DNA of 38,738 nucleotides, taken from positions 1 through 38,738 of the forward strand of contig JAPOWQ010000019.1 in assembly GCA_026707585.1 (NCBI GenBank), in the 5' to 3' direction. Origin of the DNA: Chloroflexota bacterium. Its GTDB lineage: Bacteria; Chloroflexota; UBA11872. The notes below the pieces were generated by a model. The model was not told the DNA's origin. It ran no database searches and saw nothing but the letters and a program-made list of their open reading frames with translations. Position numbers and translations under genes: made by a program. Shown here piece after piece: positions 1 to 38,738 of the stretch (position 1 is its first letter; each line of letters begins with the position of its first letter).

Positions 1-6
1 CCAATG

Positions 7-42
7 TGTTCACCATGTCTCCGAACATGTGTTCATGATGTC
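7..42. repeat. Two direct 13-base motifs resembling IS481-type transposon ends
   Basis: TGTTCACCATGTC (7-19) and TGTTCATGATGTC (30-42) recur with a 23-base period. Motifs of this form are, from memory, typical of the terminal region of IS481-like integrase elements. The element itself would lie to the left of the window, so no transposase is visible. The same core (AATGTGTTCA) reappears inverted in the array near 12.17 kb. Confidence 0.4.
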
Positions 43-56
43 CCCGGTCCGCACAC

Positions 57-565
57 CCTTGAGGGAGAGGGCCAGGGTGAGGGTGGCTGCCACCCCTACC
101 ACCTAAGCCCCGGGCGATAGCCCTACCCAGCATCCCGGGTCTCCCTCTTCACCCTCTCCTGGGGGAGAGGCAGATTCCGGCGTCCCCGCCGGAAATCGGT
201 GAGGGGTCTTCTCCCCTCGGGCGGCCCGTTTCTTCACCCTCTCCAAGGGGAGAGGCAGAGCCTGCCCTGAGCCTGCCGAAGGATTCGGCGTCCCCGCCGA
301 AATCGGTGATGGGTCTTCCGCGCACCCCCTACCCAACCTCCCCTTCAACCCGAGCTACCCACGCCTTTGCATCTCTAGTCTCTTCCAGCGAAGGCTCCCT
401 CTTTCTCCCTCGCCCTTGAGGGAGAGGGCTGGGGTGAGGGTGGCTGCCACCCCCAGCACCCAACTCTGGGCGATAGCCCCACCCAACCTCCCGGGTCTCC
501 CTCCTCACCCTCTCCAAGGGGAGAGGCAGGTTCGGCGTACCCGCCGAAACCGGTGAGGGGTCCCC
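57..565. repeat. Cluster of short GC-rich hairpin repeats (two families)
   Basis: Two repeat families alternate. Family A starts with CACCCTCTCC, then a GGGGAGAGGCAG arm, a short GGCG...CGCC hairpin and GAAATCGGTGAGGGGTC; copies lie at about 145-212, 233-320 and 501-565. Family B is GAGGGAGAGGGC followed by GGGTGAGGGTGGCTGCCACCC, at about 57-125 and 404-478. A composite B-plus-A unit of about 150 bases is present twice (60-212 and 415-565). No credible protein is encoded here. Confidence 0.8.
327..396 (-). pseudogene. Duplicated 3' end of the zincin gene
   Basis: About 70 bases closely match 696-765, the last 20 or so codons of the neighbouring zincin gene, and include its stop codon. Read on the minus strand this copy gives SLEETRDAKAWVARVEGEVG and a stop, against a C-terminus ending VEEEIG in the intact gene. 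The two copies flank a repeat cluster, so duplication probably accompanied repeat insertion or slippage. Confidence 0.7.
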
Positions 566-696
566 GGGGGCTACCAGGCTATTGGCTCCGCCCCGTTCGT
601 GGTGAGCCGGCCCAGAGTCTTCGGCGGGCCGTGTCGAACCACAAAGCCCCCAGCACCCAACCCTGGGCGAAGACCTGCCAACCAACCAACCAACCC

Positions 697-1857
697 CTAC
701 CCAATCTCCTCTTCAACCCGAGCTACCCACGCCTTTGCATCCCGCGTCTCTTCTAGCGAAGGCAGCAGTGCTGCCCCCTCCCACACCCCATTCATAAACT
801 CCAACCCCCGCAACTCAACCACCTTCTCAACAAACGCCTCCCCAACCTTGTACTGCTCCAGCTTCAAATCCAGCCCCAGCAACCGGTTCAGAACCCGTGA
901 AGAAGCCCCCCGCGCCTCCTCCCGCGCCTTCATCCGTCGTTCCAGCACCTCGTACTCCGGAATCACCGTTCGACCCGTCGCCCGCATCACGTGATTGCTG
1001 AACCCCTCCATCACCGTCATCAGCGCCTGGATCCGTCCCAGCGACTCCGCCTGCCCGTCCGTCAGCGCCAGCCGCATCAGGCCGGACCCCGACGGATCAT
1101 CCGTATCGAACCGCCGCCACATATCCCGCAGCCGCTCGCCCAACCCTTCGCCCGACTCCAGCGCGCGAATCGCTTCCGCCAGGTAATCCTGGATCAGCCC
1201 CGCCGTATACCCCCGCAACCACGGCGGGTCGCCCACCCGGAACTGATACGCATGCGTCGCCTCATGCAACGCCACCCACATGCGCAGCGCTTCTAAATCC
1301 ACCCCCGCCTTCGCCGCCACCCGCGCGATATTCGGTTCAACGAAATAGATCCCCGCCCATTCCGCCTCCGCGTCCAAAATCGGGATGTCGTACTGACCCA
1401 GCACCCGCCGCCCCAGGTACCCCAGCAACAACCCAATCTGCGCCGTCACCGTGTAGCGCGTGCCGTGCGCCGCCACCCGCCCCAGCGCCCCCGAACCCGC
1501 CCGCGTCTGCCCATACGCCACCGCCAGCGGCGCCAGCAACCGCTCGAAGTTGACGAGATTCGCATCAATCCAATCCGCCCGACCCAGCACCCGCACCTCG
1601 TCCGACCCCACCTCCATCGCCGCACCCGTGTACTCCGAGACCGCCGCAAAACTCTTTCTGACGATGGAGCCGTAACGCCCCGTCAGCTCCTCACTCGCCC
1701 GCCACCCCACCGGCTCCCCCGCCAACCGCCGCGCCGTCCGCTCCGCCAACCCCCAATCCACCAACCCCTCCGGCACCCGCCTTCGAGCCACGGCAGTACC
1801 CGCCACCGCCGCCAACGCCGCCACCCCAACCCACACCACCACACGCCGCACAGACAT
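697..1857 (-). CDS. Membrane-anchored zincin-like metalloprotease (DUF2342 / F420-associated family)
   Basis: The protein has an N-terminal hydrophobic segment (about residues 4-22), then a soluble domain with the zinc-binding HExxH motif in ALHEATHAYQF. Family members (zincin_2/DUF2342, described as associated with coenzyme F420 biosynthesis) are about 350-400 residues; this one is 386. The ATG at 1857 is chosen over an in-frame ATG at 1884 because GGAGAG lies 8 bases upstream of it. It stands alone between repeats and an AT-rich island, so context gives no partner. The substrate is unknown. The last codons are duplicated at 327-396. Confidence 0.8.
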   Translation of the reverse strand: MSVRRVVVWVGVAALAAVAGTAVARRRVPEGLVDWGLAERTARRLAGEPVGWRASEELTGRYGSIVRKSFAAVSEYTGAAMEVGSDEVRVLGRADWIDANLVNFERLLAPLAVAYGQTRAGSGALGRVAAHGTRYTVTAQIGLLLGYLGRRVLGQYDIPILDAEAEWAGIYFVEPNIARVAAKAGVDLEALRMWVALHEATHAYQFRVGDPPWLRGYTAGLIQDYLAEAIRALESGEGLGERLRDMWRRFDTDDPSGSGLMRLALTDGQAESLGRIQALMTVMEGFSNHVMRATGRTVIPEYEVLERRMKAREEARGASSRVLNRLLGLDLKLEQYKVGEAFVEKVVELRGLEFMNGVWEGAALLPSLEETRDAKAWVARVEEEIG

Positions 1858-2302
1858 ACAACGAACTCTCCAGAGGGGACTCATTCATGGTAAGCGCGCG
1901 TCCATGCACTGCCCAGCCCGCATCCGTACTCTGCGAGCCAATCAATAGCCGGCTCTAGGCCTTCCCCAACATCATCCAGAGGCGAGTCGAGCCACCACCG
2001 CCCATTCTTCCGACGCGCCGTCGCCTGAGACTTCGCCGCTCACCAAACATCCGAGCAACAGCCGGCTCCCAACCCAGGCCGACTTGCGATCCTCCTCGGC
2101 CTCACACTTCAAGTTTGCAAAAAAAGCCCGGCTTCGACGCGCAGACCTGCGCGGCGCGCCGTGCCACTAGGAATAATCGAAGCATCGCAACGAACGAGAC
2201 ACCCGCGCTTACAATCCGCAACTTATGCGTTCTTGTTGCCGCAAACTTTGGCGGTCTGTCGCTCTACGGCTTACCAACATGAAGGCGAACAGCGAATGCA
2301 GC
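1858..2302. other. Intergenic gap at the left edge of the AT-rich island
   Basis: No convincing gene. Base composition falls from GC-rich to mixed at about 2.1 kb, marking the transition into the defence-like island. No att-type direct repeat or integrase is visible. Confidence 0.5.
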
Positions 2303-3292
2303 TCATGGTGAGCATGAATCAGGTATCGACTTTAGTGCATCTATAAGCTTTTGAATGAGATGCTCGTCGTTTACCGCATCCCACGTGCTGATCAGCACAT
2401 CAAAGGCTTCCTTCGAAATGTGAATCGGCACCGCAAAACTTGAGCTGCTAGACTCGGCCGACACATCACTAGCTCCGAAGTCCGATGCGATCGATACAGC
2501 ATCGCTTACTGCTTGCCTGTCGGTAGACCCGATTACTTCTCTTAGCAGAGCCGCCGTCGACTCAGAAACCCACAATACAATTGTGTCCTCACCCAGAGGC
2601 TCACTTTGTACTCTAAAATAGTTTACATTCGGATCATTCGGGGGCGGCACATCGAAGTAAGGCTGAATTTTAATGCCTGCACTAGTGGTCACCGAGAATC
2701 TCTTCGACCCTGTCACTCTATCGAAAATCCAAAGGCTCTTGCTCGCCTTCCTGATACCACGAGCTGGCGTCTCATTCCATTCGGCAAAGAACTTTTCAGG
2801 ATTAGGTCGCTCCATCCGTTCTTCAAAGTAAAGGAATTCTTGGAGTTCTGGCTCCCAAAGCAGCCAACCAGTACGCATGTCTGCTCTACCATCCGAACTG
2901 TCACTCTTTACACGTTCTGTGCGTTCTCTAATGAGTTCGGAGTATTGGGTAAGGACATCAGCCATGACGTCCTCGGGAGGGAGGTCAATATCTTCGATGC
3001 GAATCGAACGCGTTGCTGCCGGGTGCATTCGCGAGGTTCCGCAGATCTCTTTGATGGGTCGCCCACGCAGCTGTGAAACGCGGAGCATCTTGAATTCGAC
3101 GCCGAGTCCATCGTGATTCACATCAATATGTAGATTACTCCATCCAGTTTGCGGTATCCCTTTGGCCTCACAGTACACTTCCTGCCAGTCATCCTCCTCT
3201 AATTTACGACCCATCATGGAGGCCACCTTCGCGGCCAAGAGCAACTTCGCGCGACGCGCCTCTTGACTCGTAAACGCCGGCAATGTTGTCAT
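2303..3292 (-). CDS. Putative restriction endonuclease, PD-(D/E)XK type
   Basis: A 329-residue protein I do not recognise by family name. Near residues 57-68 it has an acidic residue, D61, followed by GVEFKM, giving a D-x4-E66-x-K68 arrangement like the catalytic core of PD-(D/E)XK nucleases. Its start overlaps the methyltransferase stop by four bases (ATGA), so the two are translationally coupled, the classic layout of a restriction-modification pair. The C-terminal third has a serine-rich linker (SSSSS, about residue 277) and a helical tail. The nuclease call is inferred from one motif plus context; the recognition site cannot be read from sequence. Base composition is AT-richer than the flanking chromosome. 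Confidence 0.65.
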   Translation of the reverse strand: MTTLPAFTSQEARRAKLLLAAKVASMMGRKLEEDDWQEVYCEAKGIPQTGWSNLHIDVNHDGLGVEFKMLRVSQLRGRPIKEICGTSRMHPAATRSIRIEDIDLPPEDVMADVLTQYSELIRERTERVKSDSSDGRADMRTGWLLWEPELQEFLYFEERMERPNPEKFFAEWNETPARGIRKASKSLWIFDRVTGSKRFSVTTSAGIKIQPYFDVPPPNDPNVNYFRVQSEPLGEDTIVLWVSESTAALLREVIGSTDRQAVSDAVSIASDFGASDVSAESSSSSFAVPIHISKEAFDVLISTWDAVNDEHLIQKLIDALKSIPDSCSP

Positions 3293-5514
3293 CGATTGGT
3301 CTCCAGGACGGTCGTAGCTTCATCTCGAAAGTCAGAAAAACTTACAACCTTAAGGCCATCCCGAATAGCGCACGCTATATAGCGACTATAGAGAGTTCTG
3401 TAGTCGATTTCTGTCTCACGATCCACATGGACAAAAGGAAAAATAGGCAGGCGGTCCGACTCGCTCGTCAAGAATGCTGAAACACTTGCAACTCGCTTTC
3501 GGTCACTATCAACGCCACCTGACGAAGTCTTCTTACAGTGAATCATCAAATCCGCCCCGGCTGCATTCTCGCTTACGAACTGTTTGAACGTACCGTGCTG
3601 CTTGTCAAAGATATTCACGTTTTCCACTGAGAAGCCAGCATCCACGATAGCCCCCCTGAGGGCTTCCCAAACTCGCCTAGACGAATTCATGAACACTAAG
3701 ACCATCCAGTGATTGGCACGCAGAACACGATGCGCTTCCTTCAAGCTGCTAGTCATTAGGCCCCGATAGTCTTCGATGTCTTTTCCCTGATGGCGACTAA
3801 CTATTGCCTCCGTATTTGGATCGGTGAATCTCCCCAGCCAGGACTCCCACAGAAAGTTCATTTCACTGTAGTTAATATTAGAGCCAAATGGCGGATCAGT
3901 GAAAATGAAATCAACCGACTCGTCTGGGAGGAATTCCAATTTCGTTGCGCTACCAGTACGCACACAGTATGTCCCTTGGTACTCCTGCGCAGTGGTAGCA
4001 AAGTGCTTTCGGATCGTCTCTGCCTTTCGCTGAAACGTTAAGAAAACATTAGATTCGTTGAAAATCTGAGGTACATTCAAGTTAGCCATATTTCCACTTC
4101 CGCCCCAAAAGCGATACTCAGACAGTCGAGTGACTCGTTGATACATGGACGTGAAGACAAACCCAAGCGCGCTTGCCATCTCCAGGTCTGCTACTTTCTT
4201 GACTTCCCGCCATAACGCGCCACAGGCTGCTAAGTTTCGGAGTGTATATAGTTTGTCCACTGAGTCGAGGCCATGTCGTTTTGGCTGATTGAGATTAACT
4301 CCATCGGGAATGTCGTTCTTGGGAACGTACGGTAGAACGTCGCTCAGAATACTCTCGGCGGACTCTAACTGCCTATAGTCCCGTTCAATCAGAGGATGTT
4401 CCATTATTTTCTTAGAACAGCATCGATAGCCCAGAAAAACAGGAACGCAGTGCTTCCTGACGAGGTGCGACTTCTTGACTTCATTGCCGCAGCTCGGGCA
4501 AGCGAAGCTATGGAGGATCCGATGCTCGCGAACGCTTTTTCCGTATTTTCGGCAATGTTCCCAAAGGACGAAGTCTTGCTGACAATGGCTGCATTCTAGG
4601 ACGTAAGACCACACAGTATACAATTGGAGGGTGTCTGAACCGCATTCTCTACATGTAGTTGAGTAGAGGCTGTGTTGGAGTTCATGCAGAGTGAGGAGTA
4701 TGTCGGAGACAGTCTGATGGAATATCTCAGGATCGATAGAAGCTAGAAAGTTATATGAAATGAACGACGCAGCTGGGGAAAGTTCGTTGAGAATCACATC
4801 GTATCCGAGATATCGCGCTGCCACTCCAGTCATTCCACTGCCAGCGAACGGATCAAGGACTAAACCACCATTGGGTAGGTACTTGGAGATGACTGTTGCG
4901 ATTCCCTGTGGCGGGACCTTTGTGTGGTAGGTGTGAGCATCGTAGGTATAAGTATTCTTGCCCGCTGAGATATCTTCATCTAGCGGATCCACCTTCGTAT
5001 TTGCAGGATCAGCGTTGCCTTCCAGAATCTTGCCGAGCTGCAATTGACCACCACTCCAGAATGAGTTGTCTGTGAGAACTTCGCCCAGGAGTGAGTCCCT
5101 CGGCTTAGGGAGCATTTGTATGGTGTTCTCTCTGAAGAAAGACGTGCGCCTCAGGCTCTCTGTCTTCACACCGCTCGAGGCGAATGCAATGGGACGACCG
5201 CTAGAGCGGGACGATCGATCGGACGGTTGCGATGACGAATGAAGCAACTCGTTGAGCCGGCGCATGACATCGTCACTCGGCTTTAGGTCGCCCTGTTCCC
5301 ATCGGACTAAGGCATAGAGAGAAGTGTTCAGCGTCCGCGCCAACTCCTGTTGTGATAGACCCAGGTGGGCACGCGCAGAAGTGAACGGATTCTCACCAGT
5401 CGGAAAGAGTGCCTGGACCCACTTGTTGGGCTTAGCCGAACCCGGCGACTTTTCCTCACGCACCCGGTTCAAGTCCGCTATGAGACCGACGCTGTCATTT
5501 GACTTGGAAATCAT
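3289..5514 (-). CDS. HTH-fused DNA methyltransferase (N6-adenine or N4-cytosine) with internal zinc-ribbon-like region
   Basis: The N-terminus holds an XRE-type helix-turn-helix (about residues 50-95: LGLSQQELARTLNTS, then RWEQGD). The SAM-binding motif DPFAGSG is at about 221-227 and the catalytic TDPPFG at about 539-544, roughly 315 residues later, an alpha-like order. Between them lie CxxC pairs (CREC, CSHC, CPSC and a CC) likely to form zinc ribbons and part of the target-recognition region. An in-frame TTG lies at 5532; the ATG at 5514 is preferred but neither has a clear ribosome-binding site. The HTH may autoregulate the operon. Upstream is the P-loop gene, downstream the overlapping nuclease gene. 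Confidence 0.85.
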   Translation of the reverse strand: MISKSNDSVGLIADLNRVREEKSPGSAKPNKWVQALFPTGENPFTSARAHLGLSQQELARTLNTSLYALVRWEQGDLKPSDDVMRRLNELLHSSSQPSDRSSRSSGRPIAFASSGVKTESLRRTSFFRENTIQMLPKPRDSLLGEVLTDNSFWSGGQLQLGKILEGNADPANTKVDPLDEDISAGKNTYTYDAHTYHTKVPPQGIATVISKYLPNGGLVLDPFAGSGMTGVAARYLGYDVILNELSPAASFISYNFLASIDPEIFHQTVSDILLTLHELQHSLYSTTCRECGSDTLQLYTVWSYVLECSHCQQDFVLWEHCRKYGKSVREHRILHSFACPSCGNEVKKSHLVRKHCVPVFLGYRCCSKKIMEHPLIERDYRQLESAESILSDVLPYVPKNDIPDGVNLNQPKRHGLDSVDKLYTLRNLAACGALWREVKKVADLEMASALGFVFTSMYQRVTRLSEYRFWGGSGNMANLNVPQIFNESNVFLTFQRKAETIRKHFATTAQEYQGTYCVRTGSATKLEFLPDESVDFIFTDPPFGSNINYSEMNFLWESWLGRFTDPNTEAIVSRHQGKDIEDYRGLMTSSLKEAHRVLRANHWMVLVFMNSSRRVWEALRGAIVDAGFSVENVNIFDKQHGTFKQFVSENAAGADLMIHCKKTSSGGVDSDRKRVASVSAFLTSESDRLPIFPFVHVDRETEIDYRTLYSRYIACAIRDGLKVVSFSDFRDEATTVLETNR

Positions 5515-5547
5515 TCCTATCGGGGCCGCCAATCCCGGAGGTCATGA

Positions 5548-5586
5548 ATGATGGACTAAGTCCTGATGCGTACATACTACCATCAT
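5548..5586. promoter_or_regulatory. Nested inverted repeats upstream of the HTH-methyltransferase gene
   Basis: GGACTAAGTCC (5553-5563) is an 11-base palindrome. It lies inside a wider inverted repeat, ATGATGG (5548-5554) and CCATCAT (5580-5586). The pair lies 34-72 bases before the ATG of a methyltransferase with its own HTH domain, so it could be the operator for autoregulation, as in C-protein-controlled restriction systems. Position and symmetry are seen; function is inferred. Confidence 0.3.
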
Positions 5587-5633
5587 CTTGACTCGGACCA
5601 GAGAGAGGTAAGCACCTCAGACCCGTCGGACCC

Positions 5634-6164
5634 TTATGTGAAGTCAAACGCATCTGCCAGCAGGAGACCGTTACGCTGCCGACAACGGGCATCAATGCAC
5701 ATAGTTTCACATGAAGAGACTTGGTGGAGAGCCTGAAGTATTGCCGGAGCCGCAGATAGGAGGTTGCCATGTCGGTCGGGAGACAATATGGCAATCCGTA
5801 TTCGTTCTGGAGAAAATCGTTCGTCAAGTGCAACCACAAGGTCACTCAAACTCGGCATGCTGTTGGAAGCATAGATTTGCACTGCACTAGCTACATTCCA
5901 GCGATAATGAACATCCGTGTTCTGTTCTATCTTGTCCAAGAACCTCTCCAAAGACTCCCCTGATTCATGAGGAGACGTGAGACGCAGATACAGTCTCCGA
6001 TAAGGTGAGAGAAGATAAGTGTTTGGAAGATTGCGTTCCTCTGGAATCTTACCACTATTGCCGAGCCGTGGATCTCGGAACATTGATCGCATCTGCACAC
6101 TCTTACCCGTGTTTGGATCTCCAGCAACGAGGAGCACCCTTTCGATGAAGCGCGACCTTGCCAT
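5634..6164 (-). CDS. Small P-loop NTPase-like protein of the restriction-modification operon
   Basis: The 176-residue protein begins with a beta strand and Walker A motif, LLVAGDPNTGKS (about residues 11-22). No clear Walker B is visible; the hydrophobic IRIAILSPD at about 128-136 is a candidate strand. The ATG at 6164 is preferred to one at 6221 because AGAGGAGT precedes it by 7 bases. It is the first gene of a minus-strand run, 100-120 bases ahead of the methyltransferase. I do not recognise a family. By analogy with restriction or anti-phage operons that carry an ATPase it may gate or power the nuclease, but this is inference from context. Confidence 0.6.
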   Translation of the reverse strand: MARSRFIERVLLVAGDPNTGKSVQMRSMFRDPRLGNSGKIPEERNLPNTYLLSPYRRLYLRLTSPHESGESLERFLDKIEQNTDVHYRWNVASAVQIYASNSMPSLSDLVVALDERFSPERIRIAILSPDRHGNLLSAAPAILQALHQVSSCETMCIDARCRQRNGLLLADAFDFT

Positions 6165-6661
6165 TTCTAATACTCCTCTTTCATGCCTAAGGTCGTCTTG
6201 CTTGCAGACACACCCGGGCATTTGATTGATGGCCTATTGCCGACACGTTGATTTGGGAGCCGATACATTTTACTCAGAAAGATGAGTGCGGGCACTTGAG
6301 ATACGAATCAGAAGTAATTAGATTCTATCAATCCGACACAATATTGGCAGAGCAGTCTTCCACCATTACCTTGTCTGGCATTGCCCGGCCTTACTCGCTC
6401 ACCGTTCCTGCATTCAGGGCGCCTATTGTAGACTTGAGAATTCACCGAATACCACCATAAAGTCTCGTCATTATGGTCGTCTCGAGTAGCTATATCTATG
6501 ATCCTCTTGGTACGCAATCGCCGATCCATTTTACATGCGACAAGTGTCATTTGCAATCGGTCAGCTCGCGGAAATAAGATGTGGATGCTGTAGACTGCGG
6601 GGTTTCTCGCTTTGAGGGGGAAATGAGATACGACGAGCTGTCTGGTAGAATGGTCTGTTTT
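6165..6661. other. AT-rich intergenic region between P-loop gene and tRNA-like gene
   Basis: No credible gene on either strand; the open frames present lack coding character. It must hold the promoter of the minus-strand operon, but I see no convincing -35/-10 pair. Confidence 0.45.
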
Positions 6662-6774
6662 GGGGGTGTGGCGGAACTGGTAGACGCGCCAGTTTAGCTT
6701 GCCGACTGAGACTTCAGCCGGCAAGGTAAGCCGGTGATCTTCGGGTCGTGTGGGTTCGAGTCCCACCACCTCCA
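6662..6774 (+). tRNA. tRNA-Leu-like gene with 28-base hairpin inserted in the anticodon region
   Basis: The acceptor arms GGGGGTG (6662-6668) and CACCTCC (6767-6773) pair with one G-U. The D-arm core GGAACTGGTAGACGC is Leu-like, the long variable arm GATC-TTCG-GGTC is intact, and the T-arm is GTGGG-TTCGAGT-CCCAC. CCA is not encoded. The anticodon arm is abnormal: CCAGT (6689-6693) faces GCCGG (6730-6734), with one A-C mismatch, across 36 bases instead of 7. The excess is a 28-base hairpin (6698-6725) with arms CTTGCCG/CGGCAAG plus CTGA/TCAG. TTTAG just before it suggests anticodon UAG, but the anticodon cannot be fixed. It may be a pseudogene, an intron-bearing tRNA or an unusual variant. Confidence 0.6.
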
Positions 6775-6934
6775 CCGGGGCTCGTTTCGAGTTTCCGCTT
6801 TCTCTTGCGCACGTCCGTCAAGTCCGTCACTCGCCTTCCCTCACCGCAGGCAGGAGCTTCTGCAGGCTCTTTCGCGGTCTCCCAGGGCAAGGTAACCTGT
6901 CGGCGACTCTAACTTGGCCAGTTGGGAGATTGAA

Positions 6935-7207
6935 GTGACAACGTCCACGTCAGCCTGCGAGACATTGCACGAAGCCATTCACAGCGTTCTGATTTCCGCC
7001 GACCAGCCGTGTTCGACCACGTACATCTCTGACCAGATAGCACGACGCGGACTATGGGTTCGTCCTAGTGACGGTCAGTTTCCAAATGCCAGTCAGGTCA
7101 GCGCACGTATTGGAAACTATCCCGACTGGTTTAGGCGCATAGGTGAGTCTCGGCGGTACGTCGTCCTGAGTGATTGGATTCTCAACGGACGGTATTCTGA
7201 CAGCTAG
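6935..7207 (+). CDS. Small HARE-HTH-like winged-helix protein
   Basis: A 90-residue protein that resembles one HARE-HTH / winged-helix domain, seen in a segment ending LWVRPSDGQFPNASQ, followed by VSARIGNYPDWFRRIG and a C-terminal strand RYVVL. Such domains are known fused to restriction endonucleases and chromatin proteins and are thought to sense or bind DNA. Here the domain stands alone. The GTG at 6935 is preferred to an upstream TTG at 6914 because GGGAG lies 6 bases before it. It is plus-strand, opposite to the nuclease operon, and shares its AT-richer composition, suggesting it is part of the same imported block. Confidence 0.6.
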   Translation: MTTSTSACETLHEAIHSVLISADQPCSTTYISDQIARRGLWVRPSDGQFPNASQVSARIGNYPDWFRRIGESRRYVVLSDWILNGRYSDS

Positions 7208-7576
7208 CCGAAGTGTTCCGACTTCCGAGCATCCACTCACCTGAGTGTCGCGCTTCGGCTGCCTAGCTCTGCATCACCAGGTAGTCCTGACCGGACTCCA
7301 CCGCCAAAGCCCTTCCGGCCGCACCGCCCCATAGCAGTCATACAGCCAGCAACTCTACTCCTTGACGGCCTAACTGCCCGCATCGAGCGGCTACTCAGAG
7401 GTCGGTCGATGCTCCCGTTGCTGCATCACTACGTCGGTTGTGACGCGTGGCTTCTCAAGCAACGACTTCATCCTCGGCAGATGCTTTAACCCACTCGCTT
7501 CTCCGAGATTCAGCCTTCAGCGGATATTTTCGAGATTAGGAGCGGAAGATGTTCGACAGCACTTTCAGTCACACAA
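7208..7576. other. Intergenic gap inside the island
   Basis: No supportable gene, RNA or strong hairpin was found between the convergent HARE-HTH-like and FRG genes. Confidence 0.45.
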
Positions 7577-8509
7577 TCAAACGTCATATAGCTTGAGCAT
7601 ATCTGCAAGAAAGTTAGAGTTCATTTCTTGAATACTGCCTGTCACTCGGCCTCCAATTGTGCCTACGACCTTAAGTCCAAGCGGGAACCAATACATAGCC
7701 TGATTCGCGTACATTGCAGCCCCCTGTGCGTCAGGAAACACGGTTGCAGAATGTATGTTCATACGATCGAGATCTGAAAGTGCGAGATTTGCTTCATTCG
7801 CGGACGGGCATGGAACTGTGTACTTGCATAGGCCTTGAGCAAGTTGCCTTGATTCCAAATAGCTCTCGAGATCAGTGTATTTGCTGTGGTCGAGATGCGT
7901 GAATGATCCAAGCTGGATGCGCTGTCTGTGAAACTCATAGTTGGAGTTGGAAACGTAGTTGAACTCGCCTTTTCTTGGCAGCTTATGATATACGTGAAGT
8001 CTCCAAACAGCAATAGGTTCATCTGATGTCATTGAAGGTGGTCGTTCGGGCAGATTAGACTTGGAGAGAAGCCGGTCTTGTAGCGCGAAGAAGGCCGCGA
8101 TGAATGGACTCTGAGACCAGTCGAGCAAAGGTGTAATCAATCCAAAGTGCCTGCCGAAGGCCCACCAATCCTGCCTAGTATTGAGCATGTCTATGGGCAT
8201 TCCGGGCATGCCTTTGACTTGTTCCTTGAATACCGATAGGAATAAGTCGTCCTTTGAAGTGTCTTCAATTGGTCCAAAGATCTTTCTGGCGTCGGCTTGA
8301 GGATGCACTCTCTTGTAATGGTCGCATAAACGCTCCCAGGGCGACGAGAGTTTCCACTGATGATTTGAATGTCCACGATAGAGGGTGCCGACTCCAGGTC
8401 GGTTGGCTTCTAACAGTCTCAGTTGCTGGATGAAGTCATCCCAGGATTTGCATTGAATCTCTAGTGCGCCAGAAGAACGGGAGCGAATGTTCGGCAAGGC
8501 AATAGACAT
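7577..8509 (-). CDS. FRG-domain protein
   Basis: The FRG signature is visible near residues 38-55 (GTLYRGHSNHQWKLSS), followed by the family's second block, GLITPLLDWSQSPFIAAFFA, with the DW and AA positions expected. FRG proteins are of unknown biochemical function but recur in defence islands. Length is 310 residues from the ATG at 8509; a GTG at 8521 is an alternative, and neither has a strong ribosome-binding site. There is no obvious partner on the same strand. Composition is AT-richer than the chromosome to the right. A solitary defence-associated effector is plausible; this is inference. Confidence 0.8.
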   Translation of the reverse strand: MSIALPNIRSRSSGALEIQCKSWDDFIQQLRLLEANRPGVGTLYRGHSNHQWKLSSPWERLCDHYKRVHPQADARKIFGPIEDTSKDDLFLSVFKEQVKGMPGMPIDMLNTRQDWWAFGRHFGLITPLLDWSQSPFIAAFFALQDRLLSKSNLPERPPSMTSDEPIAVWRLHVYHKLPRKGEFNYVSNSNYEFHRQRIQLGSFTHLDHSKYTDLESYLESRQLAQGLCKYTVPCPSANEANLALSDLDRMNIHSATVFPDAQGAAMYANQAMYWFPLGLKVVGTIGGRVTGSIQEMNSNFLADMLKLYDV

Positions 8510-8521
8510 TCGAGGACGCAC

Positions 8522-9148
8522 TTTCGGAGAGTGATCCGAAATGGTGGAACAATGCTTCAGCGATAAGGGTAACTGAAGCGGGAGCCTTCCGTTCGCGCCA
8601 CCATTCTCCCCTTACCACGTAACCCGCCAGGGAATCGACCGCCTCGCCCCCTCGCCCGACCCCCCAAACCGGTCATCCAGCCAGCCCCACAACCCCTTGA
8701 TCGCCTGACCGTCCGCGTCCATCGGCTCTTCCGAACCCGCCCAATCCTCCCGCGCCCCCCGCCACAGCCCCCGCCAGCACCGACACCCAACCACCAGCAA
8801 GCCACCCAACCTGAACGCCCGGTCTTAATCCCTCTCCTGGGGGAGAGGGTTGGGGTGAGGGGTCCTCCGGGCACCCAACCCCAAGCCACCTCGATTCCCG
8901 TCCCGCAACACCACCCGCTCCAGCCGCAACCCCCCGATGCGCTCACGAGCGTTACTGACCGCCTTGCCTCGAGGGCTAGACTGTGAGCGTGCGACCGACC
9001 GCCGAGCGCAGCGACCAAGCGGCGTCGGTGGATCGGGCGCTGGAGCCGAGCGTCGACCACGGGGCGGAAGGCACGGCGCACGCATCGCCTGCATCCCGGC
9101 CGGCAACGCGCTGGCCGCGGGATACAGGCTGGCCGGAAAGGACCGGGA
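8522..9148. other. Repeat-bearing gap at the right edge of the island
   Basis: Composition returns to GC-rich at about 8.6 kb. A family B repeat lies at 8823-8880. The stretch 8880-8960 resembles 10418-10500; on the minus strand both read as the end of a coding frame (IGRVRWHEVLMQDGMEVA and a stop in the second copy), suggesting duplicated gene-end debris. A minus-strand frame at 8612-8809 has mildly coding-like composition but no recognised domain. Confidence 0.45.
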
Positions 9149-9427
9149 ATGATTGTCAACGTCAAAGCCAGGTACGCCGACGGCGTGCTCACGCCCCTGG
9201 AGCCGCTCCACCTGGACGAAGGCACAGAGGTCGTAGTTTCGATTGAGGACTATCGGGGTGCGGTCAGTGACGCGCCGTCCTCAGGCAAGGGCGAGGAGTC
9301 AATCCCGCAAATGTTCGAGAGGCTCAGGGACTCTGTTCCCCCCGAAACGTGGGACGACCTCCCCACCGACTTGGCCAGGAACAAGAAGCACTACCTCTAC
9401 GGCCATCCCAGGGAAGAAGAAGAGTGA
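9149..9427 (+). CDS. AF2212-like (DUF104) antitoxin
   Basis: The 92-residue protein opens with the diagnostic pattern VKARYADGVLTPLEPLHLDE then GTEVVVSIED, matching the DUF104/AF2212-like antitoxin family. A purine-rich ribosome-binding stretch (GGAAAGGACC) precedes the ATG. The usual partner is a VapC-like PIN ribonuclease encoded immediately downstream, and a PIN gene start does overlap the stop here (GTGA at 9424-9427), but that toxin gene is broken. The antitoxin therefore looks like an orphan of a decayed toxin-antitoxin pair. Confidence 0.85.
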   Translation: MIVNVKARYADGVLTPLEPLHLDEGTEVVVSIEDYRGAVSDAPSSGKGEESIPQMFERLRDSVPPETWDDLPTDLARNKKHYLYGHPREEEE

Positions 9428-9922
9428 GCGTCGTCTTCGCCGACTCGGGCTACTGGATAGCGTTGTGGAACCTACGAGATGCACTCCACCGGCGGTCCAT
9501 GGCCGCTGCTGACGGAATCGACTGCCTCAGCTCTTGCTCCTTCTCACTTGAGGGAGAAGGTTGGGATGAGCGTGGCTGCCGCCCCTGGCACCCACGTCCA
9601 ATTAGCAGCAACCCACGACACCCTTAACGCCAGTCTTAATCCCTCTCCTGGGGGAGAGGGTTAGAGCCTGCCCCGGACTCGATCCGGGGGTGAGGGGTCT
9701 TCCGGGCAACTACCCCCGGGTTTCGCGAAATCCTCTCAGAAAGACATCCAGTTCAGGGCCGCCGTAATCCGATACGCGTCTCGCCCTGACCAGAGCTGGA
9801 GCCTCACCGACTGCGCCAGCTTTCTTGTCAGGGAAGAGCGGAACATAACCGACGCGCTGTCCTACGACCGGGACTTCGAACAGGCAGGCTTCCGAGCCCT
9901 GCTCAGAGAAAACCGGGCCTAG
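9424..9922 (+). pseudogene. VapC-like PIN toxin gene split by repeat sequence
   Basis: The first codons give SVVFADSGYWIALWNLRDAL, a standard PIN-domain N-terminus with its first catalytic Asp. At about 9510 the reading continues into hairpin-repeat sequence and stops at about 9627. PIN homology resumes at about 9728-9922 in a different frame: RPDQSWSLTDCASFLV then ITDALSYDRDFEQAGFRALL and a stop, containing the C-terminal catalytic Asp residues. About 65-70 residues of the middle are missing and replaced by roughly 235 bases of repeats. The toxin must be inactive unless another copy exists. Confidence 0.8.
9510..9735. repeat. Hairpin-repeat insertion within the PIN toxin gene
   Basis: Two family B-like copies, CTTGAGGGAGAAGG (about 9546) and CTCTCCTGGGGGAGAGGG (about 9642), with spacer and a GGGTGAGGGGTCTTCC tail near 9690. 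It replaces the middle of the toxin gene, showing that these repeats invade coding sequence and are not only intergenic. Confidence 0.7.
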
Positions 9923-9939
9923 CACCAACCCTCGCCTTA

Positions 9940-11220
9940 AGAGACCTCTGCAAAACGTTCTTTGACCTCGAAGGCATGGCGCCGGTCTTCACCCTCTCCA
10001 AGGGGAGAGGCAGACTCGGGCGTCTGCGGCCGAAATCGGTGAGGGGTCCCCTCCCCTCCAGCCGGCTCCCCTCTTCAGCCCTCTCCGTGGAGACCTCTGC
10101 AAAACCCCGCCTCGATTTCGAAATCGGGGCCGCTCTTGCTCCCTCTCCCCGTGGGAGAGGGTTGGGGTGAGGGTCTTCCGCGCACCCACCCTCGGGTTAC
10201 GCAAACGTCTCTCCTGAGGGAAAGGGTTGGGGTGAGGGGTCTTCTCCTCTCTAGCAACTCCCTCTTCACCCTCTCCGAGGGGAGAGGCAGCCTCCGGCGT
10301 AATCGCCGGAATGCGGTGAGGGGTCTTCATCTTCTCCGACTCCCCGCTTCACCCTCTCCGAGGGGAGAGGCAGATTCGGGCGTCTTCGGCCGAAATCGGT
10401 GAGGGGTCCTCCGGGCACCCAACCTCAAGCCACCTCCATCCCGTCCTGCATCAGAACCTCGTGCCACCGCACACGCCCGATGCATTGACGAGGCGTCGAT
10501 GAAACAGGCGCTCGAGGCGTACCGGCGTGCGCGCGCTAGTAAGCTCTCTATGCAGGCAGTTTGACAAGCGTGCGAGCGCAGGCAACGTGGAACTCTTTGC
10601 ATCCATATTCGCGATCACCCTGATGTCGCTCGGGCTCATCGCCTTCATCGTGGCAGTCGACGGCATGCTCGGCTTCATCCCGCCGCCGCCCCGTTGGAGC
10701 GGCCATCGACGCCGGACCGGAGACCGCGTCTAACCACGCGCCGCCTGAGTGAATCAGCAAAACGTCCCCGCTGGCTGGATCTTCCTTGCCCTGCTAGCCG
10801 CCGCTCTTCCCCCCTCTCCCCGTGGGAGAGGGTTGGGGTGAGGGTCTTCCGGGCAACCAGCCTGGGGTTACGCAAAGGTCTCTCCGAGGGGAGAGGCAGA
10901 AGCCGTCCGCGGCCTTCGGTGAGGGGTCCCCGTCCCCTCCAGCCGGCTCCCCTCTTCACCCTCTCCAAGGGGAGAGGCAGGTTCGGGCGTCCGCGGCCGA
11001 AACCGGTGAGGGGTCCCCTCCCCTCCGACTCCCCGCTTTACCCTCTCCTGGGGGAGAGGCAGAAGCCGTCCGCGGCACTCGGTGAGGGGTCTTCCGTTCC
11101 TGCCGCCACCCCGCGCACCCATGCCGAGCCAGCCGTAACTCCACCTGGCGAAGGCTGATCTTCTCCCCTCTCCCCGTGGGAGAGGGCTAGGGTGAGGGTC
11201 TTCCGCGCAACCAACCCGAA
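9940..11220. repeat. Dense array of hairpin repeats
   Basis: Family A copies lie at about 9988-10050, 10262-10330, 10348-10415, 10885-10930, 10960-11020 and 11036-11098. Family B copies (CTCCCCGTGGGAGAGGG then TGAGGGTCTTCC) lie at about 10131-10190, 10205-10245, 10802-10855 and 11160-11215. A further short motif, GAGACCTCTGCAAAAC, occurs at about 9940 and 10089. Family A's hairpin tips vary while arms keep pairing (for example CGGCC/GGCCG), so structure appears conserved. No firm gene lies in this stretch. Confidence 0.8.
10587..10733 (+). CDS. Possible 48-residue membrane peptide
   Basis: From a GTG at 10587 the frame encodes one strongly hydrophobic helix (ASIFAITLMSLGLIAFIVAV) followed by a proline-rich basic tail. 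The ribosome-binding site is weak and the ORF sits between repeats, so it may be a relic. I do not recognise it. Confidence 0.3.
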   Translation: MELFASIFAITLMSLGLIAFIVAVDGMLGFIPPPPRWSGHRRRTGDRV

Positions 11221-11271
11221 AAACACCTACGCCGCTGGCCGGTCCAATCCCTACCCAGCAACTCCCCCGAC

Positions 11272-11469
11272 CTATCCCGCCAAAAAAGCCGCCACGATGG
11301 CTCCGGCCGTACCAACCACGTTCAGCACAACGACCAGCAGCAGACCGACGATCCAGACCTTCAGGTTGGCGACGTCAGCCTTCGTGGCGTAGTGCTTCAG
11401 CGTCCGATCCAGTTCGTCCCGGAGGTCGGATCTGGTCAACGGCGGCTCTTGGACCGGTGCGGTCGTCAT
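11272..11469 (-). CDS. Small coiled-coil/membrane protein
   Basis: The 65-residue product has a short N-terminal amphipathic segment (SDLRDELDRTLKHYATKADV) and one C-terminal transmembrane helix (VWIVGLLLVVVLNVVGTAGA). This resembles the C-terminal layout of DUF1640/CCDC90-like small proteins. The ATG at 11469 is the natural start, just before MTTAPVQEP; a longer frame to 11529 is less likely. A repeat cluster lies just downstream. Function unknown. Confidence 0.55.
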   Translation of the reverse strand: MTTAPVQEPPLTRSDLRDELDRTLKHYATKADVANLKVWIVGLLLVVVLNVVGTAGAIVAAFLAG

Positions 11470-11695
11470 CCCATGTCCACTCTCACGGCGCTCCCATCGC
11501 GCCCGCTCAAGGACCCCACTGCCGCCCAAAGAATCCTGTCAACGATGGTACCCAGCCAACCCCAAACCACGGCCCCCGTCATCCCGGCGTCCGCAGCCGG
11601 GATCCCGGTCTTCCTCCACTTCCCCTCTCACCGCTCACTCCTCTCACTTCTCTCCTCGCCTCTAGAATGGTGTGAGCGATGGATAGGAGAGCTCG

Positions 11696-11806
11696 GTGGG
11701 AGGCCCGTACGTCGATGCGATCGGCGATCCGGTTGCCGTCATCGTGGTCTTGATTGCCGTGGTCATCATGGTCGCCGTTGTGGCCGCAATGTTGCGCGGA
11801 CGATAA
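11696..11806 (+). CDS. Possible 36-residue single-helix membrane peptide
   Basis: From a GTG at 11696, preceded at 6 bases by AGGAG, the frame runs to a TAA at 11804-11806. It encodes GGPYVDAIGDP then a valine/isoleucine-rich helix (VAVIVVLIAVVIMVAVVAAM) and a basic end LRGR. It is divergent from the small membrane protein at 11272-11469. The good ribosome-binding site and clean helix support it; its small size makes it uncertain. Confidence 0.4.
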   Translation: MGGPYVDAIGDPVAVIVVLIAVVIMVAVVAAMLRGR

Positions 11807-12025
11807 GCGAGAGCAGAAGCGCTCCAGCCCTGGCCCCGGACCCTTCGTCCGCATCACCAGCCCCACGTTCTCCCCCGCCCGTCCGCACCCACGCACACAG
11901 CCACCGCCAGAAAAACTCCCACTACCCACAATCCCCCCACCTCACCGCCCCTCCCCGTCCCGCCCTTCTCCCGCCCTTCTCACTCCTCTCACCTTCCTCC
12001 CCCTCTCCCCCGTCAAGACATGGGG
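11807..12025. other. Gene-free C-rich stretch
   Basis: Long open frames here are artefacts of C-rich composition (proline-rich translations). I see no conserved motif. Confidence 0.4.
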
Positions 12026-12206
12026 TGGACACATGCGCGGATCAAGTGGACACATTCGCCTGCCGAGTGGACACATTTGGGTCGAATTGGCGGAAAAAGT
12101 GGACACATTTCGCCGAAGAGTGGACACATTTGGGTCGAATTGGCGGAAAAAGTGAACACATCCGGCCGAAAACTGAACACATTGCCGAAAGCTCGCTGAA
12201 CACCTG
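12026..12206. repeat. Phased array of eight TGGACACATT-like sites
   Basis: Sites TGGACACAT or TGAACAC begin at 12026, 12047, 12068, 12100, 12121, 12153, 12174 and 12197. Spacings are 21, 21, 32, 21, 32, 21 and 23 bases, all close to whole helical turns, so all sites face one side of the helix. A 53-base unit containing TTTGGGTCGAATTGGCGG is tandemly repeated (12066-12102 and 12119-12155). The site core matches, inverted, the motif at the left end of the window. This resembles multiple transposase- or repressor-binding sites at an element end. Confidence 0.6.
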
Positions 12207-12561
12207 GCAGGGCCCAGCCACGCCCTCCAATGCAGCCCAGCCCACCCCCCAACACCATCCGGAAAACTGCCCCGCCACCCCCTACCTTGACGTCCGTAAT
12301 CACCCCGTGTACAATCCGCGGCCACACCCTTGGCCCGCTTCACGGAGTTTCTCGGTCACATGGTCCTCGCCCGCCTCGCACACCTCCTTCACTGCCTGCT
12401 GTCGCGCCTCATCCTTCCAACGGCCACACCCCCCGCCCGCGCCGGCGCTCACGGCCCCCCGCGAGCCCAGCCGTCGCCCAGCCCCGTCGCCAACCCCCCT
12501 GGCGCCCACCCACCCCGCCGCCACGCCAGCTCCCAGTCCCCCGCCTGTCGCCCCAAGAGCT

Positions 12562-12578
12562 CGCCAATTCGACCCAAA
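12562..12578. repeat. Inverted copy of the array's 17-base spacer
   Basis: CGCCAATTCGACCCAAA is the exact reverse complement of TTTGGGTCGAATTGGCG found at 12076-12092 and 12129-12145. The pair could mark the two sides of a roughly 0.5 kb non-autonomous element. The stretch between them (12207-12561) holds no supportable gene. Confidence 0.5.
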
Positions 12579-12591
12579 AAAAATCCGCCCA

Positions 12592-12646
12592 AACTGTCGC
12601 TCGGCAGCCCGACCCCCTCTGGGGGTCGGGCTGCCGAGCGACAGTT
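12592..12646 (-). terminator. Perfect 26-bp inverted repeat with 3-base loop
   Basis: Left arm 12592-12617 (starts AACTGTCGCTCGGCAGCC) pairs without mismatch with 12621-12646 across the loop TCT. On the minus strand it lies 85 bases past the stop of the glycosidase-ligase gene and is followed by TTTGGGCGGATTTTTTTT, so it can serve as an intrinsic terminator. Its length and perfection are greater than needed, and it may instead be part of a mobile element. Confidence 0.55.
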
Positions 12647-12730
12647 CCCCCCTTCACCCCCCAACCACCCCTCGCCGCGAATGCCCGCCCCGGCCTCCGG
12701 CGCCAGTCCCCGCGGCCGGCCGCAGCGCTA

Positions 12731-15700
12731 TCAGGCCGCCAAGCGTGGTTCCGGGTTTCCGGCGGCACGAGCGGCCGCGAGGCCCGGCTCGCTGGGAGCG
12801 CCGGCAGACCGGGATGGGTAGCCCTGCGGGTGGGCGAAGAGGGTGGCGGCGGCGCTGAGAATCCAGAAGTAGGCGGCCAGTTCGGGGAGGAAGTAGGCGT
12901 GGTCGACCAGTCCGTGGATCAAGGCCGCGGTCATCGCGCCGGCCAGGCCGAAGGCCAGCGGATCGGATCGGCCGTCAGCCATGCGGCGAGCACAGGCCCA
13001 GTCCCGCCAGAAGAGGACGAGAAGGCCCACGAGGGCCACCAGCCCAACCACGCCCAACGAGACCCAGGCATCCAACAACAGGTTGTGGGGGTGGGAAATG
13101 TTCGGCTCGCGCCAGGCCTCGGGCCGCATGAAAGCGCGGTAGTGCGTGAGAAAGTTGTCCGGGCCCACGCCAAACAGCCAGTTGTCGCGGCCCATCCGCC
13201 AGGCGGCGTCCCAAATCGCCAGACGTGAGACGGCCCCGCTGTCGCCGACGCGCAGCAACTGCCCGATACGCTCGGCGCCGGTAACCGGGACGACGGCGAC
13301 CAGCGCCACGAGCGGCAGGGCAACGGCGGCGACGCGCCGACCCGGGCGCGCCTGCGCCCAGAGCGGACGCGACGCGACGGCCAGTCCGAGCAGCGCCCCC
13401 AGCCATGCGCCGCGGCTCCAGGTGAGGATCAGGACGGCGCCCAGCCCCAGCAGGGCCAGCCCCCAGAGCGCACGCGCACTCGCAACCCGCCCCAGGCCCC
13501 AGCAACACCGCCCGCTGACAAATGTGCTCGCGCCCGCGGCCAGCGCCAGGCCCAGGGCCACCGGGGCGGCGCGTTCCAGTACGAGGGCCAGGTTGTTGGG
13601 CGACCCGAAGGTGCCGCGCAAACGCGGCGGAAAGACTTCCGTGACGACCGCGCCGAAGGGGATGAGGGCGAGCGCCGTGAGGGCCACCAGCACCGCGCCC
13701 ACCACGAGCGCGGCCAGCAAGCGGCGGGCGTCGCGGCGGTCACGCAGAACCGAGGCGAGCACAACGAAAAACGCGGCAGGCTCCAGGATGACGGTGCGCA
13801 GGTCGCGCAACGCGAACTTGGGAAAGTCGGCCAAGCCGGCCGCGACAATGCCCGCCGCGGCAAAAACGACGGCCGCGGCCAGCCAGCGACGGGGCGGAAG
13901 GCGGGGCGGCCCGCACCAGAAGGCGCGAGCGATCCAGGCGGCGACGACCGCCAGGATGAGGACTTCGCCCACGGGACGATCGATGAGGCCGGTGCGTCCA
14001 ATGACGCCCACGAAAGGCACGGCGGCCACGGCGACCAGAGCGGCGTAACGGAGCCGGGCCAGGGCCATCAGGCCGATGGCGAGCGCCAGCAGGATTCGAA
14101 CCAAGGTCCAGACCGAGAGCGGCCCGCCGGCGGGAAGCGCGGCGTAGAGCAGCGCGGCGAGCGCCAGGAGCAGTTCGCCGAGGCGCAGGGGGCCGACGCG
14201 GCGGTCCATCCAGCTCCAGGAAACCGACGCGAGGGCGAGCTGCGCTGGACGCCAGCCGCGGGCCGTCCCCAGTGCCAGCGCCCCGACGGCCGCCCAGACG
14301 GCGGCCAGGGCCAGCCAGGGCCAAACGGGACGGGCGTTGCCGACCAGGAAGCCGTCCACGATCACCAGGCCGCCGGTGGAGGCCGGGTTGGATTCCGCCA
14401 CGACCGTGAGTTCGAGGGTATGCAGACCGGGCGGCAGTCGGGTGGCGATGGGAATGCGCGCGAGGGGTTGGACGCTGGGGGCGTAGAGATCGAGGATCGC
14501 CTCGCCGGCGGGATTGCGGGGGAGAGCGTCGGCCAGGGCGTCCTGCCCGTCGATCCGGGCCAGCACGCGACCCATGTCCGGCCCGCGGCGGGTCAGCAGG
14601 CCCACGTCGGCGCCCTGGAAGGTGAAGGTGACGTTTGCGCCGGCCACGCCGGTCTGGCGCTGAAGGGTGAGGGAGGCCAGATCGCTCGGCACGCGCGGCC
14701 AGGGGCCCCGGTAGCTGGCCGCCAGGTGCGATTCCTGGTGCAGACCAACGCCCGCCGCCGGCGACCCGGCGAAGGCCTTTGCGACCGCCTGGAGATTGGG
14801 ACGCGGGGTAAAGTCCTTGTCCATGAGCCGGAAGTAGGGTGTGGGGTCGCGCGGACCCAGGTCCTCGGGCCAGCGGGAGGCCCAGATGACGATGGTGGGC
14901 ATCCAGGACCACTGGTCGCGGGCGCGCCGGATGCCGTCGACGGTCCAGGCGGCTTGCACGTCGATGGGGTGGTTGCCCCAGATGCCCGGGTCGCCGGCCC
15001 AGCCGGGTGGGAGCGACATCCAGCCGTACTCGGTTGCCCAGACGGGAGTTTGCGCGTCGCCGAACTCAAGCATTGCCTCGCGCCAGAGGACGGCGCGTGG
15101 GAAGTTGACGCGCTGGTCGTCGATGCGAATGTCGCGGGGACCGGTCCACAGCCCGTAGGACATGGTGGCGGCGACATCAAAGTCGCCGCGGGCGCCGAGC
15201 TGGTAGAGGTTGCGGAGGAAGAGAAGATCGCTGAGGTTTTCGGGGCCGGTCTCGATGGTGGGCGCCAGCCCGGCCAGGACGATGCGGGCGTCGGGATCGG
15301 CGGCCCGGATGGCCTGCCCGACCGTGCGCAGCATGGCCAGGTAGTCGGCGGGATCTGGCGGGCGGCCGCCCCACTCGCCGAAGAGGTTGGGTTCGTTCCA
15401 GACCTGGTAGTAGCGGACCTTGCCGCGATAGCGAGTCGCCAATTGTCGGGCAAAGCGCGCGAACTCGGCGTTGTCGGCCGGGGGCGCCTGCATCCAGGGG
15501 TTGGCGCGGGGATCGAAGCCGGGCGTGGCCCAGACCGGGGCGCGGTCGAGGCGCGCCAGGATCTGGATCCCGGCATCGCGTGCGGCGTTCACAATGTGGT
15601 CGTACTTGATCCAGGCGTCGCGGCCGAGGTCGGGGTGCTGGTCGGGGTCGAGCGGTTCGAACTCCGCCCAATTGAACTCCTGGCGGATGAGGGTGACGCC

Positions 15701-15931
15701 GGCGGCGCGCAGGACGGCCAGCTCCCGGCGGACTTTGGCCGGATCGGGTTCGCGGTGCAGAAAGGTATTGGCGCCGATGGCGGGGGAGTCCGCGTCTCGA
15801 AGTTCGCCCAGATCAGCGGTGCCGTAGGTCACGCCGCGATCCAGCAGGGACATGAGCCCCAGCGCGCCCACGGTGACGACGGCCGCCACCGCGACAGCCG
15901 CCGGCAGCAGCCAGCCGCGCCGCGGTTGCAA
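12731..15931 (-). CDS. Glycoside hydrolase (clan A-like) fused to O-antigen ligase/polymerase-like membrane domain
   Basis: From the TTG at 15931 (GAGGCG upstream) the protein has about 1066 residues. A signal anchor (10-30) is followed by a TIM-barrel glycosidase domain with acid/base Glu in YYQVWNEPN (E180) and nucleophile Glu in VWATEYGW (E301). A beta-rich linker domain (about 430-590) precedes about 12 membrane helices containing the Wzy/ligase region: RLAIWDAAWRMGRDNWLFGV then SHPHNLLLDAW near the C-terminus. The start is uncertain, since the frame stays open into the preceding gene. The upstream gene is a stand-alone paralogue of the glycosidase domain. A role in exopolysaccharide processing coupled to transfer or polymerisation is inferred. 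Confidence 0.8.
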   Translation of the reverse strand: MQPRRGWLLPAAVAVAAVVTVGALGLMSLLDRGVTYGTADLGELRDADSPAIGANTFLHREPDPAKVRRELAVLRAAGVTLIRQEFNWAEFEPLDPDQHPDLGRDAWIKYDHIVNAARDAGIQILARLDRAPVWATPGFDPRANPWMQAPPADNAEFARFARQLATRYRGKVRYYQVWNEPNLFGEWGGRPPDPADYLAMLRTVGQAIRAADPDARIVLAGLAPTIETGPENLSDLLFLRNLYQLGARGDFDVAATMSYGLWTGPRDIRIDDQRVNFPRAVLWREAMLEFGDAQTPVWATEYGWMSLPPGWAGDPGIWGNHPIDVQAAWTVDGIRRARDQWSWMPTIVIWASRWPEDLGPRDPTPYFRLMDKDFTPRPNLQAVAKAFAGSPAAGVGLHQESHLAASYRGPWPRVPSDLASLTLQRQTGVAGANVTFTFQGADVGLLTRRGPDMGRVLARIDGQDALADALPRNPAGEAILDLYAPSVQPLARIPIATRLPPGLHTLELTVVAESNPASTGGLVIVDGFLVGNARPVWPWLALAAVWAAVGALALGTARGWRPAQLALASVSWSWMDRRVGPLRLGELLLALAALLYAALPAGGPLSVWTLVRILLALAIGLMALARLRYAALVAVAAVPFVGVIGRTGLIDRPVGEVLILAVVAAWIARAFWCGPPRLPPRRWLAAAVVFAAAGIVAAGLADFPKFALRDLRTVILEPAAFFVVLASVLRDRRDARRLLAALVVGAVLVALTALALIPFGAVVTEVFPPRLRGTFGSPNNLALVLERAAPVALGLALAAGASTFVSGRCCWGLGRVASARALWGLALLGLGAVLILTWSRGAWLGALLGLAVASRPLWAQARPGRRVAAVALPLVALVAVVPVTGAERIGQLLRVGDSGAVSRLAIWDAAWRMGRDNWLFGVGPDNFLTHYRAFMRPEAWREPNISHPHNLLLDAWVSLGVVGLVALVGLLVLFWRDWACARRMADGRSDPLAFGLAGAMTAALIHGLVDHAYFLPELAAYFWILSAAATLFAHPQGYPSRSAGAPSEPGLAAARAAGNPEPRLAA

Positions 15932-15950
15932 CAGGCGCCTCAGATTCGGC

Positions 15951-17108
15951 CTAGGGGAAGGAGGCGCCGGTGGCGGCGCGTTGCACGGCGCGGTAGACGA
16001 GCCGCGGGGTAAAGTCCGGTTCGACCATGCGGAAGTAGTACTCGCTCTCGTCGGGCTGCAGGGCTTCGAGTGGCTTGCGGAAAAACCAGAGATTGAAGAC
16101 CCCGGCCCAGGGCCAGCGGGTGAGGGCATAGCGGACGCCTTCGACGGTCCACTCGGCCTGGGTCTCCTCCGGCACCCGTCGCCAGACCAGCTTGGCGGGG
16201 TTCATGTCTGCCGGCGAGGCGTTCCAGCCGTACTCGTTGAACCAGATGGGGCGGTTGCGCAGGCCGAACTCCAGCATGAGTTCTCGTACAAACTCGACGC
16301 GCCGGAAGTTCAACACATTGGGATCGGGCGGCGCATCGGGCGGATGCTCAAGGCCAAAGGCGTTGGCCGCCTGAACGTCCAGGTGGTCGCCGGCGCCCGC
16401 CTCGTAGAGCCGGCGCAGGTATTGCAGCTCATCCATGGCGCGCGGGCTGTTTTCCAGCGTGGCGGCCATGGGCGCGGCAATGACCACGTTGTCTTCGTCC
16501 ACGCTCTTGATAGCCCGATTGGCCACGCCGAGCAGCCGGGCGTAAGCCTCGGGTTGCGGCGGCGCGCCGCCCCATTCGTGGGCGAGGTTCGGCTCGTTCC
16601 AAACCTGGTAGTGGCGCACGCGCCCGCGGAAGCGGGTGGCGAAGGTCGACAGGAAGCGCCCATAGTCCACGTAGTTCGTGGGCGGGGTGGTGGGGTGCGG
16701 CTTGTTCACCCGGGCCCAGGCTGGCGCGCGGTCGATCCGGGCAATGATCTCGACTCCCGCTTCTTCCGCCAGGTCCACGATTTCGTCGTACTTGTCCCAG
16801 GTCGAGCGACGGGCCGCCGCATCAAAGTACTGCCCTCGCGCGGGCGTCTCGATGTCGGCCCAGGGCGCGTGCTGCTTGATCCAGCGGATTCCGGCGTCCC
16901 TCACCATTTCCAGTGTTTGGCGTCGCTTCCAGGTCTCAACTTCCAGGTCAAGGAAGGTGTTGGCCCCCCAGGGCCAGACGTTCGCGAGGGCAATAGGACT
17001 GGACTGGGTTCGCCGCACGGTCGAATCTCCGCAGGCACTCACGGCCGCCAGTGCGGCGGCGCCGGCCCCCCCGACCAACACGGCTCGTCGCCCGATGGCC
17101 CGGGTCAT
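15951..17108 (-). CDS. Lipoprotein glycoside hydrolase (clan A-like)
   Basis: The N-terminus has RR followed by a hydrophobic stretch and a lipobox ending AAVSAC (Cys26), so the protein is probably exported, possibly by Tat, and lipid-anchored. The 385-residue body is a TIM-barrel glycosidase with acid/base Glu172 in HYQVWNEPN and nucleophile Glu292 in WFNEYGW, like GH39/GH5-type enzymes. It is clearly paralogous to the N-terminal half of the next gene (shared GANTFL, WNEPN, EYGW, DFTPR). Its ATG overlaps the stop of the TIM-barrel isomerase gene (ATGA), indicating coupling. The substrate cannot be read; a polymer related to the Wzy product is plausible. Confidence 0.82.
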   Translation of the reverse strand: MTRAIGRRAVLVGGAGAAALAAVSACGDSTVRRTQSSPIALANVWPWGANTFLDLEVETWKRRQTLEMVRDAGIRWIKQHAPWADIETPARGQYFDAAARRSTWDKYDEIVDLAEEAGVEIIARIDRAPAWARVNKPHPTTPPTNYVDYGRFLSTFATRFRGRVRHYQVWNEPNLAHEWGGAPPQPEAYARLLGVANRAIKSVDEDNVVIAAPMAATLENSPRAMDELQYLRRLYEAGAGDHLDVQAANAFGLEHPPDAPPDPNVLNFRRVEFVRELMLEFGLRNRPIWFNEYGWNASPADMNPAKLVWRRVPEETQAEWTVEGVRYALTRWPWAGVFNLWFFRKPLEALQPDESEYYFRMVEPDFTPRLVYRAVQRAATGASFP

Positions 17109-17977
17109 ATCAATTCCGCTTCGAGTTCGAACCCGAGCCCGACCAGGTAGTCACGTGAGATTTGGACGCTAGCCGACGGATCGCGGCCCGGTTGGTCGTG
17201 ACCGACTGTCAACCAACCATCGAATCCACGCTCGCGCAACAGCGCAACCACGCCCTCCACGTCGACATCGCCCTGGCCCAACTCCAGGAAGCCGCCGGCT
17301 TCCCAGAACTGCTCCAGCGAGCCCTTCGCCCAGATGTGCTGTTCGTGCAGATCCGCATCCAGGTCTTTCAGGGTCACATAGGCAATGCGCTCGAAATACC
17401 TGCGGACGAATTCGAGCGGATCCAAGTCCGCGTAGGCGAGGTAGCCAATGTCCGGCGCCAGGCGCAGGTTGTCGGGGTCCGTCATGCCGATGAGCTGATC
17501 CAATTCGTCGCCGGTCTCGACGTAGGAGCCGAGCTGGTTACGAAAGAGCAGCGGGAGTTCGAAATCCCGCTGGGTGATGTAGGCCGCCCTGGTCAGTGAA
17601 TCCGCCATCTGTGTCCACTGGTAATCCAATAACCCTTCCTGACGCTGACGGGTGACGTGACCGGCCGTGAGCATCCGCTCCGGCACGGGCCGGGACGACG
17701 TTATCAAGAACCGTGCGCCGACATCGGCAAAGAACTCGGCGGCCCGCTGGAGCTGATCGAACTCGATCTCCTGGTACATGTCGGCGAACCAGTTGGCGAA
17801 GAAGCGTCCGGCCGTGACTTCCAGGTCGGCGTCGGCCAACACGCGTCGAGCCAGGGGCACGTTGCCGGCCAAATCGCCCACGCCCTCAATGCCGGCGTAG
17901 CCGGCGTCGCGCGCCTCCTCCGCAACCTGCTGAAACGGAGCGCCGCCCCAGATGGTGGAGGTGACGGCGACGCGCAC
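17105..17977 (-). CDS. Sugar phosphate isomerase/epimerase-like TIM barrel
   Basis: The 290-residue protein matches the xylose isomerase-like / IolE family: ATST-like N-terminal strand (VAVTSTIWGG), central LAPDIGYLAYADLDP, then VTLKDLD and LELGQGDVDVEGVV at the C-terminal metal-binding side. These supply the expected Glu/Asp/His ligands. The GTG start directly follows the stop of the NYN gene (TAAGTG). Downstream it overlaps the glycosidase lipoprotein. Likely isomerises or dehydrates a sugar or inositol derivative; the substrate is unknown. Confidence 0.8.
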   Translation of the reverse strand: MRVAVTSTIWGGAPFQQVAEEARDAGYAGIEGVGDLAGNVPLARRVLADADLEVTAGRFFANWFADMYQEIEFDQLQRAAEFFADVGARFLITSSRPVPERMLTAGHVTRQRQEGLLDYQWTQMADSLTRAAYITQRDFELPLLFRNQLGSYVETGDELDQLIGMTDPDNLRLAPDIGYLAYADLDPLEFVRRYFERIAYVTLKDLDADLHEQHIWAKGSLEQFWEAGGFLELGQGDVDVEGVVALLRERGFDGWLTVGHDQPGRDPSASVQISRDYLVGLGFELEAELI

Positions 17978-18790
17978 TTAGCCCTCGTCGGCTGCAGCTC
18001 GCACGGCCCGCCCGCTCAGGTTCTCCTGCGGAAGCACTCTCGGGGTGGCTTGGTCCGGCACGCCGCTAGCGGGTTCGGAAGGTTCGCCGGGCGCAGCCGC
18101 CGAGCCAGCTTCGGCGGCCGGCCCGGCAACCGGCGGGCTTGCGTCCCCGGCGCCTTCCGAAGAGTCGGCCGCCGGCGCGGCCGATTGCGCTTCGCTGTCG
18201 GACCTCCCTGAGGACCGTCGACGGGACCGTCGCCGCGGCGGCGGGTCCAGCCGCGGTCGAGCGTTGCCGCGCTCCGTTGGCAAGTCGCGCCGGCCTTGGC
18301 CTTCGGACCTCACGGACTGAAGGAGGCCGGCGAATTCGACGACTTCATCGGCGGCCTCAATGAGCGCCGGCGGCGCCAGTTCGCGGCTGGTGATCACCTC
18401 CACGCGCACGCCGTGCCGCTGGACGGCTTCGATCAGAACGGCCAAGTCGGCGTCGGTGGTAAGCAAGCTCAGCGCGTCAAGGTGAGGGGCGAGTTCCAAG
18501 GCGTCCACGGCAATGTTCACGCCCAGGCTTGCCCGCCGCACCCCGTCGGCACGGCGCCGCAGCGGCTTGGCAATAACCTTGAAGCCCTCAGCAGCCAAAC
18601 CGGCCAGGCGCTGCTCGGTGTCGGGTCGGTCGTCGTCACGCGCGCCGTAGGCGACGGCGCGCAGCAGCCGGCGGCTTTGGATCAGTTGCTCGCGCAACCG
18701 CCCGGGCGCGACGCGCACGCCGTGATGGCCGGCCATCACGTCCAGCGAGGCCAAATCAAGGAGCAGCGCGGTGCGGGGAGGAACCTCCAT
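17978..18790 (-). CDS. NYN-domain (PIN-like) protein with disordered tail
   Basis: The first about 165 residues fit a LabA-like NYN nuclease fold: LLLDLASLDV at the N-terminus, a basic middle, then VNIAVDALELAP and LLTTDADLAVLIEAVQRHGV carrying the acidic residues. The remaining about 100 residues are Arg-, Ser-, Ala- and Pro-rich and probably disordered, perhaps RNA-binding. NYN proteins are putative metal-dependent RNases. It is one of three in the window. It lies between the M50 protease and the isomerase in a minus-strand run. Confidence 0.75.
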   Translation of the reverse strand: MEVPPRTALLLDLASLDVMAGHHGVRVAPGRLREQLIQSRRLLRAVAYGARDDDRPDTEQRLAGLAAEGFKVIAKPLRRRADGVRRASLGVNIAVDALELAPHLDALSLLTTDADLAVLIEAVQRHGVRVEVITSRELAPPALIEAADEVVEFAGLLQSVRSEGQGRRDLPTERGNARPRLDPPPRRRSRRRSSGRSDSEAQSAAPAADSSEGAGDASPPVAGPAAEAGSAAAPGEPSEPASGVPDQATPRVLPQENLSGRAVRAAADEG

Positions 18791-18864
18791 TGGCCGAACT
18801 CCGGGCGCGTTAGCCGATTGAGGGAAATGATAGTGGACGACGGCGCACGGCTGGTCGGGCCGGG

Positions 18865-19848
18865 CTACTGATTCCTGGCTCGAAGGGTGTTAACCACGTC
18901 CACGGTGTCCACGGTGCCGAGCACGTACCCATCTTCGACCACAAAGAAAAGCCGCCGGTCTGTTTCGTAGGCCTTGTCAATCACCACGCTCAGCAGGTCG
19001 TCGGGGGCCACCATGGCCGAGTCGTCCACCGGGCGCGCAATCTCGCGGAGCCGGGTCACGACCCGCCGCTCCAGCGCGACATCGCGCACGTCGTCGCCCT
19101 CCAGCATCCCAATCAACTTTCCGGCGTCATCCACCACGGGTCGTAGTCCAAAGCGGTCGTGGTAGAGCCCACGTTCGATGAATTCCTGCACGGTTCCGTC
19201 GGACGGCACGGCCCCGGACTCGGGACGCAAGAGATCGCGGATGCGATAGCGATGCAACTGCTGCCTGAGAATCGCATCGCGGTACCCGCCGCGAGCAGCG
19301 GACCACAGAAACCAGCCAATGACCGAGGTCCATAGCGACTGCATAGCGCCACCGAGCAGGAGGAATTGGATCAGGCCAAAGGCCATGAGCGCGGCGCCGA
19401 GCGCCGAGCCCACGAAACTGGCCACTCGGGTACCGCGCACCACGTTGCCGGTCGCCGCCCACACGATCGACCGCAAGATCCGACCGCCGTCAAGGGGAAA
19501 GCCGGGCAGCATATTGAACACGGCGAGCGCCAGGTTCATTTCTCCCAGCCAGCGGGCCGTCACGGCGGGGATCGACGTCGCCCCCAACTGATCGCCCAGG
19601 GCCAGGAACAGCCCGCCCAGTGCCGCACTCGTGAGCGGACCCACGACGGTGATGAGGAACTCCTGGCCCGGGCGATCGGGCTCGCGACCCATCTCGGCCA
19701 GCCCGCCGAAGATGAAGAGCCGGATGCTGCGAACCGGGATGCCGGTCCGCACGGCAACAACGGTGTGGGCCGCCTCGTGCGCCACGATTGACGTAAAGAA
19801 CAACAAGCTGGTCACGAGGCCGCCGGCCCAGACCGCCGGCCACGTCAC
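18865..19848 (-). CDS. M50 site-2 protease with CBS domains (start probably further upstream)
   Basis: The membrane metalloprotease has the zinc motif HEAAH (about residue 24-28) and the second motif NMLPGFPLDGGR (about 113-124). Two CBS-type repeats at the C-terminus (about 205-320) probably bind adenylate ligands. The first in-frame standard start is GTG 19848, but the upstream frame up to about 20000 still reads like the family's first helix (NIDASWLIIFAFVTW). That extension contains no ATG, GTG or TTG; a CTG near 19998 or 20007 may be used. It probably performs regulated intramembrane cleavage; the substrate is unknown. Confidence 0.85.
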   Translation of the reverse strand: MTWPAVWAGGLVTSLLFFTSIVAHEAAHTVVAVRTGIPVRSIRLFIFGGLAEMGREPDRPGQEFLITVVGPLTSAALGGLFLALGDQLGATSIPAVTARWLGEMNLALAVFNMLPGFPLDGGRILRSIVWAATGNVVRGTRVASFVGSALGAALMAFGLIQFLLLGGAMQSLWTSVIGWFLWSAARGGYRDAILRQQLHRYRIRDLLRPESGAVPSDGTVQEFIERGLYHDRFGLRPVVDDAGKLIGMLEGDDVRDVALERRVVTRLREIARPVDDSAMVAPDDLLSVVIDKAYETDRRLFFVVEDGYVLGTVDTVDVVNTLRARNQ

Positions 19849-20068
19849 ATCGAGGGGAACGCCCTCCTGCAGGCTCGCGTCGATCAGGCGGACCGGAATG
19901 ACCGACGTCGCGGTGGTCCAGGTTACGAAGGCGAAGATGATCAGCCAGCTGGCGTCGATGTTGAAGTCGGTGCCACCAACCCTGAACAGCCGCCACAGAC
20001 CGACCAGCCTCCGCCCGCGACCGCCGGTCCGCGTATGCGTCCGGGTCTCGCGTGAGTCGCGCAGTGCC

Positions 20069-20257
20069 CTAGCCTCCGACTCCAGTGCCCAGTGCGGGCG
20101 CGATCAGGGAAACGATGAGCATGAGCACCGCCAGCAGCGCGAGGATCGACCACACGCCCGAGAGCGTGATCCAGCGTCGCGGGTTGACGCGCCGGGAACG
20201 CCTCGTCTCGTCCGGTCGAGCCCGGCGACGACGCGGACGCCGCCGCCGGGCGCTCAT
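20069..20257 (-). CDS. Small basic single-helix membrane protein
   Basis: The 62-residue product has a strongly Arg-rich N-terminus and one C-terminal helix (ILALLAVLMLIVSLIAPALG). It lies 19 bases after the NYN gene and before the M50 gene on the same strand, so it is probably co-transcribed. I do not recognise it. Confidence 0.5.
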   Translation of the reverse strand: MSARRRRPRRRRARPDETRRSRRVNPRRWITLSGVWSILALLAVLMLIVSLIAPALGTGVGG

Positions 20258-20276
20258 GGCCGCCCGACCAATTGAA

Positions 20277-21026
20277 TCACACCCTGGCCGCCGCGCGCGT
20301 TCTGCGCCGCGACCCGTTCGACGAATTCACATGCAGGCTGGTGGCCGTTGACAGGTCAAACCAGTCGTTGGCCGCGACCCGCAGGTCTTCGGACATGGCA
20401 TCTGCGAACGAGTACGCCTCGACCCGCAGGCCGTGTTCGCGCAGGTAGTCCACCATCGGCACGTAGTCCCCGTCGCCCGACACCAACGCCACCACGTCCA
20501 TGGTGGGCAGGCGCCGGATCACGTCCATCACCAGCACGATATCGAGGTCGGCCTTGCGCGTGCCATCAGCAAACACCTTGATCGCCTTGGTCACGATGTC
20601 GTAGCCCTTCTCCCACACGGGCGCCACGGACCGCTGATGCTCCAGTCGCCCGGCGAAGTCAGCATAGATCGGACAGTACGCCCGCGCGTGAATCAGGCGC
20701 CGATCCGAGGTCACCTCGTCCAGCAGCTTCTTGAAGTTAATGCGGATTGGATCGTCGGGATCCCGGTCGCTCACATTGGCGGTATCCACAAACACGCCCA
20801 GCCGCAACTGCGGCCCGGTGTTGGCCGAGGCTCCCTGGTCCCGCAGCGCGCCCGCCATCCGCGTCAACTCGCGCGCCGAATTCGCCAGCGCCCGTTCGCC
20901 CGGCCGCTCCTTTGAGATCACGTCCTTCAACTCATCCAGCAGCATCCGCAGGTCCTGGCCGTCCGGCGCCGCCGAGTCGCCCATGTCCAGGTCAATGTCT
21001 TCGGGAATCGCCGATACCCGCCGCAT
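20277..21026 (-). CDS. LabA/NYN-domain protein
   Basis: A 249-residue protein: about 70 residues of helical leader, then the NYN core with RLGVFVDTANVSD, KADLDIVLVMDVIRR and VVALVSGDGDYVPMVDYLR, giving the conserved acidic residues of this PIN-like nuclease superfamily. The C-terminal part (GLRVEAYSF) completes the fold. Its ATG shares a base with the preceding stop (TGATG), so it is coupled to the coiled-coil gene. The likely activity is RNA cleavage; the target is unknown. Confidence 0.85.
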   Translation of the reverse strand: MRRVSAIPEDIDLDMGDSAAPDGQDLRMLLDELKDVISKERPGERALANSARELTRMAGALRDQGASANTGPQLRLGVFVDTANVSDRDPDDPIRINFKKLLDEVTSDRRLIHARAYCPIYADFAGRLEHQRSVAPVWEKGYDIVTKAIKVFADGTRKADLDIVLVMDVIRRLPTMDVVALVSGDGDYVPMVDYLREHGLRVEAYSFADAMSEDLRVAANDWFDLSTATSLHVNSSNGSRRRTRAAARV

Positions 21027-21604
21027 CAGGCGGCGCTCTTTCGTTTCGAGCCCGAAGTCGCCGGCTTGCGCGGCTTCGGCTTCGATGCGCCGTTAGGCTC
21101 GTGCTTCTTGGCCAGATCCTGCAGGCGGCGATCGATCTCCTCCTGCCGCGCCTCCTCGCGCTGCTCGCAATCCGCGCGCCGCCGCTTGATCTCTTCGGCG
21201 TCCGGTGCGACGGCCTCGAGTGCCTCCCAAAGGGCCGCGATGCGATCGGTATTGCCGCGAATCTCCAGGTTCGAGTTGAAGGCGACTTCGGTCATTTCTT
21301 CGATGAAGTCCGTCAGCCGCTTTTCGATAGCCTCCACCTGGTTTCGCGTCTGAAACAGCGAGGTATCCAGCGACTTATCGCCGCGCTTGTACTGTCGCTC
21401 CGTATCCACCACCTGCTTCCGCAACTCGCCAAAGTTCTCGCGCAGCGCGTTGAGGTTGCGGGCGATCATCCGGTGATGCGTCAGGTGCGAGACCGTCTTG
21501 TCCGAGTTGCTCTTGGCGGCCTCTTCGGTCCCGTTGGCCGATGTCGCCGCCGTATCTGTTGACGCGCGCCGGCTACGCCGTGCGCGCGAGCTCCTTGATG
21601 CCAT
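21026..21604 (-). CDS. Coiled-coil protein with charged ends
   Basis: The 192-residue protein has a Ser/Arg/Thr-rich N-terminus, a long helical centre (about 45-165) with heptad-like LNALRENFGELRKQVVDTE and charged repeats, and a Lys/Pro-rich C-terminus. No enzyme motif is visible. It overlaps the GTPase gene by 32 bases and is coupled to the NYN gene by TGATG. It may be an oligomeric partner of the NYN protein; this is inferred from coupling only. Confidence 0.6.
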   Translation of the reverse strand: MASRSSRARRSRRASTDTAATSANGTEEAAKSNSDKTVSHLTHHRMIARNLNALRENFGELRKQVVDTERQYKRGDKSLDTSLFQTRNQVEAIEKRLTDFIEEMTEVAFNSNLEIRGNTDRIAALWEALEAVAPDAEEIKRRRADCEQREEARQEEIDRRLQDLAKKHEPNGASKPKPRKPATSGSKRKSAA

Positions 21605-22523
21605 GAGTAACTGCCAGCTCCATTTCGTTGGTGTTCAGGTTTCGTCCAATCACGTCGATGTACAGTGGCGCCGGTCCGAACCGTCGGACCTCCCAGGCGC
21701 CCAGCACCACATCGACCAACGCGCAGCCCGCCGCGTCGGGCACAAACCCCTTCGCGCGAACTACGTCGCCAAATGCGCCCGCGGCCAGGTCGCCCACAAA
21801 AGCGTCGACCCGCTCGGCGGGCAATGCGCTGGTGTCCAGCACCAGCCGTTCCAGGCCGCTCGCGGCCAGATCGTCATGCGGAACACGCGAGTCAAAGTCA
21901 ACGTCGTCGCCAGGCCCCGCCCTGCGCGCGCGGCCCTGCCGGACGGCGGCGAGCAACAGGTCGGAATCAACGTTGCAAAACACGGTGTCCACAATCGCGG
22001 CGCCGGGATTCAAGCTCCGCGCCCACACCCGCGCGTCCCGTCGCTGGGCGTCGCCCGCCGCGTCCGTCTTGTTCACCAGCACCAAGTCCGCGTCCCGCAC
22101 CTGATTCGGGAAAAACTCGCCCAAGTGGTCCCGCGCCAGCGCATAGCGCGTGGCGTCCAGCACTGTGATCACCGAGTCCACCAGCACCAGGGAGCGCACA
22201 GACGGACTCGCGAACACGTGCGCCAACGTGTCCGGCGAGGCCAAGCCCGTTGGTTCAATCACCAGCCGGTCCGGCCTGACTGAGCGGTGAATCTCATCAA
22301 GCGCCACCATCAGATCGCCGCGAACCTCGCAGCACACGCAGCCGCCCACCAGTTGCCGCACCGTCAGGTCGTCCGAGGCCAGCACGACCTGGTCGACGCC
22401 CTCGATGCCGAACTCGTTGACCAGCAGCGCCGTCGATTCCACGGCGGCCAGGCGTGGAACCAATGAACGAAGCAGTGTCGTCTTCCCGGCCCCCAGGAAG
22501 CCATACACGATGGTCGCCCTCAT
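21573..22523 (-). CDS. CobW/COG0523-type metallochaperone GTPase
   Basis: Starting at ATG 22523 (AAGGAG 10 bases upstream) the protein opens with MRATIVYGFLGAGKTT, the P-loop of the G3E family. It has the metal-binding CxCC motif in GGCVCCEVRGDL, the EPTG switch (VIEPTGLA) and the base-specificity motif NKTD. A CobW C-terminal domain follows (about 220-300). These proteins deliver Zn, Co or Ni to client enzymes using GTP. No obvious client lies adjacent, so the metal is unknown. Confidence 0.88.
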   Translation of the reverse strand: MRATIVYGFLGAGKTTLLRSLVPRLAAVESTALLVNEFGIEGVDQVVLASDDLTVRQLVGGCVCCEVRGDLMVALDEIHRSVRPDRLVIEPTGLASPDTLAHVFASPSVRSLVLVDSVITVLDATRYALARDHLGEFFPNQVRDADLVLVNKTDAAGDAQRRDARVWARSLNPGAAIVDTVFCNVDSDLLLAAVRQGRARRAGPGDDVDFDSRVPHDDLAASGLERLVLDTSALPAERVDAFVGDLAAGAFGDVVRAKGFVPDAAGCALVDVVLGAWEVRRFGPAPLYIDVIGRNLNTNEMELAVTHGIKELARTA

Positions 22524-22855
22524 CGCGGATCGGCTCCTTCGCCGGCGCCAGCTCATCCAAGACATCGACCCGCCCAACGCACAGCACTCGCGTCAGGTCA
22601 GGGGCTCTAAGCATGGGGGTACAGTAAGACCCATCCCAAGTATGGCACGCCCCACCTCCGTAATCCCGGCGCCCTCGCCCCCGTCTTTCGTACGGACCCG
22701 TGTCCAACCGGCCTCTTCCGATCGAAGTGCCCAGCCAGTCGCATTGAGCCGGCTCAGAGTCCGTGGAGAGCCGTGTCGAACGACACCCCCAGCCTCGGCA
22801 GCCAAGCCTCCTCCTCACTCTTCTGTTACCGCCGACTCTTTTCCCATTCTTCCGG
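22524..22855. other. Intergenic gap with a family C repeat
   Basis: About 22743-22790 contains GAGCCGGCTCAGAGTCCG then GCCGTGTCGAACGACA, a relative of repeats at 593-660 and 32905-32975. No gene is visible here. Confidence 0.5.
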
Positions 22856-25531
22856 CTACAACTCCCGCATATCCCGCCAGTTCGGCCCAGCCTTCGCGTC
22901 CACCGCCAGCGGTACCTGCAGTGGCACCGCATGCGTCATCAGTTCGCGCGCCACCCCCGCAAAGTCGTCCAGTTCCTCCGTCGGCAACTCGAACAGTAGG
23001 TCGTCATGCACCTGCAGCAGCATCCGCGCCGCAAAGCCATCGTCCCGGATCGCCCGGTCCAGCTTTACCATCGCCACCTTCATGATGTCCGCCGTGGTCC
23101 CCTGGATCGGCATGTTGATCGCCATCCGCTCCGCCGCCGCCCGCTCGTGGAACGCCCGCGAGTTCAACTCCGGCAGGTACCGCCGCCGCTGGAACAGCGT
23201 CTCCACGTACCCTCGTTCGTGCGCCTGCGCGATGGTCGAGTCCATGTACGCCTTCACGCCCGGATACGTCGCGAAGTACGTCTCGATGAACTTGGCCGCC
23301 TCCCCCCGCGAGAACTCCGTCCGCGACGCCAGCCCCTGCGCGCTGATCCCGTACACGATCCCGAAATTCGTCGTCTTCGCCAGCCGCCGCATGTCCTCCG
23401 TCACCGCGTCCAGCGGCACGTCATGCAGGCTCGCCGCCGTGGACGAATGGATGTCATGGCCGTTCGCGAACGCCTCGCACATCGCCGCGTCCTCGCTGAT
23501 GTGCGCCAGCACCCGCAGGTCGATCTGCGAGTAGTCGATCGCCAGCAACGTCCACCCCTCGCGCCCCGCCACGAACGCCCGCCGGATCTCCCGCCCCCGC
23601 TCCGTCCGGATCGGAATGTTCTGCAGGTTCGGATTCGCCGACGACAACCGCCCCGTCGCCGTGCCCGCCTGGTTGAACGTCGTGTGCAGCCGCCCGGTGG
23701 ACGGATGCGCCAGGCTTGGCAGCGAGTCGATGTACGTCGACTTCAGCTTGCTTAACTCCCGGTACTCCAGCACCCGCCCCACGATCGGGTTGTCGTCCAC
23801 CAGCTCTTCCAGCACTCCACTGGCCGTCGAATACCCCGTCTTCGTCCGCCGCCCCGCCGGCAACCCCAACTCCTCGAACAGCACCGTCCCCAGCTGCTTC
23901 GGCGAGTTGACGTTGAACTCATGCCCGGCGTCGGCATAAATCCCCGACTGCAACTCCGCGATCTCCTCCGCCATCTCGCGCGAAAGCTCGCTCAGCGCCC
24001 CCGCGTCCAGCCTGATCCCGCGCCGCTCCATCTCGCTCAGCACCAGCGCCAGCGGCATCTCCACGTCATGCAGCAGTTCCGTCAGCTTCAGGTCGTCGAT
24101 CTCGGCTTCCATCTCGTCCGCCAGCCCCAGCGCCAGCGCCGCCCGCAGGGCCGCCGGGACCGCCACGTCCTCCGCGTCCGGCCGCATCAGCCCGCCTGCC
24201 GCCTGCGCGTCCGGCAATGCCGGTTCGACTTCCAGCCCCTTCCGCCTGAACACCAGGTCGTCCAGCGTCCGCGGAATCGCGCTCGGCGTCGCCACATAGG
24301 CCGCCAGCAGCAGGTCCGCCTCTATGCCCCACAGCGCTACCTCTCGCGACTCCAGCGCACTATGCAGCTCCTTCGAGTCAAACGCCGCCTTCCCGGCCGC
24401 GTCGTCCTCCAGCCAGCCCTTCAACTCGTCGAGCGCTCCGCCTTCGCCGTCCAGGCTCACGTAGGCGGTCTCGTCGCCCCACGCCAGCCCCAGCCCCAGC
24501 AGCTCCACGCTCCACGACGACCCCCGCGTATACGGAAACACCGCCACGCGCTCCGCCCCCGTCAACTGCTCCACCAACGGCCTCGCGCTCTCCGCGTCCG
24601 TCACCACCGCCGGCTCAACCTCCAGCGCCTCCGCATCCTCGCGCCCCGAGGTATCCAGGAATCCCATCCGATCCACCACGTTGCGGAACTGCAACTCCCG
24701 CATCAGCCCCTGCACGGCATCCACGTCCGCCTGCCACAGCCGAGTCCGCTCCTGGTCGAACTCCACCGGCACATCGCACACGATCGTCGCCAGTCGCCGC
24801 GACAGCGTCGCGATCTCTTCCTGCCCCTCCAACCGCCGGCGAATCGCCGGCCGGATGTCCTCCAGGTGCGCGTAGACGTCGTCGATGTCGTCGTACGTCG
24901 CCAGCAAGGTCGACGCCGTCTTTTCTCCGACGCCCTTCACGCCCGGAATGTTGTCCGAGCTGTCACCGACCAGCCCCTTGAAGTCCACCACCTGCGACGG
25001 CCGGATCCCCCACCGGTCCGCGATCGCCGCCTCGTCATAAATCAGCGGCTGCCCCGTCCTCGGATTCGTGCTCAGCACCCGCACGTGCGGCGTCACCAGC
25101 TGCAGGGCGTCCCGGTCCCCGGTGATCAGCCACACGTCAAACCCCTCCGCCTCCGCCTGCCGCGCCAGCGTGCCCAGCACGTCGTCGGCCTCGTACGGCT
25201 CCAGGTCGTAGATGGGAATCCCCAGGACCTCCAGCAGCTCCCGGATCCGATCGAACTGCGCCACCAGCATGTCGTCGGGCGCTTCCCGGTGCGCCTTATA
25301 CGGCTCGTACATCTCGTCCCGGAACGTCGGACCCGGCAGGTCAAACGCCGCCGCCGCGTGATCCGGCGACAACTCCTCGACCACCCGCAGCAGGATGTTG
25401 GTAAAGCCGAAGACCGCGTTCGTCGGCTCGCCGCTCGAAGTGGCGAAGTGGCGCGGCACCGCGTGGTAGGCGCGATGAATCAACGACATCGCGTCCAGGA
25501 TCACCAGGCGGGGGCGCTCGGAAGCGTCCAT
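22856..25531 (-). CDS. polA: DNA polymerase I
   Basis: The 891-residue protein has all three PolA regions. The 5'-nuclease domain (about 1-290) has AFDLPGPTFRDEMYEPYK, YEADDVLGTLA and GDSSDNIPGVKGVGEKTA. The 3'-5' exonuclease region (about 305-480) is degenerate: the expected DxE at its first motif reads VFPYTRG, so proofreading is probably lost, as in Taq. The polymerase domain has motif A DYSQIDLRVLAH, motif B KTTNFGIVYGIS and motif C QVHDDLLFE. The ATG 25531 (MDASERPRLV) is chosen over an in-frame start at 25585 because the N-terminal nuclease motif begins there. Acts in replication gap filling and repair. Confidence 0.95.
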   Translation of the reverse strand: MDASERPRLVILDAMSLIHRAYHAVPRHFATSSGEPTNAVFGFTNILLRVVEELSPDHAAAAFDLPGPTFRDEMYEPYKAHREAPDDMLVAQFDRIRELLEVLGIPIYDLEPYEADDVLGTLARQAEAEGFDVWLITGDRDALQLVTPHVRVLSTNPRTGQPLIYDEAAIADRWGIRPSQVVDFKGLVGDSSDNIPGVKGVGEKTASTLLATYDDIDDVYAHLEDIRPAIRRRLEGQEEIATLSRRLATIVCDVPVEFDQERTRLWQADVDAVQGLMRELQFRNVVDRMGFLDTSGREDAEALEVEPAVVTDAESARPLVEQLTGAERVAVFPYTRGSSWSVELLGLGLAWGDETAYVSLDGEGGALDELKGWLEDDAAGKAAFDSKELHSALESREVALWGIEADLLLAAYVATPSAIPRTLDDLVFRRKGLEVEPALPDAQAAGGLMRPDAEDVAVPAALRAALALGLADEMEAEIDDLKLTELLHDVEMPLALVLSEMERRGIRLDAGALSELSREMAEEIAELQSGIYADAGHEFNVNSPKQLGTVLFEELGLPAGRRTKTGYSTASGVLEELVDDNPIVGRVLEYRELSKLKSTYIDSLPSLAHPSTGRLHTTFNQAGTATGRLSSANPNLQNIPIRTERGREIRRAFVAGREGWTLLAIDYSQIDLRVLAHISEDAAMCEAFANGHDIHSSTAASLHDVPLDAVTEDMRRLAKTTNFGIVYGISAQGLASRTEFSRGEAAKFIETYFATYPGVKAYMDSTIAQAHERGYVETLFQRRRYLPELNSRAFHERAAAERMAINMPIQGTTADIMKVAMVKLDRAIRDDGFAARMLLQVHDDLLFELPTEELDDFAGVARELMTHAVPLQVPLAVDAKAGPNWRDMREL

Positions 25532-25566
25532 ACTGATCAGTCTACGCGGCCCCTTGTCCCAGCCCC

Positions 25567-27654
25567 GTGCAGCAGCGCTCCCCAACCGGGTCCAACCGTC
25601 GCTGGACCCGCTCCCTGGCCGGCCAGATCGCCATCCTGGCCGCCGTCCCCACCGCCGCCGTCCTGCTGGCCGTCGCCGTCCTCACCCTCTTTCTCAACCA
25701 GCACTCCCGCCTCGACACGCTCTTGCAGGCCGAAGCCGACCGCGCCGTCGCCCTCGCCGACCCCATCGAACGCGCCCTCGCCGACTCCCTTCGCACCAAC
25801 CTCCGCTCGAGGTCCCCTACCCCACCCAACCTCTTCCTCCATCGCACCACCGGCGCCCGCCTCACCCAGCAACTCGACGAAGCCCTCCAGGCCCCGGCCA
25901 CGGAGACCCTCCAGCAAGCCCGCGACGCCGGCGCCCTCGCCCTCTCCAACGTCGTCCAGACCTCCAGCGGCCAGTCCGCCATCGTCGCCGCGGTACCCGA
26001 CGGCTCCCTCATCCGCCTCGGCGTCGTCCAGGTCGACGCGGAGAGTGCCGAATCCCCCTGGCGCTCCCTCCTCCAGGACCTCATTCCCACCGCCCCCAGC
26101 GCCACCCTCGGCCTCGTTGATGCCGCCGCCCACGTCGCCTACCACCAGGACCTCGACCAGCTTGGCCTCTCCCTCGCCGACTCCGGCGAACCCGGCGACC
26201 CGCTATTCCAAACCGCCTCCGGCGCCCTCCTCCGCGGTCCCATGGTCGGCACCCAGCGCATCACCGGCTACGCCCCCCTGGGAGCCACCGGCTGGCGCCT
26301 GATCGTCGAACGCCCGTGGACGGCCGCCCTCGAAGCCTTCAGCGGCCCCGGCCCCCTCGTCCTCATCCCCCTTCTCGGCGCTGCCCTGCTCCCGGCCGCC
26401 CTCATCGGCCTCACCGCCGTCCGCGCCACCCGCCGCCTGCGCGACCTTGCCCTGGCCGCCCGGCGCATCGCCTCCGGCGACTTTCGCCCCATCCCCACCG
26501 CCGCCCGCACCGGCGACGAGATCGAGGATCTCACCACCCAGTTCGAATCCATGGCCCGCCAGCTCCAGTCCCTCTACGGCTCCCTCGAGCAACGCGTCGC
26601 CGACCGCACCCGCGAGCTTGAAATCGTCGTCCGCGTCGCCCGCTCCATCACCCAGACCCTCGACGCCCGCGAAATCCTCCGCGTCAGCGCCGCCGACCTC
26701 CCCCGCCACCCCCGCATCCAGGCCGCCCACGTCCGCCTCGCATCCACCCAGGCCGAGCAACTCGGCCTCGCCGCAACGCCCCCACCCGGCTGGGCCGACC
26801 CCGCCCCAACGGACCACCCCAAATCCAACGGCGGCCTCCACAGCCGCCCCGCGCCCGCCGGTGACTGGGTCCATTCCCTGCCGCTAACCGTTGCGGACGA
26901 AGAAGGCGCGCTCCTGGTCCGCACCGCCGCCGATGACGGCGACGAACTCTCCAACTTCCTCCTCACCATCGCCGCGCAGATCGGCATCGCCCTCGAAAAC
27001 GCCCTGCTCTACCGCCAGGGCCAGGCCCGTGCCGCCCTTGATGAACGCATGCGCCTGGCCCGCGACATCCACGACACCGTCGCCCAGAGCCTCACCGGCG
27101 TCATCGTCCACCTCGAAGCCCTGGAGCACGTCGCCGGTGATGCCACCGCCGCTTCCGACCACCGCGCCCGCGCGCTCGACCTGGCCCGCGTCGGCCTCCG
27201 CGAAGCCCGTCTCTCCGTCCAGGGCCTCCGCGCCTCCGCCCTCGATGGTCAGGATCTCAGCGACGCCCTCGCCGCCGTCGTCAACCGCGCCGACGCCTCC
27301 GGCCAGGCCGCCGCGCGCTTCAGCCTTCAGGGCGATGCGGCCGGCGTTCCCGCGCCCATCGCCAGCGAGCTCCTGCGCATCGGCGAGGAGGCCCTCGCCA
27401 ACGCCCTCCGCCACGCCGCGCCCAACCACCTGCTCACCAGCCTCCAGGTCACCCGCAACGCCGTTCGCCTCGTAGTCGAAGACGACGGTGCCGGCATCGA
27501 CTCCGCCGACTCCAACGAGTCCGGCTACGGCCTGCTTGGCATGCGCGAGCGCGCCGCGCGCCTGGGCGGCACACTCAGCGTCGAAAGCCAACCCGGCGAA
27601 GGCACCCGCGTGCAGGCCCACATCCCGCTCCAGCCGGCCGCCGACGACCGATGA
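25567..27654 (+). CDS. Two-component sensor histidine kinase (NarX/LiaS type)
   Basis: A 695-residue membrane sensor: helix 1 about 20-43, an extracytoplasmic sensor of about 215 residues, helix 2 about 262-285, a HAMP linker (about 290-342), a short coiled coil (ELEIVVRVARSITQTLDA), a GAF-like region, then HisKA_3 with the phosphoacceptor His502 in LARDIHDTVAQSL and a HATPase end (EDDGAGID, GYGLLGMRERA). It starts only 36 bases from the divergent polA start. The regulator gene overlaps its stop by four bases, so this is a cognate pair. The signal is unknown. Confidence 0.9.
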   Translation: MQQRSPTGSNRRWTRSLAGQIAILAAVPTAAVLLAVAVLTLFLNQHSRLDTLLQAEADRAVALADPIERALADSLRTNLRSRSPTPPNLFLHRTTGARLTQQLDEALQAPATETLQQARDAGALALSNVVQTSSGQSAIVAAVPDGSLIRLGVVQVDAESAESPWRSLLQDLIPTAPSATLGLVDAAAHVAYHQDLDQLGLSLADSGEPGDPLFQTASGALLRGPMVGTQRITGYAPLGATGWRLIVERPWTAALEAFSGPGPLVLIPLLGAALLPAALIGLTAVRATRRLRDLALAARRIASGDFRPIPTAARTGDEIEDLTTQFESMARQLQSLYGSLEQRVADRTRELEIVVRVARSITQTLDAREILRVSAADLPRHPRIQAAHVRLASTQAEQLGLAATPPPGWADPAPTDHPKSNGGLHSRPAPAGDWVHSLPLTVADEEGALLVRTAADDGDELSNFLLTIAAQIGIALENALLYRQGQARAALDERMRLARDIHDTVAQSLTGVIVHLEALEHVAGDATAASDHRARALDLARVGLREARLSVQGLRASALDGQDLSDALAAVVNRADASGQAAARFSLQGDAAGVPAPIASELLRIGEEALANALRHAAPNHLLTSLQVTRNAVRLVVEDDGAGIDSADSNESGYGLLGMRERAARLGGTLSVESQPGEGTRVQAHIPLQPAADDR

Positions 27655-28301
27655 TCCGCGTCCTCATCGCCGACGACCATCCCATCGTCCGCGAAGGCTT
27701 CGGCGCCATCGTCAATGCCGAAGCCGACATCCAGGTCGTCGCCCAGGCCTCCAACGGCGTCGAAGCGCTTGAGCAGGCCGCCCAGGCCAATCCCGATGTC
27801 GCCCTCATGGACCTCCGCATGCCCGAAATGGGCGGCGCCGAAGCCATCCGCCGCCTCCGCCAGGCCAACCCCGACCTGCGCGCCATCGTTCTCACGACCT
27901 ACGACGACGACGACGCCATCTACGAAGCCATCCGCGCCGGCGCTCGCGGCTACCTGCTCAAGGACGTGCGTCCGAAGGACCTCGTCCGCGCCATCCGCCG
28001 CGTCCACGCCGGCGGCTCCCTGCTCCAGCCCGTGGTCGTCGAACGTCTCCTCGACCGCCTCGGCCCCGAGGAGGCCGACGACACGCCCCCGGTCGAAGCC
28101 CTCACCCCCCGCGAGCTCGAAGTCCTTCAGATCATGGCCCGCGGCGCCCGCAACCGCGACATCGCCGAGGAACTGGTGATCTCCGAACGCACCGTCAAAA
28201 TCCACGTCGCCAACGTCATCGCCAAGCTCGGCGTCACCAACCGCACCGCCGCCGTCGTCCGAGCCATCGACCTCAACCTGGTCTCTCACCGCGACAGCTA
28301 G
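27651..28301 (+). CDS. NarL/LuxR-family response regulator
   Basis: The receiver domain (1-120) has the acidic pair in IADDHP, phosphoacceptor Asp54 in ALMDLRMPEMGG, Thr in VLTTYDDD and Lys in LLKDV. The C-terminal LuxR-type HTH (about 148-205) reads LTPRELEVLQIMARG then ISERTVKIHVANVIAKLG. The length, 216 residues, is standard. It is translationally coupled (ATGA) to the kinase gene, which presumably phosphorylates it. Target genes are not identifiable here. Confidence 0.95.
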   Translation: MIRVLIADDHPIVREGFGAIVNAEADIQVVAQASNGVEALEQAAQANPDVALMDLRMPEMGGAEAIRRLRQANPDLRAIVLTTYDDDDAIYEAIRAGARGYLLKDVRPKDLVRAIRRVHAGGSLLQPVVVERLLDRLGPEEADDTPPVEALTPRELEVLQIMARGARNRDIAEELVISERTVKIHVANVIAKLGVTNRTAAVVRAIDLNLVSHRDS

Positions 28302-28362
28302 TCGAGTCGACCTCGCCGAAGATCTTCAGATAGCTGTTCTGATTGTAGTGTGAGTCGTACCG

Positions 28363-29190
28363 TTACCGGCCGTCTCCAGCCCCGGGCCTGAACTCCTTCA
28401 ACGACAGCCGCCGCCCATTTCCCTGCCGCCTTAGATCCACAATCTCCGCCGCAATCGCAATCGCTATCTCCGCCGGCGTTCGCGCCCCGATGTCCAGCCC
28501 GATCGGCGCGTAGACCTTCTCGAACTGCTCCGGCCCATACCCTTCCGCCAGCAACGTCCCGTAGACGATGTGCACTCGCCGCCGGCTCCCGATCATCCCG
28601 ATGTACGGCGCGGGCGACCCCAGCAGCCGCCGCAGCGCCAGTTCGTCGAACCGATGCGCCCGCGTCACCAGCACCACGTGCGTTCGTTCGTCGACCTCGA
28701 ACTCGTCCAGGAACTCCTCGAACGGCCGCGCATGCACCTCGTCCGCCGTCGGAAACCGCTCGCGGTTGGCGAAGTCCGCCCGCTCGTCCACCACGATCGT
28801 CTCGAACTCCAGCACCGAGGCCAGCCGCGCCAGCGGCACCGCAATGTGCCCCGCCCCAACGATCAGCAGCCGCGGCGTCGCCATGATTGGATCCAGCAGG
28901 AACCGCGCATAAGTCCGCGCGCGCCGCGACACCGGCTCCCCCGCCGCGTCCAGGTTCACCGCCTGCGGATGCCCGGAGGCCAGCGTCTCTGCCGCCAGTC
29001 GCGCCAGCGCCCCGTCGATCTCCGGCGTCGCCACGGCCTGCGACAGCCCCTCGCCCGACTCGTAAATCGCCCGGATGCCAATCTCGCCGGCCTCGATCCC
29101 ACGCGCGCCCACCAGGTGCACGAACACGATGGCCGCCCGCCGCGCCAGCGCCTCCTGGGCCGCCGCCACAGCGGCGGCGCGATCGATCAC
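28363..29190 (-). CDS. XdhC family protein, C-terminal module
   Basis: A 275-residue protein with the Rossmann-type XdhC C-terminal domain: RLLIVGAGHIAVPLARLA, VVDERADFANRERFP, VLVTRAHRFDE and APIGLDIGARTPAEIAIAI. The GTG at 29190 overlaps the stop of the upstream N-terminal-module gene (GTGA). XdhC proteins insert molybdenum cofactor sulfur into xanthine dehydrogenase-type enzymes. No molybdoenzyme subunits are in the window, so its client is elsewhere. Confidence 0.85.
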   Translation of the reverse strand: MIDRAAAVAAAQEALARRAAIVFVHLVGARGIEAGEIGIRAIYESGEGLSQAVATPEIDGALARLAAETLASGHPQAVNLDAAGEPVSRRARTYARFLLDPIMATPRLLIVGAGHIAVPLARLASVLEFETIVVDERADFANRERFPTADEVHARPFEEFLDEFEVDERTHVVLVTRAHRFDELALRRLLGSPAPYIGMIGSRRRVHIVYGTLLAEGYGPEQFEKVYAPIGLDIGARTPAEIAIAIAAEIVDLRRQGNGRRLSLKEFRPGAGDGR

Positions 29191-29516
29191 GGGCTGATCA
29201 GTGGAGCGTCGCTCCAGGCCTCCAGCAGCACCTCCAGCGTGCCGCCGCACACGTCGCCTTCGCCCTTGATGTCGTCGATCAGGTCGATCTCCAGCGCCCG
29301 CGACCGCCCGTCCGCCAGCACCCGGATCGCTTCGGCCCGCACGTCCGCTTCCACGCAGCCGCCCCCCACCGTCCCCCAGGTGGACCCGTCCCTGAAAAAC
29401 AGCATGCGCGCGCCGATATCCTGCGGCGTCGACCCGCGGCTCGACACCACCACCGCCGAGGCCACCCGCTCACCCTCGGCGGTCCGTGCGGCAATCTGCC
29501 GGAAATACTCCTCCAT
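29187..29516 (-). CDS. XdhC/CoxI N-terminal module, separate small protein
   Basis: The 109-residue product matches the XdhC_CoxI domain: VVVSSRGSTPQDIGARMLFF, GTVGGGCVEADV and GDVCGGTLEVLLE. In many bacteria this domain is the N-terminal part of a single XdhC; here it is a separate gene, coupled to the C-terminal module by a four-base overlap. The two proteins probably act as a heteromer. Confidence 0.85.
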   Translation of the reverse strand: MEEYFRQIAARTAEGERVASAVVVSSRGSTPQDIGARMLFFRDGSTWGTVGGGCVEADVRAEAIRVLADGRSRALEIDLIDDIKGEGDVCGGTLEVLLEAWSDAPLISP

Positions 29517-29597
29517 ATCGCCGCGATTCTATCGCCGCCACAACTTCGCCATCCGTCAGGTCCGAAGCCTTGGCGCCAATTGTGCTGGTTCGGCGAC

Positions 29598-30251
29598 CTA
29601 CTCCCAGTCCCGGGGACGGTGGAAACACCCGTGCCCATCGACAAGCTGTTCGGGGAACTGGCATTGCGGAAGCAGCGAGTGATCGAGCTCGCTGTACGTC
29701 GTTGTGGCTCTGTTCATCCGATGAGTAAAGCTCCCGATCTTCGGGCGGATGACGTGCACCGGCCGTCCGAATTCGCTTCGCACCAGCCTGATCGGCTCAA
29801 CGAGGTCCGTATCGTTCGACACCACGTACGCTGACTGAAACGCGCGGCGCGCCGCGTCAAGCATGAGATACGTGGCCAGGTTGACGTCGGATCCCTTTTC
29901 TTCGGTCCGATACACCAGGACGCTTTCGGTTGGCTCCGCACTGCCTTCCTCAACGATCGGCGCAACGAGCTCCATCTGCTGCTTGCGACGAACAAAGCGT
30001 CCCTTGTGCACTCCTACGACGCCACCAATCGTGTCGAGCGCTCGTAGATAGATCAGTTGGCGCTCGCGTTGCCGTCCATCGCGACCAGTGTTTTTGACAT
30101 CGCTCGTGAAATACCTGATTCGGTTGATCTGGTCGCCAGGACTCCCGATTCGGCGACACAGTTCGTGAATGTTGAGCCAGCGGTGCGGTGTCTTGCGGAG
30201 AGCGCCGTAGTAGAGATTCAGGCCATCGATGTAGAACCGGACGTTTGCCAT
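29598..30251 (-). CDS. NYN-domain protein (third in window)
   Basis: A 217-residue protein with NYN core motifs: RFYIDGLNLYYGAL at the N-terminus, EKGSDVNLATYLMLDA in the centre and AYVVSNDTDLVEPIRLV near the end. These provide the conserved Asp residues of this PIN-like nuclease superfamily. The closest relatives by pattern are small stand-alone NYN proteins encoded singly. The ATG lies directly behind a terminator-like hairpin (30252-30278) with no ribosome-binding site. Confidence 0.85.
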   Translation of the reverse strand: MANVRFYIDGLNLYYGALRKTPHRWLNIHELCRRIGSPGDQINRIRYFTSDVKNTGRDGRQRERQLIYLRALDTIGGVVGVHKGRFVRRKQQMELVAPIVEEGSAEPTESVLVYRTEEKGSDVNLATYLMLDAARRAFQSAYVVSNDTDLVEPIRLVRSEFGRPVHVIRPKIGSFTHRMNRATTTYSELDHSLLPQCQFPEQLVDGHGCFHRPRDWE

Positions 30252-30304
30252 AAAAATTGGGCCGGCCGTGGCCGGCCCTTACCCAGCCGTCGAGCCGGCT
30301 GGGG
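30252..30304 (-). terminator. Terminator-like hairpin directly before the NYN start codon
   Basis: GGGCCGGCC-GT-GGCCGGCCC (30259-30278) is a 9-bp perfect stem. Read on the minus strand it is followed by AATTTTT and then immediately ATG of the NYN gene. A second stem, CCAGCCG/CGGCTGG, lies at about 30285-30304. It could stop upstream transcription or act as an attenuator or leader structure for the NYN gene. Confidence 0.5.
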
Positions 30305-30563
30305 TGGTTGATTCAACTGTGAATCGACCAAATGCCACTGTCAAGTTTCTGCTCGCTTCCGAGCTGATATGTCCGACGCCAATAGAAGTCATGATGCTAC
30401 ATGCATCGAAGATCAGCAGCGCTAGATCGTTATGTAGCCACATGATGCAACGACATTGGCGCGGGCAATCAGGGTCCGGCACGACAACGCAAACAGCCTC
30501 GCGCTCCGGATCCCCCGCTTCCCTGAGAAGATACTGTTGAGACGCTGGCCAGCACCGTCACCA
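30305..30563. other. Divergent intergenic region
   Basis: Must contain promoters for the NYN gene (minus) and the methyltransferase (plus). No convincing promoter elements or small gene are visible. Confidence 0.35.
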
Positions 30564-31325
30564 ATGCACGACCACTCCGCCAACCAGCCGTTCGTCCGCA
30601 AATCCTGGGAAGACCCTGACCACGCCCGCGAATACGTCGACGCCGTGACCACCGTCGGCCTCTGGCAATCCGAGCGGCTGTTGATCGACCATTTCCTGCC
30701 TCGGGACGGCCCGATCCTCGACATCGGCTGCGGCGCCGGACGCACGACATTCGGCATGTACGAGGCCGGCTACCGCCGCCTGATTGGCTTCGACCTGTCC
30801 ACCACCATGATCGCGGCGGCCCGGCGCATCGCCGCGGAGCGCGACCTCGCCGTCCGGTTCGAGATCGCCGATGCAACGTCTATGCCCTACGACGACGCGA
30901 GCTTTGACGGGGCGCTCTTTTCATTCCAGGGGCTTATGTGCATTCCCGGTGGGAAGCGCCGCCTACAAGTTCTGCGCGAAGTTCGACGAGTCCTTCGACC
31001 TTGCAGTCACTTCGTCTTCACGACCCACGACCGGGACCTTCCACGCTGGATCGACTTCTGGCGCGAGGAGCGGGATCGCTGGGATCGCAGGAAACAGGAC
31101 CCGCGGCTCCTCGAGTTCGGCGACCGGATCATTCCGGATTACGATCTTCCGACCTACATCCACATCCCCACGCGTGCCGAAGTCGCCAGGCTCGTCGCCG
31201 ACGCCGGCTTAATCCTCGTCGAGGGCAGGCTACGGTCCGAACTGGCCGTGGAGTCCGAAGCAGTCCGCAAATTCAGCGCCGAATGCCGCATGTGGGTAGT
31301 CAGGCGACCCCGGGAACGCGCCTGA
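30564..31325 (+). CDS. Class I SAM-dependent methyltransferase
   Basis: The 253-residue protein has motif I ILDIGCGAGRTTFGMYEAG, the acidic post-I GFDLSTTMI and FEIADATSMPYDDASFD, standard for class I small-molecule methyltransferases. The ATG at 30564 (MHDHSANQ) is preferred to a frame open from 30456 that has no conserved sequence before it. It stands alone; the substrate is unknown. Confidence 0.85.
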   Translation: MHDHSANQPFVRKSWEDPDHAREYVDAVTTVGLWQSERLLIDHFLPRDGPILDIGCGAGRTTFGMYEAGYRRLIGFDLSTTMIAAARRIAAERDLAVRFEIADATSMPYDDASFDGALFSFQGLMCIPGGKRRLQVLREVRRVLRPCSHFVFTTHDRDLPRWIDFWREERDRWDRRKQDPRLLEFGDRIIPDYDLPTYIHIPTRAEVARLVADAGLILVEGRLRSELAVESEAVRKFSAECRMWVVRRPRERA

Positions 31326-31376
31326 GTCAGACCTTTCGCCAATCGAGTCACGGTGTCGCCGCTAGGCGCGGGGCCC

Positions 31377-32000
31377 TTAGAAGAACTGCCGAATGAAGTC
31401 CGCCCCCTGCACCCCCACCGCCGCAAACCCAATGTTCTTGATCAGCCGGCCCGCCCAGGACGCCACGAAGAATTTCCACCAGCCCAGCCGCGCCGCGCCC
31501 GCTATCGTCCCCGCCAGGTCGAAGAACGGGTTCGGCAGCGCCGCGATTGCAAAGATCACCAGCAGCCCCCAGCGCTTGATCCAGGCCTCCACCCGTTGGT
31601 ACGACTTCCGCCGCTGGATCCACGGCGAACCCGTCACCCCCAGCAGGTACGACACCATTTCGCCCGCCACCTGGCCCGTAGTCCCCACCAGCACCGGCCC
31701 CCACACGTTGTCGAACGCGACGGCGAACACCGCGATGGACGCCCAGCCGAAACCCGGCAGCATGAACAGCGCGCCCGACTGCACCGACACCAGGAACAAC
31801 GCCAGATAAGCCGGCCCGGCGTTCTGGCGTATCTCCTCCGCGTATGGAATGGCCGCCAGGCTGACGCCGGTGACGACCACCAGCGACGCCACCTGCAGCC
31901 AGAAGACGCGCTTGTCTACGACCGCGGGTCCCCGCCCGCCGGATTCGGCGGGCGGGAGTCTATCGGCCGGGGCGCTTGACGGGTCGGTTTCGATCTGCAT
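31377..32000 (-). CDS. VTT/SNARE-associated (YqaA/DedA-like) membrane protein
   Basis: The 207-residue protein has about four to five membrane helices and VTT-family hallmarks: an internal GFGWASIAVF segment, GQVAGEMVSYLLG, and ALPNPFFDLAGTIAGAARLG. Family members are implicated in membrane lipid handling. It is divergent from mutM, 44 bases away, and convergent with the methyltransferase. Confidence 0.8.
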   Translation of the reverse strand: MQIETDPSSAPADRLPPAESGGRGPAVVDKRVFWLQVASLVVVTGVSLAAIPYAEEIRQNAGPAYLALFLVSVQSGALFMLPGFGWASIAVFAVAFDNVWGPVLVGTTGQVAGEMVSYLLGVTGSPWIQRRKSYQRVEAWIKRWGLLVIFAIAALPNPFFDLAGTIAGAARLGWWKFFVASWAGRLIKNIGFAAVGVQGADFIRQFF

Positions 32001-32044
32001 GCTGTGGGGCGCGACGCACGCGCCAGTCCCATAGTCTCGCGGTT

Positions 32045-32869
32045 ATGCCTGAGTTGCCGGAAGTTGAAACGATCCGCCGCGAGCTGGTCTCCTATATCGT
32101 AGGACGAAACGTGCGGCGCGCGACAGTCCTTGACTCCAAACTCACGCTCGGCCTGCCACTCCAGGAGTTCGAATTCCGCCTGATCGGCCAGCGCGTCGAG
32201 GGCGTGGACCGCCGCGGTAAGTACCTCCTGCTGCGCCTCACCGACCGGATCCTCGTCCTGCATCTCATGATGAGCGGCCGCGTCCACCTCCGCCCCGCCG
32301 AGGCTATTCAGCCCCATACCCGCCTGGTCCTTGACTTCGACCGCGACCCCGCCCTTCATTTCGTCGATGTCCGCCGCTTCGGCCGCGCCTGGGCGTTGGA
32401 CGAAGCCGACCTGCCCACCGTCATTGGCAGCCTCGGCCCCGAACCCCTGGGCGACGCCTTCGACTGGCGCACCCTCCGCGACGCCTTCCGCAACCGCCGG
32501 GTGGCCGTGAAATCCGCCCTCCTGGACCAGCGCACCGTCGCCGGCGTCGGCAACATCTATGCCGACGAAGCCCTTTTCAGCGCGCGCATCCACCCCGAGG
32601 CCCCGGTCGACCGCATCTCCATCCCCAAGCTCAAGGCCCTCGCCCACGGCATCGTCGACGCGCTCGAATCCGGCATCGCCAATCACGGCACCTCGTTCAG
32701 CACCTTCGAAACCAGCCGCGGCGCCCCCGGCGGCCACCAGGACCACCTCCAGGTCTTCCGCCGCACCGGCCAGCCCTGCCCCCGCTGCACCCGCCCCATC
32801 CGCCGCATCGTCGTCGGCCAGCGCAGCACCCACTACTGCTCGTCCTGCCAGCGCCGCCCCCGCGCCTAA
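32045..32869 (+). CDS. mutM: Formamidopyrimidine-DNA glycosylase
   Basis: The 274-residue protein begins MPELPEVETIRREL, with catalytic Pro2 and Glu3. It has RRGKYLLL with the conserved Lys, the H2TH region (AVKSALLDQRTVAGVGNIYADE) and a C-terminal zinc finger built from CPRC and CSSC. All are diagnostic of Fpg/MutM, which excises 8-oxoguanine and nicks the abasic site. The ATG at 32045 is fixed by the required Pro2-Glu3 N-terminus. Confidence 0.96.
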   Translation: MPELPEVETIRRELVSYIVGRNVRRATVLDSKLTLGLPLQEFEFRLIGQRVEGVDRRGKYLLLRLTDRILVLHLMMSGRVHLRPAEAIQPHTRLVLDFDRDPALHFVDVRRFGRAWALDEADLPTVIGSLGPEPLGDAFDWRTLRDAFRNRRVAVKSALLDQRTVAGVGNIYADEALFSARIHPEAPVDRISIPKLKALAHGIVDALESGIANHGTSFSTFETSRGAPGGHQDHLQVFRRTGQPCPRCTRPIRRIVVGQRSTHYCSSCQRRPRA

Positions 32870-32904
32870 GCAGACCGGTCCTGAACGTGCCAAAGGGCGA
32901 GAGA

Positions 32905-32975
32905 CCGTTCGTGGTGAGCCGGGTCGCCGTCCTCGGCGGCCCGTGTCGAACCACCCCCGGCTACAGCACCCAACC
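32905..32975. repeat. Family C repeat copy
   Basis: Contains CGTTCGTGGTGAGCCGG, then GGCGGCCCGTGTCGAACCAC, with a GTGGT...ACCAC inverted symmetry. A close copy lies at 593-660 and a divergent one at 22743-22790. Confidence 0.65.
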
Positions 32976-33010
32976 CTTCGTCCCTCTTCTCTTGTTTCTT
33001 CTCGCCCTGC

Positions 33011-34108
33011 TCACTTCTCTTCTGTCACTCCTCGCCCATACTCGTTGCTCGGATCCCGATAAACCGAGTGGTAGTGCGGCCCCCCGCCGCCCAACCGTCC
33101 TTCGGTCGAAAACTCGATGATCAGCGAAGGCCCCTGGATCCGGAAGTAAATCGGCCCACCGTCCACCTCGCCGTGCCAGGTAAAGTGCAGGGCGTCCAGT
33201 TCGCCCCAAATCTCCTCCATCCGCGCCTGCGCGCTCGCCGCATCCAGCACACCCACCCACAGCCCAATCGCGTCCAGCAGCACCTGCTGCTGCTCCGCGC
33301 TCCAGTCCCCCGCGGCAGCGCCCTGGATCTCGGGAACTACGCCGTCGCGACCCGCCCCCGTCTGCAACCCATTCGGCCCGCTCACCAGCGTGGCCAGCGC
33401 CTTCGCCTCGCCGTCCAGCGCACTGATCACCGCACGTCCCGCGTTCGCGAACGGTTCCAGCGGCGCCACCGTCGCGTTGCCATGCACAAACGTCGCCGGC
33501 TCGATCCCCAGGAACGTCGGCGACAGGTAGCTCCGCCCCTCCACCACCGTCACGTTCACCGCCAGGTGATGCCCGCCGAACTGCCAGCCCCACGGCGCCT
33601 GGTCTGATGGCTCCCCGAAGAACGCCAGCCAGTAGTTCTCCGCGCTGAACCGCGAACGGTCCCCGCCGCGCGATTCCGCCAGCGCGTCCTCCGCCCGCAC
33701 GATCCCCGTCACCACCTCGTATCCCGCCCGGCTCAGGGCCACCGCCAGGAAGTGGTGCAACGCGTCCGTCTGCTCCAGGTCCAGGTCCACGATCCGTACC
33801 CCGTTCCGCTCGAAACGGACCGAACCCGGCGGCAGATTCGACCAGTTCGCCCGCCGCGAATCCTCCAACTCCAAAACCGCCACCATCCGCTGGTCGCCGC
33901 TCAGCGAGTCCAGAAACGCCGTGGCTGCGCTGACTGCCGGCGAACCCGGCGCAACGGTAGCGACAGCCCCCGGAGTCGCATCCGGCGGTCCGGCCGGGGA
34001 ATGGCTGGGCGCCGTCTCGCTACCGCACCCCACAAGAACAACGGTCGCCAGAACGACTGCCGCCGCAGCCAGATACCGTCGGCGCGCTCCTGACACGAGC
34101 CAGTTCAC
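33011..34108 (-). CDS. DUF3500-family lipoprotein
   Basis: The 365-residue protein has a lipoprotein signal ending in a lipobox (VVLVGC, Cys28) and a Pro/Ala-rich linker. The body matches DUF3500: RANWSNLPPG, PWGWQFGGHHLAVNVT, LSPTFLGIEPA and a C-terminal GGPIYFRIQGPSLIIEF. Function is unknown for the family. GTG start; no coupled neighbour. It would be anchored outside the cytoplasmic membrane. Confidence 0.85.
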   Translation of the reverse strand: MNWLVSGARRRYLAAAAVVLATVVLVGCGSETAPSHSPAGPPDATPGAVATVAPGSPAVSAATAFLDSLSGDQRMVAVLELEDSRRANWSNLPPGSVRFERNGVRIVDLDLEQTDALHHFLAVALSRAGYEVVTGIVRAEDALAESRGGDRSRFSAENYWLAFFGEPSDQAPWGWQFGGHHLAVNVTVVEGRSYLSPTFLGIEPATFVHGNATVAPLEPFANAGRAVISALDGEAKALATLVSGPNGLQTGAGRDGVVPEIQGAAAGDWSAEQQQVLLDAIGLWVGVLDAASAQARMEEIWGELDALHFTWHGEVDGGPIYFRIQGPSLIIEFSTEGRLGGGGPHYHSVYRDPSNEYGRGVTEEK

Positions 34109-34251
34109 GCAAACTTCTGCAGGTGCTTGACGGGGCTCGATTGCGCTGTCATCACACCTACGCTTGCGACGCCCTGCATTTCAGTCAGAGCGCAACGAGC
34201 CTAGCTTCTTTCGCCAAGAGTTGATCTCGGGCGCTGATCCCCTCCGCCCGA

Positions 34252-34269
34252 CTTATCCACATTATCCAC
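34252..34269 (+). promoter_or_regulatory. Two contiguous perfect DnaA boxes
   Basis: TTATCCACA occurs twice, head to tail and without a gap (34252-34260 and 34261-34269), matching the DnaA-box consensus TTATNCACA. The site is upstream of a HicBA-like pair and about 4 kb from khpB/jag. Two boxes could regulate the promoter, titrate DnaA, or mark the approach to the origin. Confidence 0.5.
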
Positions 34270-34339
34270 ACCAAGTGGTGGACGCGACGTGATACTCTGC
34301 CTATTCTTTTCTCACACAGTGGTCACAAAGGGGTGCCTG

Positions 34340-34705
34340 ATGAGTCTTGGCAAGGTCGTGGTGATTGTGACCCCGAAGTATTTGGCGGACGACGACTTTG
34401 GGTTTGTCAGGGTCACGTTTCCAGAACTGAACATCTTTGCTCATGGCAGAGACCGCGAGGATGCACTCGCGAATCTGAAGAGCCATTTCCGTCACTTCAT
34501 CGAAGCTCTTCGCGATACGAGTGAACTCGAGGATCGCCTCGAAGAAACTGGCGTTGAGTGGTATCCCCTGCCGATAGCAATTGAGAAAGGCATACCCTAC
34601 GAGGATCTTAGCCCCGGCCAGCCAGACGAGGATCAACCGTCGGAGACGGAGACGTCGGCTAGCAGACCAAGAACCCTTGAACTCGTCCTAGCGCCGGCCG
34701 CATAG
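34340..34705 (+). CDS. HicB-like antitoxin
   Basis: The 121-residue protein has a HicB-type partial RNase-H-like core: FGFVRVTFPELNIFAHGRDR then EDALANLKSHFRHFIEAL. The C-terminal tail is acidic and serine-rich. The ATG at 34340 has GGGGTG upstream. It is followed after four bases by a small HicA-like gene, so the two probably form a toxin-antitoxin pair, in antitoxin-first order. It lacks an obvious DNA-binding domain. Confidence 0.6.
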   Translation: MSLGKVVVIVTPKYLADDDFGFVRVTFPELNIFAHGRDREDALANLKSHFRHFIEALRDTSELEDRLEETGVEWYPLPIAIEKGIPYEDLSPGQPDEDQPSETETSASRPRTLELVLAPAA

Positions 34706-34709
34706 CCGG

Positions 34710-34988
34710 GTGATCCGCTATCGCGACGTCCGGGCCTTCTATGAGCGTCACGGCTTTCAAGTCGTTATTCTCGGCGGCACGCGTGACGATCCGCGACGGA
34801 CACTCTGTGTCTACCTTGTCGGTGCTCGTGGTCGGCGGCTGAAGGTGACACACCAGATTGACCAAGACGGGCTCTGCCATCCGCTGAATCTCTACGACGA
34901 GCTTGCGCCAATCGACCGTGACCTATCGGTAAAGCTCCACGATGAGATTGAGCGAATCAGATGGGTTCCAGGGTACGTTGATCCATAG
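34710..34988 (+). CDS. HicA-like toxin candidate
   Basis: A 92-residue protein with a short N-terminal helix (RYRDVRAFYERHGFQVV) and a strand-rich core (RTLCVYLVGARGRRLKVTHQ), a layout compatible with the dsRBD-like fold of HicA mRNA interferases. The usual GSH catalytic His motif is not seen; HQ in THQIDQDG is the only candidate. The GTG start is four bases after the antitoxin stop. The toxin role is inferred from size, order and partner. Confidence 0.45.
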   Translation: MIRYRDVRAFYERHGFQVVILGGTRDDPRRTLCVYLVGARGRRLKVTHQIDQDGLCHPLNLYDELAPIDRDLSVKLHDEIERIRWVPGYVDP

Positions 34989-35636
34989 AGGGAGACGGTT
35001 CCTCCGGTCAGCCCATGGGCTGCGCACTAGCCCCCGATTTGATTTACTTCGGCGTGCCGACGTCGCTTCGCGCGAAATTGATTCTGGCCAACCTCTCTTG
35101 AGCACTCGTAGTGAGTCCCAAATGCGCACAGATCAAGTGCGGTTCATATCCTGTAGTGCCAGGCAGACGTGACACCAGCCCGTCCGTACGGTGACACTCG
35201 ACGCGAGGTGGCCACTGACCGATTGAGGCTTCGCAATCGGCCAGGACGCGTCGGTGGATCAGGATACGGTATGCCACTGGCGGCTTTCTGGCGAAACTTG
35301 AGGCTCGGACTTCACTGGGTGGCGCCGCTGTACCTTCCAAGCGGAGAGGTCATTCGCCCATCGGCGCTGACTCGCAGGGCAACAGGACGTTTTTTCGGAT
35401 CTGAACTACGAGCGCTGGAGGGAATCTGGCAATCAGTCGGCCTTCGTCTCCGACGTGCCATTAGGCGATTTGCGGTTGACGAATCGGCCAGAACTGATCG
35501 GCCGCATGAAACTTCCTAACGCACCGATTGACAGACCTTTCAACTCCGAGGTTGCGCCGTCTCGACGGCGGCCCGAAGCCCATACGCTCTAGCGAGCTCG
35601 GCCGAAGATCCACCAGAGCACGCAGCGCACGCGTCC
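34989..35636. other. Gene-poor gap of lower GC
   Basis: Open frames on both strands (for example 35169-35519 plus) lack recognisable motifs or a good ribosome-binding site. No RNA gene or strong hairpin was seen. Possibly decayed coding sequence. Confidence 0.4.
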
Positions 35637-37346
35637 TTAGGCCATCCGCTCCGCGCCCACGTCTTCGGGCGCTCTCGGCGCAACCCGCAGCGTCCGCTCT
35701 CCCCGGTAGGTCACCTGCCCCGGCCCCGCGCCGCGTATCGGCCGTACCCGCCGCCGCTGCGTTACGTCCACCTCAACCGTCGCGTCGTCCCGCGCGGCGC
35801 TCAGATGCGCCGCAATCGACGCCGCCTGCTCAATCACCGAGTCCGGCGCTTCGCCCGAGGGACTCCGCAGCAGCACGTGCGCCCCCGGCACACCCCGCGC
35901 GTGCAGCCAGAGGTCCTCGGGCGCCGACTCCTGAAAGGTCAGCCGGTGATTCTCCGCCGCCGTCCGACCCGCCCGCACCTGGTACGCCCCCAGGGTCCAT
36001 CCAGCCGCCGTTGGTGCCTCCCGCCGCCTGGCTTTCGATTTGCCGTACCCCGCCTCCGCCAGCGTCGTCTCCAGCGCCTGCCGTACCGCCGGCGAGTCCG
36101 CCCGCGCCAGGTCGTCCGCCGCCTGCCGCAGAAACCCCAGCTCCAGCTCCGTGCGTCTGATCCGCCGGGGCGTCTCCCGCGCCGCCGTCCGCCGGTCCTT
36201 GGCCTGCGTGAAATACCGCTGCGCGTTCTCCACCACCGACCGTCGCGGGTCCAGCTCGATCGTCTGCCCCTCGTACTCGAACTCCCGCGTCCCCGCCGGC
36301 AGCCCGTGCCCGAACGCCAACAAAGCCTCCCCGGCAGCCTGTAACTCGTCGGCCGCCGCGCTGGCCTCAAGTTCAACCCGCAACGCCCTCAATCGCCGCG
36401 TCGCCCGCTCCATCGCCGACGCAATCACCTGCTCCAACCTTTCCTCACGCGCGTCCCTGGCTGGTGCCGGCGTCGCCGTGGCCGCGTCAAACGCCTCCAG
36501 CGCCTCGCTCATCGACCCCATCGCCACGCACGGCTCCTCGAACTGCGTCAATTCATACGGCGCAAACGCCCGCCATCCGCCCTCGCCGGCAACCAGCGAC
36601 GGCCGCCACTCCCCCCGCGCCGCATCCGCCAGGATCGTCCCCAGGCCCTGCAACACCGGCGCCCAATCGCTCACGTCGCCGGCGGACGCCCCTGCCGCAT
36701 GCCCCGTGCGCGCCAGCGCCTCCCGCGCCAGCGTCGGACTCACCGCCCGCACCCCGCGCACCAGGACCCGCCATGCCGCCCCGCCCTGCGCACCGCTTCG
36801 GCGCAATGCCTCCGGGTTCACGGCCGCCAGCTCCGGCAGACCCAGCGCCGCCGGCCGCTCGTAATCCGCGCCCGGCTCGATCCTTCGCCGTCCGCCCTCG
36901 CCCCGCACCCGCCGCAGCGCCTCCCGGATCCGCCCTTCCTCGTCCACCAGCACCAGATTCGTCTGCCGCCCGATGAACTCCACGACCAGGCGTGTCCGCG
37001 TAGCCTGGTCCATCTCCGGCCCCTGCAGCTCGAACGTCAGGTCCAGGATCCGCTCTGCTGGCGGCTGCGCGATCTCCACCAGCCGAGCCCCACGCACCCA
37101 TTTCCGCGCCAGCAGCACCAGCGGGCTCGCCGCCTGCGTCCCGGCTCGCGGCCACTGACGCGCAAACCGCACCCGCGGCCTGTCCGGATCCACGTCCACC
37201 AGCAGGTAGTGCCGTTCCCGGTGCCCGTAAATCTCCAGCGCCAGCGCCCCTGGCTTCGGCGACGCCACCCGCTGCACGCGCCCGCCCAGCGCCCGCTCCT
37301 CGATCTCCGACCGAAACGCCGCCAGCGTCAGCGCGTCAAAGTTCAC
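35637..37346 (-). CDS. rqcH: RqcH / NFACT ribosome-associated quality-control protein
   Basis: The 569-residue protein has the NFACT-N start (MNFDALTLAAFRSEIEERAL), a long coiled-coil centre (about 300-420), and the NFACT-R domain at the C-terminus with RLTFQESAPEDLWLHARGVP and GAHVLLRSPSGEAP. RqcH binds stalled 50S subunits and recruits tRNA-Ala for C-terminal tailing. The GTG start overlaps the upstream kinase gene's stop by 11 bases, so it is co-transcribed with khpB. Confidence 0.9.
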   Translation of the reverse strand: MNFDALTLAAFRSEIEERALGGRVQRVASPKPGALALEIYGHRERHYLLVDVDPDRPRVRFARQWPRAGTQAASPLVLLARKWVRGARLVEIAQPPAERILDLTFELQGPEMDQATRTRLVVEFIGRQTNLVLVDEEGRIREALRRVRGEGGRRRIEPGADYERPAALGLPELAAVNPEALRRSGAQGGAAWRVLVRGVRAVSPTLAREALARTGHAAGASAGDVSDWAPVLQGLGTILADAARGEWRPSLVAGEGGWRAFAPYELTQFEEPCVAMGSMSEALEAFDAATATPAPARDAREERLEQVIASAMERATRRLRALRVELEASAAADELQAAGEALLAFGHGLPAGTREFEYEGQTIELDPRRSVVENAQRYFTQAKDRRTAARETPRRIRRTELELGFLRQAADDLARADSPAVRQALETTLAEAGYGKSKARRREAPTAAGWTLGAYQVRAGRTAAENHRLTFQESAPEDLWLHARGVPGAHVLLRSPSGEAPDSVIEQAASIAAHLSAARDDATVEVDVTQRRRVRPIRGAGPGQVTYRGERTLRVAPRAPEDVGAERMA

Positions 37347-38184
37347 CCGCGACTCCGGGCTCCGGCAGTACGTGGAACGGCTCCGACTTAGGCTCGCTGA
37401 TCCACCGCGCCGCCGCCTCCGCCGCCACCCCCAGCGACTTCTTCAGGTCGCCCGTGGCCCGGTAAGCGCTGAACAACACCACCGCAAACACGTCCCCCGT
37501 CCCCGTCGGATTCCGCATCGGCCGTTCGACTACCGGGAACCGCAGCCAGCGCCCTCCCTCATGCGCCTCGATCGTCCCGGCGCCGTCCGTCAACACCCCC
37601 ACCTGCGATCTCGCCAGCAGCGCCCGCGCCGTGACCACGTCTCCCGCCAGGTCCTCCGTACTCAGCACACTCACGTCGGCCGCCCCAAACGCCCGGGCCG
37701 CCGAACGCGGCAGATCCACCCGCACGTGACCGTGCTCGTCCACCCGCCGCAGCAACCCCTGCCCCGTCAGCGCCACAAAGTCCCGCCCCGCCACCGCCTT
37801 CACCACCGCCGGACCCGTTTCCCGCAGAATTGGCCCCAGGTGCACGATCTCCGCCTCCCGCGCCAGCCCCTCCACCTCCGCCGCCCGCAGCCGCGGTGCC
37901 CGCGCATGCACCAGCTGCACGCGACCCTCGGGCTCGTAGATGTTCGAGAACGTCGCTGCCGCATCCGCCCGCCCCGTGCGCCACTCGATCTCCGGCGCCT
38001 CGCCGGCCAGCCGCCTCGCATCTCCGGACGGCAGACGCGTGGCCACTACCACCCGATATCCCAGCGCCGCCGCCGCCCGGCCGCTGTAATACGCCGTCCC
38101 GCCAAACGTCGAACCGTCAGGCGTCAGGTCCGTCGTCACGTTGCCAAGCAGCAGGTACACCGGCCGCTCGGCCTCGGCGGTCAT
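37336..38184 (-). CDS. PfkB-family carbohydrate kinase
   Basis: The 282-residue protein opens YLLLGNVTTDLTPDG then FGGTAYYSGRAAAALGY, a PfkB N-terminal pattern. The active-site signature near the C-terminus reads NPTGTGDVFAVVLFSA, with catalytic Asp in GTGD. The ATG at 38184 is preferred to a frame open to 38262 that overlaps khpB. It sits 13 bases behind khpB and overlaps rqcH. Substrate unknown (sugar or nucleoside). Confidence 0.85.
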   Translation of the reverse strand: MTAEAERPVYLLLGNVTTDLTPDGSTFGGTAYYSGRAAAALGYRVVVATRLPSGDARRLAGEAPEIEWRTGRADAAATFSNIYEPEGRVQLVHARAPRLRAAEVEGLAREAEIVHLGPILRETGPAVVKAVAGRDFVALTGQGLLRRVDEHGHVRVDLPRSAARAFGAADVSVLSTEDLAGDVVTARALLARSQVGVLTDGAGTIEAHEGGRWLRFPVVERPMRNPTGTGDVFAVVLFSAYRATGDLKKSLGVAAEAAARWISEPKSEPFHVLPEPGVAGEL

Positions 38185-38197
38185 ACGCCCCTGGCGG

Positions 38198-38738
38198 TCA
38201 GGCCCTCGGACTGATGACGACGCGGCGTTCGTCGCCCTCGCCAATGCTGTACGTACGCACATCCTCGTCGTCCGTCAGCGCCACGTGCACGAGCCGCCGC
38301 TCGTTGGCCGGCATCGCCTCCAGCGTGATCGGCTCCTGGGTGGCGCGCACCTCGTCCGCCAGCGTCTCCGCCAGTTCCGCCAGCTGTTCCGCCCGCCGCT
38401 GCCGGTAGCCGTTGACATCCACCGTCACCCGGCAGGGCCGTCCCAGCCGCCGCCCCAGCATGAGGTTTACGAGGTATCCGAACGCGCGCAGCGTCTCGCC
38501 CTGTCGCCCGATGAGTCGGCCGAAGTCGTCGTCGCCCACAATGTTGTAGGCCAGCGGGTCCTCGGACACGAGGTCAAAGTCCGCCATGAACCCCATGCGG
38601 TCAAGCAGGGTTTCAAGCAGATCCTCGGCCTCGTTCTCCAAGTCCTCACCGGACTCCAGAAGCTCGCCGCGCGGCCGCCGCGCCGGCGGCGCCGTCGCTT
38701 CGCTCGCGACCGTGGCCGCGGGCGCGGGCGCGGGCGCG
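38198..38738 (-). CDS. khpB: KhpB/Jag RNA-binding protein, partial (N-terminus beyond window)
   Basis: The KH domain contains the GxxG loop in GRLIGRQGETLRAFGYLV, and the R3H domain follows, in NGYRQRRAEQLAELAE and ITLEAMPANERRLVHVAL. The frame remains open to the window edge through an Ala/Pro-rich stretch, so the start is outside. KhpB/Jag binds RNA and affects cell division and envelope growth. jag is usually downstream of yidC in the rpmH-rnpA-yidC-jag cluster near dnaA, which would place that cluster to the right. Confidence 0.9.
   Translation of the reverse strand, partial: APAPAPAATVASEATAPPARRPRGELLESGEDLENEAEDLLETLLDRMGFMADFDLVSEDPLAYNIVGDDDFGRLIGRQGETLRAFGYLVNLMLGRRLGRPCRVTVDVNGYRQRRAEQLAELAETLADEVRATQEPITLEAMPANERRLVHVALTDDEDVRTYSIGEGDERRVVISPRA

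Follow-up and report, generated by a model that had tools for sequence, protein, structure and literature searches.

In a Chloroflexota MAG we identified a gene that joins a glycosidase resembling PslG of Pseudomonas aeruginosa to a membrane domain of the Wzy/WaaL type, directly preceded, in the direction of transcription, by a gene for a lipoprotein form of the same glycosidase. The two parts are truly joined, and the fusion is ancient and widely distributed. Its parts are members of known superfamilies, and no description of the glycosidase-Wzy architecture was found in the open-access literature; the text of a 2025 review on Wzy contains neither the word "hydrolase" nor the word "glycosidase". 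We think it probable, though well short of certain, that the fusion is a polymerase or ligase for an undecaprenyl-linked surface glycan, and that it carries on the outer face of the membrane a tethered PslG-like glycosidase which sets the length of the chain or releases it. Below, the window is the whole stretch of DNA analyzed (38,738 nucleotides of contig JAPOWQ010000019.1), and positions are counted from its first nucleotide. The relatives named are mostly MAGs as well.

Architecture of the fusion protein

The mechanical open reading frame (12731..16129, minus strand) has 1132 codons and no internal stops. Because its leading 66 codons overlap the upstream gene in a different frame, and because in the relative L021 a stop codon stands immediately before the position matching the TTG at 15931, this TTG was preferred as the likely start. 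It has GAGG 6 bases on its 5' side, and 19 nt separate it from the TAG that ends the upstream gene. In the resulting protein an N-terminal anchor is followed by a PslG-like barrel, a beta-sandwich and a Wzy/WaaL-type membrane domain with about 500 residues of membrane helices. Residue numbers refer to the 1066-residue form.

12731..15931, minus strand: fusion protein, 1066 aa, TTG start at 15931, stop at 12731
15839..15919, minus strand: N-terminal signal-anchor helix, residues 5-31 (hydropathy; helix in the model)
14759..15778, minus strand: PslG-like (GH39/clan A) TIM barrel, residues 52-391 (sequence, profile and fold matches)
15392..15394, minus strand: predicted acid/base Glu180 in WNEPN (motif; aligned to PslG)
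15029..15031, minus strand: predicted nucleophile Glu301 in TEYGW (motif)
14336..14758, minus strand: beta-sandwich between barrel and membrane part, residues 392-532 (strands in the model)
12833..14323, minus strand: Wzy/WaaL-type membrane domain, residues 537-1033 (models; WaaL 7tpg best match)
13031..13456, minus strand: Wzy_C core, PF04932 (Pfam)
13085..13093, minus strand: His947-Pro-His949 within the (S/N/A)H(P/A)HN loop, which is conserved (lines up with LEHAHND in WaaL)

The anchor helix is preceded by QPRRG, and the barrel is therefore predicted to lie outside the membrane. Structure prediction gave a confident full-length model (single model, pLDDT 86.7, pTM 0.80). The beta-sandwich has weak Pfam CE2_N matches in proteins of relatives.

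Searched against the PDB, the N-terminal half matched PslG at 1.3e-10 with a single sequence (phmmer) and at 8.5e-28 with a profile, and PslG was also the top fold match of the barrel (Foldseek rank 1). At the curated threshold of Pfam Glyco_hydro_39 no match was reported for the fusion, and only one of 34 fusions matches this family at E<0.001. Since the curated cut-off is not reached, we call the barrel PslG-like and do not file it as a GH39 member. It fits best a predicted PslG-like retaining endo-beta-glycosidase.

The membrane half scored 77.7 bits with Pfam Wzy_C (cut-off 31.7). Modeled separately it reached a pLDDT of 88.8 and a pTM of 0.89, and the sole significant PDB match of this model was WaaL 7tpg (Foldseek 2.1e-07, TM 0.52/0.62), to which the profile search likewise led (7.4e-19). 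In an alignment of 34 diverse fusions, Arg712, Arg770, Arg787, Arg903, His947, His949, His1006 and Asp1010 are invariant (34/34). The membrane half is thus predicted to be a polymerase or a ligase, two activities that its sequence does not separate. A first-pass annotation, made from the DNA alone, had placed a clan A glycosidase with both catalytic glutamates and a Wzy/WaaL-type domain in one polypeptide between 12731 and 17108. The match to PslG, the Wzy_C score, the open frame and the two residues Glu180 and Glu301 bear this out, and the outer coordinates are correct.

The stand-alone glycosidase

Upstream of the fusion lie a second glycosidase gene and an IolE-like gene, the latter present directly upstream of the stand-alone glycosidase throughout the window's order.

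15951..17108, minus strand: stand-alone PslG-like glycosidase, 385 aa, lacking the beta-sandwich and the Wzy part (ORF list, PDB search, alignment)
17031..17108, minus strand: Tat-type lipoprotein signal, GRRAVLVGG...AVSAC, Cys26 (sequence)
16593..16595, minus strand: Glu172 in WNEPN (alignment)
16233..16235, minus strand: Glu292 in FNEYGW (alignment)
17105..17977, minus strand: gene of the IolE-like sugar isomerase/dehydratase fold (Pfam and other evidence), overlapping the start of the stand-alone glycosidase gene by 4 nt

The stand-alone enzyme is 42% identical to the fused barrel over 342 aa (6e-76), and its best PDB sequence match is also PslG; with Pfam Glyco_hydro_39 it scored 14.1 bits, below the cut-off of 26. 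Its N-terminus, with twin arginines and a lipobox (RR...AVSAC), is kept in relatives. The adjoining gene had been annotated as a lipoprotein version of the same glycosidase, and these features, together with Glu172 and Glu292, agree with that assignment. The pair did not arise by a recent tandem duplication, as fused and free glycosidases form separate old branches of the tree.

Occurrence of fused and split forms

A single match covering at least 85% of the fusion profile was found in 51 of 400 Chloroflexota genomes, distributed over 16 families and in 48 cases free of internal stops; these counts are lower bounds, as two candidates were scored per genome. The best loci among related genomes were all fused (29/29), as were 48 of the 80 loci from the genome collection. 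Domain order and junction are conserved in the alignment of the fusions.

Split forms also occur. Eight genomes of Thermomicrobia/Chloroflexia type (eight named loci) encode the glycosidase and Wzy as separate genes, which adjoin in some (L159, L160). Locus L096 is split and collinear: glycosidase, glycosidase, Wzy, epimerase, second Wzy, LPG_synthase_TM and GT4 genes follow one another, and the Wzy gene overlaps the second of the two glycosidase genes by 8 nt. In the distant relatives L059 and L069 the fusion belongs to a similar glycan-assembly operon, again with genes for an epimerase, a second Wzy, LPG_synthase_TM and GT4. These operons, encoding GT4, an epimerase and a flippase-like protein, are the context that would fit a Wzy polymerase. 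A tree in which the fused barrels were constrained to one clade was rejected (p-AU 0.0098). Because the tree has long branches and a weak central fork, both one fusion followed by fission and several fusions are possible.

Several related loci deserve mention. L015 and L042 (G012:C60) have one fused open reading frame of 1299 aa in which the glycosidase segment is partly present twice in tandem, which may be a duplication introduced by the assembly. L050 (JAJDUK010000074.1), a fusion sharing 60% identity with the query, comes from a MAG labelled Alphaproteobacteria and is probably mis-binned Chloroflexota sequence. In Anaerolineae-type loci (L075:9770-13812, L081:9710-14043 and L085:9686-14147), free genes for a glycosidase plus beta-sandwich directly adjoin, or overlap with, the gene of a GT-C membrane glycosyltransferase of PMT_2 type. 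Chloroflexota may therefore pair PslG-like enzymes with membrane glycosyltransferases of several kinds.

Variation of the catalytic dyad

Both glutamates are present in 36 of 50 fused barrels, including every one examined from the genus, family and class to which the window belongs. The other 14 are altered (nucleophile lost in 13, acid/base in 1), a share that is probably underestimated, since the pattern of the contig scan contained the nucleophile Glu and so favors intact copies. With fused and free barrels taken together and scored as two states, the tree requires at least four changes between intact and altered. Cutting is thus not a constant function of the fused barrel. Among free two-domain forms 34/34 keep both glutamates, a count for which the same scan favored intact nucleophiles and in which one member is a truncated copy of the window's fusion frame (L002).

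Where the fused barrel is altered, 13 of the 14 genomes have in addition a free paralogue in which both glutamates are intact; for the remaining one (L068), no intact free paralogue was found among the loci checked. The reverse is seen in one related genus (L017, L044, L048), where the free copy lacks the nucleophile and the fused copy is intact. This looks like shared labor, in which the capacity to cut is kept somewhere and the fused barrel is retained even when it is predicted to be unable to cut. The arginines and histidines of the Wzy domain are invariant in the 34 fusions, whereas the nucleophile of the barrel varies. The constant role of the barrel may be to hold the chain, with cutting divided between the two proteins.

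Genomic context

LpxC and Omp85 were not found in the window's genome (95.6% complete; controls positive). LPS ligation is therefore unlikely, and the probable substrate of the Wzy domain is a glycan linked to undecaprenyl. Accordingly, the earlier label "O-antigen ligase-like" holds for the WaaL-type fold and motifs but is misleading here as to an O-antigen role.

In the window's order the fusion lies outside any glycan operon, and its neighbors are IolE-like, NYN, M50-CBS, CobW and PolA genes. The tail of second Wzy, LPG_synthase_TM and GT4 is present in the window's genome on another contig (C28). The NYN-domain genes (predicted ribonucleases; 17978-18790 and 20277-21026) are close to each other and to the M50-CBS protease gene, and the order of these genes and the glycosidase genes is kept in the genus.

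Proposed function and alternatives

PslG is a retaining endo-beta-glucosidase (PMC11912335), and full synthesis of Psl requires both its association with the inner membrane and its hydrolytic activity (PMC6813494); an earlier study, as cited in that paper, saw no role of PslG in Psl synthesis under overexpression. Wzy_C domains go with the formation of beta linkages (PMC12502699), which is consistent with a partner that cuts them. In cyclic beta-1,2-glucan synthase, the phosphorylase part, a GH-type domain, controls chain length and binds the chain (PMC10901819). A role in length setting or holding is proposed here by analogy with PslG, and the glucan synthase serves as a precedent that parallels the altered barrels.

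For a surface-glycan polymerase or ligase with a tethered glycosidase, the following steps can be envisaged. The Wzy domain would join repeat units or transfer a chain by means of the invariant Arg/His residues of the WaaL superfamily, and the emerging chain would be held by the barrel and the beta-sandwich. The barrel would then cut a beta linkage, probably one made by the polymerase, so that chain length is set or the polymer is freed from its carrier. The lipoprotein paralogue might cut the same polymer slightly farther off, in clean-up or release. Where the fused nucleophile is missing, the barrel may keep a chain-binding or ruler role and leave cutting to the free paralogue. The domain identities, catalytic residues, topology signals, conservation and gene context are observations; from them we infer the substrate, the linkage, the direction of action and the division of labor. 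A more specific version, which we put forward tentatively, is a self-editing polymerase: the barrel would cut the exact linkage that its own Wzy domain forms, acting as ruler and release factor, and lineages without the nucleophile would have passed cutting to the free copy. Such a device would so far be confined to Chloroflexota and close relatives.

Somewhat unlikely, yet the best of the alternatives, is that the barrel serves the polymerase chiefly as a ruler or scaffold that holds the chain, its catalysis being vestigial or incidental and the free lipoprotein doing the cutting. The altered dyads (14/50, at least four changes) argue for this, as the fold is kept and the Wzy residues never vary, and so does the GH94-type domain of cyclic glucan synthase, whose inactivation matters little and whose removal is detrimental (PMC10901819). 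However, both glutamates are kept throughout the examined fusions of the window's genus, family and class, and in the genus of L017, L044 and L048 it is the free copy that lost the nucleophile.

Trimming a polymer and transferring it in one step, as the first-pass annotation suggested, is a plausible inference. In its explicit form, the barrel would be a retaining transglycosidase that transfers the chain it has cut to a new acceptor, such as the cell wall, a protein or a different lipid-linked chain, and the Wzy domain would be a ligase. Clan A enzymes are expected to retain, the nearest solved structure, WaaL, is a ligase, and the second Wzy_C protein of related operons could polymerize and leave ligation to the fusion. 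We regard this explicit form as improbable nonetheless: nothing points to an acceptor, the ligase might just as well be the second Wzy, and transfer by the barrel is inapplicable to fusions without a nucleophile.

An assembly or sequencing error joining separate genes, which the first-pass annotation had named as what would refute it, or passive read-through without functional coupling, would agree with the split versions of Thermomicrobia-like genomes but is very hard to reconcile with the recurrence of this frame in about 50 of the 400 genomes, which belong to 16 families and were in many cases assembled independently, with the conserved domain order and junction, and with the confident single model.

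Comparison with known systems

PslG, a GH39 enzyme of Psl synthesis and biofilm, is the best match of both glycosidases, shares their WNEPN acid/base motif and likewise works at the membrane as part of a system for polysaccharide synthesis (PMC6813494). It is, however, separate from the polymerase, whereas here one relative is covalently joined and the second is a Tat-type lipoprotein, and some fused members of the group, unlike PslG, have lost the dyad. WaaL O-antigen ligase and the Wzy polymerases (PF04932) resemble the membrane half in Wzy_C score, the 7tpg match and the conserved Arg and His; the fusion differs by about 530 extra N-terminal residues (glycosidase and beta-sandwich) and by a genome in which no LPS machinery is seen. 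Cyclic beta-1,2-glucan synthase (GT84 + GH94) also combines a polymerizing membrane enzyme and a GH-type domain in one polypeptide, but its domains are unrelated, its soluble domains are cytoplasmic, it acts by phosphorolysis and not hydrolysis, and its substrate is UDP-Glc. PelA, BcsZ and AlgL are, like the fused barrel, degrading enzymes within a synthesis machine (PMC9894940, PMC6813494), but they are not joined to the polymerase.

It is still debated why operons for extracellular polysaccharide synthesis include genes for enzymes that break the product down, and published results on PslG disagree. A natural covalent fusion of glycosidase and polymerase suggests that both act in the same place and on the same chain, and could help to explain such built-in cutters; as a one-gene system, it allows each half to be mutated separately. 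It also offers a clue to the function of large proteins of Chloroflexota in which Pfam recognizes only an O-antigen ligase-like part (Wzy_C in 34/34, glycosidase families in few). The surface glycans of this phylum are little studied.

Other features of the window and its relatives

In a sister genus (L023, L024), the Wzy domain of the fusion contains in-frame insertions (around residues 780-887 of L023) reading APSPLVGEGGGEG... These resemble the PHPNPLPQERG / SPLSPWERVGVRV peptides from dispersed repeats at about 8557-11158 of the window. It seems that a dispersed repeat was inserted in frame into coding sequence in these genomes. The region 2303-8521 of the window has a low GC content (~51% vs 65-72%) and contains genes for an HTH-bearing DNA methylase similar to an anti-phage DUF1156 protein and for an FRG-domain protein; it is probably a mobile or defense island.
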